Positions 1-64,000 of a stretch of 64,000 nt of DNA are shown here, in pieces; the first letter of the stretch is position 1, and each line of letters opens with the position of its first letter. Made by a program: the position numbers and the translations under genes. This stretch comes from Parafrankia irregularis. GTDB lineage: Bacteria; Actinomycetota; Actinomycetes; Frankiales; Frankiaceae. Below the pieces are notes generated by a model. It was not told the DNA's origin and searched no databases. It saw only the letters and a program-made list of their open reading frames with translations. The DNA is taken from contig NZ_FAOZ01000003.1 in NCBI RefSeq assembly GCF_001536285.1, positions 372,001-436,000 on the forward strand. The letters are read 5' to 3'.

Positions 1-772
1 GCTCACGTCGCTCGGCGAAGGCCGCTGGGCCTTCCAGCTGGTCGGGATGGCCCCACATGCCCATCAGCTCGGCCGCGCCGGTGACGCAGGCGTCCGACAG
101 GCCGGACTCCAGCGCGCCCCACAGCGCCCGTTTCGTCGCCGCCATCGCGGCCGGCGAGTTGCGGGCGATGGTCTCGGCGAGCTCCTGCGCCCGCTCCCGC
201 AGCCGCTCGGGCGGATCGACGATCTCGCTGATCATGCCGAGCTGGTAGGCGCGGGCGGCACCGATCCGCTCGTGCCGGCCGGCCAGCGCCATCCGGGCGA
301 TGGTCTCCGCGGCCATCCGCCGGCTCAGCGCGATCCCCTCGAACGCCGTCGCCTGCCCGACCGACACATGCGGGTCGGTGAACTCGGCGTCCGAGGCGGC
401 GATCACGATGTCGGCGTCGGCGACGAAGTGCAGGCCGCCGCCGGCGCACAGCCCGTTCACCGCGGCGATGACGGGCTTCGCGACCTTCGTGTGCCACGCG
501 GTGATCTTCAGCTCGGCTCGGCGGGTCTGCCGCGAGTGCTCCCGCAGCGCCGCCGGGTCACGGCTCAGCTGGACCACGTCCAGCCCGGTCTGGAAGCGCT
601 CACCGGCCCCGGTGTTGACGATGACTCGGACCGCGGGATCCGCGTCCAGCTCGGCCCAGGCCGCCGGCAGCGCCGAGAGCATGGCGGCGTCCATGGCGTT
701 GCCGACCTCGGGCCGGTCGAACACGAGCCAGCCCACCGGCCCGTGCCGTTCCACCAGCAGCCCCGATGACAC
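1..772 (-). CDS. Enoyl-CoA hydratase/isomerase family protein (partial, 3' end outside window)
   Basis: Crotonase-fold protein, expected to hydrate or isomerise an enoyl-CoA in the cytoplasm. About 257 codons are present and the frame runs off the window edge without a stop. The N-terminus has the crotonase start GWLVFDRPEVGNAMD (residues 14-28). The oxyanion-hole segments are GERFQTGLD (57-65) and GLCAGGGL (107-114). The usual catalytic Glu pair is not obvious: the segment reads FTDPHVSVGQ, so activity may differ from a true hydratase. I chose a GTG start because GGAG lies 7 nt upstream; it begins 3 nt after the stop of the acyl-CoA dehydrogenase gene, so the two are very likely co-transcribed. 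Confidence 0.85.
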   Translation of the reverse strand, partial: MSSGLLVERHGPVGWLVFDRPEVGNAMDAAMLSALPAAWAELDADPAVRVIVNTGAGERFQTGLDVVQLSRDPAALREHSRQTRRAELKITAWHTKVAKPVIAAVNGLCAGGGLHFVADADIVIAASDAEFTDPHVSVGQATAFEGIALSRRMAAETIARMALAGRHERIGAARAYQLGMISEIVDPPERLRERAQELAETIARNSPAAMAATKRALWGALESGLSDACVTGAAELMGMWGHPDQLEGPAAFAERRE

Positions 773-775
773 CCG

Positions 776-2158
776 TCAGCTCCGGGGGACGTCGCGCCAG
801 GGCTTGCCCTGGTACGGGTCGGGCTCGCGGGGCAGGCCGAGCACACGCTCGGCGAGGATGTTCTTGTTCACCTCGGTGGTGCCTCCCTCGATGGTGTTCG
901 CGCGGCTGCGGAGCATGCCCCGCACCTCGTGGATGAGCGACTCCGCGTACTGGGCCGCGACCGCGTCGGCATCGGTGCCAGCACCAGCTCCGGCGCCGCC
1001 GTCGGCACTGGCGGCGGGCCCCGCCTGGACGGCCGGGCTCTCCCAGGCCGCGCCGGACGCCCCGAGGATCTCGACGGCGAGCGCCTGCATGCGCTGGTTG
1101 AGCGTGCCCTGCTGCACCTTGCCGATCGAGCTCTCCGGCCCCGGCGCCAGGCCGGCCCGCAGCCGCTGGCGCACCCGCTCGTTCGTCCAGCCCCGGATCC
1201 GTTCCTCGGTGTAGAGCTTCACGATCTCCTGGCGCATCACCGGGTCGTCCCAGCCACCCGGCAGGCCCTGCGCGCTGACCTTGCGCGCCAGCCGGATCAG
1301 GCTGGCGATACCCGAGCCGCCGATGCGGTCCACGCCGCCCGACCCCGCGCCCGACACCATCTGCCGCTCACCGGACAGCGTCGCGCCCGCCACCCGCCAG
1401 CCGTCGCCGACCCGGCCGATCCGCTGGCTGTCGGGGACGACGGCCTCGTCCAGGAAGACCTCGCAGAAGTCGACCTCGCCGGTGATGTGCCGCAGCGGGC
1501 GGACGTCCACCCCCGGCTGGTGCATGTCCAGCAGGAAGTAGGTGATCCCGGCCCGCTTGGGGACGTCCGGATCGGTGCGGGCCAGCAGCACGCCGTAGTC
1601 GGCACGGAAGCCCCAGGTCGTCCACACCTTCTGGCCGGTGATGATCCACGAGTCACCCTCGCGGACCGCCCTGGTCGCGAGCGACGCGAGATCGGAGCCG
1701 GCGCCGGGCTCGGAGAACAGCTGGCACCAGAACTCCTCGTTGCGCACGATCGGGGGCAGGAAACGCAGCCGCTGCTCCTCGGTGCCGTGCGCGAACAGGG
1801 CCGGTGCCGCGTTCGACAGGCCGAGCGGGTTGAGCCGGCCCAGGTTGAACGGACGCAGCTCCGCGTCGACGACGCGGGCGAGGTCGGGCGCCAGGCCCAG
1901 CCCGCCGTAGGCCGGCTCCCAGGTCGGCGCGACCAGCCCGGACCGGCCGAACACCGGGTACCACCGCTCGTACTCGTCCCGCGAGCGCACCAGCCGGATC
2001 GCCGCGGCGCCGCCGCGGCGCCCGGCCTCCTGCCAGGCGGCCGGGACATGCTCGGCCACCCACGCCTGGACGGCGGCGCGGACCTGCTCCGCGTCCGGCG
2101 ACGGCGGGAGCTCCAGCCGCCCGTCCGCGCCCGTGGACGTCCGCGGGCCCTCCACCAT
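776..2158 (-). CDS. Acyl-CoA dehydrogenase
   Basis: FAD-dependent acyl-CoA dehydrogenase of about 460 aa, oxidising an acyl-CoA to the enoyl-CoA. The middle domain carries CQLFSEPGAGSDLASL and the following ITGQKVWTTW, both hallmark FAD/substrate segments. The C-terminal helical domain ends near LAERVLGLPREP, a tail typical of the actinobacterial FadE groups used on bulky or branched acyl-CoAs. An Ala/Gly-rich low-complexity stretch (GGAGAGAGTDADA) is inserted in the C-terminal domain. An ATG 18 nt further upstream is possible, but AAGGAG sits 6 nt before the chosen ATG. It lies between two crotonase genes in one minus-strand unit. The substrate cannot be deduced. Confidence 0.9.
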   Translation of the reverse strand: MVEGPRTSTGADGRLELPPSPDAEQVRAAVQAWVAEHVPAAWQEAGRRGGAAAIRLVRSRDEYERWYPVFGRSGLVAPTWEPAYGGLGLAPDLARVVDAELRPFNLGRLNPLGLSNAAPALFAHGTEEQRLRFLPPIVRNEEFWCQLFSEPGAGSDLASLATRAVREGDSWIITGQKVWTTWGFRADYGVLLARTDPDVPKRAGITYFLLDMHQPGVDVRPLRHITGEVDFCEVFLDEAVVPDSQRIGRVGDGWRVAGATLSGERQMVSGAGSGGVDRIGGSGIASLIRLARKVSAQGLPGGWDDPVMRQEIVKLYTEERIRGWTNERVRQRLRAGLAPGPESSIGKVQQGTLNQRMQALAVEILGASGAAWESPAVQAGPAASADGGAGAGAGTDADAVAAQYAESLIHEVRGMLRSRANTIEGGTTEVNKNILAERVLGLPREPDPYQGKPWRDVPRS

Positions 2159-2191
2159 CTCGTGCTCCTTCACCATCGGTAAATGCTCGGG

Positions 2192-2261
2192 TGCTCAGGT
2201 GTTCAGGTGCCCGGCTGCTCAGGTGCCTGCTGCTCAGGTGCCTGGGTCCGGTCCGGTCCGG
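2192..2261. repeat. Short degenerate tandem repeat between two operon genes
   Basis: The 106-bp gap between the acyl-CoA dehydrogenase start and the upstream crotonase stop is filled with copies of GCTCAGGTG(CCT) at about 2193, 2217 and 2232, plus a TTCAGGTGC variant, followed by three GGTCC units (about 2246-2260). It looks like replication-slippage sequence. No hairpin with a T tract is evident. Confidence 0.55.
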
Positions 2262-2264
2262 TGC

Positions 2265-3110
2265 CTAGCGGCCGCTGAAGCGTGGGCGCCGCTTCTCCCG
2301 GAAGGCGCCGAGCCCCTCCCGGAAGTCCTCGCTGCGTGACGACAGCTCCAGCGCGAACGCCTCGTTGCGCAGCTGGTCGTCCAGCTCGGCGGTGGCACCG
2401 GCGGCCAGCAGCCACTTGGTGAGCCCGACCGCGACCGTCGCGGCTCCCGCGAGCTCCGCCACGATCTCCTCGACGGCGCCGTCCAGGTCGGTGGCCGGGA
2501 CGGCCCGGTCGACCAGGCCCCACTGCGCCGCGTCCGCGCCGGTGACCTTCTCGCCGAGCAGCAGCATCCGCCGGGCCCGGACCTCCCCGACGCGGCGCTG
2601 CAGCAGCCAGCTCAGGCCGCTGTCGGGGGTGAAGCCACGATCCGCGAACGGCGCCCAGAAGGTGGCGTCGGCCGTGGTCACGGTGATATCCGCGGCGAGG
2701 GCGAGAGCCAGGCCGATCCCGGCGGCCCAGCCCCGCACCGCGCATACGACCGGCGTCTGCACCGTCTGGACCAGCGGGATGAGCCGGTGGGCGGTGGTCG
2801 GCAGCCGCCGCTGGATGCTGCCCGCCCGCGGCCGGACCGCAGCACCACCGTTGCCGTTGGCGCTGCCGCTGCCGTTGGCGCTGGGCTTCGCGTTGCGGGC
2901 GATGATGTCCGCGCCGCCGCAGAAGTGATCCCCGGCGCCGGACAGCACGATCACCCGCACGGACTCGTCCTGGCCGGCCGCCTCGATCTCGTCGATGAGC
3001 TGGCGCATCATGGCGTCGTCGATCGCGTTGCGCTTGTCCGGCCGGTTCAGCCGCAGGCGCAGCACCCCGCCCTCGGCGCTGACCACGAGCCCGCCGGCGG
3101 TGTCACTCAT
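2265..3110 (-). CDS. Enoyl-CoA hydratase/isomerase family protein
   Basis: Crotonase-fold enzyme of 281 aa. It has VLRLRLNRPDKRNAIDDAMM at the start, GDHFCGGADI as the first oxyanion-hole segment and GWAAGIGLALALAADI as the second. The following segment DRGFTPDSGLSW puts an Asp where isomerase-type crotonases such as PaaG use one, so delta3-delta2 isomerase activity is as likely as hydration. A Gly/Asn/Ser-rich linker of about 20 residues lies between the two motifs. The ATG overlaps the stop of the upstream double-hotdog gene by 4 bp (ATGA), indicating translational coupling. Confidence 0.9.
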   Translation of the reverse strand: MSDTAGGLVVSAEGGVLRLRLNRPDKRNAIDDAMMRQLIDEIEAAGQDESVRVIVLSGAGDHFCGGADIIARNAKPSANGSGSANGNGGAAVRPRAGSIQRRLPTTAHRLIPLVQTVQTPVVCAVRGWAAGIGLALALAADITVTTADATFWAPFADRGFTPDSGLSWLLQRRVGEVRARRMLLLGEKVTGADAAQWGLVDRAVPATDLDGAVEEIVAELAGAATVAVGLTKWLLAAGATAELDDQLRNEAFALELSSRSEDFREGLGAFREKRRPRFSGR

Positions 3111-4468
3111 TCGGCGAACCGGTCGATGATGGCGTCGAGCGTCTCGGTGAGCGTGGTGGCGCCGCCGGGTGGGTCGGGCAGGACGACCGGCCCGCGCTCA
3201 CGGCTGGGCAGCAGGATGGTCGCCGACCCCGGGGTCGTCACGGCGCCGCGCTGGTTGGTCGCGGTCAGCTCGACGTCGACGGCGGGGCGGTCGCCCTCGG
3301 CGAGATAGCGCCGGGTCACCGTCCCGCGCAGCCACTGGGTGTCGCCGACGTAGTTGAACGCCCGGAACTCGCAGCGCAGCTTCCACAGCCAGGCGTCGTC
3401 GCCCATCCAGTCCGTGCACAGGTGGATGAGCCAGGTCTCGCGCATCCGGCCGTAGTCGAAGGTGGTCGGGTTGCCGGAGCGCCGGGCGTACTCGGGATCC
3501 CAGTGGACGCGCTGCAGCACGTCGGGGATGTTCAGCTCGTCGCGGTGGTAGAAGCCCGGGATGCGCCTGCGGTTCTCCACCGCGAGCCGCAGCGGGACCA
3601 CCCCGTAGAGGCCCATGCCCATGCCGACGTGCCAGCAGACGATGTCGGTGACGGTGAGCGGGCCCTTCACCATGGGGCCGAGCTCGTCCCCGACGGCGAC
3701 GTCCTCCCAGTAGCGCGGCAGCGCCCCGCGGCGGGTCTCGGCGGCGGCGGCCTGCTCGATCTCGGCGATCTGCTCGTCGGTGTAGGGCGCCGGCTCGATC
3801 GCGGTGTACTTGCCACGCGCGCGGGCCTTCGAGCGCTCGGTACGGATCATCATCTTGTACTGCCCCGACAGCGGCCCGCCCGCGGCGTCGGCGAAGACCT
3901 GGCCGGTCCACTCGTGGATGGCCCGCCCGGCGAACTCGCTGACCTTGTCGTGCACGCCGACCAGGGCGTTGCGCCGACGCACCCGGGTGCCGGGCCGCAA
4001 CGGAGCCCACCATTCGCGCACACTGGCGGAGTAGAAGGCGTGGACGCCGCGCAGCGGGTCGCCCTTCATCAGGTCGCGCCGGTCGGCGGGCACCTCGGCG
4101 ACCTCGTCCTCACCGATCAGCGTGTCCCCGCCGACCAGGGGCGGCGGGGCGATCAGGCCCTGCCAGCGGGTGCCGGCGGCGTAGTCCTCCTCGGCGTAGA
4201 GCGGGTTGTCGTCGCCGTACGCAGTGGCGACGTGCCGGAAGGCGTCCGCGCCGGGCAGCCGGTAGTGCGGCGGCCTCGGGTTCGGCTCGGGCACGCCGAT
4301 ACGCGCGCGCAGGCGAGCGACGCCCTCGTCGGTGATCACCCCGCGCGGGCGCCGCGGCGCCGGCTCCGGCGGGGCGGCGCCGGTTGCGGCGGCGGCCTCG
4401 GCGTCGGCCCGGGGCTCAGCCTGGGGATCGGCCTGGGGCTCGGATTCGGAGCTGGTACTGGTCGCCAT
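3107..4468 (-). CDS. Double-hotdog MaoC/FAS1-like dehydratase
   Basis: Protein of 453 aa with two hotdog-like halves. An N-terminal FAS1-like dehydratase half (about 45-200) contains YRLPGADAFRHVATAYGDD, LIAPPPLVGG and RRRNALVGVHDK. A C-terminal MaoC-like half starts around ALPRYWEDVAVGDELGPMVKG and has VTDIVCWHVGMG. This architecture is found in actinobacterial enoyl-CoA hydratases acting on bulky CoA esters; the exact reaction is unknown. The first about 35 residues are acidic and Ala-rich and probably disordered. The ATG at MATSTSSESE was chosen because coding character begins there. It is the promoter-proximal gene of the unit running down to position 1, with a candidate operator 137 bp upstream. 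Confidence 0.85.
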   Translation of the reverse strand: MATSTSSESEPQADPQAEPRADAEAAAATGAAPPEPAPRRPRGVITDEGVARLRARIGVPEPNPRPPHYRLPGADAFRHVATAYGDDNPLYAEEDYAAGTRWQGLIAPPPLVGGDTLIGEDEVAEVPADRRDLMKGDPLRGVHAFYSASVREWWAPLRPGTRVRRRNALVGVHDKVSEFAGRAIHEWTGQVFADAAGGPLSGQYKMMIRTERSKARARGKYTAIEPAPYTDEQIAEIEQAAAAETRRGALPRYWEDVAVGDELGPMVKGPLTVTDIVCWHVGMGMGLYGVVPLRLAVENRRRIPGFYHRDELNIPDVLQRVHWDPEYARRSGNPTTFDYGRMRETWLIHLCTDWMGDDAWLWKLRCEFRAFNYVGDTQWLRGTVTRRYLAEGDRPAVDVELTATNQRGAVTTPGSATILLPSRERGPVVLPDPPGGATTLTETLDAIIDRFAE

Positions 4469-4604
4469 CTGCCAAGACCTCGCACTCACCTGGGCTGCCT
4501 CCGTTCGTCGGATCACCGGCTCACCCCGCAGGCACCTGCCGGCCACGGGGACCGGCACAGCGGGAACGGGCCGAGCGCCGCCCGGCAGCCATCCAAGGAT
4601 GATG

Positions 4605-4619
4605 GATATTGTATATATC
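4605..4619. promoter_or_regulatory. AT-rich inverted repeat, candidate operator/promoter
   Basis: GATATTGTATATATC has 5-bp inverted arms (GATAT/ATATC) in an otherwise very GC-rich neighbourhood. It lies upstream of the double-hotdog gene and just downstream of a tetR gene. A closely similar sequence lies at 10694-10711. It could be a TetR-type operator, a -10 region, or both. Confidence 0.5.
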
Positions 4620-4722
4620 AAGGCTTCGCGTTGCGCGACCATCCGGAACACGGCACGCGAAGGTCGACGGCGGTTCACCGCGGGTCCGCCGGGCCGCCAC
4701 CCACCGGGGCCGCCCCACCCGG

Positions 4723-5412
4723 TCAGCCCTCGGCAGCCGCCATGGACTCGATGACCGGCACCACGGCCCGCCGCAGGTAGTCGCGCAGCACCGGCTCCGA
4801 CCCGGTCCGGCCGCTGTCGAACATGAGCAGGGACAGCAGCCAGCGCACGATCGTCTCCACGATCTCGTCCAGATGCTGCTCGAGCCGGGGGTCGTAGTCC
4901 ACCACCGGCGCGATGATCGGCCTGGCGATCGCCAGCGCCTCCACGGACAGCGCGTCGGTCGCGTCCCACGCCGGGCCGATCCCCATGATCGGCCGCAGCG
5001 CCGGCTCCGCGCGGAACTCCCGGCGGACGGCGACCAGCGCCTCGACCGCGAACTCGCCCGCCGTCGTGGCACGACTGCGTGCGGTGACGGCGACCCGCTC
5101 GGCGATCTGCGCGCCGACCCGGCCCAGTGCCGCCGAGACCAACGCCTCGCGGGTGTCGAAGTAGGCGTAGACAGTCGGGCGGGACACCCCCGCGATCGTC
5201 GCGACCGCGCTGATCGACGTCCGCTCGACGCCACGGCGGCGGATACACGCCACCGTGGCGTCGAGAATCTTCTCCCGGGCCGGGACGGACCGGTCCGCCG
5301 GCGACGCGGAGTGGTCGACGGGACCGGGCGCACGGCCGGACCAGGGCGCGCGCCGTGTGCCGGCGGCGGCCTGGGTCTCGGTCTTGGACTCGGTCTCGTG
5401 CGCGGGTTCCAC
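4723..5412 (-). CDS. TetR/AcrR family transcriptional regulator
   Basis: One-component repressor of about 229 aa. After a charged N-terminal extension of about 45 residues comes the TetR helix-turn-helix: REKILDATVACIRRRGVERT, then SISAVATIAGVSRPTVYAYF, with the family YxYF motif and DTREALV. The C-terminal ligand domain is not similar to a subtype I can name. I chose GTG at 5412 because GGAGGAG sits 4 nt upstream; a GTG at 5499 would add a basic Arg-rich stretch without a good ribosome site. It lies between the binding-protein gene and the acyl-CoA operon, with an AT-rich palindrome just downstream in the operon promoter, so it is a natural candidate for local regulator. Confidence 0.85.
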   Translation of the reverse strand: MEPAHETESKTETQAAAGTRRAPWSGRAPGPVDHSASPADRSVPAREKILDATVACIRRRGVERTSISAVATIAGVSRPTVYAYFDTREALVSAALGRVGAQIAERVAVTARSRATTAGEFAVEALVAVRREFRAEPALRPIMGIGPAWDATDALSVEALAIARPIIAPVVDYDPRLEQHLDEIVETIVRWLLSLLMFDSGRTGSEPVLRDYLRRAVVPVIESMAAAEG

Positions 5413-5512
5413 CCGTCTCCTCCCAGGCTCCGGCGAGCCTATCGCGCGGCGCCGCCTCAGCCTGCGCTGCTTGGCCGGCGTCACTCGGCCGGCCGCCACT
5501 GCTCGACCGGGG

Positions 5513-6898
5513 TTACTCGGCCGCCGCCGCGTCAGCCGGGTCGGCGGGCTTCGGCTCGGCGGTCAGCAACGGCGAGTGGGTGTTCGACGGCCACTGCGGC
5601 CGGTAGTAGCCGCGGAAGTGCAGCTCGCCACCGCGCAGCTCACGGATCGTCAGAAAGTCGCCCTTGTAGCCGCGGTGGTCGTACGGCGCGAACGTGATGT
5701 AGGCGCCCGGGCCACCGTTCGTGCACGGCATCCACTTGATCTTCTCGAGGCCGAGCCGGACCTCGCTCGGGATGGGGATCATCGCGTTCGCGATGCCGTG
5801 GATGCCGGCGCGGGCCGTGTCGTAGCCCAGCGCGACGACGACGTTGCGGGTCACCCGCCCGAACCTCGCCTCGAACCGCCGGACCATCGCCTCGTAGTTC
5901 GGGTTCGCGCCGTCCTCACCGAGCTGGTCGACGCCGTGCCAGCCCTCCAGGCCCTCCGCCCAGGCGTTGGAGTTGGAGTAGAACATGAACGCGGTGCCCA
6001 TGAAGCGGGGCGGATCCCAGTCGAGGGCTTTGAACGCGGCCGCGAAGTGGAACGTCGAGTAGCCGTAGCCCATGTAGACGATGGCCTCGGCGCCCTGCTC
6101 GCGCATCGTCGCGAGCTTCTCCTGGAAGCCACGCGGGTTCGGCCCGAGGCTGACCTCCTTGACGATCTCCACGCCGACGTTCTGCGCGGCGAGCCGGAAG
6201 TAGTCCGAGTAGTGGTCCCCGGAGGAGCCCTTCTCCCAGAAGAACCCGACCTTGGTGTAGCCCTGCTGCGCGCACCAGTTGGCGCCCATCACCGACTCGG
6301 TCGGGATGTCCCCGTTGGCGACCGTGAAGCAGTAGTCCCCCGCGAACTTCACGCTGCCGGTCCAGCCGATGCAGGCCACGCCGGTGGCGTTGACGACGTC
6401 CTGCAGGTTCAGCGAGTTGTCGGAGATCATCGGGCCGAGCACCACGACGCAGCCGAGCTCGACCAGCTTCAGGTAGCCCTGCCGGACCTTGCGGTAGTTC
6501 TCCCGCGGCAGGCCGCGCGCGTCGACCGTGATGATCTCGACCGGCCGGTCGTAGACCCCCTCGTTCAGCGCGTCCTCGATCGCCAGGATGGTCGAGTCGA
6601 TCCAGTCCGACAGCAACTGGCCGAGGTCCATGTCGACCAGGATGCCGATCTTGACGGGTTCGAACGGGTCCCCCTGGCCGACCACCCCACGGGTCGGCGG
6701 GTACACGACGATCGACTCGACCGCCTTCTCCCCGACCTGGCCGCCGCCCTCGTACCAGCGGCCCTGCGGGTCGTTGTAGGTGACCGCGTCCGTCCCGCGC
6801 TCCACCGTCGACACCGCGCGGTCGGGCCGGGCGATCCCATGGTCGATCGGCGCCGGGAACATCCGGTGCGCGTACTGCACGGGCTTTTCCTCGCTCAT
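5513..6898 (-). CDS. Periplasmic-binding-protein-like (Peripla_BP_6) protein without signal peptide
   Basis: 461-aa protein with the type 1 periplasmic-binding fold used by branched-chain amino-acid/amide ABC receptors. Visible pieces are VKIGILVDMDLGQLLSDWI, then AIEDALNEGVYDRPVEIITV, VVLGPMISDNS, GATEAIVYMGYGYSTF-like segments and a late LGYDTARAGIHGIANA. The N-terminus (MSEEKPVQYAHRMFPAPIDHG) is hydrophilic, with no signal peptide or lipobox, so the protein is predicted to be cytoplasmic. No permease or ATPase genes lie nearby. In this setting it may sense or bind a pathway intermediate, by analogy to cytoplasmic receptor proteins such as AmiC; that role is inference. Confidence 0.8.
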   Translation of the reverse strand: MSEEKPVQYAHRMFPAPIDHGIARPDRAVSTVERGTDAVTYNDPQGRWYEGGGQVGEKAVESIVVYPPTRGVVGQGDPFEPVKIGILVDMDLGQLLSDWIDSTILAIEDALNEGVYDRPVEIITVDARGLPRENYRKVRQGYLKLVELGCVVVLGPMISDNSLNLQDVVNATGVACIGWTGSVKFAGDYCFTVANGDIPTESVMGANWCAQQGYTKVGFFWEKGSSGDHYSDYFRLAAQNVGVEIVKEVSLGPNPRGFQEKLATMREQGAEAIVYMGYGYSTFHFAAAFKALDWDPPRFMGTAFMFYSNSNAWAEGLEGWHGVDQLGEDGANPNYEAMVRRFEARFGRVTRNVVVALGYDTARAGIHGIANAMIPIPSEVRLGLEKIKWMPCTNGGPGAYITFAPYDHRGYKGDFLTIRELRGGELHFRGYYRPQWPSNTHSPLLTAEPKPADPADAAAAE

Positions 6899-6992
6899 CA
6901 GCGCGACTCCCTATTTCCAAGGCCCGCCGGGACGGACCAGATCTTCATATCCGAAAGGGCTCGGAGCAGCTCAGGATCGACACAGCAGCAGG

Positions 6993-7481
6993 TCAGGACC
7001 GGTGGAGCAAGGTCATCACCTCGGTCACGACGAGCGCGCCGGCCTCGTCGCGGAACTCCGAGCGGACCCGGACGAACGTCCGGCGCCGGTCGTCGCGACC
7101 GGTCTTCACCTGGACGTCCTCGACCACGCCGGTGAGGGTCAGGACCGCGCCGACGAGCACCGGCGCGTGGTAGGTGAACTCCTGCTCCGCGTGCAGGATC
7201 AGCCCACCGCCCGCGCGCAGCTCGCCGATCAGCTCGGTGAGATCCACCGCGCCCGGCGGCTGCTCCGGGCTCAGCTCCTCGTAGGCGGCGAGCAGGCGGG
7301 CGGCGAAGGTGAACGTGGGGGGCGCGGGAATGCCGGCGAAGCCGGCCTCGGCCGCCACGTCCGGGCGCTGGTAGACGGGCGAGGTGTCGGTGACCGCGGT
7401 GGCGAACGCGGCGACCTGCCCGCGTTCCACCACGACCGTCGCCGACCGCAGCGCGCGGCCGGTCACGTCAGTTGTACTCAT
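6993..7481 (-). CDS. MaoC-type N-terminal hotdog dehydratase
   Basis: 162-aa single hotdog protein of the MaoC_dehydrat_N/FAS1-like type. It shows VVVERGQVAAFATAVTDTSP, then AGFAGIPAPPTFTFAARLLA, LHAEQEFTYHAPVLVGAVLT and a final VRSEFRDEAGALVVTEVMTL. These single-domain proteins usually pair with a catalytic MaoC partner to form an (R)-type enoyl-CoA hydratase. Here the partner is probably the protein encoded at 7918-8346, separated by a DUF35 gene. The ATG at MSTTDV was chosen; the preceding codons lack family similarity. It follows the DUF35 gene by about 32 bp on the same strand. Confidence 0.85.
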   Translation of the reverse strand: MSTTDVTGRALRSATVVVERGQVAAFATAVTDTSPVYQRPDVAAEAGFAGIPAPPTFTFAARLLAAYEELSPEQPPGAVDLTELIGELRAGGGLILHAEQEFTYHAPVLVGAVLTLTGVVEDVQVKTGRDDRRRTFVRVRSEFRDEAGALVVTEVMTLLHRS

Positions 7482-7513
7482 GAGCAGAACTCCAGGGGAA
7501 GGCGAGGCGCGGT

Positions 7514-7921
7514 TCAGGCGGGCCGGAACACCGGCAGGGTCACCTCGCCGACGTCGGAGAAGTCGACCTTGAGCCGCATGCCGATGGTCAGGTCGGCCTC
7601 GGTGGCGCCGACGATGGTGGTCTCCAGCCGCGGTCCCTCGTCGAGGTCGACGATGGCGGCAAGGTAGGGAACCCGGTCCCGGAAGGGCGGCAGGTCGTTG
7701 GCGTGCACCTGCGACCAGGTGTAGAGCGTCCCGGTGCCCGCGGCCTGCTCCCAGCTGACGTCCTCGCTCCAGCAGGTCGGGCAGAACGGCCGCGGGTACA
7801 GGTGCGCCCGCCCGCAGCCGCCGCACCGGCGCACCAGCAGCTCGCCGCGGCGCGCCGCCTCCCACCACGGCGCGGTCTCCGCCTCGATCGTCGGCAGGTC
7901 GTATCGTGCTCCGCCGCTCAT
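7514..7921 (-). CDS. DUF35 OB-fold / zinc-ribbon acyl-CoA-associated protein
   Basis: 135-aa protein with a rubredoxin-like zinc ribbon (Cys33, Cys36, Cys47, Cys50) followed by an OB-fold: GTGTLYTWSQVHANDLPPF, PYLAAIVDLDEGPRLET and IGMRLKVDF. DUF35 proteins bind acyl-CoA chains and partner thiolase-like or hydratase enzymes; in mycobacterial ChsH2 a MaoC and a DUF35 domain are fused. Here DUF35 is a free-standing gene overlapping the upstream MaoC gene by 4 bp (ATGA) and followed by a second MaoC gene, consistent with a split complex. Fold assignment is firm; substrate unknown. Confidence 0.9.
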   Translation of the reverse strand: MSGGARYDLPTIEAETAPWWEAARRGELLVRRCGGCGRAHLYPRPFCPTCWSEDVSWEQAAGTGTLYTWSQVHANDLPPFRDRVPYLAAIVDLDEGPRLETTIVGATEADLTIGMRLKVDFSDVGEVTLPVFRPA

Positions 7922-8346
7922 GCCGACCGCCGCCGCGGTGCCGCGACCGCCGAGCCGGTGAGGACGACGGCGCCCTTCTCGGTGACCACCCGGCAGTCGA
8001 GCTCGACGAGGTGGGTGGCCTCGTCCTTGCCGCGCACCGTGATCTCGGTGGTCAGGGTGTCGTCCGGCCAGGCCTGCTCGGTGAAGCGGACCTTGTAGCC
8101 GCGCAGGTTGCCGATGCCGACGAAGTCGGTGAGCGCGGTGGCCAGGAAGCCCGCGGTGAACATCCCGTGGGCGAACACCGAGCGCATGCCGGCGGCCTGG
8201 GCCTTGACCTCGTCGTGGTGCATCGGGTTGAAGTCGTGCGACGCACCCGCGTACCGCACCAGGTCGGTGCGGCTGAGCCGATGGCTGCGCGCCGGCGCCT
8301 GCTCGCCCTCCCCGAGATCCTCGAAGAAGACTCCACCTTCGTCCAT
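7918..8346 (-). CDS. MaoC-like (R)-enoyl-CoA hydratase
   Basis: 142-aa single hotdog with the MaoC/R-hydratase catalytic dyad in the loop YAGASHDFNPMHHD (Asp38, His43), followed by SVFAHGMFTAGFLATALTDF and a beta-strand region ending VVTEKGAVVLTG. It would hydrate a 2-enoyl-CoA, probably as a heterodimer with the N-type hotdog encoded at 6993-7481. Its stop overlaps the DUF35 start. A short partial palindrome lies 70-80 bp upstream, and the acyl-CoA synthetase-like gene ends about 100 bp upstream, so this may begin its own transcript. Confidence 0.9.
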   Translation of the reverse strand: MDEGGVFFEDLGEGEQAPARSHRLSRTDLVRYAGASHDFNPMHHDEVKAQAAGMRSVFAHGMFTAGFLATALTDFVGIGNLRGYKVRFTEQAWPDDTLTTEITVRGKDEATHLVELDCRVVTEKGAVVLTGSAVAAPRRRSA

Positions 8347-8413
8347 GTGCTCTCCTGACGGCGCTCCACCGGCCCCGGCACGGATCAGGCCCGGTCCGAC
8401 GAGCGAAGGATTG

Positions 8414-8429
8414 GATAGTAAATACAGTC
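8414..8429. promoter_or_regulatory. Partial palindrome upstream of the MaoC gene
   Basis: GATAGTAAATACAGTC fits GAnnGTAnnTACnnTC (10 of 16 positions symmetric) and is AT-rich against its background. It sits in the 98-bp gap between the acyl-CoA synthetase-like stop and the MaoC start, about 70 bp before the MaoC ATG. Candidate promoter/operator only. Confidence 0.35.
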
Positions 8430-8444
8430 TGGCGGACCGGCCGG

Positions 8445-10625
8445 CTACCCGCGCGGGATCACGAGCGCGTCGACCGCGACGGCGCCCCGGCCGGCCGGCC
8501 GCACCATGATCGGGTTGATGTCGAGCTCGGCGATCTGGTCGCCGAGCTCGACGGCGAGGGCCTGCAGCCGCATGATCGTCTCGACGAGCGCGTCGATGTC
8601 GCCAGCCGGGCGGCCGCGGGCGCCCCGCAGCAGCCGCACACCCCGGGTGGACTCGATGACCGCCCGGGCCCGGTCCGCGTCGAACGGCGGCACCGCGAAG
8701 GCGACATCGGCGAACACCTCGGTGAACACACCGCCGAGCCCGAAGGTGATCGTCGGGCCGAAGGGCGGCTGGTGCGACAGGCCCAGGATCACCTCGGCGA
8801 CCGCGTCGGTCACCATCTCGGCGACGACGACCCCGTCGATCCGGGCGTCCGGGGCCGCGGTGAGGGCGGTGGACGTCAGCCGGGCGTAGGCCGCCCGCAC
8901 GTCGTCCGCGTCCCGGACACCCACGGCCACCAGGCCAAGGTCGGACTTGTGCGCGATGTCGGCGGAGGCGATCTTCAGCACGACCGGGAAGCCCAGCTCC
9001 GTCGCGGTCGCGACCGCCTCGTCCGGTGAGGTGATGAGCCGCTCCGTCACCACCGGGATGTCGTAGGCCGCCAGCAGCTGCTTGGAGTCGACCTCGTTGA
9101 GCGCGCCGGAGCGGGTCGCCAGCAGCGCCCGCGCCCGCGCGGTGGCTTCCACGGACGCCCGCGGCGCGCTGCTCTCGGCCTCCAGGGCGAACGGGCTGCG
9201 GTACTCACGGACGAGCCGGGAGAAGCGCCCGAGCTCGCCGAGCCCGCGCACCGCGGCGCCGAACGAGTGGAACAGCGGCACGCCGGCCGCGCACAGCGCG
9301 CGGTACGCGTCATCGTCGCGGATCGGCGACGTCCAGGCGGCGACCACCGGCTTGCCCTGCCCGGCCTGCGCGCGCTCGTGCAGCGCGATCAGGTCGCGGG
9401 CCAGCGCGTCGCTCATGCCCGGGAACACCCCGGTGATCGGCGCGAACAGCACGTCCACGTTCGGGTCGTCGAGCATGATCTCGAGCACCCGGCGGTTCTC
9501 CGGGCGCGCGGTGATCACACCGCCGGAGTCGACGGGGTTGTCGCGCTTGAGGTACCAGGGGATGTACTCGCCGAGGGCGGCGACCGTCTCGGGCGTGAAG
9601 TGCGGCACCGGCACGCCCGCCAGCCCGCACAGGTCCGCGACGTGCGACGCCGTGCCACCGGACATCGCGTAGACGGCGACCCCACCGGCCCCCGGGAGCA
9701 GGCCGGCGTGGCAGAACAGGCCGGAGATCTCGATGACCTCGTCGATGTCGTCGACCCGGATCACGCCGTACTGGTCGAACACGGCGTCGTGCACGGCGTC
9801 CGGCCCGGTCAGGTGGCCGGTGTGGGCGGCGGCCATGGCCCGGCCCTCCTCGCTGCGCCCGACCTTGATGGCGATGACGGGGATGCCGGCCCGCACACAG
9901 GCGTCGGCGGCCAGCATGAACGCCCGCCCGTCCTGGAAGCCCTCGACGTAGGTCGCGATCGCGCCGACACCGGGCCGGGTGGCGAGATGGCCGGCGACGT
10001 CGGCCCATTCGATGTCGGTCTCGTTGCCCAGGGTCGCCCACATCTCGATGCCGATCCCGAGCACCTGGCCCTGGGTGATCGGCCGCCCCTGGTAGCCGGA
10101 CTGCGTGATGATCGCGAGCTTCCGACCAGGTAAACCCTGCTGCCAGGGCTCGAAGATGTTGAGGTTGGTGTTGGGGCCGATGATGCGGGTGGAGCCGGCG
10201 GCCAGCTCACGCAGCCGGGCCTCGGCCGCGTCGCCCTCGGCGGTGCCGAGCTCGGAGAAGCCGGCGGAGAAGACGATGACGAAGCCGGCCCCGCGGGCCA
10301 CCGCCTCCTCGACGGCCGGCAGCGGGTCACGGACGAGCACGACCACCACGTCCGGGTCCGCGGGCAGCTCGGCAACGGACGGATAGGCCCGCACGCCGAG
10401 GATGTCGCTCTTCTTCGGATGCACCGGGACGACGTCGGCACCGAGCGCGCCGAGGCGCTCGCGGACCTGCGTCCACTGGGCCCGCTGCGGGCTACCCTCG
10501 GTGTCCGTCGCGCCGACGACGGCGACGACCCGCGGGGAGAACAGCCGCGACCAGTCGATCTGCCGCAGCGCCGGCGCCTGCTCCGCCGCCGCGGGTGAGG
10601 CCGAGTCCACGTCTGGTTCCGGCAA
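8445..10625 (-). CDS. ADP-forming acyl-CoA synthetase-like protein (CoA-binding, ligase and ATP-grasp domains)
   Basis: 726-aa protein with the domain order of NDP-forming acetyl/acyl-CoA synthetases with fused alpha and beta parts. The CoA-binding Rossmann domain is near residues 28-125 (SPRVVAVVGATDTEGSPQR). The succinyl-CoA-ligase-like domains carry GRAMAAAHTGHLTG with a candidate phospho-His near 268. A C-terminal ATP-grasp domain spans about 505-726 (GFPVVLKIASADIAHKSDLG, FGLGGVFTEVFAD). Members also include acetyltransferase-like proteins, but no GNAT domain is visible. It probably activates the pathway's carboxylic acid or salvages CoA. It is divergently transcribed from the amidohydrolase gene, with an AT-rich palindrome in between. 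Confidence 0.85.
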   Translation of the reverse strand: MPEPDVDSASPAAAEQAPALRQIDWSRLFSPRVVAVVGATDTEGSPQRAQWTQVRERLGALGADVVPVHPKKSDILGVRAYPSVAELPADPDVVVVLVRDPLPAVEEAVARGAGFVIVFSAGFSELGTAEGDAAEARLRELAAGSTRIIGPNTNLNIFEPWQQGLPGRKLAIITQSGYQGRPITQGQVLGIGIEMWATLGNETDIEWADVAGHLATRPGVGAIATYVEGFQDGRAFMLAADACVRAGIPVIAIKVGRSEEGRAMAAAHTGHLTGPDAVHDAVFDQYGVIRVDDIDEVIEISGLFCHAGLLPGAGGVAVYAMSGGTASHVADLCGLAGVPVPHFTPETVAALGEYIPWYLKRDNPVDSGGVITARPENRRVLEIMLDDPNVDVLFAPITGVFPGMSDALARDLIALHERAQAGQGKPVVAAWTSPIRDDDAYRALCAAGVPLFHSFGAAVRGLGELGRFSRLVREYRSPFALEAESSAPRASVEATARARALLATRSGALNEVDSKQLLAAYDIPVVTERLITSPDEAVATATELGFPVVLKIASADIAHKSDLGLVAVGVRDADDVRAAYARLTSTALTAAPDARIDGVVVAEMVTDAVAEVILGLSHQPPFGPTITFGLGGVFTEVFADVAFAVPPFDADRARAVIESTRGVRLLRGARGRPAGDIDALVETIMRLQALAVELGDQIAELDINPIMVRPAGRGAVAVDALVIPRG

Positions 10626-10693
10626 GGCCGACCTCCTCGAATCCGCACTCGAACGCTGCGGCCAGACCGCCTGACCTGCGACAGTTGGCTATC

Positions 10694-10711
10694 GATATCA
10701 TATACATTATC
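10694..10711. promoter_or_regulatory. AT-rich operator-like sequence in a divergent promoter
   Basis: GATATCATATACATTATC lies between the divergent acyl-CoA synthetase-like (start 10625) and amidohydrolase (start 10795) genes. It shares the pattern GATAT-YRTATAYAT with the site at 4605-4619. It contains the perfect hexamer GATATC and ends in an inverted TATC. It probably serves as promoter core and regulator site for both directions. Confidence 0.5.
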
Positions 10712-10794
10712 CTCTCTGCAGCCGAGGCGATTCCTGATTTCGCCGGCCCGGCACAGGCAGCAGCAGGCGAACCGGTCGACATGGCGAGGCGATC

Positions 10795-12081
10795 TTGACG
10801 GATCAGATGACGCATGACCTGACGCAGGCCCCGGCCCACGAGCCGGTCGACGAGACGTTGGTGGCCCGCATTCCGCGGCTCATCGACATGGACGCACATG
10901 TCGTCGAGCCCCCCGACGTGTGGAGCTCCCGGCTTCCGCAGCGCTACCGCGAGGCCGGCCCGCACGTCGTCCACGCACCGGCCGGCGAGGTGAAGCTGGT
11001 CGGGTCGAGCTACATCGAGGCACCCGGCACCGAAGGCCCGGACGTGGCCTGGTGGGTCTACGAGGGCCGCCACACCAGCCTCAAGCGCTACATCGCGGCC
11101 GCCGGCGTCCCGGCCGACGAGGTGACCATGGACGGCATCACCTTCGACGAGATGCGCCCCGGCTGCTGGAAGGTTCCCGACCGGGTGGCCGACATGGACC
11201 TCAACGGCGTCGAGGCACAGCTCAGCTTCCCGAACTACCCGCGGTTCTGCGGGCAGATGTTCCTGTGGGGCAAGGACAGGGAGCTGGCGCTGCTGTCCGT
11301 CCAGGCCTACAACGACTGGATGGTCGAGGAGTGGTGCGGCACGTCGGGCGGCCGGCTCATCCCGCTGTGCATCGTGCCGCTGTGGGACGTCGACCTGGCC
11401 GTCGCCGAGGTGCGTCGCAACGCCGCCCGCGGGGTGCGCGCCGTCGCGTTCAGTGAGCTGCCCGCCTACCTGGACCTGCCGAGCCTGCACTCCCGGTACT
11501 GGGACCCGTTCTTCGCCGCCTGCGCCGAGACCGGCACGGTCGTGTCGATGCACATCGGCTCGGGCACGAAGACCCCGCAGACCTCGGCGGACGCACCCGA
11601 GGCCGTCGCGGCCACCATCCTGTTCGGCAACAGCGCGGCCAGCCTGGTCGACTTCCTGTTCTCCGGGGTGCTGCACCGCCACCCGGCGCTGAAGCTGATG
11701 TACGCCGAGGCGCAGATCGGTTGGATCCCCTACGTGCTCGACCGCGCCGACGACGTCTGGCTCACCCACCGCGGCTGGGCGCACGGCCAGCAGAACTGCC
11801 CCGAGCCGCCGTCGACGTACTACCGCCGGCAGGTCTACAGCTGCTTCTTCAAGGACCCGGTCGGGGTCGGCCTGATCGACCGGATCGGCATCGACAACGT
11901 GGTCTTCGAGACCGACTACCCGCACCAGGACGGCACCTGGCCGCGGTCCCGCGAGGCGGCGGCCAGCCAGTTCGGCCACCTGTCGGCGACCGACATCCAC
12001 AAGATCTCGCGGGGGAACGCGGCCGGGCTGCTCGGCCTGACCATTCCCGGGCCCGAGACCACCGGCGGTACCCGCCCATGA
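10795..12081 (+). CDS. Amidohydrolase family (ACMSD/LigW-like) protein
   Basis: 428-aa TIM-barrel protein of the amidohydrolase-2 family, which includes metal-dependent decarboxylases and hydrolases. It has IDMDAHVVEPPDVW near the N-terminus (D-x-H metal motif), VSMHIGSGTK in the middle and VVFETDYPHQDGTWP near the C-terminus, containing the Asp/His pair expected for the metal site. A paralogue lies at 36872-38155. The start could be TTG at 10795 (GAGG 6 nt upstream) or ATG at 10807, which lacks a clear ribosome site. Its stop overlaps the next ligase gene by 4 bp (ATGA). Probably decarboxylates or hydrolyses a ring-cleavage-type acid; substrate unknown. Confidence 0.85.
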   Translation: MTDQMTHDLTQAPAHEPVDETLVARIPRLIDMDAHVVEPPDVWSSRLPQRYREAGPHVVHAPAGEVKLVGSSYIEAPGTEGPDVAWWVYEGRHTSLKRYIAAAGVPADEVTMDGITFDEMRPGCWKVPDRVADMDLNGVEAQLSFPNYPRFCGQMFLWGKDRELALLSVQAYNDWMVEEWCGTSGGRLIPLCIVPLWDVDLAVAEVRRNAARGVRAVAFSELPAYLDLPSLHSRYWDPFFAACAETGTVVSMHIGSGTKTPQTSADAPEAVAATILFGNSAASLVDFLFSGVLHRHPALKLMYAEAQIGWIPYVLDRADDVWLTHRGWAHGQQNCPEPPSTYYRRQVYSCFFKDPVGVGLIDRIGIDNVVFETDYPHQDGTWPRSREAAASQFGHLSATDIHKISRGNAAGLLGLTIPGPETTGGTRP

Positions 12082-13643
12082 GGCTGGTCGACCTGCTCGA
12101 ACCACGGCCGGACGACGAGACCACACCCGCGGTCTTCGTCGAGGAGCAGGTGGTCACCCGGGCGGCGCTGCGCGCAGGTTCGGACCAGTTGGCCGAGCGC
12201 CTGCGCGCGGTCGGGGTGCGACCGGGCCACCCGGTCGCGGTGATGCTGCCGAACACCGCCGAGGTGGTCGCCGCGATGTTCGGCGTGTGGTCGGCCGAGG
12301 CGGTGTACGTGCCGCTCAACCCGCGCAGCTCCGACGCGGAGATCGGCCATCTGGTGGATGCCGTCCAGCCGGCGGCCGTCGTCACCCTGGCGCCCTGGGC
12401 CGACCGGCTCCAGGACACCACCCGGCCGGTGATCGTGGCCGTCGACGACGAGGCCACCGGCACGATCGGATGGCGTAACGGGACGGGCACGCTCCAGGCT
12501 CCGGACGTGCCCGCCCACGAGGCCGACATCGCACTCGTGCAGTTCACCTCCGGGACGACCGGGCGGCCCAAGCCCGTTCTGCTGCGGCACTCCGGCTATC
12601 TGGCGCTGCTGGAGCCGGTGCTGCGCAAGCTGGTCGGGGACGCCGCGGCCGGCGACCTCGCGCGGCGCAAGGCGCCGATGCCGAACCTCATCCCCACGTC
12701 GATGTCACTGTCGGCCGGCATTTACAACGTGCTGTTCGCGTTCCGGGTCGGTGCGCCGGTCGTGATCATGCCGACGTTCACGACGGCGGCCTTCGCCGCG
12801 GCCGTGGCCCGGCACGGGATCCGCTCCACGGTGCTGCCGCCGGCGGCGATGAACATGCTGACCGACGACCCGGCGATCACCTCGCTGGCGCCGTTGCGGT
12901 ACGTGCGCGGCATCACCGCCCCGCTGTCCCCGCTGCGGGCCCGGATGTTCCGGGACCGCTTCGGCGTCATGGTGCTCAACTGCTACGGCCAGACCGAGAT
13001 CGGCGGGGAGATCATCGGCTGGAACGCCGCCGACTCCCGCGAGTTCGGCGAGTCCAAGCTCGGTTCGATCGGCCGCCCCCACGCCGGTGTCATCCCGCGG
13101 ATCGTCGGGGCGGACGGTGCGGAGCTTCCCGTTGACGAGCCCGGTGAGCTGCATGTGCGCACCCCCGCGGTGTCGGCCGGCTACGCCGACGGCTCGGCGC
13201 TCGGCGACCGGATCACCGCCGACGGCTGGTTCCGCACCGGTGACATCGCCCGTATCGACCCGGACGGCTTCATCTGGATCGAGGGCCGGGTCTCCGACAT
13301 GATCAACCGGGGCGGGCTCAAGGTCTTCCCCGGCGAGGTGGAGGAGGTACTGCGGCTGGTGCCGGAGGTGGCCGACTGCGCGGTCGTCGGCGTGCCCGAC
13401 GACCGCCTCGGCGAGGTGCCGTGGGCGTTCGTCGTGCCCCGCCCCGGCGCGGCGTTGGACCCCGACGCGCTGCGCGCCGCCGCCCGCGAGCGGCTGCTGC
13501 CCTACAAGGTCCCCGTCCGGTTCGTGCCGCTGGACGAGCTCCCCCGCACCGAGGTCGGCAAGGTCAGGGCTGGTGACCTGGTGCGCGCCGCCGAACAGGC
13601 GGCGGCCGAGACGACCGTCGACGCCGGCGCGCACCGGACCTGA
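12078..13643 (+). CDS. AMP-forming acyl-CoA synthetase (ANL superfamily)
   Basis: 521-aa adenylating ligase that would make an acyl-CoA from a carboxylic acid, ATP and CoA. The A3 motif reads LVQFTSGTTGRPKPV, with Pro in place of the usual Gly after Lys. A5 is NCYGQTEIGGE and A7/A8 is GWFRTGDIARIDPDGFIWIE, followed by the hinge region SDMINRGGLKVFPGEVEEVL. The C-terminal catalytic Lys sits in LPRTEVGKVRAG. The ATG overlaps the amidohydrolase stop (ATGA), so both are translated from one message and probably act on the same substrate series. Confidence 0.9.
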   Translation: MRLVDLLEPRPDDETTPAVFVEEQVVTRAALRAGSDQLAERLRAVGVRPGHPVAVMLPNTAEVVAAMFGVWSAEAVYVPLNPRSSDAEIGHLVDAVQPAAVVTLAPWADRLQDTTRPVIVAVDDEATGTIGWRNGTGTLQAPDVPAHEADIALVQFTSGTTGRPKPVLLRHSGYLALLEPVLRKLVGDAAAGDLARRKAPMPNLIPTSMSLSAGIYNVLFAFRVGAPVVIMPTFTTAAFAAAVARHGIRSTVLPPAAMNMLTDDPAITSLAPLRYVRGITAPLSPLRARMFRDRFGVMVLNCYGQTEIGGEIIGWNAADSREFGESKLGSIGRPHAGVIPRIVGADGAELPVDEPGELHVRTPAVSAGYADGSALGDRITADGWFRTGDIARIDPDGFIWIEGRVSDMINRGGLKVFPGEVEEVLRLVPEVADCAVVGVPDDRLGEVPWAFVVPRPGAALDPDALRAAARERLLPYKVPVRFVPLDELPRTEVGKVRAGDLVRAAEQAAAETTVDAGAHRT

Positions 13644-13710
13644 GCTCGCCGGCTGGCGTGGGCTCCCTCCGTGGGCCCATGCGTTTCCGCCGCTTTCAGC
13701 ACTGCGTAGG

Positions 13711-13878
13711 TCAGTGATCGAACAGCCAGCCGAGGGCGGCGCGGGCCACGGCGGACAGCAGCACCGTGAGCACCGTCGAGGCCGGGTTCCCGCGCCGGCA
13801 CCGGCACGCGTCCGGCGGGCCCGAAGGACCGTCCGGGCCCGCCGGAGGCTGCTGGCCGCTCGCGTTGGTCGTTGTCAT
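13711..13878 (-). CDS. Small hydrophobic-tail protein (55 aa), unknown function
   Basis: Short gene with an excellent ribosome site (GAGGGGA, 5-6 nt before ATG). The product begins MTTTNASGQQPPAGPDGPSG, has a Cys/Arg patch CRCRRGNP near residues 28-35 and ends in a hydrophobic stretch STVLTVLLSAVARAALGWLF before DH, consistent with one tail-anchored membrane helix. It is divergently transcribed from the STAND NTPase gene about 176 bp away. I do not recognise a family. A coupled role with the STAND protein is possible but only suggested by position. Confidence 0.5.
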   Translation of the reverse strand: MTTTNASGQQPPAGPDGPSGPPDACRCRRGNPASTVLTVLLSAVARAALGWLFDH

Positions 13879-14054
13879 CAGGTCCCCTCGGGTCGAAACG
13901 ACAGCCGCGCCGGGCGGCGCGAGGACCACCTTGCGTGCCGATATGACCGCGAGCCGCGATCGTGGACGAGAATGGAATCCGGGACCGGATCAGCCGTCCC
14001 GGCCCGGCGTTCCACGGCCAGCGTGGTGGAAGCCGGTGGAAACGGGGAGGCAGG

Positions 14055-16943
14055 ATGGCGGACGCGTCCCGGGGCCCGGTCGCGGAGATCTGTGCCGGCC
14101 TCGAACGGCTGCGGGCCCGTGCGGGGCTGTCCATCAAGGACCTGGTCGAGAAGACCGAGTACAGCAAGTCCCACCTGTACAAGATCCGGAACGGCGAGAT
14201 CACCACACCACCCGACGAGGCGCTCGCGGAGGCCTGGATCCTCGCCTGCGGCGCCACCGACGGCGAGGCCGCCGCTGTTCTCCAGGAGTTCCGCGAGCTC
14301 GCCGCGGAGCACCGCAACATGCGCCGCCGGGCCCGGGAAAGCCGTCACGAGGGCCGTCACGAACCACCGCCGGCGCTGTCCCCCCAGCCGCCGTCCGCCC
14401 AGGCGGCGTCGCCGGCGCCCGGTACACCGGTTGACGCTGAGCGGTTCCGGGTCGGCCTGCCGCCTCGGGTCGCGGACCACTTCCGGCACCGCCGTGCCGC
14501 CGACGAACTCGGGCGCCCGGTCGCCGACGGCGTGGCGGGCGAGCTGTGTCAGGTGCTGTCCGGTATGGGTGGGGTCGGCAAGACCCAGCTCGCGGCCAAC
14601 CACGCCCACCAGCTGTGGTCCGCGGGCGCGGTGGACGTCCTGATCTGGGTGACCGCGGTGAGCCGCGAACAGATCCAGGTCGCCTATGCGAACGCGGCCA
14701 CGCGGATCATCGGCGCCGATCCGGCCGATCCGGCGCTGGCCGCCGAGCGGCTGTTGGAGTGGCTGGCCACCACCGACGTACGGTGGCTGATCGTCATCGA
14801 CGATCTCGCGGACCCCGCCGATCTCTCCGGTCTGTGGCCACCTCGGCAGCGGCACGGGCGCGTGCTGGTCACCACCCGCCGCCAGGATGCCGCCCTCGTC
14901 GGCCCCGGGCGCCGCCGCGTCGACGTCGGCCTCTTCACCTCGGACGAGGCCGCCGGCTACCTCGCCGCCGTGCTCGTCGCACACGGCCGATCCGACGATC
15001 CGGACCAGATCGCCGGCGTCGCCGCCGACCTGGGGTGTCTCCCACTCGCCGTGGCTCAGGCCGCCGCCTACATCGTCGACTCGCCCCACCTTGACTGTGC
15101 CGCCTACCGGCGCCGGTTGGCCGACCGCGCCAGCACCCTGGCGGACCTGGCTCCGCACGCCCGGCCGGACGAGCAGCGCGACGCCGTGCACGCGGCCTGG
15201 TCGCTGTCCATCGATCGAGCCGACCGATGCCGTCCGATCGGCCTGGCCAGACCGATGCTCGAACTCGCCGCGGTGCTCGATCCCAACGGCATACCCGAGG
15301 CGGTCCTCACCAGCCCTCCGGCGCTGGCCTACCTCGCCGCCCACCGCGCACAGCCGGCCGACGGAGGGAACCTCGCGGGCTCGGGGGACCAGCGGCCGGG
15401 CGACGGTGAGCCGGACTCCGTGGCCGCGTCGTCTCGCAAGCGGTCACCGGTGACCGCGGACGACGCTCGCGACGCCCTCGCCGTCCTCCGGCTGCTCAGC
15501 CTCGCCGACTACGCCCCCGGCGACGGGGAGCGGACCCTGCGTGTCCACGCGCTGGTCCAACGGGCCGTGCGCGAGCCGCTGCGGCCGCAGCGGGCGTTCC
15601 TTCTGGCGCGGTTCGCGGCCGACTCGGTGTTGGCTGCCTGGCCCACCGTCGATCGGCCAGGAGTGCTCACCCAGGCGCTGCTCGCGAACACGGCCGCGCT
15701 GCGATCGACCTCCGGTGATCATCTTCACCGTCCGGAGCCGCATGATGTGCTTTTCCACGCAGGTAACTGCATGGGGAACATCGGCCTGCTCAGCACGGCG
15801 ATCGACCACTACCAGCAGCTCTGCCGGCAGATTCGGACGCATCTCGGCCCCGACCACCCGCTGGGCATGAACGCCCGGAACAACCTCGCGCACTGGCAGG
15901 GCCGGTCCGGTGACTCCGCCGGCGCCGCCGCCTCCAACGCAGAGCTCCTCGCCGACCAGGTCCGTGTCCTCGGCCCCGACCACCCTGACACCCTTCCCAC
16001 CCGCAACAACCTCGCCTACTGGCGGGGGCAGGCCGGTGACCTCGCCGGTGCCGTCGCCGCCTTCGGCGAACTGCTGACCGACGTGACGCGGATTCTCGGC
16101 CCCGACGACCGGCTGACCCTCGCGACCAGGAACAACCTCGCCTACTGGCACGGCCGGGCGGGCGATCCGGCGGGTGCGGTCGCCGCCTCCGAGCAGCTGC
16201 TGGCCGACCGGCTGCGCGTCCTCGGCCCCGACCACCCCGACACCCTCCTCATCCGCAACGACCTCGCCAGCTGGCGTGGTCAGGCTGGGGATGCGACAGG
16301 TGCGGCCGCCGCCCTCGGGGAACTGCTGGCCGACCGGCTGCGCGTCCTCGGCCCCGACCACCCCGACACCCTCGTCACCCGCAACGAGCTCGCCCTGTGG
16401 CGTGGCGCGGCGGGGGACCCTGCCGGCTCGGTCGAGGCCTTCCGTGAGCTGCTGGCCGACCAGACGCGGGTCCTCGGTCCGGACCACCCGGAGACGCTCA
16501 CCACCAGGCACAACCTCGCCTCCGGGCTGGGTGTGGCGGGCGATCCGTCCAGGGCGGTGGACGCCTTTGGAGAACTGCTGGCCGACCGGCTGCGCGTCCT
16601 CGGCCCCGACCACCCCGACACCCTCCTCAACCGGCACAACCTCGCGTACTGGCGCGGTCAGGCCGGGGACCGCTCCGGCGCAGTGGAGGCACTCGTCCAG
16701 CTACACAGTGACCAGCTCCGGGTCCTGGGGCCGGACCACCCTCACCTCCACGTCACGCTCAACGAACTGCTCTGCTGCCCGGAGGATCCGACCCAGGGCA
16801 TGCGGGCCTTCGAGGCCGTTCTCACCGAGCAGCAACGGGTCCTCGGTGCCGGCCACCCGCTCACCCGGGGCACCGAGCACAACCTCGCTGGTTGGCGACA
16901 GCACGCCGAGGGCGCGGCAGGAAGTGGTGCCGGGCGACGGTGA
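14055..16943 (+). CDS. STAND NTPase: XRE-type HTH, NB-ARC, TPR repeats
   Basis: 962-aa multidomain switch protein. Residues 11-65 form an XRE-like helix-turn-helix (LERLRARAGLSIKDLVEKTE, YSKSHLYKIRNG). After a Pro/Ala-rich linker comes NB-ARC: P-loop GMGGVGKT (170-177), Walker B WLIVIDDL (244-251), RVLVTTRRQD and GCLPLA (327-332). From about residue 575 to the end there are seven to eight TPR repeats of about 42 aa with consensus RVLGPDHPDTLxTRNNLAYW. Such proteins sense a ligand through the TPR arm and signal after NTP exchange; several bacterial STAND proteins act in phage defence or regulation. ATG 14055 was chosen (GGGGAGG 5 nt upstream) over a GTG at 13962. Confidence 0.9.
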   Translation: MADASRGPVAEICAGLERLRARAGLSIKDLVEKTEYSKSHLYKIRNGEITTPPDEALAEAWILACGATDGEAAAVLQEFRELAAEHRNMRRRARESRHEGRHEPPPALSPQPPSAQAASPAPGTPVDAERFRVGLPPRVADHFRHRRAADELGRPVADGVAGELCQVLSGMGGVGKTQLAANHAHQLWSAGAVDVLIWVTAVSREQIQVAYANAATRIIGADPADPALAAERLLEWLATTDVRWLIVIDDLADPADLSGLWPPRQRHGRVLVTTRRQDAALVGPGRRRVDVGLFTSDEAAGYLAAVLVAHGRSDDPDQIAGVAADLGCLPLAVAQAAAYIVDSPHLDCAAYRRRLADRASTLADLAPHARPDEQRDAVHAAWSLSIDRADRCRPIGLARPMLELAAVLDPNGIPEAVLTSPPALAYLAAHRAQPADGGNLAGSGDQRPGDGEPDSVAASSRKRSPVTADDARDALAVLRLLSLADYAPGDGERTLRVHALVQRAVREPLRPQRAFLLARFAADSVLAAWPTVDRPGVLTQALLANTAALRSTSGDHLHRPEPHDVLFHAGNCMGNIGLLSTAIDHYQQLCRQIRTHLGPDHPLGMNARNNLAHWQGRSGDSAGAAASNAELLADQVRVLGPDHPDTLPTRNNLAYWRGQAGDLAGAVAAFGELLTDVTRILGPDDRLTLATRNNLAYWHGRAGDPAGAVAASEQLLADRLRVLGPDHPDTLLIRNDLASWRGQAGDATGAAAALGELLADRLRVLGPDHPDTLVTRNELALWRGAAGDPAGSVEAFRELLADQTRVLGPDHPETLTTRHNLASGLGVAGDPSRAVDAFGELLADRLRVLGPDHPDTLLNRHNLAYWRGQAGDRSGAVEALVQLHSDQLRVLGPDHPHLHVTLNELLCCPEDPTQGMRAFEAVLTEQQRVLGAGHPLTRGTEHNLAGWRQHAEGAAGSGAGRR

Positions 16944-17004
16944 GGGCAGGCCTCCGCGGCCGGACCGGATGGAACCGGGCTCAGCCGACACGCGATTGCG
17001 CGGG

Positions 17005-17907
17005 TCAGCGGGTCAGGGCCGGCAGCACCTCGGCCAGCAGCCGGCGGCGGGTCTGCGGCGCACGGGCACAGGGCACCAGGACGAGGTGCTCGGCGCCGGC
17101 GTCGACGAACGCGCGCAGCCGTGCGGTCACCTGCTCCACCGTGCCGACGCAGGCGACGCGCTGCAGCATGGCCGAGAAGTCACCCCGATAGGTGCCGCCG
17201 AGGAACTGTTCCGCCTCCGCTCGGGCCTGCGCCTCGTCGTCGTCCAGACTGACGAAGACGTATGCGTACCAGCCGAAGTCGCGCAGATCGCGGCCGGCGC
17301 GTTCGGCCTGGGCCCGGATCTCGGTCACCGAGGCCGCGTAACGCTCCGGCGAGTACAGGTAGGGCATCCATCCGTCGCCGAGCTGGGCCGCGCGGCGCAT
17401 CGCCGGGTCACGCCGGCCCGTCACCACGATCGGCGGTCCACCCGGCTGGGCGGGAGCGGGGTGGATCCGGACCTGGTCGTGACGGTGGTGGCGGCCGGCA
17501 TGCGTGACCGGTTCAGCGGTCCAGAAGGCACGCAACAGCCCGATCGCCTCGTTGGCGCGGCTGCCACGCTCCTCCCGCGGAACCCCGCAGGCATCGAAGT
17601 CGGACGGGTACTCCCCACCGACTCCCACTCCGACCGTGAGCCGCCCGGCCGATGCCTCGTCCAGGTCGGCGAGCTGCTTGGCGAGCAGGCCAGGTGGATA
17701 CAGCGGCAGGATCAGGGTGGCGGTGCCGATGCGGACGGTGCGGGTCTGCTCGACCAGCCTCGCCAGCCAGACCAGGGGCTCCCGAGTCGGGTTCAGCGAC
17801 GCGACGTGCCCACCCACCCACAGCGAATGCGCGCCCAGGGCCTCCAGCTCCGCGACCTCCTCTCGGGACGTCGGCGCCAGAAACCCCATCCGGACAGGTT
17901 CGGCCAT
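17005..17907 (-). CDS. LLM-class F420-dependent oxidoreductase
   Basis: 300-aa luciferase-like TIM-barrel monooxygenase/reductase, probably using F420H2 or FMN. Characteristic segments are EPVRMGFLAPTSREEVAELE, then EQTRTVRIGTATLILPLYPP, LTVGVGVGGEYPSDFDACGV, PPIVVTGRRDPAMRRAAQLG and VACVGTVEQVTARLRAFVDAG, the last being the C-terminal 'correct gate' motif of this family. ATG 17907 is preferred over GTG 17919 because AGGTGATC lies at about 8 nt. It sits alone between the STAND gene and a lipoprotein gene; substrate unknown. Confidence 0.88.
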   Translation of the reverse strand: MAEPVRMGFLAPTSREEVAELEALGAHSLWVGGHVASLNPTREPLVWLARLVEQTRTVRIGTATLILPLYPPGLLAKQLADLDEASAGRLTVGVGVGGEYPSDFDACGVPREERGSRANEAIGLLRAFWTAEPVTHAGRHHRHDQVRIHPAPAQPGGPPIVVTGRRDPAMRRAAQLGDGWMPYLYSPERYAASVTEIRAQAERAGRDLRDFGWYAYVFVSLDDDEAQARAEAEQFLGGTYRGDFSAMLQRVACVGTVEQVTARLRAFVDAGAEHLVLVPCARAPQTRRRLLAEVLPALTR

Positions 17908-17946
17908 CCTGCGGATCACCTCATTTCATCGGCCAGATGATCGCAG

Positions 17947-19224
17947 TCATTCTCCGTTGGCGCACATACGCTCCCGAACGGGCTGGAACGCGTCGCCCGT
18001 CGGGTTCACCTGTACGAACGCGTAGCACTCCTGCAGGACATCGGAGTTGTTCCGCATGTTCACCGGGCTGACCAGGCCGCCGGCGTCGTAGCCGGTGAGA
18101 TCGCGTAGTGCGCTGACGACACCGGCGCGGGTCGGGCAGGCCCCGGCCCTCTCCAGCCCCTGCAGGAACAGGTCGGTGTAGATGTAGGCGTTCATCGAGT
18201 ACTCCTGCTCGGCCCGGACGGCCTGCGGAGCGAAGCGGCTCATCGCGTCGCGATAGCGGTCGATGGCGGGACCGCCGGCCTCGAACGGCCGGAAGTAGAC
18301 GGGAAACGACACACCGGCGAGCGCCGGCCCCAGCCTGGCCAGCCGCGCGTGGTCGTACCCGCTCAACGCGACGGTGACCACGAGGCGTGGCACCGTGGTT
18401 CGGATGGCCGGCAGGATCTCGGCGAGGTCCTCCGCCGTGGTCAGGCCGACGATGGAGTCCGCACCCAGGGCGGCGATCTTGTGGGCGATCTGCGCGGGGC
18501 TGTCGGCCAGGCGTGCGTAGGAGACCGCTCCCACCACCTTCAGTCCCACCGACTGCAGTGCCTGGGTGTAGCGATCGGCGGCTCCGGTGGTGTTGCCCGC
18601 GATCCCGGAGAGCACCAGGGCGACTTTCCTACCTGAACTGGCCTGGATGTAACGCCCGATCGTCACCGGCGACGCGTCATAGGCGTAGGAGAACATGTTC
18701 GGGTGCTCGGCCCAGTCCGGGCTCCCGGCGAGGCCCACGACAGGCACATCCTGCTCGGTGAGCGCGTCCGTCGACTCCTCGAGTGCCGTGGTGACGGTCA
18801 CCAGGCCGATCACCTGTCTCGACCCGACGAGTTCCCTGGTCACCAGCACGTTGCGGCTCTGCAGGTCCTCGTCGTCGCGCCACTCGTAGACGACCTGACG
18901 GCCGTGCACGCCGCCCTCGGCGTTGGCCAGGCCCAGCCTCGCCTCAACCCCGGACCGGGCCGCGGAGAAGACGTCACCGGACGGGCCGGAGTCGGAGAGG
19001 ACGAGCCCGAGCCGCACCTGGGTGCTGGTCACCCCGGGACTGGTGCAGGCGTTCGCCTCGACGCCGCCTGATCCGGACCCGGAACACCCCGCGGCGGCGG
19101 CGAGGACCAGCACGGAGGCCGACCCCAGCGACATCCGTCGCAGCAGACGATCGCGTACCCGGGTACCGCGCGGCGGGGGCGACGAATCGTCGGGTGGGGC
19201 GCATCGACGCGAAGGCTGACTCAC
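17947..19224 (-). CDS. ABC-type branched-chain amino-acid-like substrate-binding lipoprotein
   Basis: 425-aa secreted receptor of the Peripla_BP_6 type. The N-terminus has basic residues, then a hydrophobic core and a clear lipobox LAAAAGC, so it should be lipid-anchored outside the membrane. The mature part shows VRLGLVLSDSGPSGDVFSAA, then NAEGGVHGRQVVYEWRDDED, VIGLVTVTTALEESTDALTE and AYIYTDLFLQGLERAG, all typical of this fold. No permease or ATPase genes flank it, so transport is not assured. GTG start at 19224. It diverges from the MFS gene at 19353, sharing a 128-bp promoter region. Confidence 0.85.
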   Translation of the reverse strand: MSQPSRRCAPPDDSSPPPRGTRVRDRLLRRMSLGSASVLVLAAAAGCSGSGSGGVEANACTSPGVTSTQVRLGLVLSDSGPSGDVFSAARSGVEARLGLANAEGGVHGRQVVYEWRDDEDLQSRNVLVTRELVGSRQVIGLVTVTTALEESTDALTEQDVPVVGLAGSPDWAEHPNMFSYAYDASPVTIGRYIQASSGRKVALVLSGIAGNTTGAADRYTQALQSVGLKVVGAVSYARLADSPAQIAHKIAALGADSIVGLTTAEDLAEILPAIRTTVPRLVVTVALSGYDHARLARLGPALAGVSFPVYFRPFEAGGPAIDRYRDAMSRFAPQAVRAEQEYSMNAYIYTDLFLQGLERAGACPTRAGVVSALRDLTGYDAGGLVSPVNMRNNSDVLQECYAFVQVNPTGDAFQPVRERMCANGE

Positions 19225-19337
19225 ACCAAATCACTCCACACGTCCCATGGTGAAACAGAAGAAGGCGAGTGTCTCACCTCCACGAGAAGTCCCGGCGACA
19301 GGGTTGCGGGCGCCACCCCTTCACACATGTCTTCAAG

Positions 19338-19348
19338 TGATGACATCA
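19338..19348. promoter_or_regulatory. Small palindrome overlapping the MFS translation-initiation region
   Basis: TGATGACATCA is a palindrome (TGATG-A-CATCA) ending 4 nt before the MFS ATG, with a further GATGAC immediately after. No Shine-Dalgarno sequence is visible. A TetR gene is co-transcribed downstream, so this is a reasonable candidate for its operator. Confidence 0.4.
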
Positions 19349-19352
19349 TGCG

Positions 19353-20975
19353 ATGACAAACTTGCTTCAGACGTTGGGACGCTACGTGCACACGAAGCCG
19401 AACCCCGCCCGACCAGCACGAACCAACCGCACACGCCCCGACGAGCGGTCCGGAGCCCACCAGCAGCCGGGTGCGGTCGCCCACACCCACCCCCACCCCG
19501 GCCTGCTGCTCGGGGTCCTCATCTACTGCGGACTCGTGATCGCGGTCATCGGCACGCTGGGCACCCCACTGATCCCGCTGATCGCGGACGCCCAGCACGT
19601 CTCGCTTTCCGACGCCCAGTGGCTGCTCACCCTGACCCTGCTGACCGGCGCGGCCTCCACTCCCCTGCTCGGCCGGCTTGGCGACGGGCCGCACCGGCGC
19701 ACCGTGCTGCTCGCCGGGCTCGGCACCGTCGCGGCGGGCTCCCTCCTCGCCGCCACCGCGAACGGATTCACGCAGCTTCTGGTCGGGCGCGGCCTCATGG
19801 GCGTCGGTGTGGGCCTGATGCCGCTGGCGCTGGCGATCGCGCGCGACCTGCTGCCACCCCGACAGCTGGCCGCGGGCATCGGCGCACTGTCGATCACGGT
19901 CGCGACCGGCGCGGGCCTCGGCTACCCGCTCAGCGGGCTGATCGCGGAATCGTTCGACTACCACGCCGGGTTCTGGGTGGCGGCCGTGCTCACGGCGGCA
20001 GCGATGGCCGCGGTGCTCGCCGTCGTGCCGGGCAGGGCCAGCACCCGAGCCGCCCGCGGACCGGTCGACCTGGTGGGCGCGCTGCTGTTCGCCGCCGGGC
20101 TCAGCCCGCTGCTGGTCGCGCTGAGCGAGGGCGAATCGTGGGGCTGGACGTCGCCGCGGATCATCGCACTGTTCGGCTCCGGAATCGTCTGCCTCGTCGC
20201 GTGGATCATGCTGGAGCTGCACAGCGCGCACCCGCTGGTCGAACTGAAGTACCTTGCCGCCCGGCCGGTCCTCATCGCCGACGTCTGCGCGATTCTCGCC
20301 GGGTTCGGCATGTTCAACGCGATGACCTTGATCAACCGGCTCGCGCAGGCCCCGACGTCGACCGGCTACGGGTTCGGCGCGTCACCGGCCGTGCTCGGCC
20401 TGGTGATCCTGCCGCTGGCGGTCGGGACGGTGCTGGCCAGCCGGTGGTCACGTTGGTTGGGCCCACGCACCGGCGGCGGCCGCGGCCTGCTGCTGGTCGG
20501 GCTGTTCGCGGTCGCCCTCGCCGAGTTCGGCCTGGCCGTCCGGCACGACCATCTCGTCGAGCTGGGCGGGGCCACCTTCCTGTTCGGAGTGGGTATCGGG
20601 CTCGCCTTCGCGGCGATGCCCGGCCTCATCATCGGCTCCGTCCCGCCGCATGAGACGGGCAGCGCCACCAGCTTCAACCAGGTGCTGCGCACCGTCGGCG
20701 GCTCGGTCGGCAGCGCGCTGGGAGCGGCGATGCTCGCTGCCCACACCCCGGCCGGTGCCACCGAACCCAGCAACAGCGGCTACACGGTGGCGTTCGTCAT
20801 CGCCGGCGGCGTCGGCGTGCTGGCGATGCTCGCCGCACTGGCTCTGCCCAGCTCCCCGCGTGCCGGCGAGCCCGCGGTGCCCGCCTCCCGGCAGGCGGAG
20901 CTGGAGACTCTGCAGGAGGAGGCGGCGGACGCCGCCGCCTCCGGACTCGTCATGGCCGATGATGTCGAACCATGA
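19353..20975 (+). CDS. MFS transporter, DHA2-type drug/metabolite exporter
   Basis: 540-aa polytopic membrane protein of the 14-helix drug:H+ antiporter type. After a basic, Pro-rich N-terminal tail the helices begin at LLLGVLIYCGLVIAVIGTLG. The loop 2-3 motif A is GRLGDGPHRRTVLL. Motif-C-like glycines occur in ATGAGLGYPLSGLIAE. Late helices include GGVGVLAMLAALAL. The C-terminal tail is acidic and contains a short helix (ELETLQEEAADAA). Its stop overlaps the tetR start by 4 bp, so pump and repressor form one operon, the classic layout for an inducible exporter. Substrate unknown. Confidence 0.88.
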   Translation: MTNLLQTLGRYVHTKPNPARPARTNRTRPDERSGAHQQPGAVAHTHPHPGLLLGVLIYCGLVIAVIGTLGTPLIPLIADAQHVSLSDAQWLLTLTLLTGAASTPLLGRLGDGPHRRTVLLAGLGTVAAGSLLAATANGFTQLLVGRGLMGVGVGLMPLALAIARDLLPPRQLAAGIGALSITVATGAGLGYPLSGLIAESFDYHAGFWVAAVLTAAAMAAVLAVVPGRASTRAARGPVDLVGALLFAAGLSPLLVALSEGESWGWTSPRIIALFGSGIVCLVAWIMLELHSAHPLVELKYLAARPVLIADVCAILAGFGMFNAMTLINRLAQAPTSTGYGFGASPAVLGLVILPLAVGTVLASRWSRWLGPRTGGGRGLLLVGLFAVALAEFGLAVRHDHLVELGGATFLFGVGIGLAFAAMPGLIIGSVPPHETGSATSFNQVLRTVGGSVGSALGAAMLAAHTPAGATEPSNSGYTVAFVIAGGVGVLAMLAALALPSSPRAGEPAVPASRQAELETLQEEAADAAASGLVMADDVEP

Positions 20976-21760
20976 ACACCACCCGACGGCGCGACGCGGC
21001 GCGTAGCCGTCAGGCTCTGCTCTCCGCGGCGGCAGACCTGTTCGCCGAGCGCGGCTATGCGGGCACCGCCATCCGGTCGGTCGGGGATCGGGCCGGCGTC
21101 GACCCGGCCCTGATCGCCCGCTACTTCGGCGGCAAGGAGGGGCTGTACCAGGCCGTCCTCGCGGCCGATCCGCTCCTTGGCCAGAGCGCCGGGGATCACC
21201 CTGGCCCGGCGGACGCCCCATCCCCGGCTCAGCCGGGGGATGCCACCAGCGCATCCGCCGCGGGATCCGTCGCCCAGGCCAGCGACACCGCGACCGGCGC
21301 GACCGGGACCGCTGGCGCAGGCGGCACAGCCAACGCGGCCGGAACCCCCAGCACAGGAGAAACGGCTGGCGCGGCCGGTTCGGCGGAGCCGCACGATGCG
21401 GAGCCGGCGGAGCCCCTGGCCGCGGTGAGCGCCCTGGTGGACCGGGCGATCACCAGGTGGACGTCCACCGGTGTGAGCGCCGCGGCCCAGAACGTGTTCC
21501 GCCGCGAGGTGGATGCCGCCGCGCGCCAGGCGACCCGCGAACGGCTCGACACCGTGCTCCTGCCGCTGCGCGACACGATCACCGGCCCCGATCCGGAGCT
21601 TGCGGCCGAGCTCGCCGTGGCGCTGCTGTTCGGCGTCGGCGTCGCCAGGGACGCCGGCACGCTCCCCCGGCTGTCCACCGCCTCCGCCGACGAGCTGCGC
21701 GAACCACTCATCGCCGTGCTCGCCGCTGCCCTCAACCTCGCGGACGCCCCGCAGACGTGA
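20972..21760 (+). CDS. TetR/AcrR regulator with long low-complexity insert
   Basis: 262-aa repressor translationally coupled to the MFS exporter upstream. The DNA-binding part is complete: RSRQALLSAAADLFAERGYA, then GTAIRSVGDRAGVDPALIARYFGGKEG-type HTH and YF motif. Between it and the ligand domain lies about 75 residues of Ala/Gly/Thr/Pro/Ser-rich sequence (about 70-148), unusual for TetR proteins. The C-terminal part (PLAAVSALVDRAITRW onward) resembles TetR_C domains. Its stop abuts the stop of the convergent pseudogene with no gap. It most likely represses the exporter operon. Confidence 0.85.
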   Translation: MNTTRRRDAARSRQALLSAAADLFAERGYAGTAIRSVGDRAGVDPALIARYFGGKEGLYQAVLAADPLLGQSAGDHPGPADAPSPAQPGDATSASAAGSVAQASDTATGATGTAGAGGTANAAGTPSTGETAGAAGSAEPHDAEPAEPLAAVSALVDRAITRWTSTGVSAAAQNVFRREVDAAARQATRERLDTVLLPLRDTITGPDPELAAELAVALLFGVGVARDAGTLPRLSTASADELREPLIAVLAAALNLADAPQT

Positions 21761-22975
21761 TCACCGTGTCACCACGTCGCGGCACTTCAGGCCCCCACTG
21801 CCCTTGATCTCGGACAACCCGCCGTTCGACAGGTACCCGACGGGCTGGGTGACCACCGTCCCGCCCGCGCCGGGGCGCTGTTCCAGCTCCTGCAGCACCA
21901 CCAGTCGGGATCGGCCCACCCGTACGTCCCCGGTCGCGACGCCCGCACGCCAGGGCGGGGTGACGAACTCCCGCGCCCGGAGGTCGATCTCGCCGGTCAT
22001 ACCCTCGTACCTGGTGCGCGGGAGCTTCTCGCGGACCGCGTCCCGGGTGACCGGCACGTCCTCCCTGTCAAGCTGGCGGGTGACGGCGGCGAGAAGTCCG
22101 AAGACGTCGTAGGCGACCTGGATGTGCCCGCCCGGCTCGACCGCGTGGTGATCAAGCTCGGCACTCTTCAGCGCCTGGTAGTCACAGCCGAAGCGATTCC
22201 AGGCCTCCTGGGAGTTGTCCGACAGGATCCCCCTGGCCGTGGCGGTCGTACCGAAGGTCGTGAAGTACACGTGCGCTCCGCTTTCCTCGAGGGCCCTGGC
22301 CATCTCCACCTCCTCGGTCTGCGTGATGTCGTCGCCGCCAACCACGGTGATCCGTGCAGCGCAGTCTGCGTCGAGGTTGCGCGAGCCGAGCACGGACACG
22401 AGCGGGATCGCCTCGTTGGCACGACCGGTGTAGATGAGCACATGGTGCCGGCCGGGGTCCGGGTCGGACTCGCACAGCTGCCTGACCTTCTCCGCGAAGA
22501 ACCCGGTGAGACCGGTGTCGTTCGCGTCGAAGCGAATCACCGACGAGTCGTCATCCCCGATCGCCTGCGCGGTACCGGCCAGCAGCCGCCGGTAGTCACC
22601 GGCCAGTCCCGTGCTGTAGTCGTCGTCGGCGGAGAGGACCAGTGAGGTCCGGGCACCGGGATGCTTCTGTGCTATCCAGTCCGCGCCGAGCTGCGCCTGG
22701 AGCCAGTTCGCCGGCGAGATCCGGAAGTAGTTCGTGAGCTCGCCCCGGTCATCACCGGACTGCGCCGAGGACACCATCGGGATGTCGGCCTGGCTGAGCG
22801 CTTCCATCGCCCGCGAGGTCGAAGCGGGGATTGTCCTGGTTGGTACTCAGCTGGGTCGCCACGACGACCTTCACCACGGTCCGCTTCCCATCCGGATTGA
22901 GATCCTCGTCGACGCGACGGTTTCTCCGTGGCGATCAGGTCCGCGAGCCGCGCGATCAGTTTGTAGCGCCAGTTG
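21761..22975 (-). pseudogene. Decayed substrate-binding (Peripla_BP_6-like) gene with lost N-terminal region
   Basis: The open part (21761-22807, 348 aa) begins abruptly inside a binding-protein domain: EALSQADIPMVSSAQSGDD, SLVLSADDDYSTGLAGDYRR, then HHVLIYTGRANEAIPLV and AYDVFGLLAAVTRQL. Upstream, two more coding-like stretches are in other frames. One, VVKVVVATQLSTNQDNPRFD (about 22815-22905), breaks just before the main frame. The other, NWRYKLIARLADLIATE (about 22925-22975), lies further up. Where a normal protein would have about 100 residues between the PRFDLAG segment and the PMVSS segment, here they abut. I read this as internal deletion plus frameshifts. The open fragment has no good start site. 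Confidence 0.65.
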
Positions 22976-23057
22976 CTGGAGAAGTCGGCGGGAGCTGCCG
23001 CCGCTTACCCGTGCGGAGATCCTCGGGGGCCCCGGGTGGGCCGTGGATCCACCGGTT

Positions 23058-23672
23058 CTAGCCGCCGGTGACCGCGCGGTTCAGCAGACCGGCGATGTAG
23101 TCGCTGGACATGTCCCGGCCGGAGAAACGGCGCACGAACACGTGGAACAGAACCGTGCCCATCAGCATGTCGAGTACGTCGTCACCGCTGACATCCACGG
23201 CCGTGCTTCCCGCCGCGGCGGCGAGCATCTCGCGGAACGACTCGCGGACACCGCTGCCCACCCGGCCGGCGAGGGCGTTGTTCTCCGGGTCGGACTGGTA
23301 GACGCTGAGCAGAGCGGGAAACGCCGCGCGCGCCGCGGGCTGATCGAAGGTCGCGAGGAAGGCGTCCACGTAGCGTTGGAGGTCCCGCCTCAGATCGCCG
23401 GTGGCTCGCACGGCGACGCTGTCGAACCCGGGGAAGACCGCGTTCTCGATCATGGCGATTCTTGACGGCCAGCGCCGGTAGATGGCGGGTGCCCCCACGC
23501 CCGCGCGCCGGGCGACCGCCGCGATCGTGGTCTCGGCGAAGCCCCTCTCGCTCAGCAGTTCGAGCGTCGCCTCCCGGATCCGCTCGTCGACCTGAGGGTC
23601 GCGTGGCCGCCCCCTGGACGGATCCGGCCCGCCGCCAGCGGCGGCACCGGGATTTACGTTAGATTGTGCCAC
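23058..23672 (-). CDS. TetR/AcrR family transcriptional regulator
   Basis: 204-aa regulator. The HTH region reads DERIREATLELLSERGFAET, then TIAAVARRAGVGAPAIYRRW, with the YRRW variant of the motif common in actinobacterial regulators. The C-terminal domain has VFPGFDSVAVRATGDLRRDL and ends at a conserved-looking RFSGRDMSSDYIAGLLNRAV. The only reasonable start is GTG at 23672. It lacks a ribosome site and is directly preceded by an AT-rich palindrome, so the message may be leaderless. It diverges from an MFS pump/SDR/hydrolase operon that it probably controls. Confidence 0.85.
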   Translation of the reverse strand: MAQSNVNPGAAAGGGPDPSRGRPRDPQVDERIREATLELLSERGFAETTIAAVARRAGVGAPAIYRRWPSRIAMIENAVFPGFDSVAVRATGDLRRDLQRYVDAFLATFDQPAARAAFPALLSVYQSDPENNALAGRVGSGVRESFREMLAAAAGSTAVDVSGDDVLDMLMGTVLFHVFVRRFSGRDMSSDYIAGLLNRAVTGG

Positions 23673-23673
23673 G

Positions 23674-23683
23674 AAAATATTTT
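23674..23683. promoter_or_regulatory. AT-rich palindrome at the tetR start, candidate operator
   Basis: AAAATATTTT is a perfect 10-bp palindrome located one base upstream of the tetR GTG and about 150 bp before the likely MFS start. In a genome this GC-rich it stands out. It fits autoregulation with control of the divergent operon, but could simply be a -10 region. Confidence 0.4.
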
Positions 23684-23832
23684 ATCCATCTGGTGGCGCT
23701 GCTCCAACGGCCGGCCCTGTTCCAACGGCGCAGTGGCCGATGACGGACTCGTCACCGGGCGGCGCCACCCGAGGGTCTGATGCGAGGCGGGCGAGCGGCG
23801 CCCGCCTCGACCATCGGCGTAGTGAGGCACAC

Positions 23833-25380
23833 ATGCGTCCAGCTCTGCCGTTCGTTCATCCAGCACCGTCGTTCGTTCGCCGGGCGGCGGGCCACCGTGC
23901 GGATCTCGGCCGGCCAGAACACATCCAGCGGGTGCGCTGGCTGGTGCTCGTGGTGCTGTGCGCGAACCTCGCGCTGATCGCGCTGGACGCCACGATTCTG
24001 AACGTGGCGTTACCGACCCTGCGCGCTCCCGGCGCCGATGGTGGTCTTTCCGCTTCGGTGCGCCAGCTTCAATGGATCAACGAGGGCTACATCATCGTCT
24101 TCGCCGGGCTCCTGCTGACCACCGGCAGCCTTGGCGACCGCTTCGGAAGGGCACGCCTTCTCACCTGCGGCCTCGCCGCCTTCGCCGCGGGCTCGCTGCT
24201 GTCGGCGCTGGCCTCGTCGCCTGACCAGCTGGTCGCGGGCCGGTGCGTGATGGGTCTCGGTGCCGCGCTCATCATGCCCGCCACGCTGTCGATCCTGTCG
24301 AACGTCTTCACCGACGACCGGGAACGCCGGGTGGCGGTCGGAATCTGGTCGGGGGTCTCGGCGATCGGCTCGGTGAGCGGGCCGCTCATCGGCGGGCTCC
24401 TGCTGTCCCGCTTCTGGTGGGGCTCGGTCTTCCTGGTCAACCTGCCGATCGTCGCCGTGGTCCTGGTGCTGGTGTTTCTGTACGTCCCCGAATCGCGGGA
24501 CCCGGCGGCCCGACCGCTGGATCCCTTCGGAGCCGCGCTCTCGATACTCACCCTGGTCGCCCTGCTCTTCGCGATCATCGAGGCACCGACCCACGGCTGG
24601 CTCTCCCCCGCCGTCCTCGCCGCCTTCGCTGTCAGCGCCGTTCTACTCGCCGTGTTCATAGCCTGGGAGTTCCGCACCGGAGCTCCCATGCTCGACCTGG
24701 GCTTCTTCCGCGATCCGCGATTCAGCGTCGCGAGCCTCGCGATCGCGCTGACGTTCTTCGGCATGTACGGGACGTCGTTCATCCTGACGCAGTACCTACA
24801 AGATGTTCTCGGCCTCACCCCGCTCGGTGCCGGCGCGCTGGTGGCACCGCAGGCCGTCGTCTTCTTCCTGGTCGCCACCCGGGTCGCTACGCCGCTGGCC
24901 GAGCGGGCCGGCGCCCGCGCGGTCATCACCGCCGGTCTCGGCACACTCTCCGTCTTCTTCGCCGCGCTCGCGCTCTGCGACAGCGGGACGTCACTCGGCG
25001 TCGTCATCGCGATCACCTGCGGGGTGGGGGTGGGAATGGGACTGACCCTCGGCCCGGCGACCTCGTCGATCATGTCGTCCGTGCCCCGCGAGCGGGCCGG
25101 CGTCGGTTCGGCGATGAACGACACCACCCGACAGGTCGGCGGCGCGCTGGGCGTCGCGGTGCTCGGTACGATCCTCAGCAGCCGCCCGACGAACGACGAG
25201 TCGGTGACGACCGTGGCGCGCGCACCTTCGCTGAGCGGCCTGCACGCGGCCGCCCTCACCGCCGGCATCGTCGTCGCCTGCGCGATTCCCCTGGTGGCGC
25301 GCTACCTGCCCGCCCGCCAACGAGCTCATCCAAGGACACACCTGATGAGGGACGCACATGGCCAGTCCTCCGCGGAATAG
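23833..25380 (+). CDS. MFS transporter, DHA2/EmrB-QacA type
   Basis: 515-aa 14-helix proton-driven exporter. Helix 1 carries the DHA2 signature LDATILNVALPTLR. Motif A is GSLGDRFGRARLLTCG, motif B is LVAGRCVMGLGAALIMPATL and motif C is GSVSGPLIGGLLL. Late segments include GVGSAMNDTTRQVGGALGVA, typical of the EmrB/QacA group. ATG 23833 is chosen (AGG 6 nt upstream); an ATG at 23740 has no ribosome site. It overlaps the next SDR gene by 23 bp and diverges from a tetR, suggesting an inducible efflux operon. Substrate unknown. Confidence 0.88.
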   Translation: MRPALPFVHPAPSFVRRAAGHRADLGRPEHIQRVRWLVLVVLCANLALIALDATILNVALPTLRAPGADGGLSASVRQLQWINEGYIIVFAGLLLTTGSLGDRFGRARLLTCGLAAFAAGSLLSALASSPDQLVAGRCVMGLGAALIMPATLSILSNVFTDDRERRVAVGIWSGVSAIGSVSGPLIGGLLLSRFWWGSVFLVNLPIVAVVLVLVFLYVPESRDPAARPLDPFGAALSILTLVALLFAIIEAPTHGWLSPAVLAAFAVSAVLLAVFIAWEFRTGAPMLDLGFFRDPRFSVASLAIALTFFGMYGTSFILTQYLQDVLGLTPLGAGALVAPQAVVFFLVATRVATPLAERAGARAVITAGLGTLSVFFAALALCDSGTSLGVVIAITCGVGVGMGLTLGPATSSIMSSVPRERAGVGSAMNDTTRQVGGALGVAVLGTILSSRPTNDESVTTVARAPSLSGLHAAALTAGIVVACAIPLVARYLPARQRAHPRTHLMRDAHGQSSAE

Positions 25381-26179
25381 CCAGAACGCCAGGGTCGCCC
25401 TGGTCACGGGGGCGTCCTCCGGCATCGGCGCGGCCGTCGCCGAAGCTCTGGTCAGGCGGGGACTGCGCGTTGTCGGCACCAGCCGTGACCCGGCGGCGGT
25501 CGGCAGCCCGCCCGCGGGGGTGGAGCTCGTCGCGCTCGACCTCACCGACGAGGCGTCCATCGAGCGCTGCGCCGCCGCGGTGGGGCGGGTCGACGTCCTG
25601 GTGAACAACGCGGGCGAAAGCCAGAGCGGCCCGTTGGAGGAGCTTCCGATCGAGGCGGTCAGGCGCCTTTTCGAGCTCAACGTCTTCGGCGCCATCCGGC
25701 TTACCCAGCTCGTGCTCCCCGGCATGCGCGAGCGCGGCTCCGGCTGTGTGATCATGGTTGGTTCGATGCTCGCGAGCTTCCCGCTGGCGTACCGCTCTTC
25801 CTATGTGGCATCCAAGGCGGCCATCAAGGGATTCGCGAACGCCGCCCGCCGCGAGGTCGCCCCCTACGGGGTCAGGATCAGCACGGTCGAACCGGGCTCG
25901 ATCAACACCGGGATCAGCCAGCGGCGCACCCAGTACCTGGCCGCGGGCTCCCCCTTCACGGCGGAGTACCACACGATGCTCGCCGCCCTCGACGCGAACG
26001 AGGCGGGCGGGATCTCGGCCGCCGAGGTCGCCCGCACCGTGCTCCGGGCGATCGAGGCGCGCCATCCCAGGCCGCTGTACGCCGTCGGCAGCAACGCCCC
26101 ACTGGTCTTCGCGCTGCGTCGCCTGCTGCCCCGCGCCGTGGTCGAGAAGGCCGTCGCCCGCCGCCACGGCCTACGCTGA
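25358..26179 (+). CDS. Short-chain dehydrogenase/reductase
   Basis: 273-aa classical SDR. The NAD(P)-binding motif is VTGASSGIGAAVAEAL, followed by LVNNAGESQSG. The catalytic Ser is in MVGSML and the Tyr/Lys pair in SSYVASKAA. TSRDP after strand 2 suggests NADPH preference through the Arg. The C-terminal part resembles SDRs acting on steroids or retinol-like lipids, but no specific substrate is clear. ATG with GAGGG at a good distance. It overlaps the MFS coding end, and the cysteine-hydrolase-like gene follows 58 bp later, so all three are probably co-transcribed. Confidence 0.88.
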   Translation: MASPPRNSQNARVALVTGASSGIGAAVAEALVRRGLRVVGTSRDPAAVGSPPAGVELVALDLTDEASIERCAAAVGRVDVLVNNAGESQSGPLEELPIEAVRRLFELNVFGAIRLTQLVLPGMRERGSGCVIMVGSMLASFPLAYRSSYVASKAAIKGFANAARREVAPYGVRISTVEPGSINTGISQRRTQYLAAGSPFTAEYHTMLAALDANEAGGISAAEVARTVLRAIEARHPRPLYAVGSNAPLVFALRRLLPRAVVEKAVARRHGLR

Positions 26180-26237
26180 CCCCGCCGTACACGGCCTACG
26201 TCCGCTGACGTCAGCTCAGCCTGTTCGGGAGGCAAAC

Positions 26238-26807
26238 ATGTCCGGGTCCCGGCCCGTTCTGCTCGTCATGGACTTCCAGCACGGCATCGTCGAGCGCCTG
26301 GGCGCGGCGGGTGCATCGCCCGTGCTCGAGGCCGCCGGGCGCGCGGTCGGTGCCGCCCGGGGCCGGGGGATTCCGGTCATCTTCGTCCGGGTGGCCTTCC
26401 GCGCCGGCTTTCCCGAGATCGCCGAAACCAATGCGAGATTCAACACGCTGCGCCGGGCTGGCGGAGCGCCGGTCGAGGACCAGCCCGGCGCCCAGATCCA
26501 CACCTCGCTCGCACCCGGACCCGACGAGCCGGTCGTCACCAAGCGCCGGGTGAGTGCGTTCAGCGGGAGCGACCTCGACGTACTGCTGCGCGCCGCCAAG
26601 GCCGACACGCTGGTCCTGGCCGGCATTTCCACCAGCGGCGTGGTCCTCTCCACCGTGCGCCAGGCCGCCGACCTCGACTACCGGCTGGTCGTCCTCGCCG
26701 ATGCCTGCGCGGACCCCGACCCGCAGGTGCACGGCTTCCTGACCGAGAAGGTCTTCCCCCCGCAGGCCCTGGTCACCACGGTCGACGACTGGGCCCGCAC
26801 CGGCTGA
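26238..26807 (+). CDS. Isochorismatase/cysteine-hydrolase-fold protein lacking the catalytic Cys
   Basis: 189-aa Rossmann-like alpha/beta protein. The family Asp is present (LLVMDFQHGIVER, near residue 11) and the Lys in VVTKRRVSAFSGSDLD. In the segment that normally carries the nucleophile (T-D-x-C-V), it reads LAGISTSGVVLSTVRQAADL, with Val where Cys is expected. Isochorismatases proper can dispense with Cys, so it may act on a vinyl ether or have a non-hydrolytic role. GGGAGG lies 6 nt before the ATG. It is the last gene of the pump/SDR group. Confidence 0.82.
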   Translation: MSGSRPVLLVMDFQHGIVERLGAAGASPVLEAAGRAVGAARGRGIPVIFVRVAFRAGFPEIAETNARFNTLRRAGGAPVEDQPGAQIHTSLAPGPDEPVVTKRRVSAFSGSDLDVLLRAAKADTLVLAGISTSGVVLSTVRQAADLDYRLVVLADACADPDPQVHGFLTEKVFPPQALVTTVDDWARTG

Positions 26808-26870
26808 CGACCACCCGCGCCAGGCGTTCTCCAGCATTATTAGCCTTCGACGCCACCAGAGAGGGAAGCG

Positions 26871-28067
26871 ATGTCGCGACTGTGCCAGACCGAGGGACTC
26901 ACCGAGGACCAGATCGAGATCCTGAAGACCGTGCGGACCTTCGTGGACGAGCAGATCATCCCGGTCGCCCAGGAGCTGGAGCACGCGGACGAGTACCCGC
27001 AGGAGATCGTCGACGGGCTCAAGGAGCTCGGCGTGTTCGGGCTGATGATCCCCGAGGAGTACGGCGGCCTGGGTGAGTCACTGCTGACCTACGCGCTGTG
27101 TGTGGAGGAGATCGCGCGCGGCTGGATGAGCGTGTCGGGCGTGATCAACACCCACTTCATCATGGCCTACATGCTCATGCAGCACGGCACCCCGGAGCAG
27201 AAGCAGAAGTACCTCCCGCGGATGGCGACCGGCGAGGTCCGCGGTGCCTTCTCGATGTCCGAGCCGGGCCTGGGCTCCGACGTGTCGGCGGTCTCGACCA
27301 AGGCGACGAAGCAGGCCGACGGGTCGTACTCGATCACCGGCCAGAAGATGTGGCTGACCAACGGCGCCACCTCGACGCTGGTGGCGTTGCTGTGCAAGAC
27401 CGACGAGGGCGCGGAGTCGGTCTACAAGAACATGACGACGTTCCTCCTCGAGAAGGAGGCCGGGTTCGGCGAGACCGCGCAGGGCGTCACCGTGCCCGGC
27501 AAGATCGACAAGATGGGCTACAAGGGCGTCGAGACGACCGAGCTCCTCCTGGATGGCCACCAGATCGCGGCCGAGCAGATCCTGGGCGGGCAGCCCGGCA
27601 AGGGCTTCTTCCACGTGATGGACGGGGTCGAGGTCGGCCGGGTCAACGTGGCCGCCCGGGCCTGCGGCCTGGCCTGGCGCGGTTTCGAGCTGGCCGTCGC
27701 CTACGCCCAGCAGCGCAGGACGTTCGGCAAGGTCATCGCCGACCATCAGGCGGTGTTGTTCCGGATCGCGGACATGGCCACCAAGGTCGAGACCGCGCAC
27801 ACGATGATGGTGCGCGCCGCGCGGCTGAAGGAGACCGGCCGGCGCATGGACGTCGAGGCCGGAATGGCGAAGATGGTGGCCTCGGAGTACGCCAACGAGG
27901 TCGTCGAGGACTCCTTCCGGATCCACGGCGGCTACGGCTACTCCAAGGAGTACGAGATCGAGCGTCTCATGCGCGAGGTCAAGTTCATGCTCATCGGCGA
28001 GGGCACCAGCGACATCCAGAAGATGATCATCGGCCGCGCCCTGCTCAAGGACTACCAGCTCCGCTGA
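26871..28067 (+). CDS. Acyl-CoA dehydrogenase (short/branched-chain type)
   Basis: 398-aa FAD flavoenzyme of the classic length. Motifs in order are LMIPEEYGGLGESLL, AFSMSEPGLGSDVSAVSTKA (FAD/substrate signature), ITGQKMWLTNG, QRRTFGKVIADHQAV, and the C-terminal RIHGGYGYSKEYEIERLMR followed by IGEGTSDIQKMIIGRALL, where the Glu of GEGTS is the expected catalytic base. It reduces an electron-transfer flavoprotein while making an enoyl-CoA. Its codon and sequence character is more canonical than the FadE-type enzymes elsewhere in the window. It sits after a short gap from the cysteine-hydrolase-like gene and converges on the glutamine-synthetase-like gene. Confidence 0.93.
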   Translation: MSRLCQTEGLTEDQIEILKTVRTFVDEQIIPVAQELEHADEYPQEIVDGLKELGVFGLMIPEEYGGLGESLLTYALCVEEIARGWMSVSGVINTHFIMAYMLMQHGTPEQKQKYLPRMATGEVRGAFSMSEPGLGSDVSAVSTKATKQADGSYSITGQKMWLTNGATSTLVALLCKTDEGAESVYKNMTTFLLEKEAGFGETAQGVTVPGKIDKMGYKGVETTELLLDGHQIAAEQILGGQPGKGFFHVMDGVEVGRVNVAARACGLAWRGFELAVAYAQQRRTFGKVIADHQAVLFRIADMATKVETAHTMMVRAARLKETGRRMDVEAGMAKMVASEYANEVVEDSFRIHGGYGYSKEYEIERLMREVKFMLIGEGTSDIQKMIIGRALLKDYQLR

Positions 28068-28070
28068 GCG

Positions 28071-28084
28071 GACGGCGGGCCGTC
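28071..28084. terminator. Small hairpin between convergent genes
   Basis: GACGG-CGGG-CCGTC, with 5-bp arms, lies 4 bp after the acyl-CoA dehydrogenase stop and 29 bp before the convergent glutamine-synthetase-like stop. It could serve both directions, but it is short and has no T tract. Confidence 0.3.
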
Positions 28085-28112
28085 TCCCACGGTTCGGCGA
28101 ACCCGTCGCGCC

Positions 28113-29534
28113 TCAGTAGACCCATCTGTAGGCCGCTGCCACCGCGGCGGGTTCGGCGTCCGCCATCCGGGCCGCCTCGCCGCGGCGGACCGCGATGATC
28201 GCCTCGGTCAGAGTCGGGCCGAGGCAGGCCTGCAGGTCGGGGCGGCGGGCGAACTCGTCCAGCGCCTGCGTCATCGTGGTCGGAAGGCGGCGGATCTCGT
28301 CGCGGGCCAGCTCTTCGTGACTCAGGCTGGCAGGGTCGACGGTGACCTCCGCCGGCAGGTTCAGTCCTCGGGTCAGGCCGTCGCGGGCGGCGAACAGCAG
28401 CCCCGCCAGCAGCAGATACGGATTGGCCGCGAGATCGGCGCACTTCACCTCGATGTTCGCCGCGTCGGCCTGCTGCCCGATGCTCCCGCGGACCAGGCGG
28501 AGCGCGGCCTCCCGGTTCTCATAGCCCCAACAGCCGTAGGCGCCCGACCAGCGGGTGGGGCCCAGGCGCAGAAAGCTGGACGGGCTCGGCGTGGCGAGAA
28601 CGGCCAGCGCCGGCAATGCCTCGAGAACACCCGCGGCCATTCCTTCCCCCGCGCCGGTCAGGCCGTACCTGCCGCTTCCGCCCGCGAACAGGTTGACCCC
28701 GTCGCGCCACGCGGAGAGGTGAACATGCCCGCCGTTTCCGACCTCACCGGCCACCACCGACGGAGCGAAGGAAACACGCAGCGCATGCCGGCCGGCGATG
28801 GCCCGGACAGTCTGCCGGACGAGGACGCTGCGATCCGCGGCGCGCACCGGGTCGAGTGCTCCCACCGACAGTTCGAACTGCCCCGGTGCATATTCCGGGT
28901 GCAGCTGGTGCACCTCTGTTCCCTGCGTGGCGAGGGCGGCCAACAGGTCCTCGGTGAACGCGGTCATCTCGATCATCCGCGTCATTCCGTACGCGGGTCC
29001 GCCACAGGCGGGGACGAATTCGTCGGCCGGCGTGTCGCCGCGGGCGAGCACGAACTCGATCTCGATGGCGGCCTGGAAGTCCAGGCCTTCGTCCTGCAGG
29101 CGGGACTGGAGGTGCCGCAGCAGCGTTCGGCTGCACCCGGGATGAACGGAGCCGCCCTGCTCGATCCGGTCGAGGGGAGCCCACGCCCATCCCGGCTGGC
29201 CTGCCAGCGCAGTGAGCTGGCCGAGGTCCGGATAGAGCCGGAGATCCCCGACCGGCCCACCAAGGCGATCCGCCGGCGGGATCGACCCGTCCGCGAGCAT
29301 GATGTCGAAGATCGGGGACATGCCGACACCCCACTTCGCCGCCGCTGCCAGCGCGGCCGTGGCAACCCCTTTCACCCGGGTTATTCCCGCGGTGTCGACA
29401 TAGCAGAAGGCGATCCCTTTTACGCCGGCACCGGCCAGCCGGGCGGACAGTTCTTCGGCGAGTTCGACGTCGCCGGGGCGGCCGCCCGGAACCGGATCGG
29501 CCAGCCCACCCGGACGCCCAGATTCCGACCGCAC
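28113..29534 (-). CDS. Glutamine-synthetase-like gamma-glutamyl ligase
   Basis: About 473 aa of glutamine-synthetase fold. The N-terminal beta-grasp has GIAFCYVDTAGITRVKG. The catalytic part shows FDIMLADGSIPPADRL, then AAIEIEFVLARGD (ExE metal ligands), LHPEYAPGQFELSVG, VGNGGHVHLS (His for ATP/metal) and YGCWGYENREAALRLV (Arg). The canonical HHE segment is HPE and no adenylylation Tyr motif is seen, so this is more like the GlnA3/GlnA4 or PuuA group that glutamylates amines than the biosynthetic enzyme. GTG 29534 is chosen because GGAGG lies 4 nt upstream; a GTG 57 nt further up is less likely. It is monocistronic and convergent with the acyl-CoA dehydrogenase. Confidence 0.82.
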   Translation of the reverse strand: MRSESGRPGGLADPVPGGRPGDVELAEELSARLAGAGVKGIAFCYVDTAGITRVKGVATAALAAAAKWGVGMSPIFDIMLADGSIPPADRLGGPVGDLRLYPDLGQLTALAGQPGWAWAPLDRIEQGGSVHPGCSRTLLRHLQSRLQDEGLDFQAAIEIEFVLARGDTPADEFVPACGGPAYGMTRMIEMTAFTEDLLAALATQGTEVHQLHPEYAPGQFELSVGALDPVRAADRSVLVRQTVRAIAGRHALRVSFAPSVVAGEVGNGGHVHLSAWRDGVNLFAGGSGRYGLTGAGEGMAAGVLEALPALAVLATPSPSSFLRLGPTRWSGAYGCWGYENREAALRLVRGSIGQQADAANIEVKCADLAANPYLLLAGLLFAARDGLTRGLNLPAEVTVDPASLSHEELARDEIRRLPTTMTQALDEFARRPDLQACLGPTLTEAIIAVRRGEAARMADAEPAAVAAAYRWVY

Positions 29535-29897
29535 ATCGCCTCCAGCCCAGGTCGTGGCGCGAATCCAGATTCCGCATCCCGCGGCTGACACAAGGCGGCG
29601 ACGGGATCCGGTGATCCTACCGTGACGCCGAGTGTTCTTTGCCTGCTCCGAACCATGTCACGGCCGGACCCGACTGCCGGCGGACTTCCGTGCCCGATTT
29701 CTGGACAGATGGTGGGCAGTCTCGGCCTCGGCGATCCGGAGCACCGGCTGCGCGGGCCGAACCACGGCAGGCAGCAGGCTTATCCGCGTTTCCCAGGTTC
29801 TTCTGCATGTTCCTTAAGCTCCCGTTAGGGGTGCGGGCCTTTGCTGGGACGACGGGGACGACGGTCGCTCGGCGGCCATGCGGGGACAGGAGCCGGT
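29535..29897. other. Intergenic region, promoter of divergent genes
   Basis: This gap of about 360 bp separates the divergent glutamine-synthetase-like and 108-aa hypothetical genes. I see no convincing coding frame, hairpin with T tract, or RNA gene. Promoters for both directions must lie here but no -10/-35 pair stands out. Confidence 0.5.
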
Positions 29898-30224
29898 GTG
29901 GGTATCAGGGACCGTTGGCTGCTGTGGCGGCACGCCGAACGGCGAACCGTCCTGGATCGCGAGGCGACCATCGGTGACCTCGCGGACCTGCGCCGCTTCG
30001 CATGCGAGCGGCTCGGAGTCGAGTTCTACGCGGAACCGGAGACGACCGCCACCGACGCGACCGTCGTGGCCGTCGACAGTGACGGCGCCTGGATCCGGCG
30101 CCGGGTGGGCGGGCCTGCCGTCGCCCGCCGGCTCGCCCGCGATCTCGCGCTGCCCGTGTACGACGCGTCGGTTGTCGGCTATCCCCGACGCATGCGGGAG
30201 TGGGACCGGCGGAACCGGACGTAG
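29898..30224 (+). CDS. Hypothetical protein (108 aa)
   Basis: Small soluble protein, no signal peptide or membrane helix. It is rich in Arg, Asp and Trp: it begins with GIRDRWLLWRHAERRTVLDR and continues with IGDLADLRRFACERLGVEFY and VDSDGAWIRRRVGGPAVARR. It ends YPRRMREWDRRNRT. GTG 29898 was chosen because AGGAG lies 6 nt upstream; upstream codons look non-coding. I do not recognise the family. The FlaR-like kinase gene follows 74 bp downstream on the same strand. Confidence 0.6.
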   Translation: MGIRDRWLLWRHAERRTVLDREATIGDLADLRRFACERLGVEFYAEPETTATDATVVAVDSDGAWIRRRVGGPAVARRLARDLALPVYDASVVGYPRRMREWDRRNRT

Positions 30225-30298
30225 ATCTCGCCGGATCCCCTGCCGGCCATCGGGGGATTCCACACCCGGTCGCCGGCTCCAGGCGGGACCATTGCCGA

Positions 30299-30862
30299 AT
30301 GGACGCCCAGCGGGTTCTGGTTGTCGGTAGCGGCGGGGCGGGAAAGAGCACACTGAGCCGACGGCTCGGTGAGCTCTGGGAGCTTCCAGTGGTCCATCTC
30401 GACCAGCATTTCTGGAGCCCGGGATGGGTCGAGATGCCCGACGACGCCTGGCGCGAGGTCGTCACGCGGCTCCTCGGCGCACCACAGTGGATCATGGACG
30501 GCAACTACGCCGGCACGCTGGACCTCCGGCTCCCCGCCGCCGACCTGATTCTCTTCCTCGACCTGCCACGTCGCGTCACCGTCCCACGGGTTATGTGGCG
30601 GCGGATCAGATGGCACGGCCGGACTCGCCCGGACGTGCGGCCAGGCTGCCCCGAGCACGTCACCGGGGAGTTCCTGGCCTGGCTGTGGACCTACCCCCGA
30701 AGCGGACGGGTCCGCCTCGTCACCGCGATCACCGAGGCTGACGTCTGGTCACGCGTGGTCCGGCTGCGCAGCCCACGCCAGGTGCGCCGGTGGCTGGCGC
30801 TGGAGGCCCAACAGGACCGCCAGGACCGCCAGGACCGCCAGGACCGCCAGGACCGGCGTTGA
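30299..30862 (+). CDS. P-loop kinase-like protein (FlaR/adenylate-kinase-like) with QDR-repeat tail
   Basis: 187-aa P-loop protein. Walker A is VVGSGGAGKSTLSRRLG near the N-terminus, followed by LPVVHLDQHFWSPGWVEMP and the segment WIMDGNYAGTLDLRLPAADL typical of proteins annotated as DNA topology modulation FlaR, relatives of adenylate kinase. LILFLDLPR is the Walker B-like strand, then an Arg-rich lid (RVMWRRIRWHGRTRPDVRPG). The C-terminus ends in a QDR repeat (QDRQDRQDRQDRQDRR) generated by a 9-bp DNA tandem repeat. A basic extension with length variation is therefore likely between strains. The kinase substrate is unknown for the family. Confidence 0.78.
   Translation: MDAQRVLVVGSGGAGKSTLSRRLGELWELPVVHLDQHFWSPGWVEMPDDAWREVVTRLLGAPQWIMDGNYAGTLDLRLPAADLILFLDLPRRVTVPRVMWRRIRWHGRTRPDVRPGCPEHVTGEFLAWLWTYPRSGRVRLVTAITEADVWSRVVRLRSPRQVRRWLALEAQQDRQDRQDRQDRQDRR
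30812..30855 (+). repeat. In-frame 9-bp tandem repeat
   Basis: CAGGACCGC repeated 4.9 times at the 3' end of the FlaR-like gene, encoding Gln-Asp-Arg units. It is in frame, so copy-number change would lengthen or shorten the tail without a frameshift. Confidence 0.9.
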
Positions 30863-30878
30863 CCCGCGCGGCGCCGAT

Positions 30879-32639
30879 CTAGCCGACCTGATCGGCCCCG
30901 GCCTGCTGCTCCGCCGCGCGGACCCGGTCACGCAGCTCGTATTTGACGATCTTGCCGGTGGCGTTCAGCGGGAGGGCGTCCACGACCTCGACCCGGCGGG
31001 GCACCTTGTAGTTCGCCATCCGCTTCCGGCTCCACGCGATCACCTCGGCCGGGTCGACGGTCACTCCCGCCCGGGGGATCACGAAGGCCATGCCGACCTC
31101 GCCGAGCCGTTCGTCGGGCACTCCGATCACGGCGACCTGCGCGATCCCGCCGTGTTCCAGCAGCATCGCCTCGATCTCCGCCGGGTAGGCGTTGAAGCCA
31201 CCGACGATGAACATGTCCTTCTTGCGGTCGGTGATCCGGATGTTGCCGGCCTCGTCCTGCACCCCGATGTCGCCGGAGTGCAGCCACCCGTCGGCGTCGA
31301 TCGCCTCGGCGGTCGCCTCGGGGTTGTCGAAGTAGCCGCGCATCACGTTGTAGCCACGGATGACGATCTCCCCGGGCTCCCCCGGCGGCAGCGGGGCGCC
31401 GGTGTCGTCGACGACCCGGACCTCCACCCCCGGAATGGCCCGGCCGGACGTCAGTGCGATCGTCTCCGGGTCGTCGCTTTGCCGGCACGCGGTGGCGGTG
31501 CCGGTGGTCTCGGTGAGGCCGTACGCGGTGAGCACCGTCTGCAGGCCGAGCTCCGAGCGCAGACGGCGGACCAGCTCGACGGGTACCGCGGCCGCGCCGG
31601 TGACGGCCAGGCGCAGGCTGGACAGGTCGTAGCCGGCCAGGTCGGTGTTGAGGATGCTCTGGTAGATCGCCGGCGGGCCGGGCAGCATCGTGATCCGCTC
31701 CTGCGCGACACGCCGCAGCACGCTCGGGACGTCGAACACCGGGTGCGGCACCAGCGTCGCGCCGACGAGCAGGCAGGCGAGCATCCCCGACTTGAGTCCC
31801 GCGGTGTGGAAGAAGGGGTAGACGAGCAGGTAGCGGTCGCCGTGGCGCAGCCCGACGAGCTGCGACCAGGAGGTGTAGACACCGGTCGACGCGCCGTGGG
31901 TGAGCATGGCGCCCTTCGGCGCACCGGTCGTCCCCGAGGTGAACACGATGTCGGACAGGTCATCGCCGCTCAGCGCCGCCGACCGTGCCGCCACCTCGGC
32001 GTCGAGGGCTCCGCGCTGCTCCTCGGCACGGGCGAGGAAGTCCGGCCAGCCGGTCGCCCCCGCCCTGCCTGCGGCTGAACCCAGGAGCACGATTTCCACC
32101 AACTCCGGCGGGGCCGGCTGCTCGGCGAGCATCGCCAGGTAGTCCGTGTCGAGGAAGCCGTCGACGACGAACAGGAGCCGGGAGCCGGCGGTACTCAGGA
32201 TCCGGGCCGCCTCGGCGCCCTTGAAGCGGGAGTTGATCGGCGCGAGGACCGCCCCGGCCCGGTAGACACCCAGGGCGACCAGCGCCCACTCGCAGGTGTT
32301 CGGCGCCCACACCGAGACCCGGTCACCGGCGCGGACGCCCGAGGCCACCAGCGCGCGGGCCACCTCGGCCGTGCGCGCGTCGAGATCGGCGAAGGTGAGC
32401 CGCTGGTCGCCGTCGACGATCGCCTCGTCGTGTGGCCACCGCGTCGCCGCCCGGGCCAGCGCCGCCGGGATCGTCGCCGGCACCTGCTCAGGACTGTCCG
32501 CGGTCTCCGCCGACGCCACTTCCGCCGAGGCCTGGTGCGCCGACGCCATGCCGCCCGGCGCCGTGTCCGCCGGCGTGGTCACCGTTGTCGTCGCCGTGGT
32601 GTCTGCCGTCGTCACCGCAGCCTGTGGTCGTGTGCTCAT
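30879..32639 (-). CDS. AMP-forming fatty-acid/acyl-CoA synthetase (FadD-like)
   Basis: 586-aa ANL-superfamily ligase. A Thr/Ala-rich N-terminal tail of about 50 residues precedes the adenylation domain. A3 is IVFTSGTTGAPKGAMLTHGA, A5 is LTAYGLTETTGTATACR, A7 is DGWLHSGDIGVQDEAGN, A8 is RITDRKKDMFIVGGFNAYPAEIE-like and the C-terminal Lys is in LPLNATGKIVKYELR. The GFN..PAEIE variant occurs in FadD3/FadD17-like enzymes of actinobacteria, so a bulky carboxylate substrate is possible. It is divergent from the CaiB transferase with a strong palindrome between. Confidence 0.9.
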   Translation of the reverse strand: MSTRPQAAVTTADTTATTTVTTPADTAPGGMASAHQASAEVASAETADSPEQVPATIPAALARAATRWPHDEAIVDGDQRLTFADLDARTAEVARALVASGVRAGDRVSVWAPNTCEWALVALGVYRAGAVLAPINSRFKGAEAARILSTAGSRLLFVVDGFLDTDYLAMLAEQPAPPELVEIVLLGSAAGRAGATGWPDFLARAEEQRGALDAEVAARSAALSGDDLSDIVFTSGTTGAPKGAMLTHGASTGVYTSWSQLVGLRHGDRYLLVYPFFHTAGLKSGMLACLLVGATLVPHPVFDVPSVLRRVAQERITMLPGPPAIYQSILNTDLAGYDLSSLRLAVTGAAAVPVELVRRLRSELGLQTVLTAYGLTETTGTATACRQSDDPETIALTSGRAIPGVEVRVVDDTGAPLPPGEPGEIVIRGYNVMRGYFDNPEATAEAIDADGWLHSGDIGVQDEAGNIRITDRKKDMFIVGGFNAYPAEIEAMLLEHGGIAQVAVIGVPDERLGEVGMAFVIPRAGVTVDPAEVIAWSRKRMANYKVPRRVEVVDALPLNATGKIVKYELRDRVRAAEQQAGADQVG

Positions 32640-32754
32640 GTGGCACCCTTCGCCGTCGGGAGGGCCGGCCCGGCTTCGAGCACCGATGTGCGGCCCGGTG
32701 CCGCGGCCGCCGGGACGGGCGCTATCACCCACAACGCGACACGCGACAGTCGCA

Positions 32755-32775
32755 GATTATATAAGTTATTCAATC
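32755..32775. promoter_or_regulatory. 21-bp palindrome in the fadD-like/caiB divergent promoter
   Basis: The sequence fits GATTnnATAA-G-TTATnnAATC, symmetric at 16 of 20 non-central positions and centred on 32765. It is 116 bp upstream of the FadD-like ATG and 28 bp upstream of the CaiB-like ATG. Spacing and symmetry suit a dimeric TetR- or GntR-type repressor acting on both genes. Confidence 0.65.
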
Positions 32776-32802
32776 GAAGGTCCGGAAGAACGGAGTGCTG
32801 GG

Positions 32803-34053
32803 ATGCCCGACGCGACAGCGCCGCTCGCCGGCGTCCGGGTTGTCGACGTGTCGATGCTCGGGCCCGGCGCGCTCACGACACACCTCGCCGACCTGGGCGC
32901 GGACGTCATCAAGGTGGAGCCGCCCGGCGGCGACTACGTGCGGCGCATGGTCTGGCCGTTCGTCGACGGGGTGTCCCTGCTGCACCTGCACATCTCCCGG
33001 GGCAAACGCAGCATCGTCCTCGACCTGCGCACGCCCGAGGGGGTCGCGGTGTTCCACGACCTGGTCCGCGGCGCGGACGCGGTGGTCGAGGCGATGCGCC
33101 CCGGTGCGCTGGAGCGACGCGGCCTCGGCTTCGCCGCCCTGCGCGAGCTGAACCCACGGATCGTGCTGGCGTCGATCTCCGGCTACGGGGCGAGCGGTCC
33201 GTACCGGGACCTACCCAGCCACGGCATCGCCTACGACACCTGGGCCGGTGTGGTCGCCCCCGCCGTCGACGAGGACGGCTTCACCTACCTGCCCGACCAC
33301 GCCTCGATCGGCATCCACGCGGGGCCCCTGTACGGGGCACTGACGCTGGTCGCCGCGGTGCTCTCCGCCCGCGAGACCGGGCAGGGCCGTCACGTCGAAG
33401 TCGGCCAGTCCGACGCCGCGGCCGCGATGGACTGGCTGCGGATCGAGACGTACCGGGCCTACCAGCGCCCCGAGGACGAGGTCACCGGCAACCCGTCCGA
33501 CAACTACGAGCGCCGCCCCCCGGGCACCGGTGGGATGCGCGACGCCGTGCGCTACCAGGTGTACGCGACGTCCGACGGCCACGTGCTGTTCATGGCCTCG
33601 GAGCGGCGGTTCTGGCGCAACTTCTGCGCCGGGGTCGGCCGGATGGACCTGTACGAGGCCCGGCCCGGCGCCGAGTACGCCGACCACGCCCGCGGTGACA
33701 TGGAGCTGCGCGACGAGCTGCGCAAGATCTTCGCCACCCGCACGACCGCCGAGTGGGTGCGCTTCGGCGGCGAGGTCGACACCACGCTGTCGCCGGTGAA
33801 CTCACCCGAGGCGATCGACACCGACCCGCAGTTCGCCGACCGGCTGCCCTGGCTGCCGGCCGCCGACCTCGGCGTGGACGAGCTGCCGTTCCCGGTGCGC
33901 CTCGACGGCCGCAATCCCGTGCCGGCACGGCGGGCCCCGACCCCCGGGCAGCAGACCGCCGAGATCCTCGGCGAACTCGGCTACGACGACGAGCGGATCG
34001 CCGCCGCGCGCGCCGCCGGCGCGTTCGGGCCGATCGAAACACCAGACATCTGA
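32803..34053 (+). CDS. CaiB/BaiF family CoA transferase
   Basis: 416-aa family III CoA transferase, moving CoA between carboxylic acids through an aspartyl-CoA thioester. N-terminal Rossmann part: LAGVRVVDVSMLGPGALTTH, then DLGADVIKVEPPGGDYVRRM and SIVLDLRTPEGVAVFHDLVR. The segment before the active-site Asp reads GRHVEVGQSDAAAAMDWL. The C-terminal part includes RDAVRYQVYATSDGHVLFMA and ATRTTAEWVRFGGEVDTTLSP-like segments. CGGAG lies 7 nt before the ATG. It is first of a plus-strand set (transferase, SDR, cysteine-hydrolase-like). Confidence 0.9.
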   Translation: MPDATAPLAGVRVVDVSMLGPGALTTHLADLGADVIKVEPPGGDYVRRMVWPFVDGVSLLHLHISRGKRSIVLDLRTPEGVAVFHDLVRGADAVVEAMRPGALERRGLGFAALRELNPRIVLASISGYGASGPYRDLPSHGIAYDTWAGVVAPAVDEDGFTYLPDHASIGIHAGPLYGALTLVAAVLSARETGQGRHVEVGQSDAAAAMDWLRIETYRAYQRPEDEVTGNPSDNYERRPPGTGGMRDAVRYQVYATSDGHVLFMASERRFWRNFCAGVGRMDLYEARPGAEYADHARGDMELRDELRKIFATRTTAEWVRFGGEVDTTLSPVNSPEAIDTDPQFADRLPWLPAADLGVDELPFPVRLDGRNPVPARRAPTPGQQTAEILGELGYDDERIAAARAAGAFGPIETPDI

Positions 34054-34076
34054 TCATCTGATCCTGTAGGCGAACA

Positions 34077-34111
34077 GCCGACCGGGGGTGGCGTTCCCAC
34101 CCCCGGTCGGC
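34077..34111 (+). terminator. Perfect 15-bp hairpin between the transferase and SDR genes
   Basis: Left arm 34077-34091 (starts GCCGACC, ends GGTGG), 5-nt loop CGTTC, right arm 34097-34111, perfectly complementary. There is no T tract. It ends about 6 nt before the GGGAGG ribosome site of the SDR gene, so it may act as a partial terminator or influence SDR translation or mRNA stability. Confidence 0.65.
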
Positions 34112-34130
34112 GCGGATGGGAGGGCACGCC

Positions 34131-35042
34131 ATGGGGCTGCTCGACGGCAAGGTCGCGATCATCACCGGCGCCGGCCACGGCATCGGGCGCGGGCACGCGC
34201 TCGAACTGGCCCGGCACGGGGCGAAGGTCGTCGTCAACGACCTCGGCGGATCGGTGCGCGGCGAGGGGCAGGGGCGGGCGGCCGACGAGACCGTCGCGCT
34301 GATCGAGAAGCGCGGCGGCACCGCGGTCGCCGACTACTCCGACGTGGGCGACCACGAGCAGTGCGGCGCGCTGATCAAGCGGGCCATCGACGCCTTCGGC
34401 CGGCTCGACATCCTCGTGAACAACGCCGGCATCGTGCGCGACGCGGCGATCTGGAACATGCCTCCGGAGGACTTCGACGCGGTCATCCGCGTCCACGTCC
34501 GCGGCACCTGGTCGACCTGCCACCATGCGGCGCGTTACTGGCGGGCGGCCGCCAAGAGCGGCGAGACCGTGCATGGACGGATCATCAACACCACCTCCGG
34601 CGCGGGGCTCGGCGGCAACTTCGGCCAGACCAGTTACGCCGCCGCCAAGGCGGCGATCGTCGCGATCACCCAGACGCTCGCGATGGAGCTGTACCGCTCA
34701 GGTGTCACGGTGAACGCGGTCGGCCCGTCCGGACTCACCCGGATCACCGCCAGCATCCCCGGCATGGGCGACTCGTTCGAGCCGGACGCGGTGGCCGACG
34801 ACGAGTGGCACGCGATGGACCCGTCCAACAGCTCGCCGCTGGTCGCCTGGCTGGCCAGCGACGAGGCGGACCACGTGACCGGCCAGGTCATCCGCTCGAT
34901 CGAGGACCGCATCATCTGGATGCAGGGCTGGAAGGAGCGCAAGGTCATCGCCGCCGGCCAGAAGCGGTGGGACGCGACGAAGCTCAGCGAGGTCATCAAC
35001 CAGGACCTGTTCGAGACCCGCGCCCCCGGCATGCGTTTCTGA
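34131..35042 (+). CDS. Short-chain dehydrogenase/reductase (3-hydroxyacyl-CoA dehydrogenase-like)
   Basis: 303-aa SDR resembling the N-terminal domain of peroxisomal multifunctional enzyme type 2. It has IITGAGHGIGRGHALELARH, then VVVNDLGGSVRGEGQGRAAD, VNNAGIVRDAAIWNMPPEDF, catalytic Ser in NTTSGAGLGGN and SYAAAKAA for Tyr/Lys. The NDLGG element is typical of the (3R)-hydroxyacyl-CoA dehydrogenase group; the preferred substrate is probably a CoA thioester. The C-terminal extension (about 265-303) is not standard. GGGAGG lies 7 nt before the ATG, just after a strong hairpin. Confidence 0.88.
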   Translation: MGLLDGKVAIITGAGHGIGRGHALELARHGAKVVVNDLGGSVRGEGQGRAADETVALIEKRGGTAVADYSDVGDHEQCGALIKRAIDAFGRLDILVNNAGIVRDAAIWNMPPEDFDAVIRVHVRGTWSTCHHAARYWRAAAKSGETVHGRIINTTSGAGLGGNFGQTSYAAAKAAIVAITQTLAMELYRSGVTVNAVGPSGLTRITASIPGMGDSFEPDAVADDEWHAMDPSNSSPLVAWLASDEADHVTGQVIRSIEDRIIWMQGWKERKVIAAGQKRWDATKLSEVINQDLFETRAPGMRF

Positions 35043-35046
35043 CCCC

Positions 35047-35078
35047 AGGAGCCGAGGAGCCGAGAAGCCGAGGAGCCG
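35047..35078 (+). repeat. Four tandem Shine-Dalgarno-like octamers before a start codon
   Basis: AGGAGCCG, AGGAGCCG, AGAAGCCG, AGGAGCCG run directly up to AGAG and the ATG at 35083. Each octamer starts with an anti-16S-like AGGAG (one has AGAAG). Multiple ribosome-binding registers, or simple slippage, are both possible. Confidence 0.8.
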
Positions 35079-35082
35079 AGAG

Positions 35083-35706
35083 ATGCCCGTCGACCTCGCC
35101 GAGCTGCTGCGCCCGGCGCACACGGTCCTGCTCACCCAGGAATGCCAGAACGGCGTGGTCGGGGCCCAGAGCTCGCTGCCGGCGCTGGCCGCGGCGGCCC
35201 GGGACAGCGGCATGCTGGCCAACGTCGGCCGGCTCGCCGCGGCCGCCCGGGCCGCCGGGGCCGGGGTACTGCACGCCATCGCGGCCCGCCGGCCGGACGG
35301 CCGCGGCGCCAGCCACAACGCCCGGCTGTTTGCCGCGGTGGAACGCGCGCCGGTCCAGCAGTTGCTCGGCACCCCGGCGGTCGAGGTCGTCGACGAGATC
35401 GGGCGCGCCCCGTCCGATCTCGTCTCCACCCGGCTGGCGGGCCTGTCCCCCATCGCAGGCACGGACGCCGACGCCCTGCTGCGCAACCTCGGCGCCCGCA
35501 CCCTGGTCATCGTCGGCGTGTCCGCCAACATCGCGATTCCCAACGCGGTGTTCGACGCGGTGAACCTCGGCTACCAGGTGGTCCTCCCCCGCGACGCGAT
35601 CTGCGGAGTGCCCACCGACTACGCCGATGTCCTCATCGCGAACACTCTCTCGCTGGTCGCCACGATCACCACCACCGACGAGATCCTCGGAATCTGGCAG
35701 CCCTGA
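35083..35706 (+). CDS. Isochorismatase-fold protein with altered catalytic triad
   Basis: 207-aa protein of the isochorismatase-like/cysteine-hydrolase fold. The usual D-x-Q start is VLLTQECQNGVVGAQSSLPA, with Glu at the Asp position. The central Lys region reads SDLVSTRLAGLSP (Arg). The nucleophile loop reads LVIVGVSANIAIPNAVFDAV with no Cys. All three triad positions are therefore changed relative to canonical members, matching a group found next to acyl-CoA genes in actinobacteria whose function is unknown to me. It follows the SDR gene by 40 bp of tandem ribosome-site-like repeats. Confidence 0.8.
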   Translation: MPVDLAELLRPAHTVLLTQECQNGVVGAQSSLPALAAAARDSGMLANVGRLAAAARAAGAGVLHAIAARRPDGRGASHNARLFAAVERAPVQQLLGTPAVEVVDEIGRAPSDLVSTRLAGLSPIAGTDADALLRNLGARTLVIVGVSANIAIPNAVFDAVNLGYQVVLPRDAICGVPTDYADVLIANTLSLVATITTTDEILGIWQP

Positions 35707-35855
35707 CCCGCGAGGTACGACTCAGCGAGTATCAACAGCCGATCGCGCCACCCCGCAGCCGATGACCGTCGCGCTCAGGATTAGAGCTGACCCGACGAGT
35801 GAACGATTCTGGTCGTCCTGGTCCTGGAGCTGGTCGTAGTATCCAGCGCGGCCGC

Positions 35856-35889
35856 GGCGCGGAGCGGCGGAGCCGGACCGCTCCGCGCC
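35856..35889. terminator. 12-bp GC-rich hairpin
   Basis: GGCGCGGAGCGG and CCGCTCCGCGCC form perfect arms around a 10-nt loop, about 150 bp after the isochorismatase-fold gene. No T tract follows. Likely terminator for the caiB/SDR/hydrolase set. Confidence 0.5.
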
Positions 35890-35902
35890 TGGTTTGTTAC
35901 CT

Positions 35903-35956
35903 GGCAAGCGTGAAGGATTTTGGTCGTTGGAACGACCAAAATCCTTCACGCTTGCC
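35903..35956. repeat. Perfect 54-bp palindromic repeat (copy 1)
   Basis: Two 26-bp arms, perfectly complementary, around a 2-nt centre (GG). The core of the left arm is AAGCGTGAAGGATTTTGG. A diverged second copy lies at 36761-36808. It could extrude as a cruciform or fold as a very stable RNA hairpin. It does not look like a classical terminator because no T tract follows. Confidence 0.95.
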
Positions 35957-36351
35957 ACCTCCCAACCTCCTCCAGCACCTCACGGTTCTCGGGTCGGAGC
36001 GCGCGGTGACCATATCCCGTCAAACTCTCCCGGTCCGGGGTCGTGCGAGCGAGGCTCGCGCTCCAACAACGCGACCGAACCCGGGATCCGGGCGAAAGCA
36101 TCGAAAAGGCCGAAGATCTCGGACGCACCCGAGAGGGTGATGCGGTCCCGAGGAGTGGCAGATCCGGGCGATTACCCGCCACAGACCACGATCATGCCGA
36201 ATCGCTCCGACTACTGAAATCCGCCGACTTTTCGGCTGGCGGCGGTCGGCGGGACAGTCAGGTTAAGGTTATCCACCGCTGCGGGGTACGGTGTAGTTTT
36301 CCACAAGTTCGGGGATGATCGGCGTACTCGCGAGATTTTCGCGAATGTGGA

Positions 36352-36759
36352 GTGGTGCCACCGACGCCGACAGAAACGTTCCCGCTCCACTGGCAGACGA
36401 TTGCCGAGGAGCAGGACGGTGTCATCACGGTCGCCGAGATCGCCTACCGGCGTATCGAACGGCGCTACGGCCTTCCGGCCGCGCAACGGCAGGCCGCCGT
36501 CGACCTCGACGGCCGCCGATATCTCGACGTCTGGTACGCGCCATGGCGGGTCTGGGTGGAGATCGACGGTGCCGCACATCGGGAATCCCGCCAGTGGTGG
36601 GACGATCTCGCCCGACAGAACCTGGGCGTCCTCGACGACCGGCTCGTGCTCAGGTTCCCGACCTGGCTACTCCGCCAAGACCCCCAGCACGTTGCCGCGT
36701 TGGTGAAGCTCGCGCTCCACCAACGCGGCCGGATTCCTGATTCCGCTTTGAGGAGGTGA
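36352..36759 (+). CDS. DUF559-type endonuclease-fold protein with apparent internal deletion
   Basis: 135-aa product. The C-terminal about 75 residues match the DUF559/Vsr-like nuclease fold: RRYLDVWYAPWRVWVEIDGA, then AHRESRQWWDDLARQN and LRFPTWLLRQDPQHVAALVK. The N-terminal about 30 residues (WQTIAEEQDGVITVAEIA) look like the beginning of the winged-helix AbiEi-like domain that normally precedes DUF559 in actinobacterial proteins of about 300 aa. The two pieces are joined directly, so about 150 residues appear missing. GTG start at 36352 or 36355. The stop is 1 nt from the second palindromic repeat; the first lies about 400 bp upstream. Activity is uncertain. Confidence 0.65.
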   Translation: MVPPTPTETFPLHWQTIAEEQDGVITVAEIAYRRIERRYGLPAAQRQAAVDLDGRRYLDVWYAPWRVWVEIDGAAHRESRQWWDDLARQNLGVLDDRLVLRFPTWLLRQDPQHVAALVKLALHQRGRIPDSALRR

Positions 36760-36760
36760 C

Positions 36761-36808
36761 AAGCGTGAAGGATTTCGGTCATTGGGACGACAAACATCCT
36801 TCACGCTT
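36761..36808. repeat. Diverged palindromic repeat (copy 2)
   Basis: Outer arms AAGCGTGAAGGAT and ATCCTTCACGCTT are perfectly inverted; the inner part is mismatched around ATTGGGACG. It matches copy 1 at 35903-35956 over most of its length. It starts right after the DUF559-type stop, so the pair brackets that gene. As a hairpin it could end the DUF559 transcript. Confidence 0.85.
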
Positions 36809-36871
36809 ATCCGGTAGCAAGACCAGCCGCGGCGGCGGCGCGGCGGCGCCACCGCGCCAGGTCCGCGCTGG

Positions 36872-38155
36872 TCAGGCGGTGGCGTTGCTTGCGAGGGCGG
36901 ACAGGTCGGTGCCGGCGCCGGTGCGCTCGAATCGGCCCTTGTCGAAGGAGCGGGTGGTGACGTCGTGCCCGGCGACCTCCGCGCGCAGCGCGCCGACCGT
37001 GGAGCGCTCGCGCGGGCGATGCGCGAACGGGTCGAACGAGTACCAGCGCATCGCGTTCTCGAACGTGATCTTGTTCAGCTCGTCGTCGGGGACGTCGGCG
37101 GCGACCACGGCCAGTTCCTCGCCCGCGTTCGGCCAGGACGAGTCCGAGTGCGGGTAGTCGCACTCCCAGGCGATGTTGTCCAGGCCGATCATGTCCCGCA
37201 GCTTGATGCCCACCGGGTCGGCGATGAAGCAGGTCAGGAAGTGCTCGCGGAACACCTCGCTGGGCAGCTTCCCGCCGAAGTCCTGGCCCGTCCACAGGTG
37301 GTGCATGTCGTAGGTGCGGTCGATGCGGTCGAGGAAGTACGGAATCCAGCCGGTTCCGCCCTCGGAAAGGGCGATCCGGATCCCCGGGAACTTCTTGATC
37401 ACACGCGACCACAGCAGGTCGGCGGCGGCCTGGCAGATGTTCATCGGCTGCAGGGTGATCATGACGTCGACCGGGGCGTCGGCCGCGGTCACCGACAGCT
37501 TGCCCGAGGAGCCCAGGTGGATCGACAGCACCACGTTCTCGTCGACCAGCGCCTGCCACAGCGGGTCCCAGTGCTCGTCGTGGAAGCTGGGCAGCCCCAG
37601 CGTCGCCGGGTTCTCGGTGAAGGTGATCGAGTGGCAGCCCTTGGCCGCGAGGCGGCGCACCTCCGCGGCCGCCAGGTGCGGATCCCACAGGATCGGCAGC
37701 GCCATCGGGATGAACCGGCCCGGGTAGGCCCCGCACCACTCGTCGATGTGCCAGTCGTTGTAGGCCCGAACGACCGCCAGGGCGAGATCCTTGTCGTCGG
37801 CCGCGGAGAACACCCGGGCGCTGAAGCCGGGGAACGACGGGAAGCACATCGAGCCCAGCACCCCGCCGGCGCTCATGTCCTTCACCCGCTCGTGGATGTC
37901 GAAGCAACCCGGGCGCATCTCGTCGAAGGCCGTCGGCTCGACGCCGTACTCCTCCTTGGGCCGCCCGGCCACCGCGTTCAGCCCGATGTTCGGGATGACC
38001 GACCCGTTGAAGGTCCACACGTCGGAGCCGTCGTCGAGCCGGCGCACCCGCGGCGCCACGTCGGCGAACCGGGCCGGCAGCCGCCCGTCGAACATGTTCG
38101 GTGGCTCGACCAGATGGTCGTCCACGCTGATGAGGATGAGATCGTCCGCTTTCAT
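36872..38155 (-). CDS. Amidohydrolase family (ACMSD/LigW-like) protein
   Basis: 427-aa amidohydrolase-2 protein, paralogous to the one at 10795. Metal motif VDDHLVEPPNMFDGRLPARF near residue 11, VLSIHLGSSGKLSVTAADAP in the middle, GLDNIAWECDYPHSDSSWPN near residue 350 with the expected Asp. The C-terminal about 60 residues (after FDPFAHRPRER) are an extension absent from the paralogue. Such enzymes are metal-dependent decarboxylases or C-C hydrolases; in this operon it could act on a CoA-pathway intermediate. It is the last gene of the minus-strand set, separated from the crotonase by 64 bp that contain two inverted repeats. Confidence 0.85.
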   Translation of the reverse strand: MKADDLILISVDDHLVEPPNMFDGRLPARFADVAPRVRRLDDGSDVWTFNGSVIPNIGLNAVAGRPKEEYGVEPTAFDEMRPGCFDIHERVKDMSAGGVLGSMCFPSFPGFSARVFSAADDKDLALAVVRAYNDWHIDEWCGAYPGRFIPMALPILWDPHLAAAEVRRLAAKGCHSITFTENPATLGLPSFHDEHWDPLWQALVDENVVLSIHLGSSGKLSVTAADAPVDVMITLQPMNICQAAADLLWSRVIKKFPGIRIALSEGGTGWIPYFLDRIDRTYDMHHLWTGQDFGGKLPSEVFREHFLTCFIADPVGIKLRDMIGLDNIAWECDYPHSDSSWPNAGEELAVVAADVPDDELNKITFENAMRWYSFDPFAHRPRERSTVGALRAEVAGHDVTTRSFDKGRFERTGAGTDLSALASNATA

Positions 38156-38176
38156 GCCGGGCCTCCGCTTCTGGGC

Positions 38177-38215
38177 GTGACATCACTGTCACGTTCGTCG
38201 TTGCCTGTCTGACAG
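38177..38215. promoter_or_regulatory. Two adjacent inverted repeats upstream of the amidohydrolase
   Basis: GTGACA-TCAC-TGTCAC (38177-38192) and CTGTC-T-GACAG (38205-38215) lie in the short gap before the amidohydrolase start. Both contain the TGTC/GACA element, so they may be two half-overlapping sites for the same regulator and provide the gene with its own promoter. Confidence 0.5.
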
Positions 38216-38219
38216 CTGT

Positions 38220-38996
38220 TCACGCGCTGCGGGGTGCTCGCAGCCGGTCACGTATCCCGCGGACGTGATCGGCGAAGCCGGGCCGGTCGACGGACCACTG
38301 CTGCACGACGAGCTCGGCCGCGACCGCCGCGTCCGCGTCCGCGAGCGCGGCCGTGGTCCGCAGCGTCTCCTTGGTGCGGGCCACCAGGTCGTGCTGGCGC
38401 CCGGCGGCCCGCCGGGCCAGCCGGGTCGCGACCGCGGTCAGCTCGTCGTCGGGAACGCATCGCCAGGCCAGCCCGCTGCGGGCGGCCTCCGCGCCGGTCA
38501 GCCTGTCCCCGCAGAGCACGAGCGCGGCGGCGCCCTGGGTGCCGATCCGCCCGGCGAGGCGCCACAGATGACCGCCGCCGGGAGCGATACCGACGTCGAG
38601 GAAGCGCGGGTCGAACGACGCCGACTCCCCGGCGATGATGATGTCGCAGGCCAGCGGCAGGTTCACCCCCGCGCCGATGGCCGCCCCGCCGACGGCCGCG
38701 ATCGTCGGCACCGGGGCGTGCGCGAGCGCGAGCATGCCCGCGTAGGTGTCGGCGAGCGGGACGCGCGGCGCGATCAGGTCGTCCAGGTTGCCGCCGGCGC
38801 AGAACACCGGCGGGGCCGCGGTGAGCACGATCGCACCGGCGTCCGCGGCGAGCACCAGCTCGACCGCCTCCGCGATCGCGCAGCTCATCTCGTACGACAG
38901 CGCGTTGCGATGCGCCGGGTCGTTCAGCGTGAGCACCGCGAAGCCGTCCACCTGCTCGACGGTCACCAGCGGCCCCGGGGCCGGCGCCACGCCCAT
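38220..38996 (-). CDS. Enoyl-CoA hydratase/isomerase family protein
   Basis: 258-aa crotonase-fold enzyme: GFAVLTLNDPAHRNALSYEM, oxyanion-hole segments PPVFCAGGNLDDL and GGAAIGAGVNLPLACD, then SFDPRFLDVGIAPGGGHLWR, where family members usually present one of the catalytic acids. The Gly-rich PGGGHLW variant is common in the actinobacterial EchA group. Its ATG overlaps the stop of the SDR gene (TGATG). Position 38996 is chosen because family similarity begins right after it. Confidence 0.88.
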   Translation of the reverse strand: MGVAPAPGPLVTVEQVDGFAVLTLNDPAHRNALSYEMSCAIAEAVELVLAADAGAIVLTAAPPVFCAGGNLDDLIAPRVPLADTYAGMLALAHAPVPTIAAVGGAAIGAGVNLPLACDIIIAGESASFDPRFLDVGIAPGGGHLWRLAGRIGTQGAAALVLCGDRLTGAEAARSGLAWRCVPDDELTAVATRLARRAAGRQHDLVARTKETLRTTAALADADAAVAAELVVQQWSVDRPGFADHVRGIRDRLRAPRSA

Positions 38997-39838
38997 CAGC
39001 CGGTGCTCCACTGGCCGGTGGTCCCGTCGGGCCGTTCGCCGGTGGCCGCGTGCGCGCCCAGTTCCTGCAGCGCCGCCGGATCGAGCGGAGCGCTGGCGGG
39101 GTTGAGCGTCACGTCGTCGAGCGCGATCCCTCCATACATGAGCGCGAGGGCCGTGCTCTGCGCGACCGCCGCGCCGACGTCGTCCACGTGCATGAAGTCG
39201 GCGGTGACCAGGCCGGAGGACGCCCATTTCGGCAGGAGCTCACCGAGGATGTCGTCGCCGAACTCCCGGTGGATCTCGGTGGGCATCGTCGCCCCGACCG
39301 AGAGGCGCAGGAACCGGTGCTCGGGGTGTTCGCGGCGCCAGCTGCGGATGGTGTGCTCGAGCGCGGCCTTGCTCGCCGTGTAGGCGCCGAGCCCGTGCAC
39401 CGGGTTCCCGACCGAGTTGGACGACAGGTAGACGAACAGGCCCGGCTCGTCGCCCCGCGCGGTGACCGCGGCCGCGGTCACCAGCGCCGGTGCGGTCACG
39501 TTCGTGGCGAAGACGTCGGACCAGGTGGCGGCGTCCGTCCTCGTCAGCAGGCTCAGCGGGGAGTACCCGATCGGGAACAGCACCGCGTCCAGGCCGCCGA
39601 AGGCCTCGGTCGCCGCCACCACGGCACGCTCGCATTCGGCGTCCACGCGCAGGTCTGCGGGTAACGCGAGCCCGCCGTCCAGGGCGGCGACGACCTCGTC
39701 GAGCTGCGCGGCGCGCCGCCCGACCACAGCGACCCGCCCGCCGGCGCGGCCCAGGGCCAGAGCGGTCGCCCGCCCGATGCCGGACGACGCCCCCACCACC
39801 AGGAAGCGCCGGCCGGTCAGATCGATCGTGATGCCCAT
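38996..39838 (-). CDS. Short-chain dehydrogenase/reductase
   Basis: 280-aa SDR: FLVVGASSGIGRATALALGR, then VAVVGRRAAQLDEVVAALDG (Arg after strand 2 suggests NADP), AVLFPIGYSPLSLLT in place of the usual NNAG motif, catalytic Ser in YLSSNSVGNPVHG and YTASKAALEH for Tyr/Lys. The altered NNAG segment (LFPIGYSP) is unusual, and the C-terminal 60 residues after VDDVGAAVAQ are not typical. It follows the fused acyl-CoA dehydrogenase by about 64 bp and overlaps the crotonase by 1 bp. Confidence 0.85.
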   Translation of the reverse strand: MGITIDLTGRRFLVVGASSGIGRATALALGRAGGRVAVVGRRAAQLDEVVAALDGGLALPADLRVDAECERAVVAATEAFGGLDAVLFPIGYSPLSLLTRTDAATWSDVFATNVTAPALVTAAAVTARGDEPGLFVYLSSNSVGNPVHGLGAYTASKAALEHTIRSWRREHPEHRFLRLSVGATMPTEIHREFGDDILGELLPKWASSGLVTADFMHVDDVGAAVAQSTALALMYGGIALDDVTLNPASAPLDPAALQELGAHAATGERPDGTTGQWSTG

Positions 39839-39901
39839 CAGATTCCCGTCAGTAGGCCGGTGAACAGAGGCGACAGAGGAGAAGGCGCAGCGCCGGCGGC
39901 G

Positions 39902-42085
39902 TCAGCCACGCGGCAGGCCGAGGATGCGTTCGGCGATCACGTTCAGCTGGATCTCGACGGTCCCGCCGCCGATCAGCTTCGGCGGCACCGTGAGATAGCC
40001 CTGCGCACGGGCCCCGGCCGGACCGTCGGCGACGGCGGCGCCGGGCCCGGTCCAGCGCATCGCCCGTTCGGCCACCCGGGTGGCCAGGGTGCCCGCCAGC
40101 ACCTTGGAGACGCTCGACTCCGCCCCGGGGCGCAGCCCCGACAGGCTGCGCAGTGTGGTGCGCAGCGCCAGCGCGGCGAGCGCGTGCGCCGGCCCGAACG
40201 TCTCCCCCAGCTCCCGCAGGACGTCCGACTGCTCCGCCGCGAGGCCCGGCTCGCCGGCGAGCTCCACCAGCCCGACCGGGATGTGCTGCATGCCGCTGAT
40301 GCTGACCCGCTCGTTGCCGAGCGTGGTGCGGGCCAGCGTCCAGCCCTGGTTCACCTCGCCGACCAGCCGGTCGTCCGGCACGAACACGTCGTTGAGGAAC
40401 ACCTCGTTGAACAGGAACCCGCCGTTGGCCTCCTGCAGCGGGCGGATCTCCAGCCCGGGGGCGGCCATGTCGACCAGGAAGTAGGAGATGCCCTTGTGCT
40501 TGGGGGCGTCCGGGTCGGTGCGGGCCAGGCAGATGCCGTACTGCGCCTCGTGTGCCTTCGACGTCCAGACCTTCTGCCCGTTGAGCCGCCAGCCGCCGTC
40601 GACCTTCTCGGCGCGGGTGGACAGCGCGGCGAGGTCGGAGCCGGCGCCGGGCTCGCTGAACAGCTGGCACCATTCGATGTCGCCGCGCAGCGTCGCCGGG
40701 ACGAAGAAGTCCCGCTGGGCGTCGGTGCCGTGGGCGAGGACCGTCGGCAGCGCCCAGTCACCGACGATGAGCATCGGCGGCGTCAGGCCGGCACGCTCGT
40801 ACTCACGCTGGATGACGAGCTGCTCGATCGGGCTCGCGCCGAGGCCGTACGGCCGCGGGTAGTGCGGCACGACCAGCCCTTCCTCGGCCAGGCGCAGGCG
40901 CCGGGCGGGGCCGTCGGCGGGCAGCGCCGCGACCTCGGCGAGGATGCCGGCGATCCGCTCCCGGAACGCCGGGTCGGCGTCGGAGAGGTCGACGTCGAAG
41001 TCGCGGGACGTCGTCCGGACCCGCTCGCCGAGCTCACGCTGCCAGCGGCTGGCCGGGCCGAGCAGGTTCTCGAGCACCATCGCCCGGCGCCAGTAGAAGT
41101 GGGCGTCGTGTTCCCAGGTGTAGCCGATGCCACCGAGCAGGGTGATCGTCGCGAGGCCGAGGTCGGTGGCGCCGGGCAGGCAGACCGCCGCCGCCCCGGC
41201 CGCCGCGACGGCGAGCTGCTCGTCGCTCTCGTCGAGCGCCCGGGCGCCGTCCCACGCGGCGGCGGCCATGGTCTGGACGTCGACGAACATCCGGGCGCAC
41301 TTGTGTTTGATCGCCTGGAAGGAGCCGACGGGCCGGCCGAACTGCTCCCGCACCTTGACGTAGGCGACGCCGGTGTCGACGCACCACTGGGCGAGGCCGG
41401 TCGCCTCGGCGGCGAAGAGCACCGCGGCGACGGCCCGCACCTGCGCGGAGCCGACCGCGACGCACCGGTCGGCGCTGATCAGCACGTCGTTCAGGGTCAC
41501 CGGGCCGACGGCTCGGGTGTGGTCGACCGGCTCGCCGGCGCGGACGTCCACCCCGGGGCCGGGCTCCACGACGAACCAGATCTCGTCACCGGCCGGTGCG
41601 GTCGCACCCAGCAGCAGCAGGGTGGCGCCGGGCGCGCCGAGCACCGGATCGGTCGTACCGCTCACCCGGTAGCCGCCGTCCCCGGCCGGCTGCGCCGACA
41701 GCCCGGTGACCGACAGCGCGGTGGCCCCGACGGACCCTTCCGCCAGTGCCGGCAGGGTCCGCTTGCGCAGGTCGTCATCCCCGTAGCGGGCCAGCACCGA
41801 GCTGGTCAGCAGGGATGGCAGCAGCGGCCCGGGGAGCAGGCCGCGCGCGGCCTCCTCGACCACGACCGCCAGCGCCACCGGCCCGGCGCCGGCCCCGCCG
41901 TGCTCCTCGGGCAGGTGCAGGGCGGTCAGCCCCTGTTCGACGACGCCCGGCCAGTAGTCGGGCAGTGCGCCGCCGACCCACTCCGGCATCGCCGCCCGGA
42001 CCGCGGCGGACGGCGCGTGGCGGGCCACGAACCCTCGCACCGAGTCGGCGAGTGCCGCGTGGTCGTCGTCAAGACCGATGGACAC
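39902..42085 (-). CDS. Fused tandem acyl-CoA dehydrogenase (FadE34-like architecture)
   Basis: 727-aa protein made of two acyl-CoA dehydrogenase units. The first (about 1-345) lacks a clear FAD/substrate signature but has YTWEHDAHFYWRRAMVLENL, typical of the degenerate alpha-like unit. The second (about 355-727) has WCQLFSEPGAGSDLAALSTR, RLNGQKVWTSKAHEA and the terminal NVIAERILGLPRG. Steroid-degrading actinobacteria use alpha2beta2 FadE pairs or single fused forms such as FadE34 on polycyclic side chains; similarity of layout, not proof of substrate. It is preceded by an amidohydrolase-like gene 44 bp upstream and followed by SDR and crotonase genes. Confidence 0.9.
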   Translation of the reverse strand: MSIGLDDDHAALADSVRGFVARHAPSAAVRAAMPEWVGGALPDYWPGVVEQGLTALHLPEEHGGAGAGPVALAVVVEEAARGLLPGPLLPSLLTSSVLARYGDDDLRKRTLPALAEGSVGATALSVTGLSAQPAGDGGYRVSGTTDPVLGAPGATLLLLGATAPAGDEIWFVVEPGPGVDVRAGEPVDHTRAVGPVTLNDVLISADRCVAVGSAQVRAVAAVLFAAEATGLAQWCVDTGVAYVKVREQFGRPVGSFQAIKHKCARMFVDVQTMAAAAWDGARALDESDEQLAVAAAGAAAVCLPGATDLGLATITLLGGIGYTWEHDAHFYWRRAMVLENLLGPASRWQRELGERVRTTSRDFDVDLSDADPAFRERIAGILAEVAALPADGPARRLRLAEEGLVVPHYPRPYGLGASPIEQLVIQREYERAGLTPPMLIVGDWALPTVLAHGTDAQRDFFVPATLRGDIEWCQLFSEPGAGSDLAALSTRAEKVDGGWRLNGQKVWTSKAHEAQYGICLARTDPDAPKHKGISYFLVDMAAPGLEIRPLQEANGGFLFNEVFLNDVFVPDDRLVGEVNQGWTLARTTLGNERVSISGMQHIPVGLVELAGEPGLAAEQSDVLRELGETFGPAHALAALALRTTLRSLSGLRPGAESSVSKVLAGTLATRVAERAMRWTGPGAAVADGPAGARAQGYLTVPPKLIGGGTVEIQLNVIAERILGLPRG

Positions 42086-42129
42086 GTCTGTCTCTCCTAG
42101 CTGCCGTTAGCTGCCGTGCCGCTGCCGGC

Positions 42130-42993
42130 TCAGGCGTCCAGTTTCAGAACTCGGCGGGCGTTCTCATGCAGGAACTTCGGCCACACCTCGTCGCGGAACG
42201 GGACGTCCTGCATGTCCCGCATGATGCGCTCGAGGGTCAGCCCCATGGGGAAGTAACCCGCGTAGATGACCTTGTCGGCCCCGCGCCTGTTCGCGAAGTC
42301 GATGATGTCCTTCGGGTAGTACTTCGGCGCGAAGGCGGACGTCGAGTAGTAGAGGTTCGGCCACTTGAGCAGCAGCTTCACCGCCAGCTCCGTCCACGGC
42401 TCACAACCGTGCCGGGTGACGAACACCAGGTCCGGGAAGTCGTACATCACCTGGTCGATGAGCTCGACCTTCTGCGGCGCGAACGGCAGCCGCGGGCCGG
42501 GCACCCCGGCGCAGACGAAGATGGGAATCCCCAGCTCGACGCACTTGGCGTAGATCGGGTACATCTTCTCGTCGTTGATCGCGACCTGCGGGTAGGTGCC
42601 GGCGGGGAAGACACCCACCGCTTTCACCCCATGGGTCTCGTAGTCGGCGACCAGTCCGCGAACACTGCCCATGACATCCGACGGGTTCTCGATCGTCGCG
42701 CTCGGCACGAACCGGTCCGGGAAGGTACGCAGGGCCACCTGGGCGGCTTCACCGCGGCAGCCGATCAGGCCCTTCTCGACGTTGTAGCGGTCCATCTCGC
42801 CCAGCGTGACGCTCACCGGGTCATCAGTGGGCAGATCGTGCGGCACGCTCTTGAACATGTACTCGGCCGGGAACGCGAACGCCCTCGACTCGGAGTCCTT
42901 GAGCTGACGCCGGATGAAGTCGTACTGGGAGGAGTCCTTGGTCGGAAAGGCGATCATCGTGTCGATGACCGGGACTCCCAGGGGAAACGCCAT
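42130..42993 (-). CDS. Amidohydrolase-fold protein with degraded metal site
   Basis: 287-aa TIM-barrel protein of the amidohydrolase-2 family. The N-terminal metal motif that is D-x-H in its paralogues reads VIDTMIAFPT here, with no His. VFVTRHGCEPWTELAVKLLL retains the barrel His. The C-terminal segment that is ETDYPH/ECDYPH in the paralogues reads KVIYAGYFPMGLTLER, losing Asp and His. It is about 140 residues shorter than the other two. It may be metal-independent, a binding protein, or use a different chemistry. It is first gene of the minus-strand fused-FadE operon and diverges from the thiolase. Confidence 0.8.
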   Translation of the reverse strand: MAFPLGVPVIDTMIAFPTKDSSQYDFIRRQLKDSESRAFAFPAEYMFKSVPHDLPTDDPVSVTLGEMDRYNVEKGLIGCRGEAAQVALRTFPDRFVPSATIENPSDVMGSVRGLVADYETHGVKAVGVFPAGTYPQVAINDEKMYPIYAKCVELGIPIFVCAGVPGPRLPFAPQKVELIDQVMYDFPDLVFVTRHGCEPWTELAVKLLLKWPNLYYSTSAFAPKYYPKDIIDFANRRGADKVIYAGYFPMGLTLERIMRDMQDVPFRDEVWPKFLHENARRVLKLDA

Positions 42994-43217
42994 GGCTTCA
43001 TGATCCTTCGGAGGTCGGCAGGTGGTGGCGGGCAGGGCCGGCGGGCGTCGACCGGCGGGTCAGGTCCAGATCAGCGTCGTAGTGGTCATCCGCGCCGAAC
43101 GCTCGCAGCGCCTCATCCGCCATGCCGCACCTCTCCCGGGTCACGGTGACCTTCGACGATGCCCAGCAGACCAGCTGGCCGGCCGGCTGTCAGCACCGGA
43201 GGCGCCGTCGTCAGGTC

Positions 43218-43230
43218 GAATATAATATTC
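43218..43230. promoter_or_regulatory. Perfect AT-rich palindrome upstream of the thiolase
   Basis: GAATAT-A-ATATTC is a perfect 13-bp palindrome, 54 bp before the thiolase GTG and about 225 bp before the divergent amidohydrolase-like start. It is the only AT-rich tract in the region. Candidate operator and/or -10 sequence. Confidence 0.5.
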
Positions 43231-43283
43231 AAACTGCGAACTGGCACCTGCCGTGCCGCCGCAGACCTCCCGAGGAGACACCC

Positions 43284-44453
43284 GTGACCGACGCTGTTGT
43301 TGTGTCGACCGCCCGCACCGCCATCGGGAGGGCCCGCAAGGGCTCCCTCGTCGGGCTGGACGCCTTCGCCCTCGCCGAGGCGGTCGTTCCCGCTGTGGTG
43401 GAGCGCGCCGGCGTGCCCGTCAGCGACATCGACGACCTCGTGCTGGCCGAGAGCTACCAGGGCGGTGGCGTGATCGCCCGGCACACCGCGGTGCGCATCG
43501 GCCTGACCGACGTGTCGGGCCTGGCCACCAACCGGCACTGCGCCTCCGGCCTGAGCGCCGTCGCGATCGCCGCCGCCGGCATCCGCGCCGGGATGGAGAA
43601 GGTCGTCGTCGCCGGCGGCACCGAAAGCCTCAGTAACCAGATCCTCGGCTCGCGCCGCGACGCCGACGGCAACCAGAAGATCTGGATGTCCCCGCCGAAC
43701 CCGGACACGCCGGAGGCGCCCTCGTTCGACATGCCGATCACCGTCGGTGAGAACACCGCCCGCGAGATGGGGCTGACCCGCCGCGACGTCGACGAGTGGA
43801 CCGTCTACACCCAGGAGCGCGCGCTGGCCTCCATCGACTCCGGCGCCTTCGTCGACGAGATCATCCCGCTGGACGTCACCCTTCCCGACGGCACGACCAA
43901 GCGGTTCGACACCGACGAACACCCCCGCCGCGGGACGACCCTGGAGCGCCTCGCCGAACTGCCGGTGATCCGCCCCGACTACCCGAACCCCACCGTCACC
44001 GCCGCGAACTCGGCCGGGCTCAACGACGCCGCCGCCGCGGTCACCCTGACCAGCGACGACTACGCCGCAACCCACGGCCTCGCCCCGCTGGCACGGATCC
44101 GCTCCTGGGCCACCGCCGGGATCGACCCGGCGCTGACGGGCCTCGCCCCCACACTGGCGATCCCCAAGGCCCTCGACCGCGCCGGGCTGACCATTTCCGA
44201 CATCGCCCTGTTCGAGATCAACGAGGCGTTCTGCTCGGTGCCGGTCGCCGCCATCCGCAAGCTCGGCCTCGACCCCGCGATCGTCAACGTCAACGGCAGC
44301 GGCGCGAGCCTCGGCCACCCGATCGCCGCGACCGGCGCCCGGATGATCGTCACCATGATCGGCGAGCTTCGCCGGCGCGGCGCGAGCCTGGGCGTCGTCT
44401 CCATGTGCGCCGGCGGCGGCATGGGCGCCGCAATGGTCATCGAGATCATCTGA
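43284..44453 (+). CDS. Acetyl-CoA acetyltransferase / 3-ketoacyl-CoA thiolase
   Basis: 389-aa thiolase with all three catalytic elements: nucleophilic Cys86 in NRHCASGLSA, GHPIAATGARMIVTM with the active-site His, and CAGGGMGAAMVIEII with the second Cys. FEINEAFCSVPVA is the family substrate loop. It would cleave a 3-ketoacyl-CoA to acetyl-CoA or condense in reverse. The GTG start has GAGGAG 8 nt upstream. It is monocistronic, followed by a strong hairpin, and shares a divergent promoter region with the amidohydrolase/fused-FadE operon, completing a beta-oxidation set. Confidence 0.93.
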   Translation: MTDAVVVSTARTAIGRARKGSLVGLDAFALAEAVVPAVVERAGVPVSDIDDLVLAESYQGGGVIARHTAVRIGLTDVSGLATNRHCASGLSAVAIAAAGIRAGMEKVVVAGGTESLSNQILGSRRDADGNQKIWMSPPNPDTPEAPSFDMPITVGENTAREMGLTRRDVDEWTVYTQERALASIDSGAFVDEIIPLDVTLPDGTTKRFDTDEHPRRGTTLERLAELPVIRPDYPNPTVTAANSAGLNDAAAAVTLTSDDYAATHGLAPLARIRSWATAGIDPALTGLAPTLAIPKALDRAGLTISDIALFEINEAFCSVPVAAIRKLGLDPAIVNVNGSGASLGHPIAATGARMIVTMIGELRRRGASLGVVSMCAGGGMGAAMVIEII

Positions 44454-44461
44454 CGCATCGG

Positions 44462-44499
44462 TGAGCCGCCCTGAGTTCCTCGGAGGCCAGGGCGGCTCA
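44462..44499 (+). terminator. Intrinsic-type hairpin after the thiolase
   Basis: TGAGCCGCCCTG and CAGGGCGGCTCA form perfect 12-bp arms around a 14-nt loop, starting 8 bp after the stop. No T tract follows, as is common in high-GC actinobacteria. Confidence 0.75.
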
Positions 44500-45011
44500 G
44501 ACGCACCCTTTGGCTACTGCTATCCCGCATAGACGAAGCGCCTCTCTCCGGGGCGATAAGCGCTCCGCTCTCAGCCATCTACATTCACCCACAATATAAG
44601 AGCCATCTACATTCACCCACAATATAAGACCGTCAAGCTTCACGACCACTTGTTTATATTGACCCCAGTGGCGACTTCCGCGCCGACGGCTACCCAAAGC
44701 GCCCTTTTTGCACCTACCGATGGACCGCAGAAGGCCCCGCAGCACAATCGGTCCCGAGAGTCCGGTCAGGGCGAACGGGATCGCCAACGACAAATTATCC
44801 GCGGATACCGGCGAAAACGCCAGGGCGCGCAACCGCCGATCCTGCCACAAGTCCATCGACCGAAATTCACCTTCCAGTTCATGTCCGGTCGAAGGACCAG
44901 CGTTTCTACCGTCGGGATCGTGGATCCTGACGGGGACCTGCCTCCGACGGTCGGAACCCGTCGGAAGTACCACCGCGGGCGGGGCGATGACAGGCCGTTG
45001 CCCGCTGCGCA
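44500..45011. other. Gene-poor region between two terminators
   Basis: No gene I can support lies here. It contains the 28-bp tandem duplication and AT-rich patches (ACAATATAAG, TTTATATTGACC). Base composition is visibly less GC-rich than the flanking metabolic genes. A long minus-strand frame from about 45012 contains one hydrophobic stretch (LAIPFALTGLSGPIVLRG), but it starts inside a terminator stem and reads through the repeats, so I do not call it. Confidence 0.45.
44573..44628. repeat. 28-bp perfect tandem duplication
   Basis: Two identical, directly adjacent 28-bp units (44573-44600 and 44601-44628) start with AGCCATCTACATTCACCC and end with ACAATATAAG. The unit is AT-rich relative to the genome. 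It may carry duplicated regulator sites or be a recent slippage product. Confidence 0.95.
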
Positions 45012-45058
45012 CGGAGCCCCCGGCGCACCGGTCTGTTACTGGTGCGCCGGGGGCTCCG
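45012..45058. terminator. Perfect 18-bp bidirectional terminator hairpin
   Basis: Left arm 45012-45029 (CGGAGCCCCCGGCGCACC), 11-nt loop, right arm 45041-45058, fully complementary. On the minus strand it lies 52 bp after the stop of the 40-aa membrane-peptide gene, and beyond it transcription from the RHS side would be blocked. Confidence 0.8.
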
Positions 45059-45109
45059 CGTATTCCGCCGACTCGACGTTGAAGGTTTTTCTACCAGCCG
45101 GTGACCGGC

Positions 45110-45232
45110 TCACGGATCAGGGTGTGTGACGGGATGTATTCGCCGCATCACCAGGCCCAGCCCGACGCCGTAGACGGGCAGCAGTATGAGCAGCAGCGAT
45201 GGATTTATATGCGCGACCAGGACCACGCCCAT
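45110..45232 (-). CDS. Predicted 40-aa single-helix membrane peptide
   Basis: Short frame with a strong ribosome site (GGGAGG, 8-9 nt before ATG). The product begins MGVVLVAHINPSLLLILLPV, continues YGVGLGLVMRR and ends IHPVTHPDP, giving one hydrophobic helix followed by positive residues. It sits downstream of the RHS toxin and candidate immunity genes on the same strand, before a strong terminator. No family recognised. It could be part of the immunity/toxin unit or an unrelated small membrane protein. Confidence 0.45.
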   Translation of the reverse strand: MGVVLVAHINPSLLLILLPVYGVGLGLVMRRIHPVTHPDP

Positions 45233-45326
45233 CGCCGATCGCCTCCCTGGGGGGCACCGGACAAACCCTGCCAGCCAGCAACCCACAAACGATCAACATG
45301 ACCTGGCCGTCACTCACGTTCGGAGA

Positions 45327-45785
45327 TCAACGCTTTCCGTCGTACTTATTCTGCGCATCCCCCAGGGCGCGGACGACTGACTCGGCAATCGAGGAAGCGG
45401 GATCCTTTCGAAGGGTACGATACTCGTCAAGGCGCAGCTCTCGACCGCTTTTCAAGGATACGACGGGAATTTTCCAGGGAAGGATCTCTCCCGCATCGAC
45501 AACGATCGAGGAATCAATCTCATCCCAGCCGATCCGCCGACTCCTCTGAAGTCTGACAAAAGATACCCCAGTCTCTCCGATGACTACTCGAAGGCGAAGG
45601 ATCCTGACAATCGCGAAAATGGCTGTCGCTGCGATCAGGCCAGCGACGATTCGACCGCCGACGCCGCCGGCATCCTCAGACGGGACCATGAGGCCGGCTA
45701 CACCAACGAGTGCGAACCCAAACGCGGGAGCTGTCGCCAGCCAACGGTAGAGACGTGGCCGCAGAACCACACCGTCGACACTCAT
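45327..45785 (-). CDS. Two-helix membrane protein with PH-like domain, candidate immunity protein
   Basis: 152-aa protein. Two hydrophobic helices (about 14-34, LATAPAFGFALVGVAGLMV, and about 44-64, RIVAGLIAATAIFAIVRIL) are followed by a small beta-rich domain of bacterial PH type: RVVIGETGVSFVRLQRSRRI, GWDEIDSSIVV and PVVSLKSGRELRLDEY. ATG 45785 was chosen because GGTGGAGG sits 5 nt upstream. It begins 16 bp after the RHS stop on the same strand, the position occupied by immunity genes in RHS systems. A membrane immunity protein would fit a toxin tip with a hydrophobic helix. This is inference from position and topology. Confidence 0.75.
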   Translation of the reverse strand: MSVDGVVLRPRLYRWLATAPAFGFALVGVAGLMVPSEDAGGVGGRIVAGLIAATAIFAIVRILRLRVVIGETGVSFVRLQRSRRIGWDEIDSSIVVDAGEILPWKIPVVSLKSGRELRLDEYRTLRKDPASSIAESVVRALGDAQNKYDGKR

Positions 45786-45801
45786 CGTCGCCTCCACCTG
45801 G

Positions 45802-48800
45802 TCAGGGTGCGTAGTAGCTACGGTTCCGCCGCCTGGAGAAGCCACCGGCAAAGTTTGCGCCCCCGCTCAGGCCGCCTCCAGCCTTCAGGATCAACTTAGT
45901 GTACTTGCGGTCAAATCTTACCGCGCTGCCGGCCTTCTTCAGTGGCAGCCACACGCCGCCGTAGTTCATCGTCGAGAAGATCGCGTCACCGACGTTCGCT
46001 CTCAGCGACCTACGGAATCCCTGGTGCTGGATTCGGTAGGAGGCCCGAGTGACGAAGGCGAGGGTCTGGGCTCCGGCGCAAAGCAGGGGGCCGCCGAAGC
46101 AAGCCGCCAAGGCAAGTCCACCGGTGATCTGTCGGCGATACTTCCATGCCTTCTTCGCGGCCTTCTTCGCCCATCCGAACATGCGTCCGTCGAGGTCGAG
46201 GGTGTTATAGGGGTCCTGGTGGGCGTAGTCGTAGGGGTTGTCGGAGCCGCCGGGGACGGGGTCGGTGGAGAGGAAGCGGCCGAGGTTGGGGTCGTAGAGG
46301 CGGACGCCCATGAGGGTGAGGCCGGAGAGGGTGTCGCGGGAGCGTTGTTTGGCGCCGAGCCATCCGTAGCGGGCGTAGGCCGCGGAGCTGAAGTAGGGGA
46401 CGCCGAACTCGGTGGATTCGCTGTAGCTGGTGATGGAGCTGGCGGTGGTGGTGTCGTCGACGGTGGCGATGATGTCGCCGTGGAGGTTGGCGAGCTGCAG
46501 GGTGACCGCGCCGGTGTCGGTCTGGGTGGCGGCGAGGTCTCCGCCGATGCCGGTGATGTTGCGGGTCCAGGTTGCGCCGGAACCGATCCAGGCGGCGCTG
46601 TCGCCCGAGGCAGAGGTGTAATGATTGGTCGTGGTGGTGGCGCCGACGGTCCAGGAACGCAGCCGGCGGGCTGGGTCTAGGGCGTAGGTGCGGGTGGTAC
46701 CGGCGACGGTTTCGGAGGCGACGAGGTCGTTCACGTAGTAACCGATGGTCGCCGAGCTGCCGGCGGGTGGGTAGGGGTCGGTGGTGGTGCGACCGAACAG
46801 GTCGTAGGCGAAACCGGAGTTGGTGAGCCGGTCGGCCTGGTCATAGGTGAATCCGTAGCCGGTTGGGGTGGTGCTGGTGGAGCAGGTTCCTGTTTCGCTG
46901 CCGCCGGCGTCGGGATAGCTGGTGAGCGCGGTCCGGTTGGAATCCGGGTCGTAGGTGTAGGCGCGGGTGGTGCAGGAGGCGGGGCCGCCGTATCCGACCG
47001 TGTCGGCGACGGAGGTGAGTCGTCCGGAGAGGTCGTAGCCGAGGTTTTTCGCGGAGACCGGTGAGGTGTCGAGGCGGACCTGTTCGTGGATGGAGTTGGC
47101 CTGGGTGAAGGCCAGCCAGGGTGTGCCACTCTTGGCGTAGGTGAGGCTGGTGGGTTCGGCGTTGTTGTCGTAGCGGGTGGTGGCGACCAGACCGTTTGGG
47201 TAGGTCTGGGAGGTGAGTTTGCCGTCGGCGTTGTAGGCGGCGGTGAAGGTGGACGGTGCCGATCCGGCGCCGACGTTCAGGCTGGTCACCAGGCCGCGGT
47301 GCTCGTTCGCGCCGTCGTAGGTGTAGGTGTAGATGCCCTTTCCGTCCGTCGACGAGGTGACCTGGCTGTCGATGTCGTAGCCGGTGGTGGAGGTGTTCCC
47401 GTCGGCGTCGGTCTGGGAGGTCACCCGGCCCCAGCTGTCGTAGCCGGTGGTCAGGGTGATCCCGCTCGCGGTGGTGGTCGTGGCCTGGCCGGACGCCGGA
47501 TCGTAGCCGTAGGTCGCGGTGGGGATCGTGGTGCCGCCGTCCGCGGCCGGGCTCGCCACGACCGCCTCGGACGTCTTACGGCCGGCGGTGTCGTAGACGT
47601 AGGTGGTGGTCCGGGTGGTGCTGTTGACCGTCTCGACCTCGGTCAGGACCTGGTTGAGGCTGTTGTAGGTGTACGTCGACACCGGCAGCGGGTTGCCTGA
47701 GGAGGGCTGTGCGGCCGGGCCGCTGGTGCAGGCCAGCCCGGTGCGGGAGGCGTTCACGCAGCTACCGGAGCCGGTGGCGGTGTAGTAGGTGGTGACGGTG
47801 GTGAACGCGTCGGTGCCGGCGGCGTTCGCCTTCGGCTGGCGCGACTCGACCGTGTTCCCGGCCGCGTTGTAGTAGGTGGTGCGGACGATGTCGGGGGTGG
47901 AGCCGCCGCCCATCCAGGTGGCGACCGTCGTCGGCTTGCGCAGCGCCCAGCCGGAGGTGGACGGGTCGGCGCCGGTCTTCGCCTCGTAGCCGTTCACGGT
48001 CTTGCGGGAGTCGACGTCCGTCCCGTTGGCCAGGCGGGTGCTGGTGGTGATCGTGGTTGCCAGCCGGTACGGGTCGGTCGAGGAGGGGGCGCCCTGGTCG
48101 TAGTCGGTGTGCTCGTGCTGGCGGGCGGAGTAGCGGGCGCCGGCGTTGTCGACGATCTGGTGGGTCGGGCCGTAGGTGTCGGTGACGGTCACCCCGTCGG
48201 AGCTGTAGACGGTCTGTTCGTCGAGCAGTTGGGAGCGGGCCGCGGAGCTGGTCAGTGCCGCCACGGTCATGTCCGTGTCGGCTGTCGGGGTGAGTGCCTG
48301 GTTGCGGTTCTCCGCAGACAGGCTGCGGATGGTGTTGCCCTTGCTGTCGTGTTCGGTGGTGCTGATCTGCCAAGCACCGTTGCCGTAGGAGGCGGAGTTG
48401 ACCTGTTTGCCGTCGGCGTTGAGATAGGTCAGGTCGGCGTAGGGCCAGTCCGCCGCGGCGGGGACGGCTGCGGGGACGTGGCCGGCCGGGAAGACCGCCG
48501 CCCCGTACAGCGGGATGTCGGTCTGCGCCCAGTTCGCGACCTGGGCCGGGGCCAGGTCGATCGGCGCCCCCGTCCCGGTCACGGCCACGTCGTAGACGAC
48601 CGTCTGCGTCGCGGTTCCCCCGCCGGGCGCGGGCCGGGAGGCGGTGTACAGGCGGGCGGCGCCGTCGTAGGTCAGGGTCCAGGTCGCCTGCCCGGGTGGG
48701 GTGATCTGGGCGAGGCGGCCGGCGGCGTCGTAGGCGTAGGTGGTGGTCAGGCCGGTGCGGGGGTCCTTCGCCGAGCGCAGCTTGCCGGCCGAGTCGTAGG

Positions 48801-51800
48801 CGTAGGCGGCCACGTTGACCGGGGCGTCGCCGTTGAGGGACATCGCGACCGAGGTCAGCCGGCCGGTGTAGTCACCCCAGGTCGCCGGGTCGGTGCCGGT
48901 GCCGGTCGCGGTGGTCGAGGCGGCGTAGCCGATGGTCAGCGCCCGGCAGCCCGCGACCAGGGTGGTGCAGGTGACGCCGGCGGGTACCGGGGCGAGGATG
49001 CGGGTGGTCCGCCCGGAAGAGTCGGTGGTGAAGGTGGAGGTGGTGTTCGTGCCCGGTTCGATGACCTGGCTGACCCGCCACACCGTCGCTCCGCCCACGG
49101 TCTGCGCGGCGTAGATCGTGCGGGTGCCGTCGACCTCGGTGAGGGTGAACTGGGTGGCCGAGTCCTTCACCAGCTTCGACCCGTCCGTCGCGACGTCCCC
49201 GACACCGATGTAGGTGTACGGGTAGGTGCCGGAACCGGTGCGGACGTAGATGTCCTGCACGCCGTTCTCGTCGGTGAGCGCTGCGTAGCCGTCGGTCGCT
49301 GTGTAGTCGGTGAGGGTGCGGTCCGCGGAGCCGGCGTCCGGGCCGGGCATGCTCGCCGTCCACCCTGGGCCGAACACCCCGACTGTGCCGCCCACCGCGA
49401 GGGTGGTGAAGGAGCGGCCGACGGTCAGATCGCCGGTGTAGGTCGGCATCGAAACGTCGGTCGCCGAGACCGAGTAGTCGCCGGTCAGCAGTGCGACGGT
49501 GCCGGGGCCGACCGGCTGGGTGGCGTCGGCGTCGGCGAACGCGCGCCGGGCGAACTGCACAGTGTGCAGTGGAGCGCAGGACACGGTGTTCGCCGCGTCC
49601 CGGAAACATGCCTGAATCTGCACCGGTCCGTCGGGTGCGCCGAACCCGGTCAGGGTGGTGTTGAGGTCCCAGGTCAGCTTGTCGAACAGACCCGACCCGT
49701 TACGGTTCATCGGCCAGGTGGGGTGGGTCGACGTCCCGGCGATTGTCACGTCGGCGGTCGGGACGTCGCTCCACGCCGTGGCGGTGTTGGTGCCCATCCG
49801 GTACTGGAACGTCACCTTCGTCTGCGCCGCGGGAGCCTGCCCTTCCAGCGTGGCGTACCGCTGGACCCGTACGCCCTCGGCCGGCTGCGCCAGCGCCCCT
49901 GCGCCGACCCCGAACCCGTACGACACCACCGACGAGAGGTTGCCCGACTTGTCCTTGGTCCGCAGGTAGAGGGTGTGCAGCCCACCGCCCGGGCTCAGCG
50001 TCGGGGTGGTGGTCGCCGTCGTCTCCGTGGCCGGTGAGGGCTGGTCGAGGCCGTAGAGGAACGACTGGGTGTCGCCACCCGGGGACGTCCAGGAGAAGGT
50101 GCCGGAGGTGGCCGTGCCCCAGCCCCCGGACGCCCAGGCCGCGGAGCTCAGACCGGTCGGCGCGGCGGGGGCGGTGGTGTCGACGGTGAAGGGGATCCAC
50201 CCGGACCAGGCCTGTGAGTAGTCGACCCCGTCGTAGGCGCGCGACCGCCACTGATACGCCGTCCCGTTGGTGAGCAGGCCCGAGGGCACTGTCCACGAGC
50301 CGACCGAGTTCGACGTCACGTTCGTCACCGACCCACTGGTGACCATGGTCGTCCCGGCGGAGTTCCACACCTCGAAATCAAGCCGGACGGGGCTGCCTTC
50401 GGGATCCAGCGAGGCGCCCGACAGCGTCGGGGTGGTGGTGTTCGTCAGCACCATCGCCGGGGTGCCGCCGCACTGCGCCGAGCACGGCTTGGTGAAACGG
50501 CCGGCGACCGTGCCCGGATACGAGTTGTACGTGGTGGAGATGTTCGGGGCCAGGAACGTGTCGCCCGAGTAGAAGTACTTGAACTGGTTGGCATCCGACT
50601 CGTTCGGCGCCCGCAGGGTGAGGGTTTCCGGTGATGGATAGCCGTTGTGCGCCCAGGCGTCGACCAGCCCGGTGATGTCGATGTTCGTGCCGCCCGAGGA
50701 GGTGCACGATCCACCGTTGTTGAAGGTGGCGCTCCCCCAGGTGATCCCGTCCGCGCTGGGTTGGGTGGCCCAGGTGGTGCCCGCGCCCATCCCCCCGGCT
50801 CCCTGCACGGTCGTCGGCTGGGTCGTGCAGGTCGCGGATCCTGCCTGCCACAGGTTCAGCACGGCGGAGGTGACGTGCTTGCCCTTGATGGCCGAGTCGT
50901 CGAAGCGCAGGAAGGACCGGTTCACCGCCGCGCCGGCGTAGTTCCCGACCCGCAGGTACTCGTAGGTGTCGTAGTTCGTGGTCGTGTAAACGTTGTTGAC
51001 GTCGGTGTCGAGGTTGTCGGCGAGGGTGGCCGCCGGGTCGATCGTGACCGGGTACTGCCGGGCCGGGTCGGTGAGCCAGCCCTTGTCCGGCTTCAGCGCC
51101 AGCGTGGGCCTGTCCGCCTTCGCGGTGTCGAGTGTCGCGGCGACGTCGCGGACCCGGTCGGGAAGCTTGCTGGTCGCGTTGACGTGGGAGTCCCACATCA
51201 GCGGCACGGGCGAGCGTGCGGTCACCTTCCCGCCGGCGGACATCCGCAGCTCCCCACCGGGGGTACGGGTGGCGGTGACGCCCTTCAGCCGCATCGGCAG
51301 GGACAGTGCCGCCTGCGCGGCGGCCGGGGTGTGCGCGACGATCTGCACGTCGTAGCCGGTCGGGAAGACCTTGACGACCAGGTCGGTGTCCTTGGCGACG
51401 CCCTTGTAGGTGGCGGTGTTGTCCTTCAGCTCCGGGGCGGGCAGTGCACCTGGCCAGCCGAAGGCGATCTCCCGGTCACCGTCGACGAGGGTGGCGACGT
51501 CACCGGCCTTCGAACCGCCGGCCGACAGCTCGACACCCGCCTTCGTGACCTTCGGCGTGACCTTCCCGTCGGCGAGGACCAGTGTCGAGTCGACGTCGAC
51601 CCAGTCCTCCCCTCGGCGCACCCGACGGATGCCCGAGTACGAGTCGACGGTGACCGTGCCATCCGGGTTCACGAACGTCGAGGTCGTCTCCGTCCGCTCA
51701 CCGGTGACCTCGATACGGCGCTTCTCCGCACGTGCCGTGAGCTGCGCGGAAACAAAATCAGGCCGTTCCGCCGGCCCGGCCGCGGCAGGAGCCGGCGCTG

Positions 51801-51942
51801 GGGCGGGATCCTCGGTTGCGGCCTGCGCGGCCTTCTGGCCGGTCGGCAGAAAGTCGACAACCGTCGCCGCCAGCAGCGCGGCTAACAGCACACACAAGAA
51901 CCGGGATGTCCACCCGCGACGCAACACGCCATGCCGCTGCAC
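45802..51942 (-). CDS. Secreted RHS-repeat polymorphic toxin with unique C-terminal tip
   Basis: About 2046 aa. A signal peptide occupies the N-terminus (FLCVLLAALLAATVVDF, then a site near KAAQA/ATED). There follow a conserved N-terminal wall, a DNRLRE-like domain (TYEYLRVGNYAGAAVNRSFL), fibronectin-like segments and many YD/RHS repeats (YAYDAAGRLAQI, YGYDPASGQ, TYTYDGANEHRGL). The RHS core signature GVRLYDPNLGRFLSTDPVPG precedes NPYDYAHQDPYNTLDLDG. The last 127 residues (45805-46185) are a unique tip with a hydrophobic helix (TGGLALAACFGGPLLCAGAQ) and a basic tail, the expected toxin. GTG 51942 is chosen (GGAG 5 nt upstream); a TTG at 51978 has none. The membrane PH-domain gene follows 16 bp later. 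Confidence 0.9.
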   Translation of the reverse strand: MQRHGVLRRGWTSRFLCVLLAALLAATVVDFLPTGQKAAQAATEDPAPAPAPAAAGPAERPDFVSAQLTARAEKRRIEVTGERTETTSTFVNPDGTVTVDSYSGIRRVRRGEDWVDVDSTLVLADGKVTPKVTKAGVELSAGGSKAGDVATLVDGDREIAFGWPGALPAPELKDNTATYKGVAKDTDLVVKVFPTGYDVQIVAHTPAAAQAALSLPMRLKGVTATRTPGGELRMSAGGKVTARSPVPLMWDSHVNATSKLPDRVRDVAATLDTAKADRPTLALKPDKGWLTDPARQYPVTIDPAATLADNLDTDVNNVYTTTNYDTYEYLRVGNYAGAAVNRSFLRFDDSAIKGKHVTSAVLNLWQAGSATCTTQPTTVQGAGGMGAGTTWATQPSADGITWGSATFNNGGSCTSSGGTNIDITGLVDAWAHNGYPSPETLTLRAPNESDANQFKYFYSGDTFLAPNISTTYNSYPGTVAGRFTKPCSAQCGGTPAMVLTNTTTPTLSGASLDPEGSPVRLDFEVWNSAGTTMVTSGSVTNVTSNSVGSWTVPSGLLTNGTAYQWRSRAYDGVDYSQAWSGWIPFTVDTTAPAAPTGLSSAAWASGGWGTATSGTFSWTSPGGDTQSFLYGLDQPSPATETTATTTPTLSPGGGLHTLYLRTKDKSGNLSSVVSYGFGVGAGALAQPAEGVRVQRYATLEGQAPAAQTKVTFQYRMGTNTATAWSDVPTADVTIAGTSTHPTWPMNRNGSGLFDKLTWDLNTTLTGFGAPDGPVQIQACFRDAANTVSCAPLHTVQFARRAFADADATQPVGPGTVALLTGDYSVSATDVSMPTYTGDLTVGRSFTTLAVGGTVGVFGPGWTASMPGPDAGSADRTLTDYTATDGYAALTDENGVQDIYVRTGSGTYPYTYIGVGDVATDGSKLVKDSATQFTLTEVDGTRTIYAAQTVGGATVWRVSQVIEPGTNTTSTFTTDSSGRTTRILAPVPAGVTCTTLVAGCRALTIGYAASTTATGTGTDPATWGDYTGRLTSVAMSLNGDAPVNVAAYAYDSAGKLRSAKDPRTGLTTTYAYDAAGRLAQITPPGQATWTLTYDGAARLYTASRPAPGGGTATQTVVYDVAVTGTGAPIDLAPAQVANWAQTDIPLYGAAVFPAGHVPAAVPAAADWPYADLTYLNADGKQVNSASYGNGAWQISTTEHDSKGNTIRSLSAENRNQALTPTADTDMTVAALTSSAARSQLLDEQTVYSSDGVTVTDTYGPTHQIVDNAGARYSARQHEHTDYDQGAPSSTDPYRLATTITTSTRLANGTDVDSRKTVNGYEAKTGADPSTSGWALRKPTTVATWMGGGSTPDIVRTTYYNAAGNTVESRQPKANAAGTDAFTTVTTYYTATGSGSCVNASRTGLACTSGPAAQPSSGNPLPVSTYTYNSLNQVLTEVETVNSTTRTTTYVYDTAGRKTSEAVVASPAADGGTTIPTATYGYDPASGQATTTTASGITLTTGYDSWGRVTSQTDADGNTSTTGYDIDSQVTSSTDGKGIYTYTYDGANEHRGLVTSLNVGAGSAPSTFTAAYNADGKLTSQTYPNGLVATTRYDNNAEPTSLTYAKSGTPWLAFTQANSIHEQVRLDTSPVSAKNLGYDLSGRLTSVADTVGYGGPASCTTRAYTYDPDSNRTALTSYPDAGGSETGTCSTSTTPTGYGFTYDQADRLTNSGFAYDLFGRTTTDPYPPAGSSATIGYYVNDLVASETVAGTTRTYALDPARRLRSWTVGATTTTNHYTSASGDSAAWIGSGATWTRNITGIGGDLAATQTDTGAVTLQLANLHGDIIATVDDTTTASSITSYSESTEFGVPYFSSAAYARYGWLGAKQRSRDTLSGLTLMGVRLYDPNLGRFLSTDPVPGGSDNPYDYAHQDPYNTLDLDGRMFGWAKKAAKKAWKYRRQITGGLALAACFGGPLLCAGAQTLAFVTRASYRIQHQGFRRSLRANVGDAIFSTMNYGGVWLPLKKAGSAVRFDRKYTKLILKAGGGLSGGANFAGGFSRRRNRSYYAP

Positions 51943-52653
51943 GCCAACTCCGTTCGTCCAGGCGAAACGCTGGAACAAAAGCAGGACAGCGCGGTCGGAT
52001 GGCCGCTTCTGCCAAACACCGCGATGGGCACCAAAAAATGGCAGAGGCGAAGACCGGTGGACAAGTGTGGCCCGGACGGGAGCCCTGGGGTAGGGGAACG
52101 GAAAGTAGTGAGCCCATCGCAGGCGCCGGGCGCCTGATCACGGAAGGTAGGCGGGACGCAAAAAATAAAATGCACATAACAGGCATTTCGCCCATGGGTA
52201 CTCGCGCTAAGCGACGAGTGCGGGCACGCTGCGTGCCATATGAGATGGAGCACACAGTGGTGAGTTACCTGGATGAAACATTCATCTGCTGGATGCAGCC
52301 CTGAGGGCGTTGCCATCCACCGCCCGAGTGGATCGGTCTGGTCACCCTTCCGGGGAGGACGGCGTACCGAGGGGGCGGCGGCGAGCCACTGTGGTTCGTG
52401 AACTGCGGAAACACATGAGCAGTACGGAATTTTTCTCGTTCCGGTAGCAGGGATTGCCGGCTCATGCCATAGTCTCCGTCGGCCCCACATGGGCGGGGGG
52501 TGGACGCGTCCGCAGCCGAAAACTGCAGGTCCGCTGTGTGGCCACAGGTTCAAGCCGGGAGACGGCCATCGCGTCTTCTCTGCAACGGCGAGCGCCTGGA
52601 AGCCGAAACGCATGCGTGCCTGACCGGTTCGTGAGCACAGGAGCATCCATCGC
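51943..52653. other. Intergenic region upstream of the RHS gene and the IS fragment
   Basis: This gap of about 710 bp between the divergent RHS gene and the transposase fragment has no coding frame I trust. It contains an AT-richer patch near 52155-52185 (GCAAAAAATAAAATGCACAT). The RHS promoter should lie in its left half. Composition is lower in GC than the metabolic regions, consistent with acquired DNA. No terminal inverted repeats or target duplications could be identified. Confidence 0.45.
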
Positions 52654-52945
52654 ATGAGCCGTCCGACCAGATATTCACCGCCCTTCCGGGCCCGGGCGGT
52701 GGCCCAGGTCGCCCAGGTCCGATCCCGGCACCGCTCGGAATGGTCGGCGATCGAGAGCGTCGCGGATGCCCTCGGCATCAGCCGCGAGGCGCTTCGGGGC
52801 TGGATCCGTCAGGCCGAGGCCGAACCCGAGGTCGAGCGAAGGCGACCGTCGACGTCCGATCGACAGCAGGCGGAGATCCGCAGGCTCACCGCGGACAACG
52901 CAAGGCTACGCACGGTGTTACGCGTCCTGCGTGCCAGCAACGGCG
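52654..52945 (+). pseudogene. IS3-family OrfA transposase fragment
   Basis: Frame begins MSRPTRYSPPFRARAVAQVA, then EWSAIESVADALGISREALR and GWIRQAEAEPEVE, followed by the leucine-zipper-like AEIRRLTADNARLRTVLRVL; this is the HTH and coiled coil of IS3 OrfA. Similarity stops near RASNG, where OrfA would continue, and no OrfB follows. The frame then runs into unrelated sequence. A broken insertion sequence. Confidence 0.8.
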
Positions 52946-52949
52946 ATGC

Positions 52950-53049
52950 ACGCGCCACCGAACCGGGCCAGGGCCCTGTCGACGACGGTGCAGATGGTCG
53001 CCAGGCCGGTGCGGGGCCGCCAGAGCGCGAGGTGGTCGACCCACACGCC
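52950..53049 (-). pseudogene. Possible IS21-type IstA transposase remnant
   Basis: On the minus strand this 100-bp stretch reads VWVDHLALWRPRTGLATICT, then VVDRALARFGGA, which resembles the integrase-core region of IS21 IstA-like transposases (W-x-x-RTGLATI...DRxLxRFGGAP). Neither end of such a gene is present. It abuts the IS3 fragment on one side and the RHS tip on the other. The family assignment is from memory of the motif. Confidence 0.4.
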
Positions 53050-53072
53050 CTTTCAGCTCCTCGGCCCACCCC

Positions 53073-53261
53073 CACCACGGCTGGCTCGGCGCCAAACAAC
53101 GCTCCCGCGACACCCGCCGCGGCCTCACCCTCGTGGGCGTCCGCCTCGACGACCCCAACATCGGCCGCTTCCTCTCCACCGGCCCCGACTCCGGCGGCCT
53201 CGACCTCGACGGAAAATCATCCTGGCGGAAAGCGTGGCGCTGGGTACGCGGAGGATGGTAA
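53073..53261 (+). pseudogene. Orphan RHS core/tip fragment
   Basis: HHGWLGAKQRSRDTRRGLTL, then VGVRLDDPNIGRFLSTGPDS, GG, LDLDGKSSWRKAWRWVRGGW and a TAA stop. It matches the RHS core of the gene at 45802-51942 (GWLGAKQRSRDTLSGLTLMG, GVRLYDPNLGRFLSTDP) but lacks about 17 residues of the NPYDYAHQDPYNT segment and has a different, very short tip. It lies on the opposite strand to the complete gene. It is not preceded by a start of its own and looks like a displaced orphan tip. Confidence 0.8.
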
Positions 53262-53301
53262 GGCGTGAGAATCGCCAGATGTTACGCCGGTCGGGAGATG
53301 G

Positions 53302-53760
53302 ATGCCTGGAGGCCGGTGGTGGTGGATGCACTTCCTGGCGGGCGCGGGCTCGATGGTTGTTGCCGCCGGTCTCCACCCCTGCCGGCTGCGCGCCCGTCGT
53401 AGGTTGACGGTAGCCCTGGTCGGCCTCGCCTGCGTAGCACTGGCCTCGGCCGTTGGAGAGCTGGCGGCGCTCGGCACTGCCGGCGGGGTGTTCCTGCTCG
53501 CGATCGGATGGGTTTTGTGGAGCTGGCAGCTCCGAATCGCCGGAGATCTCGGATACCGGCGGGCGGCCGAAGTTCCCCCGCCAGTCAGGGTGCGCTCGGA
53601 GTGGCTGCCGTTGAATCCCTTCTTTGCAATCCGCTATATCGTCAGGATGAAGAACGATCCGTACTCGAAACGGGTGACGGAGCCCGAATACTTTGATTTC
53701 GACGGGTTGTGGGAGGCTCTGCTGATCCGTGTGAAGCATCTCGGCAGGAGAAGGCGGTGA
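53302..53760 (+). CDS. Membrane protein, candidate immunity/toxin-associated (152 aa)
   Basis: 152-aa protein with two or three hydrophobic helices (MHFLAGAGSMVVAAGLHPC; RLTVALVGLACVALASAVGE; AALGTAGGVFLLAIGWVLW) followed by a soluble domain of about 80 residues including PLNPFFAIRYIVRMKNDPYS, EYFDFDGLWEALLIRV and a basic end. Start ATG 53302 has GGGAG just upstream; ATG 53326 is an alternative. It directly follows the orphan RHS tip. Length and topology resemble the PH-domain membrane gene after the complete RHS gene, but the sequences are not obviously related. No family recognised. Confidence 0.6.
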   Translation: MPGGRWWWMHFLAGAGSMVVAAGLHPCRLRARRRLTVALVGLACVALASAVGELAALGTAGGVFLLAIGWVLWSWQLRIAGDLGYRRAAEVPPPVRVRSEWLPLNPFFAIRYIVRMKNDPYSKRVTEPEYFDFDGLWEALLIRVKHLGRRRR

Positions 53761-53775
53761 GGCCCTGGTGGCGGC

Positions 53776-54219
53776 GTGGACGGTGAAGGGCCCGCAGCAC
53801 GCTCGGCGACCGCGGCGATGAGCACGCCGGAAATTGTCCTCGAGCTGCGTCGGGTGTTGCCGCCAGCGGCTCAGGTCACCTGGAATCATGTCTTCGGCAA
53901 CGCTGATCACTTCGATCTCTTCATTGAACGCGCCGACGGATCCACGCTCTTCGCGACCTTCGCCACCTGGATCGACGAGGCTCGGGTCTCGATTGACGAC
54001 TACATCTTCGAACCCGTCCCGAACGAGGTGTTCACCGAGTTCGCCAGGATGTTCGTCGCCGATCTTTTCACGATCCGCGCCACCCGGAGGCCGTTCCTGC
54101 GTTGGCTCCAGTTTTCAATGGTGGTCGACGGAGTCTCCTACTCCTCGTTCCGAAGAGCCAAGAACATCGAGCCCTGGGAGGAGTCTCACCTGAGTTTCGC
54201 GACCGAGCCGGACGGCTGA
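53776..54219 (+). CDS. Small soluble protein after the orphan RHS tip, candidate immunity (147 aa or 133 aa)
   Basis: Compact acidic/aromatic protein: IVLELRRVLPPAAQVTWNHV, FGNADHFDLFIERADGSTLF, ATWIDEARVSIDDYIFEPVP and LRWLQFSMVVDGVSYSSFRR. Size and composition suit an immunity or small alpha/beta protein, but I recognise no family. Starts possible at GTG 53776 or ATG 53818; neither has a strong ribosome site. It follows the membrane gene by 15 bp, so both are likely co-transcribed. It converges on the ligase gene at 54298. Confidence 0.6.
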   Translation: MDGEGPAARSATAAMSTPEIVLELRRVLPPAAQVTWNHVFGNADHFDLFIERADGSTLFATFATWIDEARVSIDDYIFEPVPNEVFTEFARMFVADLFTIRATRRPFLRWLQFSMVVDGVSYSSFRRAKNIEPWEESHLSFATEPDG

Positions 54220-54297
54220 GCGCCCGGGCTCGCGGGAAACGGTGGTGGTTTCTCGGCCGGGCCGCCACGGAAGGTGCGGACTTTGGCCTCTGAAGGA

Positions 54298-55866
54298 TCA
54301 GGTGGTCGGCGCGGGAAGGTACTCCGCCCGGAGCTGGCCCTTCGCGAGCTTGCCGGTGGGCATCCGGGGCAGCTCGTCGCGGAACGTGACGACGCCGGGC
54401 ACCTTGTAGCCGGCGAGGCTGCCGCGCAGGTAGGTCCGCAGCTCTTCGGCGAGCTCGTCGGTACCCTCGACACCGTCGGCCGGCGCCACGACGGCGTGGA
54501 CGTACTCGCCCATCTCCGGGTCGGGCAGCCCGAACACCGCCACATCGGCGACCTGCGGGTGCATGACCATCGCGGCCTCGATCTCGGCGGGGTAGATGTT
54601 CACGCCGCCGGAGATGATGGTGAAGTTCTTGCGGTCGGTGAGGTAGAGGTAGCCGTCGGGGTCGAGATAGCCCATGTCCCCGCAGGTCGTCCAGTTCGGG
54701 TGGTCGGGGTGCCGGCTGTCCCGGGTCTTCTGCGGGTCGCCGTGGTACTCGAAGGGCGCCTCGTCCTGCTCGAAGTACAGCAGCCCGGCCGTGCCGGTGG
54801 GCACATCGGCGCCCTCGTCGTCGCAGATGTGCGGAATGCCGACGAGCGCACGGCCCACCGAGCCCGGATGGGCCAGCCAGTCGGCGCAGCTGATGTACGT
54901 GACGCCGCAGCCCTCCGTCCCGGAGTAGTACTCGTCGACGATCGGGCCGACCCAGTCGATCACGGCCTGCTTGACCGGGACCGGGCAGGGCGCCGCGGCA
55001 TGCATGATCCGGCGCAGGCTGGACGTGTCGTAGCCCAGCCGTACCTTCTCCGGGAGCTTCAGCAGCCGCACCAGCATCGTCGGCACCACCTGGACGTGGG
55101 TGATCCGATCCCGCTCGATCACGGCCAGGGTCTGCTCGGCGTCGAACTTCTCCAGGATGACGAGGGTGGCACCGAGCTGGTGCACGCAGACGGCCCACTG
55201 CAGGCTGGCCGCGTGGTACAGCGGGGCCGGGCACAGGTAGACGGAACTTTCGTCCATGCCGAACAGGAAGGTGCCCATGGCGGCGATACCACCGCCCGCC
55301 GGCCGGTCGACCGGGTCGCCGCTGAGCCGTCGGCGAATTCCCTTGGGCCGGCCGGTCGTGCCGGAGGAGTAGAGCATGAACTCGCCGCGAGGCTGCTCGG
55401 CCAGTGGTTCGGTGGACTGGGTCGCCAGCGCCGCCTCGTAGTCGTCGAAGCCGTCGACGCCGCCCTCGGTTCCGTGACCGGTTCCGTCGATCATCAGGCG
55501 CAGGTCGCAGGCGGGGACCTCGGCGGCGATCTCCGCCGCCGTCGCGGCGAACCGCTGCGTCGCGATCAGGGCGCGGGCGCCGGAGTCCGCGACGAGCCAG
55601 GCCGCCTCGGCGGGGGCGAGGTGCCAGTTCACCGCGGTCAGGTACAGCCCGGAGCGCAGGGTCGCCCAGACCACCTCGAGGTAGCGGATGTGGTTCTCGG
55701 CGACGATCGCCACCGTGTCGCCCTCGCGCAGGCCGTGTGCCTGCAGCAGTCGAGCGAGGCGCAGCGAGCGCTCATCGAGCTCCCGGTAGGTGATCCGCTC
55801 GCCGGAGCCACTCATGATCACGGCCGGGGAGTCCGGATGGGTGGTCGCGTGCGTGCCGGGGTACAT
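54298..55866 (-). CDS. AMP-forming acyl-CoA synthetase (ANL superfamily)
   Basis: 522-aa adenylating ligase. A3 motif EFMLYSSGTTGRPKGIRRRL, A5 VDEYYSGTEGCGVTYI, A7/A8 TTCGDMGYLDPDGYLYLTDR, then KNFTIISGGVNIYPAEIEAA and the C-terminal Lys in LPRMPTGKLAKGQLRAEYLP. It resembles actinobacterial FadD-like enzymes used on cyclic or long-chain carboxylates. The ATG is 135 bp from the upstream oxidoreductase stop on the same strand. It opens the second catabolic block after the RHS/IS region. Confidence 0.9.
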   Translation of the reverse strand: MYPGTHATTHPDSPAVIMSGSGERITYRELDERSLRLARLLQAHGLREGDTVAIVAENHIRYLEVVWATLRSGLYLTAVNWHLAPAEAAWLVADSGARALIATQRFAATAAEIAAEVPACDLRLMIDGTGHGTEGGVDGFDDYEAALATQSTEPLAEQPRGEFMLYSSGTTGRPKGIRRRLSGDPVDRPAGGGIAAMGTFLFGMDESSVYLCPAPLYHAASLQWAVCVHQLGATLVILEKFDAEQTLAVIERDRITHVQVVPTMLVRLLKLPEKVRLGYDTSSLRRIMHAAAPCPVPVKQAVIDWVGPIVDEYYSGTEGCGVTYISCADWLAHPGSVGRALVGIPHICDDEGADVPTGTAGLLYFEQDEAPFEYHGDPQKTRDSRHPDHPNWTTCGDMGYLDPDGYLYLTDRKNFTIISGGVNIYPAEIEAAMVMHPQVADVAVFGLPDPEMGEYVHAVVAPADGVEGTDELAEELRTYLRGSLAGYKVPGVVTFRDELPRMPTGKLAKGQLRAEYLPAPTT

Positions 55867-56000
55867 CGTCGGACCTCCAACGTCCAGGCCCAGCTGCGGC
55901 GCGGCTGGTATCCAGGCGAACGGCGAACGGGCTCAGGTCGACGGTGCGCGGCGGGTCGCCTGCTGATGGACAAGCGACCGGCGGCATGTCGCGGCGCCGG

Positions 56001-57098
56001 TCAGGCGATCCGGCCGGGGTTGGCGGGCAGGCTCGCGAGCCGGGCGGGCCGGATCTCGCGGTACTCCCCCACCACGGACGTCAGCTCGGCCGGCGTCGCG
56101 CCGTGCATGATCACCCCGGTGACACCGAGGTCGAACTGGCGGGCGATGGCTTCGGCGCACTGGCGCGGGCTGCCCGTCGCCGCGGTGGCCAGCCACTCCG
56201 GCGGGATCAGCGTGGCGATGTGCTCCAGCTGCTCCCGGGTCGCCTTCGTGTCGATCCCGCCCTTGATCGCGCCGACGACGTCGTCAGCGCGGAACCGTTC
56301 CAGCACCGCCGGGTCCCAGTCGTTGACCCGGACCATCAGATCGCCGTAGCCCTGCAGGTAGGACCCGAGCCGGCCGACCGTCTTGAGCAGCCGCAGCTCC
56401 TCCTCGACCTCGTCGGAGACGGTGGCGAGCACCGACCAGACCCGCACGCTGCCCGGGTCCCGCCCGGCCGCCTTCGCGCCGCGTTCCACCGCGGCCATCG
56501 CCTCGGCGACCGCGGCGTCCGAGTAGAAGGTGTGCAGGATGACCCCGTCGAGGCAGCGCCCGGCGAGCTCCAGCGAACGCGGGCCGAGCGCCGCGAGCAT
56601 GATCGGGATGTCCTCGTCGAAGTCGGCGTCCTGGTGCAGGTAGGGCCAGGCGCCGGCCGGCCCGTCGTGGCCCAGCACCATCTCGCCGTGCCAGAGCCGG
56701 CGCAGGACGCCGACGACGTCCTCGATCTGCGCGCTCGTGATCGGGGTGAGCCCGAAGGCCTTGAACAGGCGGTCGAAGCCGCGGCCCAGACCGAGGGCGA
56801 ACCTGCCGCCGGTGAGCCGGTGCATGGTCGTGGCCATGGTGGCCGTGACGATCGGGTGGCGGGTGTTGTGGTTCGTGGCGCCGGTGGCGATCCCGATCGT
56901 CTCGCTGACGGCGCCGGCCGCACCGGAGAGCGTCGCCGCGTCCTTGGTACTGAAGCGCTCGGAGATGAAGGCCGCGCCGATGCCGAGCTTCTCGGCGGCG
57001 CGGACCTCGGTGACCAGGTCACGGGGCGCCGCGCTGTGCCCGGCCAGGGTGTAGAAACCCAGCTCGTTCAGCGGTAAGCCGTCCGCGGTCACGCTCAC
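56001..57098 (-). CDS. LLM-class F420-dependent oxidoreductase
   Basis: 365-aa luciferase-like enzyme, probably F420-dependent. Segments: LGFYTLAGHSAAPRDLVTEV, then SERFSTKDAATLSGAAGAVS, IATGATNHNTRHPIVTATMA, RFALGLGRGFDRLFKAFGL and a C-terminal TGSPRQCAEAIARQFDLGVT. It is longer than the homologue at 17005 and belongs to a different subgroup with an insert around WPYLHQDADFDEDIPIML. GTG start with GGAGG 7 nt upstream. It diverges from the P450 gene across a promoter region holding two candidate operators. Confidence 0.88.
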   Translation of the reverse strand: MSVTADGLPLNELGFYTLAGHSAAPRDLVTEVRAAEKLGIGAAFISERFSTKDAATLSGAAGAVSETIGIATGATNHNTRHPIVTATMATTMHRLTGGRFALGLGRGFDRLFKAFGLTPITSAQIEDVVGVLRRLWHGEMVLGHDGPAGAWPYLHQDADFDEDIPIMLAALGPRSLELAGRCLDGVILHTFYSDAAVAEAMAAVERGAKAAGRDPGSVRVWSVLATVSDEVEEELRLLKTVGRLGSYLQGYGDLMVRVNDWDPAVLERFRADDVVGAIKGGIDTKATREQLEHIATLIPPEWLATAATGSPRQCAEAIARQFDLGVTGVIMHGATPAELTSVVGEYREIRPARLASLPANPGRIA

Positions 57099-57241
57099 AC
57101 CGGTACCTCCCGTTCGACACGGTCAGGCCCGCCGCGATGTTGACGGGCCTGTGGTCGGATGTCCGGGCCGGGACCGGGCCGGACGCACCCGCAACCCATC
57201 GGTGGCCCGCGTCCGGGGGCGGGATCTGCGGACCACCGATG

Positions 57242-57254
57242 GATAAAATATATC
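57242..57254. promoter_or_regulatory. AT-rich operator-like sequence, divergent LLM/P450 promoter
   Basis: GATAAAATATATC has inverted GATA/TATC ends and shares the pattern GATGGATA...ATATATC with the site at 4605. It lies about 100 bp upstream of the P450 GTG and 144 bp upstream of the divergent LLM start. Confidence 0.45.
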
Positions 57255-57280
57255 GTAGCCGCGAACGCCTCCCGACACAA

Positions 57281-57306
57281 TTGACAGTTGATGGCAGAAC
57301 TGTAAA
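57281..57306. promoter_or_regulatory. Inverted repeat close to the P450 start
   Basis: TTnACAGTT-(8 nt)-AACTGTnAA: 8 matching positions per arm around an 8-nt spacer (GATGGCAG), 39 bp before the P450 GTG. The spacing suits a dimeric repressor overlapping the -10/+1 region. Confidence 0.6.
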
Positions 57307-57344
57307 TATGCGGCCAACTGCCGTCCAGCCGTTGGGAGAACCCC

Positions 57345-58553
57345 GTGTCCTTGGAGACGATCGACGTCTACGACGCCGCCCGCTACGAGATCGGCATCCC
57401 GCACCAGGACTTCCAGCTCCTGCGCGCGCAGGCGCCGGTGTTCCGGCACGCCGACCCGCAGGTTCCGGAAGGCTTCTGGGCCGTCACCCGGCACCCGGAC
57501 GTCGTGCGCGTGTCCCGCAGCTCGGAGCTGTTCTCCTCCAGCCGGCGCACCGCGATCCTCGGCGAGATGTCCGAGGAGGCCCGCGCACAGCAGCAGCTGA
57601 TGATGCTGAACATGGACCCGCCGGCGCACACCCGGCTGCGCAGCCTGGTCAACCGCGGCTTCACCCCGCGGGTGATCGCCCAGATGCGGGAGCACCTGCG
57701 CCTGGCCAGCGAGGTCATCGTCGACAAGGCCCTGGCCGCCGGCACCGGCGACTTCGTCGAGCTGGTCGCCGCCGACCTGCCGCTCATCGTCATCGCCGAG
57801 CTGATGGGGGTGCCGCTGGAGGACCGCCACCGGCTGTTCGAATGGTCGAACCGGCTCGCCTCGGCCACCGACCTGCAGCTGGAGGAGGGCGGCGACGCCG
57901 CGACCGCCGTCTTCGAGATCTACGAGTACGCGAACAACCTGGGCGCGACGAAGCGCGCGAACCCGGCCGACGACATCGTCACGAAGCTGACCTCGCCCGA
58001 CGAGAACGGCGAGGCGCTGTCCGAGCTGGAGTTCGACCTGTTCTTCCTGCTGCTCATGTTCGCCGGCAACGAGACGACCCGCAACGCCATCACCGGCGGC
58101 ATGATCGCGATGATCAACAACCCGGGCCAGTGGGAGCGGCTGCGCGCCGACCCGGACCTCGCGCCGACCGCGGCCGACGAGATCGTCCGGTGGGTGAGCC
58201 CCGTCAACGCCTTCCGCCGCACCGCGACGCAGGACCTCGAGCTCGGCGGCCAGCTCATCCGGGAGAACGACAAGGTGGTGATCTTCTACTCCTCGGCCAA
58301 CTTCGACGAGGATGTCTTCACCGACCCCTACACGTTCGACATCGGGCGCAGCCCCAACCCGCACATCGGCTTCGGCGGCGGCGGGGCGCATTTCTGCCTC
58401 GGCCGTCATCTGGCGATTCTGGAGATCGAGCAGATGTACCGGGTTCTCGTCGAGCGGGTGCGCCGAGTCGAGCTGCTGGAGCCGCCGACTCGGCTACGCT
58501 CCAACTTCGTCAACGGTGTGACCGCCATGCCGGTCCGCTTCGTTCCCGCCTGA
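57345..58553 (+). CDS. Cytochrome P450 monooxygenase
   Basis: 402-aa soluble bacterial P450. I-helix oxygen-activation motif AGNETTRN (240-247), ExxR at EIVR (279-282), and heme-binding loop FGGGGAHFCLGRH with the ligand Cys at 351. Substrate-contact segments and the AGNETTRN motif resemble the CYP125/CYP142/CYP124 group that oxidises sterol or isoprenoid side chains, though CYP subfamily cannot be assigned by eye. GTG start with GGGAG 6 nt upstream. It is followed 35 bp later by an SDR gene, which could oxidise the alcohol it makes. Confidence 0.93.
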   Translation: MSLETIDVYDAARYEIGIPHQDFQLLRAQAPVFRHADPQVPEGFWAVTRHPDVVRVSRSSELFSSSRRTAILGEMSEEARAQQQLMMLNMDPPAHTRLRSLVNRGFTPRVIAQMREHLRLASEVIVDKALAAGTGDFVELVAADLPLIVIAELMGVPLEDRHRLFEWSNRLASATDLQLEEGGDAATAVFEIYEYANNLGATKRANPADDIVTKLTSPDENGEALSELEFDLFFLLLMFAGNETTRNAITGGMIAMINNPGQWERLRADPDLAPTAADEIVRWVSPVNAFRRTATQDLELGGQLIRENDKVVIFYSSANFDEDVFTDPYTFDIGRSPNPHIGFGGGGAHFCLGRHLAILEIEQMYRVLVERVRRVELLEPPTRLRSNFVNGVTAMPVRFVPA

Positions 58554-58588
58554 GCAGCCGCCCGGGCAACCCGCGAGGAGAGTCCGGG

Positions 58589-59365
58589 ATGGATCTGAGC
58601 GCCACGGCAGCGATCGTCACCGGTGGTGCGTCGGGCCTCGGCGCCGCCACCGCGCGGGCGCTGGCCGCCGCCGGTGCCCGGGTCCTGGTCGCCGACCGCG
58701 ACGACGACCGCGGGAGCGCCGTCGCCAAGCAGATCGACGGCGTGTTCGCCCATGTGGACGTCACCTCCACCGAGCAGATCATCGCCGCCACCGAGCTCGC
58801 GAAGACCCTGGGGCCGGTGCGCTCACTGGTCAACTGCGCCGGTATCGGCTGGGCGTCGCGCACAATCGGCCGCGACGGCAGCTACGACTCGGCGCACAAC
58901 CTCGACGCGTTCCGCAAGGTGATCGAGGTGAACACGATCGGCACCTTCGACTGTGTGCGCATCGTCGCGACCGCGATGGCGGCCACCGAGCCGCTCGCCG
59001 ACGGGGAGCGGGGCGCGATCGTCAACACCGCGTCGCTCGCCGCCTTCGACGGCCAGATCGGCCAGGCCGCCTACTCGGCCTCCAAGGGCGGCGTGGTGGG
59101 CATGACCCTGCCCATCGCGCGGGACCTGTCGGTGGCCGGCATCCGGGTGAACACGATCGCCCCCGGCCTGATCGACACGCCGATCTACGGGGAGGGCCCC
59201 GCCTCCGAGGAATTCAAGGACAAGCTCAAGCGGGACGTCCTGTTCCCGCACCGGCTCGGCACCGCGGACGAGTTCGCCTCGCTCGCGCTCGAGCTGCTGC
59301 GCAACAGCTACCTCAACGCCGAGGTCATCCGGATCGACGCCGGCGCCCGCCTCCAGCCGAAGTAG
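58589..59365 (+). CDS. Short-chain dehydrogenase (type II 3-hydroxyacyl-CoA dehydrogenase-like)
   Basis: 258-aa SDR: AIVTGGASGLGAATARALAA, then VLVADRDDDRGSAVAKQIDG (Asp after strand 2, so NAD-preferring), FAHVDVTS, CAGIGWASRTIGRDG, catalytic Ser in NTASLAAFDGQIGQAAYSAS with YSASK. The DGQIGQAAYSASKGG segment is characteristic of human HSD10-like 3-hydroxyacyl-CoA dehydrogenases. GAGGAG lies 8 nt before the ATG. It follows the P450 on the same strand and converges on a crotonase gene. Confidence 0.9.
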   Translation: MDLSATAAIVTGGASGLGAATARALAAAGARVLVADRDDDRGSAVAKQIDGVFAHVDVTSTEQIIAATELAKTLGPVRSLVNCAGIGWASRTIGRDGSYDSAHNLDAFRKVIEVNTIGTFDCVRIVATAMAATEPLADGERGAIVNTASLAAFDGQIGQAAYSASKGGVVGMTLPIARDLSVAGIRVNTIAPGLIDTPIYGEGPASEEFKDKLKRDVLFPHRLGTADEFASLALELLRNSYLNAEVIRIDAGARLQPK

Positions 59366-59408
59366 GCCGCCGGCCGGCCTCCACCGGGCGACGGCGCCCG
59401 CGCCCCGC

Positions 59409-60161
59409 CTACCCGCCTACCGGCGTCCCCGTCCGCGGCGTCTGGTTCAGGCGTGCCTGTTCACCGAGTTCACGGTCGATCGCGGCGCGGGCGGCGTCAG
59501 CCCGGCCGGCGGTCATCAACCGCTTGGTCGCCATGACCGCGGCCGGGTCCTGCGCAGCGATCACCGCCGCCGTCGCCCCGGTCTGCTCCACCAGAGACGC
59601 GTCCGCCACGACCTGCCAGACCAGACCCATGTCGCGCGCCGCGCGGGAACCGATCCACTCGCTGGACAGCACCGCCCACATCGCCTCGTCCGGCCGGGTC
59701 CGGGCGGGAAGAAGCGCGGTGCTGCCGGCCTCGGGCACCATGCCCAGCGCGGTGAACGGCAGGCGGAAGCGCGCCGACTCGGCCGCGAGCACAAGGTCGA
59801 AGTACAGCAGCAGGGTGACGCCGAATCCCACCGCGAGGCCGTTGACCGCGGCGAGCAGCGGCTTCTCGCAGGTGCGCAGCGCCTCGAGAAGCCGGGCGAA
59901 CTCCGCTCCGGCCGCTTCCCTGCCCGCCGCGTTCGACGTCGCGTCGAGCAGTGATCTGTCGGCGCCCGCGGAGAAGGCCCGCCCGGCGCCGGTCAGCACG
60001 ATGACGCGGGTCTCCGGATCGGCCATCGCGTGTTCGAGGGCGACGCGCAGGTCGCGGTAGTCGGCGACGGTGAAGGCGTTCAGCCGGGCCGGCCGGGCCA
60101 GGGTGAGCCAGGTGATGTGGTCACTGGTCCGCGCCTGGAGCGTCGCTGGGCCGTCCGCCAT
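59409..60161 (-). CDS. Enoyl-CoA hydratase/isomerase family protein
   Basis: 250-aa crotonase-fold protein: ITWLTLARPARLNAFTVADY, oxyanion-hole segments GRAFSAGADRSLL and NGLAVGFGVTLLLYFDLVLA, then RLPFTALGMVPEAGSTALLP with a Glu (VPEAG) at the position used as base by enoyl-CoA isomerases. It is therefore more likely an isomerase than a hydratase. Its promoter region (60162-60261) is shared with the divergent DUF35/thiolase pair and holds a near-perfect palindrome. Confidence 0.88.
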   Translation of the reverse strand: MADGPATLQARTSDHITWLTLARPARLNAFTVADYRDLRVALEHAMADPETRVIVLTGAGRAFSAGADRSLLDATSNAAGREAAGAEFARLLEALRTCEKPLLAAVNGLAVGFGVTLLLYFDLVLAAESARFRLPFTALGMVPEAGSTALLPARTRPDEAMWAVLSSEWIGSRAARDMGLVWQVVADASLVEQTGATAAVIAAQDPAAVMATKRLMTAGRADAARAAIDRELGEQARLNQTPRTGTPVGG

Positions 60162-60190
60162 CGATCATCAACCTCTCCGCCGGCACATTT

Positions 60191-60204
60191 GAAAATCGAT
60201 TCTC
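60191..60204. promoter_or_regulatory. Near-perfect palindrome in the crotonase/DUF35 divergent promoter
   Basis: GAAAATCGATTCTC fits GAnAATCGATTnTC (12 of 14 positions symmetric) and lies 30 bp from the crotonase start and 58 bp from the DUF35 start. An ATCGA/TCGAT element repeats just after it (CTCGATAAG). Good candidate operator controlling both directions. Confidence 0.6.
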
Positions 60205-60261
60205 GATAAGCTAGCGTTCTCCCGCCCCGCCCGACAAGGGGGACGCACGAGGGAGAGGCCG

Positions 60262-60672
60262 ATGTCAGCACCAGCGCCCCGCATCCTTCCAAGCACCGAA
60301 GGGCCCAGCGGGTTCTACTGGACCTCCGGAGCGGACGGCCGGCTGCGCCTGCTCCGCTGCGAGGCCTGCGCCTACCTGATCCACCCGCCGACCGGCTACT
60401 GCCCTGCCTGCGGCGGTCGGCAGGTCGCGCCGGCGCCGGTGAGCGGCCGCGGCACCCTCTACTCCTTCACCGTCAACCACCAGCCGTGGGACGGAACCGG
60501 TGACACTTATGTGATCGGCCTGGTGGAGATCGAGGAGCAGCCGGACGTCCGCCTGCTGACCAACATCGTCGGCGTCGACCCGGCGGAGGTCCGGATCGGG
60601 ATGCCCCTGCGGGTGGTCTTCGAGGACCACAGCCCGATCTACATCCCGCTCTTCACGCCGGTGCGGCCGTGA
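60262..60672 (+). CDS. DUF35 OB-fold / zinc-ribbon protein, partner of the Ltp2-like aldolase
   Basis: 136-aa protein with the zinc ribbon Cys33, Cys36, Cys47, Cys50 followed by an OB-fold (GRGTLYSFTVNHQPWDG, YVIGLVEIEEQPDVRLLTNI, IGMPLRVVFEDHSPIYIPLF). It has the same Cys positions as the DUF35 at 7514. DUF35 domains dock onto lipid-transfer-type thiolases and are needed for aldol cleavage by Ltp2-ChsH2 complexes in steroid catabolism. Here its stop overlaps the thiolase-like start by 4 bp (GTGA), strongly suggesting a stoichiometric complex. Confidence 0.9.
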   Translation: MSAPAPRILPSTEGPSGFYWTSGADGRLRLLRCEACAYLIHPPTGYCPACGGRQVAPAPVSGRGTLYSFTVNHQPWDGTGDTYVIGLVEIEEQPDVRLLTNIVGVDPAEVRIGMPLRVVFEDHSPIYIPLFTPVRP

Positions 60673-61853
60673 CCGCCGCCGAGCGGCGCGCCGTCATCTC
60701 GGGCATCGGCCAGTCCGCCGTCGGGCGGCGGCTCGGCCGCGACGGCCTCGACCTCACCATCGACGCGGCCCTCGACGCGATCGCCGACGCCGGCCTGACC
60801 GTCGCCCAGATCGACGGACTGGCGACCTATCCGGGCGGGATCGGCTACCCGGCCTTCTCGGGGCCCGGCTCGCCGGCCGTCCAGGACGCGCTGCGGCTGT
60901 CGCTCGACTGGCACAGCGGCGGTGTCGAAGGCCCCGGCCAGCTCCAGGCGGTCGTGAACGCGATGATGGCCGTCTCGACAGGCCTGGCGCGCCACGTACT
61001 GGTCTACCGGACCGTCACCGAGGCGACGGCCCAGGGCACCGGCGGCCGTGCCGGCAGCGGAACGGGAGGCGGACCGGCGACCGGGGCCCAGCAGTGGACC
61101 AGCCCGTACCGGGTGTACTCGGCGGTCAACCGCCTGGCGCTCTACGCACAGCGCCACATGCACGAGTTCGGCACCACCGCCGAGCAGATGGCCCAGATCG
61201 CCCTCAACGGCCGCCGCAACGCCGGCCTCAATCCCAAGGCGGTCTACCGGGAGCCGCTCACGCTCGACCAGTACCTCGCCGCCCGCATGATCAGCACACC
61301 GTTCCGGCTCTACGACTGCGACGTGCCTGTCGACGGGTCGACCGCCCTCGTCGTCTCCACGGTCGAGCACGCCCGCGAGGTGGACCACCCCGTCGCCCGG
61401 GTCGAGGCCGTCGGCACGGCGCTGCGGGGCCGCCCCTCCTGGGAGATGTGGGACGACCTGACCACCATGCCGGCCCGGACGGCCGCGCGGCACCTCTGGT
61501 CTCGCACCGACCTGCGCCCCGCCGACGTCGATGTGGCTCAGCTCTACGACGGCTTCAGTTGGCTGGCGATGTCCTGGCTGGAGGCGCTCGGCTTCTGCGG
61601 CCACGGGGAGAGCGGGGCGTTCGTAGAGGGCGGCACCCGCATCGCGCTCGACGGGCCGCTACCGCTGAACACCGGCGGGGGCCAGCTCTCCGCCGGCCGC
61701 CTGCACGGCTTCGGGTACCTGCACGAGGCGGTGCTGCAACTGCGCGGCGAGGCCGAGGCCCGGCAGGTGCCGGGCCGTCCGGAGGTCGCGGTCGTCTCCA
61801 ACGGCGGCGGACCGATCGCCGGCTGCGTCCTGCTCACCAGGCTCGCCCACTGA
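60669..61853 (+). CDS. Thiolase-fold lipid-transfer protein / Ltp2-like aldolase
   Basis: 394-aa thiolase-superfamily protein without the nucleophilic Cys: the usual NxxCASG position lies in an MMAVSTGLARHVLVYRTVTE-type segment. It also shows EFGTTAEQMAQIALNGRRNA, LYDCDVPVDGSTALVVSTVE, VAQLYDGFSWLAMSWLEALG and LNTGGGQLSAGRLHGFGYLH. These features and the DUF35 partner fit the Ltp2/SCP-x-like aldolases that release a ketone from a 17-hydroxy- or related CoA thioester. A Gly/Thr-rich insert lies near residues 120-140. GTG start within the DUF35 stop. Substrate unproven. Confidence 0.85.
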   Translation: MTAAERRAVISGIGQSAVGRRLGRDGLDLTIDAALDAIADAGLTVAQIDGLATYPGGIGYPAFSGPGSPAVQDALRLSLDWHSGGVEGPGQLQAVVNAMMAVSTGLARHVLVYRTVTEATAQGTGGRAGSGTGGGPATGAQQWTSPYRVYSAVNRLALYAQRHMHEFGTTAEQMAQIALNGRRNAGLNPKAVYREPLTLDQYLAARMISTPFRLYDCDVPVDGSTALVVSTVEHAREVDHPVARVEAVGTALRGRPSWEMWDDLTTMPARTAARHLWSRTDLRPADVDVAQLYDGFSWLAMSWLEALGFCGHGESGAFVEGGTRIALDGPLPLNTGGGQLSAGRLHGFGYLHEAVLQLRGEAEARQVPGRPEVAVVSNGGGPIAGCVLLTRLAH

Positions 61854-61947
61854 ACCCGCCGGGAGTGCGGCCCGGGTGAGGTGCGAGCGGGCCACGCGCC
61901 GGCCCGTACCCTGGTTGACCAGCAGGCGGACGCTGGAGGGACGTGCC

Positions 61948-62637
61948 GTGGCCGAGGCCGAGGGAAGCGCACCGACCACGGACCGGCGCGGGCGCCCGCG
62001 CCGGTTCGACGAGGGCACCGAACGCCAGATGATCATGGATGCCGCCGTCCGGCTCATGAAGGGCAGCGGGCACGCCGAGATGGCGGTCGTCGACGTCCTC
62101 GCCGGGACAGGGCTGTCGACCCGGGCCTTCTACCGGCATTTCGGGTCGAAGGAGGCGCTGCTGCTGGCGCTGATCCACCGCGAGGCCGAGGCGGTGGCCC
62201 GGTCCATGACCCGGGCCGTCGAGCGCGCCCGGGAGCCGGCCGCCGCGCTGGAGGCCTGGCTCGACCGGCTGCTCGACACGTTCTTCGAGCCGCGACAGGT
62301 CGCACGCTCGGCGCTCTTCACCACCGCCGCCGCGGGCGCCGCGGTCCCGCTGGCCGAGAAGCTGGACGACATCCGCTGGATCCTCGCGCGGCCCCTGGCT
62401 GACGTCCTGCGTGCGGGCAATGACGCGGGCGTTCTTTTCTCACCGAATCCGGATGCCGACGCCATCAGCCTGTTCGGGCTCGTGGGTGCCGCCAGCCATT
62501 CGGCGCACGCCAATCTGGAGGGCCGCCCGGCGGTGCGGGCCCAGGTGATTCGTTTCGCCTGGCCGGCCTTCGGCCTGCCCGCAGCGACCAACACCGCGGA
62601 TGACGCCTCCGCGCAGCGGGGTACCACACAGCACTGA
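61948..62637 (+). CDS. TetR/AcrR family transcriptional regulator
   Basis: 229-aa regulator. After a short disordered tail (GRPRRFDEGTERQ) the HTH reads QMIMDAAVRLMKGSGHAEMA, then VVDVLAGTGLSTRAFYRHFG with the FYRHF motif. The C-terminal domain includes EAWLDRLLDTFFEPRQVARS and VLRAGNDAGVLFSPNPDADA. GTG 61948 is supported by GGAGGG 7 nt upstream; an in-frame ATG at 61876 has no ribosome site. It lies 94 bp after the aldolase gene on the same strand and may control the crotonase/DUF35 divergent promoter. Confidence 0.87.
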   Translation: MAEAEGSAPTTDRRGRPRRFDEGTERQMIMDAAVRLMKGSGHAEMAVVDVLAGTGLSTRAFYRHFGSKEALLLALIHREAEAVARSMTRAVERAREPAAALEAWLDRLLDTFFEPRQVARSALFTTAAAGAAVPLAEKLDDIRWILARPLADVLRAGNDAGVLFSPNPDADAISLFGLVGAASHSAHANLEGRPAVRAQVIRFAWPAFGLPAATNTADDASAQRGTTQH

Positions 62638-62869
62638 GCACGTCCGGCGACTACCCGGATTCACGCCCGTTCCCAGTTGTGCCGCCGTACTGCGCCGGAT
62701 GCGTCCGCAGGTCGGCTACCTGCTGCGATACGGACATCACCCGGGCACCGTGCGCATCAATGCTTCGCCTGGGATTCACGTCGCGACGGGTCTCCCGTTA
62801 CCGGGCCGTCCCCGGTTGCCGCCAGCGTGGTTCAGGTTTCGTCTTGACCACCGACAAACGGAGCATCCC

Positions 62870-63922
62870 ATGCGGTTGCGAAACACCCGGGTCACCCTGA
62901 CCCGAGCCCTGGCCGGGTCTCTCGCGGTCGCCGCGCTGACCGTCACCGCCGCCACGACCGCGATCGCCGCCACCACCGCCGGCGACGCCACGCCGTCCCC
63001 GACGGCGACGGCGACGGCGACGGTGACCGCGGCGCCCACCGCCGCCGCGACGCCCACCGCGACCACGACCACGGCGGCGACCGCCGCGGCGGCAGCCGCA
63101 CCGCAGGATCTGGCGGCGACGCTGATCCGCCGCTACGCCGCCTTCGACGCCAACCAGGGTGTCGCGGTCGACGGCAGGTACTTCTACGCCGTCGACAACC
63201 GCACCGTCACCAAGCACGACCGGGCCACCGGCGCCCCGCTGCTGCAGTTTGTCTCCGACGCGACCGGCCCGCTGATCCACTTCGACAGCGGCACGGTCGT
63301 CGACAACAAGCTCTACCTCGCCCACTCGAACTACAACCAGGTCCCGATGGCGAGTTCGATCGAGGTCCTCGACACCAGGACCATGCGCCACATCGAGACC
63401 TTCAGCTTCGGTATCGACCGTGGTTCGCTGACCTGGATCGACCGCCACGACGGCGCCTGGTGGGCCGGCTTCGCCAACTACGACACCAACGGCGCCGACG
63501 GCAGGCCCTACGGCGGCGGCAGCCAGAACACCCAGGTCGTGAAGCTCAACGACAGGTTCGAGGTCGTCGAGGCCTGGATCGTCCCGGCGAACCTGGTCGA
63601 CCGGTTCCGTCCGATGAGCAACTCGGGTGGCTCGTGGGGCCCCGACGGCCGGCTCTGGCTGACCGGTCACGACAACGCCGAGGTCTACGTCATGGAGCTC
63701 CCGGAGGCGGGCACCACGCTGACCTGGGTCGCCACCGTCGCGCTGCCCGACGTCGAGGGCCAGGCCATCGCCTGGGACCGCTCGGACAAGAAGCACCCGA
63801 CGTTCTGGGCCATCAAGCGGACGACCAAGGAAGTCCTCAACTTCGAGGTGCCCTTCAAGTCGATCAAGGAGGCGCCCGCCGCACCGTTCCGCGTGGTCGG
63901 CCCCGGCTCGTTCGTGCCCTGA
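62870..63922 (+). CDS. Secreted beta-propeller-like protein with Ala/Thr/Pro-rich stalk
   Basis: 350-aa protein with a signal peptide (RALAGSLAVAALTVTAATTA, cleavage probable near AIAA/TTAG) followed by about 45 residues of Ala/Thr/Pro-rich sequence, a likely extended or glycosylated stalk. The remainder contains repeated blades: GVAVDGRYFYAVDNRTVTKH, VVDNKLYLAHSNYNQVPMAS, SSIEVLDTRTMRHIETFSFG, GPDGRLWLTGHDNAEVYVME and GQAIAWDRSDKKHPTFWAIK, resembling YncE/NHL-type propellers. ATG has GGAG 6 nt upstream. It is the last gene in the window; function unknown, probably extracellular binding. Confidence 0.8.
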   Translation: MRLRNTRVTLTRALAGSLAVAALTVTAATTAIAATTAGDATPSPTATATATVTAAPTAAATPTATTTTAATAAAAAAPQDLAATLIRRYAAFDANQGVAVDGRYFYAVDNRTVTKHDRATGAPLLQFVSDATGPLIHFDSGTVVDNKLYLAHSNYNQVPMASSIEVLDTRTMRHIETFSFGIDRGSLTWIDRHDGAWWAGFANYDTNGADGRPYGGGSQNTQVVKLNDRFEVVEAWIVPANLVDRFRPMSNSGGSWGPDGRLWLTGHDNAEVYVMELPEAGTTLTWVATVALPDVEGQAIAWDRSDKKHPTFWAIKRTTKEVLNFEVPFKSIKEAPAAPFRVVGPGSFVP

Positions 63923-63928
63923 CATCCA

Positions 63929-63980
63929 CCTCCGCGTGAACGCGGAGGATTCCAACGTGTTCGTTCCCCCGCTCCGCGGG
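63929..63980 (+). terminator. Tandem hairpins after the beta-propeller gene
   Basis: First hairpin CCTCCGCG-TGAA-CGCGGAGG (63929-63948), perfect 8-bp arms, followed by ATTCC. Second CCCGC-TCC-GCGGG (63968-63980) followed by AAAA. Both are followed closely by a GGATTCC-like string (about 63947 and 63986). Likely terminator pair; a short-period repeat cannot be excluded because the window ends. Confidence 0.6.
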
Positions 63981-64000
63981 AAAACGGATTCCTTCCCGGC

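Follow-up and report, generated by a model that had tools for sequence, protein, structure and literature searches.

The window analysed here, a 64-kb stretch of a Parafrankia genome (G000:C3:372001-436000; genome G000, 9.54 Mb in 82 contigs), contains a short nuclease gene bracketed by two long palindromes, and this arrangement has the appearance of a spreading genetic element of a kind not described before. Judging from the sequence comparisons described below, the locus is probably a decayed representative of an element that is widespread among actinomycetes, that consists of a palindrome, a nuclease gene and a second palindrome, and that resembles the REP/RAYT systems while using an unrelated nuclease. 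We give an even chance to the more specific claim of a new class of selfish element, in which an AbiEi-guided nuclease of the Vsr/EDxHD type would lie between its own long palindromes and seed palindromes and gene stubs, with protein and palindrome paired lineage by lineage.

The palindromes and the gene sit between two convergent genes. The features of the locus are:

35083-35706, + strand: isochorismatase-like gene, left neighbour
35843-35962, + strand: left arm of a 120-bp inverted repeat (BLAST and ungapped comparison), palindrome 1 inside
35902-35957, no strand: palindrome 1, perfect, 56 bp, 27-bp arms, 2-nt centre
36051-36077, + strand: extra 27-mer resembling the gene's 3' end, in the interval from palindrome 1 to the gene, 89% to 36705-36731, family D3
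36352-36759, + strand: window gene, 135 codons
36415-36434, + strand: 20-mer at the deletion junction, resembling two sites of the full-length gene 540 bp (180 codons) apart
36706-36731, + strand: 3'-terminal codons of the window gene, the 26-mer relic query, with a relic before 24 of 96 dispersed palindromes
36752-36871, - strand: right arm of the 120-bp inverted repeat (BLAST and ungapped comparison), palindrome 2 inside
36758-36811, no strand: palindrome 2, diverged copy whose first 2 bp overlap the stop codon of the gene
36872-38155, - strand: amidohydrolase-like gene, right neighbour

The earlier note had reported a perfect palindrome with a 2-nt centre, which is correct, but its length of 54 bp with 26-bp arms has to be extended to 56 bp and 27 bp. 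The diverged second palindrome that it described was found again at 36758-36811 and is self-complementary at 40 of its 54 positions. The gene starts 394 bp beyond the end of palindrome 1, in agreement with the reported distance of about 400 bp, whereas palindrome 2 does not lie 1 bp downstream of the gene but overlaps its stop codon by 2 bp. The arms of the surrounding inverted repeat match at 79% in BLAST and at 85 of 120 positions in an ungapped comparison. Chance as the origin of the palindromes was rejected on the basis of hairpin-arm lengths, Markov simulations and half-site shuffles: the longest other perfect hairpin arm in the window has a length of 15, the longest arm in ten Markov simulations did not exceed 13, and all four matches of a 19-nt half-site scan of the window fell within palindromes 1 and 2, where shuffles expect 0. 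A search of the window against Rfam returned no match and therefore the hairpin is not explained by any known RNA family. By eye, GTAG is absent in and directly beside palindrome 1 and lies a few bases outside palindrome 2. A degenerate half-palindrome, GTGAACGATTCTGGTCGTCC, can also be made out by eye at 35797-35830, about 100 bp ahead of palindrome 1.

The window gene is a shortened form of a longer gene. The same genome has a full-length paralogue on contig C23 (318 aa, L043:4944-5900, - strand), and the two proteins are 83% identical across the common nuclease part. The window gene corresponds to the 318-aa gene minus 540 bp in frame; it retains the first ~28 codons and the entire Vsr/EDxHD-like nuclease domain, and the AbiEi-like module is mostly deleted. 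The C23 gene is flanked by inverted arms of ~400 bp which are 98-100% alike over most of their length and contain a palindrome each, a near-identity that we read as a probable recent duplication or gene conversion. These inverted repeats (L043:4474-4881 and 6054-6401) also contain 15-bp tandem repeats. A full-length gene is likewise found in Parafrankia sp. EUN1f (G001; L159:4700-5692, - strand), with palindromes on both sides (4519-4590 and 5968-6039). Its neighbours are an acyl-CoA dehydrogenase and a thiolase, those of the C23 gene an ABC transporter and an HTH regulator, so that the bracketed gene occupies three places in two Parafrankia genomes, each with different neighbours. In Parafrankia, brackets are present at each of the three genes or gene derivatives that belong to the window gene's subfamily. 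As for other relatives in the same genome, a homologue on C32 has palindromes ~2 kb off on each side, the DUF559 gene at L033 has one palindrome ~1.1 kb away, and the DUF559 genes at L031, L032 and L034 have none within 1.5 kb.

The DUF559 label which the gene had been given is weak as far as the window protein is concerned (Pfam E of 0.014, not reaching the cut-off); the nuclease fold held up through the full-length relatives and a structure model. For the full-length protein Pfam reports AbiEi_4 and DUF559 only, both below the cut-off and the latter on the C-terminal part, and the N-terminal 190 residues are matched by the AbiEi models of the PADLOC defence library (best E 1e-18). An AlphaFold model based on 42 loci-derived sequences reached a mean pLDDT of 92.3 and a pTM of 0.86. 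Residues 9-201 of the model align with AbiEi (6y8q; Foldseek E 1.8e-5, Z 11.2), and residues 204-307 with the homing endonuclease I-Bth0305I (3r3p; Z 12.1, rmsd 2.4 over 95 residues), the endonuclease-like protein 3hrl (Z 12.0) and Vsr (1cw0; Z 10.0). These matches show a gene family whose predicted product joins an AbiEi-like module to a nuclease domain like that of Vsr and the EDxHD enzymes. Two residues, E209 and E250, never vary across the 42 sequences, and D239, G253, H256, D265 and R268 are at least 90% conserved; E209, D239, E250, H256 and D265 form a candidate acidic/histidine active site. According to the alignment, the segment with the conserved nuclease residues is retained in the window protein. 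No HUH Y1 transposase was recognised, as both the Pfam matches (AbiEi_4 and DUF559, below the cut-off) and the folds of the model (AbiEi and Vsr/EDxHD) are different ones.

A protein scan of named genomes found relatives in Parafrankia, Candidatus Frankia meridionalis and Nocardioides. The genes of Frankia meridionalis and Nocardioides Soil805 also lie between palindromes, whose sequences are quite unlike those of the window. By profile search the family is present in 203 of 393 actinomycete genomes. For 76 homologue loci we compared the 600 bp ahead of the gene with the 600 bp behind it and counted scores of at least 19.5 as positive, a threshold that was chosen once the control maximum of 19.0 had been seen. 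Matching repeats on both sides, nearly all of them palindromic, were observed at 38 of the 76 loci, and at 32 of 68 when the loci that had given us the idea (L179-L186) were excluded; the bracketed loci span seven families and 16 genera of Actinomycetes. Outer windows of the same loci gave no positive in 72 comparisons (maximum 19.0) and sliding windows elsewhere none in 232 (0/82 and 0/150; maximum 18.5). For a second set of 14 genomes, 14 of 22 new distinct loci were bracketed with a control maximum of 17.5, and the paired repeats of several distant members were less clearly palindromic. When locus pairs were mismatched, the 99% level was 18.5 and the maximum 221.5, a maximum which we take to stem from related or duplicate loci (the values of L203 and L179 are identical). 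These two loci appear to be one place and are both counted within the 76; L179 is bracketed by inspection and is missed by the script owing to a run of N. The score also varies with the placement of the gene end: values of 46 and 41 dropped to 11.5 and 22 when the ORF match entered the palindrome.

A typical bracket pair consists of palindromes of 42-56 bp, one close upstream of the ORF, often 28-150 bp ahead, and the other overlapping or just past the ORF end. The two are identical or nearly so within a locus (at L221 the upstream and downstream palindromes share identical 42-mers), stand as direct copies at some loci and as inverted copies at others, and are unrelated between lineages; some lineages have palindromes that end in GTAG/CTAC (L179, L187). 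This comparison shows that members of the family in many genera are bracketed by matching palindromes of ~45-55 bp which are lineage-specific and agree within the locus. The REP/RAYT-like arrangement suggested by the earlier note is thereby supported, with homologues in seven actinomycete families bracketed by palindromes of their own lineage.

Bracketing also goes along with the state of the nuclease. Among the 63 loci with a readable protein, 36 of 51 with an intact nuclease motif were bracketed, compared to none of the 12 that had lost it (Fisher p 6.5e-6). The loss of the presumed catalytic residues is shown by these counts to accompany the loss of the brackets, and as all 12 motif-lost proteins come from Frankiaceae the contrast may reflect a single evolutionary event. 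By our test half of the homologues were unbracketed, 15 of them with an intact motif. The Frankiaceae homologues L190, L194-L202, L206 and L208 have lost the nuclease motif, kept the open reading frame and stand without brackets; they have possibly been domesticated as a DNA-binding protein.

The palindrome of the window is dispersed across its genome. When up to three mismatches are allowed, half-sites number 92 on one strand and 93 on the other, compared to 1 and 0 for the reversed pattern, and a covariance model of the palindrome gave 150 strand-wise matches. From the fetched loci we parsed 109 distinct copies, which corresponds to about 100 dispersed copies in the genome. The same model was applied to 40 genomes and gave 122 matches in EUN1f, six in one genome of another genus and one in one more; the palindrome is present in two of the six genomes of the genus and the model found none in the other four members. 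Some copies were weak or lay near the end of a stretch, and therefore 98 of the 109 were used in the profile search and 96 in the 26-mer test, which additionally left out gene-bearing copies. With crude ORF calling, 32 of the 98 copies lie between convergent genes, 23 between co-directional and 4 between divergent genes, 2 inside ORFs, and 37 remained uncalled.

The dispersed copies have ~200 bp in common on both flanks. With up to six mismatches allowed, the 26-mer from the gene's 3' end was detected at 24 of the 96 solo copies; every match lay on the same strand and preceded the palindrome by 34-77 bp. Six control windows each gave 0 of 96. Longer stretches of the 3' end stand immediately ahead of the palindrome at L045 in this genome and at L161 in EUN1f. 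The profile search found no gene relics in the flanks of the 98 solo copies, possibly because nine-codon stubs might be expected to escape it, and the relic evidence is that of the 26-mer. It shows that an apparent relic of the 3' end of the gene often accompanies solo palindromes in Parafrankia. Near some copies in the same genome (L023, L106, L109, L079) lies a second palindrome subfamily, which has the form AGATCTGAGGATTTTGGTCG.

Comparable dispersal was observed in other genera. Genus g42 has the half-site CCATGATCATCAAGGATCGGTG, which was counted 25 and 24 times by strand in G079 and 11 and 10 times in G200, with zero in the controls, and one to six times in total in each of four sister species. 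For the Nocardioides-like genus g44 we searched ten genomes with a palindrome half of that genus: it was found 10 and 10 times in G227, 4 and 4 in G083, 2 and 2 in G386 and 4 and 4 in G508. Three further genomes have it 0-3 times on each strand, and it is missing from G401, G419 and G245. In G401 and G419 the gene is absent downstream of etfA, where some members of g44 have it, and elsewhere these genomes contain only a broken or distant homologue. G508 keeps palindromes alongside a split homologue. The sequences show that in some genomes the same palindromes are dispersed without the gene. The earlier note had proposed to count the copies and to see whether they cluster at DUF559 genes, and regarded scattered copies with no such link as evidence against the arrangement. 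The copies are scattered (~100), yet the link to the gene family is general: three Parafrankia genes are bracketed and solo copies carry the 3'-end relic.

It had also suggested looking for empty sites in relatives, and no clean one was found. Orthologous sites were compared at three places and none was a clean case of a precise insertion with a target-site duplication. The idea that EUN1f has an empty site at the place of the window locus was rejected: the BLAST ends were suggestive, yet the sites cannot be aligned, and the orthologous site is a different intergenic stretch of 261 bp with its own palindrome variant. An empty site for the solo copy C36:52847 was discarded as well, as EUN1f carries another palindrome there. 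The solo copy C36:42335 is common to both Parafrankia genomes. It looks as if palindromes turned over at favoured sites. The orthologues are L158 (G001:C161) for the window locus and L270 (G001:C352) for G000:C36:52847, and the palindrome subfamilies differ between the species.

The third place is the region downstream of etfA, which we compared in 29 g44 genomes, a non-random sample picked by match strength and by hand. The gene is found there in 6 of the 29, bracketed by a matching palindrome pair in three; it runs in the direction of etfA in one genome and in the opposite direction in five. Five gene-less genomes have a lysyl-oxidase-like gene 96-145 bp past etfA. By eye, the hairpins after etfA in the gene-less genomes are ordinary terminators, apart from the solo palindrome of the element type in G508. 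Gene-less genomes have a terminator where gene-bearing ones have a palindrome, and therefore palindrome and terminator replace each other: the first palindrome takes the place of the terminator rather than adjoining it, which leaves no target duplication to be read. Gene and palindromes so appear to come and go together at etfA, and the place is either a hotspot or the home of an old resident. The homologues at this site (L274, L275, L276, L262, L278, L255) encode proteins ~50-60% alike to that of G227.

Among known systems REP/RAYT is the closest working analogue. Two reports (PMC3116915, PMC8266576) describe dispersed intergenic palindromes together with a usually single-copy gene that has cognate palindromes next to it, and a lineage-specific pairing of the two. 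Here, too, we find dispersed intergenic palindromes, also in other genera, and cognate palindromes beside the gene (38/76; 14/22). The family falls outside REP/RAYT on the transposase, because RAYTs are HUH Y1 transposases whereas we see an AbiEi-like module with a Vsr/EDxHD-like nuclease; in addition, the palindromes here are long (about 45-55 bp). I-Bth0305I, an EDxHD homing endonuclease, has the closest fold to the catalytic domain (Z 12.1), and enzymes of this type are described (PMC3943268) as dimerising on a long target of nearly 60 bp; unlike it, the present gene is free-standing and intergenic between two palindromes, with an AbiEi-like module and dispersed solo sites. With the AbiEi antitoxin of the type IV AbiE system the N-terminal ~200 residues share their fold (6y8q, Z 11.2), and the palindrome on which AbiEi binds and represses (23-bp arms around a 3-nt centre, 23-N3-23, i.e. 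~49 bp; PMC3985639) matches our brackets in size. AbiE differs in that six examined neighbour proteins at three loci, all of housekeeping type, included no AbiEii or nucleotidyltransferase family member, and in the extra nuclease domain and the palindromes on both sides. MITEs and insertion sequences with terminal inverted repeats share the gene between inverted copies, as with the 400-bp inverted arms of the C23 copy, and miniature copies with gene stubs. In contrast to them each end is itself palindromic, the ends are often direct copies, no transposase was recognised and no target duplication was seen at the three compared places.

Several steps can be proposed for the preferred reading, a self-spreading palindrome-nuclease element. 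The AbiEi-like module would bind the palindrome as a dimer, as AbiEi does on its own ~49-bp operator, and the nuclease would cut there or right next to it. Through repair, or through recombination between palindromes, the gene and its palindromes could then be copied into new intergenic places; alternatively, palindromes with a mere gene stub would be copied. The 100-odd solo copies would be remnants or miniature derivatives of the element and would stand to it as REPs do to RAYTs. Of the two bracket palindromes, the upstream one may also act as operator of the gene, and both may serve as terminators.

This last possibility leads to the main rival, which we consider unlikely as a full account, although it may hold simultaneously for individual palindromes: the upstream palindrome is a self-repression operator of the AbiEi type, the downstream one a terminator, similar palindromes elsewhere in the genome act as terminators or regulator sites, and no mobility is involved. 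AbiEi does repress itself through such a palindrome near the start codon (PMC3985639), many upstream palindromes lie 28-150 bp ahead of the ORF, solo copies are mostly placed like terminators, with convergent or co-directional genes on either side, and at etfA a palindrome stands in for one. It leaves unexplained, however, why the downstream palindrome should copy the upstream one down to the identical 42-mers of L221, why solo Parafrankia copies have ~200 bp of flank in common along with a relic of the 3' end of the gene, and why copy numbers jump between sister species. Divergent, promoter-type positions are rare (4 of 98) and therefore speak against a regulon. Terminators alone were rejected as insufficient in view of the common flanks, the bracket pairs and the 3'-end relics.

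That the nuclease gene is a mere passenger, cargo trapped between two copies of a MITE- or REP-like palindrome moved by another transposase, seems quite improbable. Two independent insertions would yield brackets in direct or inverted orientation, as observed, and G508 has palindromes without an intact close homologue. Yet one gene family is bracketed in 16 genera by unrelated palindromes, the brackets accompany an intact nuclease site, and no such pairs were seen in the outer windows of the same loci or in sliding windows elsewhere. We regard as very improbable that the protein is a defence or DNA-processing enzyme which acts on hairpins or incoming DNA, with brackets that mark or insulate its own locus. 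The match of the N-terminal module to AbiEi models of a defence library and the Vsr-like fold, near restriction and repair enzymes, point in this direction, but the six examined neighbours are of housekeeping type without an AbiEii partner, and defence alone does not account for dispersed palindromes with gene relics.

In the open-access literature of PubMed Central, beyond which subscription papers and preprints may add to the picture, we found nothing on DUF559 with palindromes and, by title or abstract among the matches listed, nothing on AbiEi with palindromes as a mobile element, and no description of a DUF559/AbiEi fusion or of a role for such genes, of a DUF559 actinobacterial endonuclease, of a domesticated Vsr palindromic-repeat system, of dispersed palindromic repeats in Frankia (searched by title) or of actinobacterial nuclease-linked repetitive extragenic palindromes. 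DUF559/AbiEi fusion genes occur in about half of the sampled actinomycete genomes. Should the palindrome prove to be the site of the enzyme itself, the REP/RAYT arrangement would have been invented a second time, independently, and it would become clear where many of the dispersed palindromes of high-GC genomes come from. The family would also supply natural pairs of long-site nucleases and their targets, with the target flanking the gene. Since each lineage has palindromes of its own, the rule of recognition would be readable from sequence and directly testable.

What the first reader, a model, noticed from the sequence alone, without database searches (positions are those of the whole stretch)
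45327..51942. Secreted RHS toxin with unrecognised tip and adjacent membrane PH-domain gene as candidate immunity
A signal-peptide-bearing RHS protein of about 2046 aa ends, after the conserved core, in a 127-residue tip I do not recognise. The tip has one hydrophobic helix and a basic tail. Sixteen bp downstream lies a two-helix membrane protein with a PH-like domain. Seen directly: order, spacing and hydrophobicity. Known: RHS proteins carry variable C-terminal toxins paired with immunity genes. Inferred: a membrane-targeting toxin neutralised by a membrane immunity protein.
Basis: partly seen in the sequence, partly recalled or inferred. Interest (0 to 1): 0.65.

Follow-up and report, generated by a model that had tools for sequence, protein, structure and literature searches.

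The report
RHS toxin tip with membrane immunity
A Frankia-type soil bacterium carries a large secreted RHS protein whose last 127 residues are a swappable, very basic toxin-like tip, followed 16 bases later by a membrane protein with a PH-type domain that travels with this tip in other genomes and is therefore probably the antidote.

Summary
In detail: a 2046-aa secreted RHS protein (51942-45802, minus strand), a 127-aa tip, a 16-nt gap, then a 152-aa protein with two TM helices and a PH fold.

The tip is a true variable cassette. A paralogue in the same genome matches residues 25-1919 at 69% identity and stops exactly where the tip begins. Among 40 distinct RHS core ends, almost all from Frankiaceae, only three carry this tip. 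Every full-length close relative of the PH gene lies behind this tip, or behind the last 30 codons of one cut by an insertion element. Distant tips with two-TM, PH-related neighbours occur in two further actinomycete families. Two other RHS tip classes in Frankiaceae also have two-TM bPH_6 neighbours. So a cognate toxin/immunity pair is very likely, and two-TM PH proteins look like a recurring immunity scaffold.

That the toxin acts on the membrane is only partly supported: related hydrophobic segments recur in tips with other C-termini, and a hydrophobic stretch also precedes a colicin-E3-like RNase tip, so it may be an entry module. My best reading is neutralisation at the membrane, with a membrane-acting tip (about 55%) ahead of a cytoplasmic one. 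Toxicity and protection are untested.

The parts
45802..51942 (-). Secreted RHS protein, 2046 aa (GTG start; in-frame TTG at 51978)
51817..51942 (-). Probable Sec signal peptide, residues 1-42 (ends AQAA)
   Evidence: read from the sequence; no predictor run
50554..51009 (-). DNRLRE domain
   Evidence: NCBIfam NF033679, E 4.8e-24
46186..46380 (-). RHS repeat-associated core ending ...DPYNTLDLDG; D1894 and D1916 are candidates for the Rhs aspartyl-protease pair, predicted cleavage after R1920 (by analogy with the Tse5 pair D1141/D1164)
   Evidence: TIGR03696 1.3e-11; terminal DxxG in 40 of 40 core ends, Asp pair at this spacing in 36 of 40; Tse5 residues from PMC10684867
45805..46185 (-). Variable C-terminal tip, 127 aa, net charge +22 (putative toxin)
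   Evidence: paralogue identity stops at residue 1919; conserved with its neighbour in F. gtarii
46036..46185 (-). N-terminal module of the tip (about 50 aa): basic/aromatic stretch then hydrophobic C-x6-C segment, shared with tips that have other C-termini
45805..46035 (-). Tip-specific C-terminal part (about 77 aa; YRI.QGFRRSL.AN.GDAIFS...GGVW... Gly-rich, basic tail), presumed toxic domain
   Evidence: conserved only within this tip class
45327..45785 (-). 152-aa protein with two TM helices and PH fold, putative cognate immunity protein; 16-nt gap after the RHS stop
53063..53259 (+). Remnant of a second RHS core end (GWLGAKQRSRDT...LDLDGKSSWRKAWRWVRGGW*), joined to an IS3-like orfA remnant (52654-52960)
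53302..53760 (+). Membrane protein, probable orphan immunity gene of another RHS tip class; relatives lie directly behind RHS tips in two other genomes

Best explanation
This is a Gram-positive secreted polymorphic RHS toxin with its own immunity gene. Step 1 (inferred from signal and domains): the RHS protein is exported through the Sec pathway and its YD-repeat shell holds the tip. Step 2 (inferred from the conserved Asp pair and DxxG): the shell cuts the tip off after R1920. Step 3 (inferred): the basic/hydrophobic Cys-paired N-terminal module of the tip engages the membrane of a neighbouring cell. Step 4 (inferred, the weaker step): the approximately 77-residue C-terminal part inserts into or perturbs the cytoplasmic membrane; it has one invariant acidic residue and no invariant histidine, so a metal-dependent nuclease is unlikely. 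Step 5 (pairing shown by linkage; protection inferred): the 152-aa protein sits in the producer's membrane with its PH domain on the cytoplasmic side and stops the tip there. Tip and immunity move together as an exchangeable cassette, and the immunity gene can outlive the toxin. Likelihoods: cognate toxin/immunity pair about 0.85; neutralisation at the membrane about 0.75; the tip itself membrane-acting about 0.55.
For: Exact core/tip border: own-genome paralogue 68.6% identical over residues 25-1919, then none. Tip variability: 40 distinct core ends, tip classes with mostly unrelated C-termini and different neighbours, including a PF09000 RNase tip with a small soluble ORF behind it. Linkage: tip plus PH gene in the window and twice in Frankia gtarii; in G019 an insertion element left 30 codons of the tip beside an intact PH gene (56% identical); in G010 a PH fragment follows an RHS core. 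Distant pairs in two other families, G035 and G346; the profile of their two neighbours aligns with the PH profile over 106 columns, E 1.1e-5, probability 82%. Independent tip classes with two-TM bPH_6 neighbours: L117 (5.7e-7) and L028 (1.7e-5), both above gathering score; L025 weaker. PH genes diverge faster (40-41% identity to F. gtarii) than tips (63-66%). G+C falls from core 70% to tip 63% to PH gene 59%, as for an exchanged cassette. F. gtarii has an array of RHS main gene, immunity, orphan core-tip, second immunity.
Against: No toxicity or protection data. The hydrophobic segment is only moderately hydrophobic, and related segments are found in tips with other C-termini and soluble neighbours. 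The window tip has no strict glycine-zipper motif. The tip model is of no use (pLDDT 43), so an unusual enzyme fold is not excluded; the high positive charge also suits a nucleic-acid-acting toxin. bPH hits of the window protein are below Pfam's gathering score; the PH call rests partly on a pLDDT 66 model made from three sequences. Frankia gtarii supplies two of the three intact tips.
Confidence: 0.55

Rival explanations
1. The tip is a cytoplasm-acting toxin (for example RNA- or DNA-directed). Its hydrophobic Cys-pair module only carries it across the membrane, and the two-TM PH protein is an entry blocker or membrane-bound sequestering immunity protein.
For: Related N-terminal modules occur on tips with other C-terminal halves, similar hydrophobic segments on tips with soluble neighbours, and a PF09000 RNase tip also starts with a hydrophobic stretch. 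The tip is very basic (+22). Two-TM immunity proteins have been proposed to block toxin uptake (PMC3482391). CDI toxins carry separate entry and toxic domains (PMC11630599).
Against: No invariant His and only one invariant acidic residue in the Frankiaceae tips. Tips that look enzymatic in the census have soluble neighbours, not two-TM PH neighbours.
Confidence: 0.3
2. The PH gene is not an immunity gene but an accessory of the tip, such as a membrane chaperone or export partner, or simply part of the cassette.
For: The two-TM PH layout is a general bacterial membrane protein (distant relatives found without RHS). In T7SS neighbourhoods a PH-like protein, EsaC, is named among system components (PMC3482391).
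Against: It follows each tip class with its own divergent version, in the immunity-gene position. It persists intact after the toxin is destroyed (G019), as expected of immunity and not of an export partner.
Confidence: 0.08
3. The tip is a harmless anchor or structural end of the RHS protein and the neighbour is unrelated.
For: No homology to any known toxin family.
Against: Tips swap on one core, including a recognised RNase domain; orphan tip arrays; strict linkage.
Confidence: 0.05

Closest known systems
Tse5/Tsi5 of Pseudomonas aeruginosa
   Same: RHS shell holding a small C-terminal toxin without recognised enzymatic function, Asp-dyad self-cleavage, cognate immunity protein with two predicted TM regions; toxin forms pores and depolarises (PMC9637101, PMC10684867)
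   Different: Tse5 is loaded on the type VI machine; here Sec export from a Gram-positive is inferred. No tip sequence relation was tested beyond the library searches. A PH domain in Tsi5 is not mentioned in the passages read.
WapA-type secreted RHS proteins of Gram-positives
   Same: Sec-secreted RHS protein with polymorphic C-terminal toxin and downstream immunity gene (from general knowledge; PMC12704120 listed but not read)
   Different: Tip matches no profile in Pfam, NCBIfam, PHROGs or PADLOC; the immunity candidate only weakly matches general bPH families
EsxX with ExiCD (Staphylococcus T7SS)
   Same: Secreted membrane-depolarising tip countered by membrane immunity proteins that also occur as orphans (PMC12744356)
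   Different: LXG protein, glycine zipper (absent in the window tip by the strict motif), immunity is a pair of polytopic proteins; 'PH domain' does not occur in that paper
CDI ionophore toxins and CdiI
   Same: Entry module plus membrane-acting domain; immunity proteins highly polymorphic (PMC11630599)
   Different: CdiA carrier, Gram-negative, five-helix ionophore domain; no sequence relation found
bPH_6 (PF10756) and bPH_10 (PF23494) proteins
   Same: Two TM helices then PH fold; weak profile matches and fold match
   Different: General families; not described as immunity proteins in the held papers

Membership tests
RHS polymorphic toxin | YD/RHS repeats and RHS-associated core | tested here: met
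   PF05593 1.1e-16, TIGR01643 1.6e-18, TIGR03696 1.3e-11, all above cut-off
RHS polymorphic toxin | Sharp change from conserved core to variable tip | tested here: met
   paralogue identity stops at residue 1919; 40 core ends
RHS polymorphic toxin | Self-cleavage Asp pair and cleavage motif | tested here: met
   sequence only: D1894/D1916 and DxxG, pair at this spacing in 36 of 40 core ends; cleavage itself not tested
RHS polymorphic toxin | Cognate immunity gene directly downstream, linked to the tip type | tested here: met
   linkage:
RHS polymorphic toxin | Tip toxic, neighbour protects | not testable with these tools
   needs expression tests
Orphan RHS tip/immunity arrays | Displaced core-tip fragments with own immunity genes next to the main gene | tested here: met
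   F. gtarii L025, G009 L118; decayed remnant in the window at 53063-53760
Bacterial PH family bPH_6 | Score above Pfam gathering threshold | tested here: not met
   window protein 18.3 bits against 22; PH neighbours of other tips L117 (29.9) and L028 (25.2) pass
PH-fold superfamily | PH beta-barrel with C-terminal helix | tested here: met
   predicted model only: VIA Z 9-10.5 to PH/PTB/FERM-F3 folds, pLDDT 66; Foldseek E-values not significant
Tse5-like pore-forming RHS toxins | Pore formation and depolarisation | not testable with these tools
   no measurement
Glycine-zipper membrane toxins (EsxX, TelE) | (G/A/S)xxxGxxxG or GxxxGxxx(G/S/T) in the tip | tested here: not met
   no motif in the window tip or in the two F. 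gtarii tips

The most novel reading that the evidence does not exclude
Two-TM PH-domain proteins are a general immunity scaffold for a superfamily of RHS tips in Actinomycetes. They were recruited from a common bPH_6 membrane protein that may itself be the toxin's membrane docking target, so that immunity works as a decoy or competitor and the PH domain clamps the cytoplasmic end of the inserted tip.
Probability: 0.12. Interest if true: 0.72.

Novelty: new variant of a known kind. Interest (0 to 1): 0.48.

Why it matters
Secreted RHS toxins of actinobacteria are poorly characterised compared with those delivered by type VI secretion. This locus defines a tip class without a database name together with its probable antidote, and shows two-TM PH proteins following several unrelated RHS tips, with related pairs in three actinomycete families. 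If confirmed, it would add a PH-type immunity scaffold, help to predict antidotes for many unannotated RHS tips, and give a simple two-gene test of how a Gram-positive RHS toxin reaches or crosses the membrane.

Tried and rejected
Toxin/immunity libraries: no hit for the tip. PDB by sequence: nothing for the tip; only chance-level hits for the PH protein. Plasmid records and IMG/VR contigs: no relative of the tip. A genome-contig scan with the single tip found none; with an alignment, only Frankia gtarii. Tip structure prediction too poor for a fold search. Glycine-zipper idea: rejected for the window tip by strict motif; shuffles give 0.96 such motifs on average, so the motif is weak evidence anyway. 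The idea that the hydrophobic helix by itself shows a membrane toxin: rejected because related segments occur on other tips. Direct profile match of the window PH family with the tip2-type (probability 1.6%) and L117 (4.3%) PH neighbours was not significant, so those are counted as separate recruitments or very distant relatives. Foldseek alone gave no significant PDB match for the PH model. Promoter and terminator scans: nothing. Paper searches for PH-domain immunity proteins: none found in the held library.

Full report
What was checked. The minus strand of the window carries a 2046-codon RHS gene (GTG 51942 to TGA 45802) and, 16 nt further on, a 152-codon gene (ATG 45785 to 45327) behind GGTGGAGG. 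The RHS protein has a Sec-like N-terminus, a DNRLRE domain, RHS/YD repeats and an RHS-associated core that ends in ...DPYNTLDLDG. Behind that lie 127 residues with no match in Pfam, NCBIfam, PHROGs, PADLOC or PDB sequences.

The tip is a real variable cassette. A second RHS protein in the same genome (contig C1) is 68.6% identical over residues 25-1919 and the match ends exactly at the core/tip border, whereas Frankia gtarii stays about 76% identical almost to the end of the tip. I collected 40 distinct RHS core ends, almost all from 35 genomes of the window's family. All end in DxxG, and 36 keep an Asp pair spaced like the Rhs protease pair described for Tse5 (PMC10684867). The tips fall into many classes. 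Some are recognisable: three related tips, one of which hits PF09000, the colicin E3-type RNase domain. Only three carry the window's tip. The core is thus a delivery platform with exchangeable ends.

The neighbour travels with the tip. In 35 family genomes, and again in 394 class genomes, full-length close relatives of the 152-aa protein occur in four places: the window, two places in Frankia gtarii (matched to handle G004 by shared sequence) and G019. In the first three a tip of this class precedes it; in F. gtarii the tip and PH reading frames overlap by a few bases. In G019 the tip is reduced to its last 30 codons; the DNA just upstream resembles an ISAs1-type transposase (my reading by eye), while the PH gene remains open and 56% identical. 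In G010 a PH-gene fragment follows an RHS core. More distant bPH proteins are common in Actinomycetes and none of those examined has an RHS core motif within 1.5 kb. The linkage is therefore specific to this subfamily. The F. gtarii PH proteins are 40-41% identical to the window's, against 63-66% for the tips, the divergence expected of immunity proteins (compare CdiI, PMC11630599). G+C falls from 70% in the core to 63% in the tip and 59% in the PH gene, consistent with import of the cassette.

The pair extends beyond Frankiaceae. A profile of the tips finds a distant tip in G035, another family (6.5e-14), followed directly by a 165-aa two-TM protein. A profile of the tip's N-terminal module finds another in G346, a third family, again followed by a 163-aa two-TM protein. 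The profile of these two neighbours aligns with the window's PH family over 106 columns (probability 82%, E 1.1e-5). Separately, other tip classes of the same family carry two-TM bPH_6 proteins: L117 (bPH_6 5.7e-7) and the tip2 class in F. gtarii, G027, G021 and G033 (1.7e-5 for G027, weaker or partial for the others). Direct profile comparison between the window family and these is not significant, so they may be separate recruitments of the same kind of protein.

Fold and topology. AlphaFold2 on three sequences gives two helices, six or seven strands and a C-terminal helix (pLDDT 66, pTM 0.48). Foldseek is not significant on its own, but the structural aligner places the model on PH, PTB and FERM-F3 domains at Z 9-10.5 over 80-92 residues, including bacterial PH structures 3dcx and 3hsa. 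The Arg-rich flanks of the helices and the acidic loop between them suggest both ends inside and the PH domain in the cytoplasm (positive-inside rule; inference). The tip could not be modelled (pLDDT 43).

How it most likely works. By analogy with secreted RHS proteins, the protein leaves by the Sec route, the shell releases the tip by its Asp pair, the basic/hydrophobic N-terminal module of the tip meets the target membrane, and the C-terminal part kills. The producer is protected by a membrane protein. The strongest argument for a membrane site of action is the membrane location of the antidote, as in Tse5/Tsi5, where a C-terminal RHS tip without recognised enzymatic function forms pores and its immunity protein has two predicted TM regions (PMC9637101). 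The counter-argument is that the same kind of hydrophobic Cys-paired module precedes other C-termini: the N-terminal module of the window tip matches a tip with a WD40 neighbour (L087, 54% over 26 residues), and tips with small soluble neighbours (L089, L097, L106) have comparable hydrophobic segments. The module may be for entry, with the immunity protein acting at that step. I give the membrane-acting tip about 0.55 and the cytoplasmic rival 0.3.

What is known and what is new. RHS toxins with variable tips, downstream immunity genes and orphan arrays are well known (PMC3967940; PMC3482391). Two-TM immunity proteins are known (Tsi5, Imm17, CdiI). I found no PH-type immunity protein in the held papers, though most subscription papers are not held. 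I therefore rate the locus as a new variant of a known kind: an unnamed tip class with a PH-type membrane antidote, the latter recurring behind several RHS tip classes.

Shown: gene order, tip border, variability, linkage, survival of the antidote gene beside a destroyed toxin, PH-like fold in a model. Inferred: secretion, cleavage, toxicity, protection, site of action.

Window neighbourhood. A second, decayed RHS end lies on the plus strand at 53063-53259, joined to an IS3-like orfA remnant. The membrane protein behind it (53302-53760) has relatives directly behind RHS tips in G009 and G027, so it is probably an orphan immunity gene of a different tip. The organism belongs to the family of Frankia gtarii, Frankiaceae; the genus of the window was not determined.

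Noticed in passing
window 53063-53760 (+): Decayed second RHS core end followed by a 152-aa membrane protein; relatives of the latter sit directly behind RHS tips in G009 (43%) and G027 (44%), so it looks like an orphan immunity gene of another tip class.
   Followed up: yes
window 53776-54219 (+): 147-aa ORF (or 133 aa from ATG 53818) right behind the orphan immunity gene, no family hit; possibly a second immunity gene.
   Followed up: partly
L087 (G028) and L123 (G020): Two related RHS tips (68% identical, two genera) are each followed by a WD40-type beta-propeller protein. A 2012 survey (PMC3482391) stated that beta-propellers had not been found among immunity proteins.
   Followed up: partly
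L086, L099, L109: Related RHS tips, the first with a PF09000 colicin E3-type RNase domain (1.3e-8); L086 and L109 are followed by small soluble ORFs.
   Followed up: partly
L025/L065 (Frankia gtarii contig 99): Orphan array: RHS-tip1, PH immunity, core fragment with tip2, second two-TM bPH-like protein, further core fragment.
   Followed up: yes
L005/L024 near the core/tip border (Frankia gtarii contig 101): In-frame TAG (YDYAH*DPYNT) between an RHS core and an otherwise intact tip; downstream PH gene intact.
   Followed up: partly
L132 (G258): RHS protein with a related hydrophobic tip followed by a 114-codon open frame with three hydrophobic segments, possibly a non-PH membrane immunity protein.
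   Followed up: no
window 45012-45058: 21-nt inverted repeat, 95% complementary, 5-nt loop, about 270 bp behind the PH gene and between convergent genes; possibly a two-way terminator.
   Followed up: no
L082 and L118: Tips with a CFGxC motif followed by related-looking soluble 122-130-aa ORFs without any Pfam hit.
   Followed up: no
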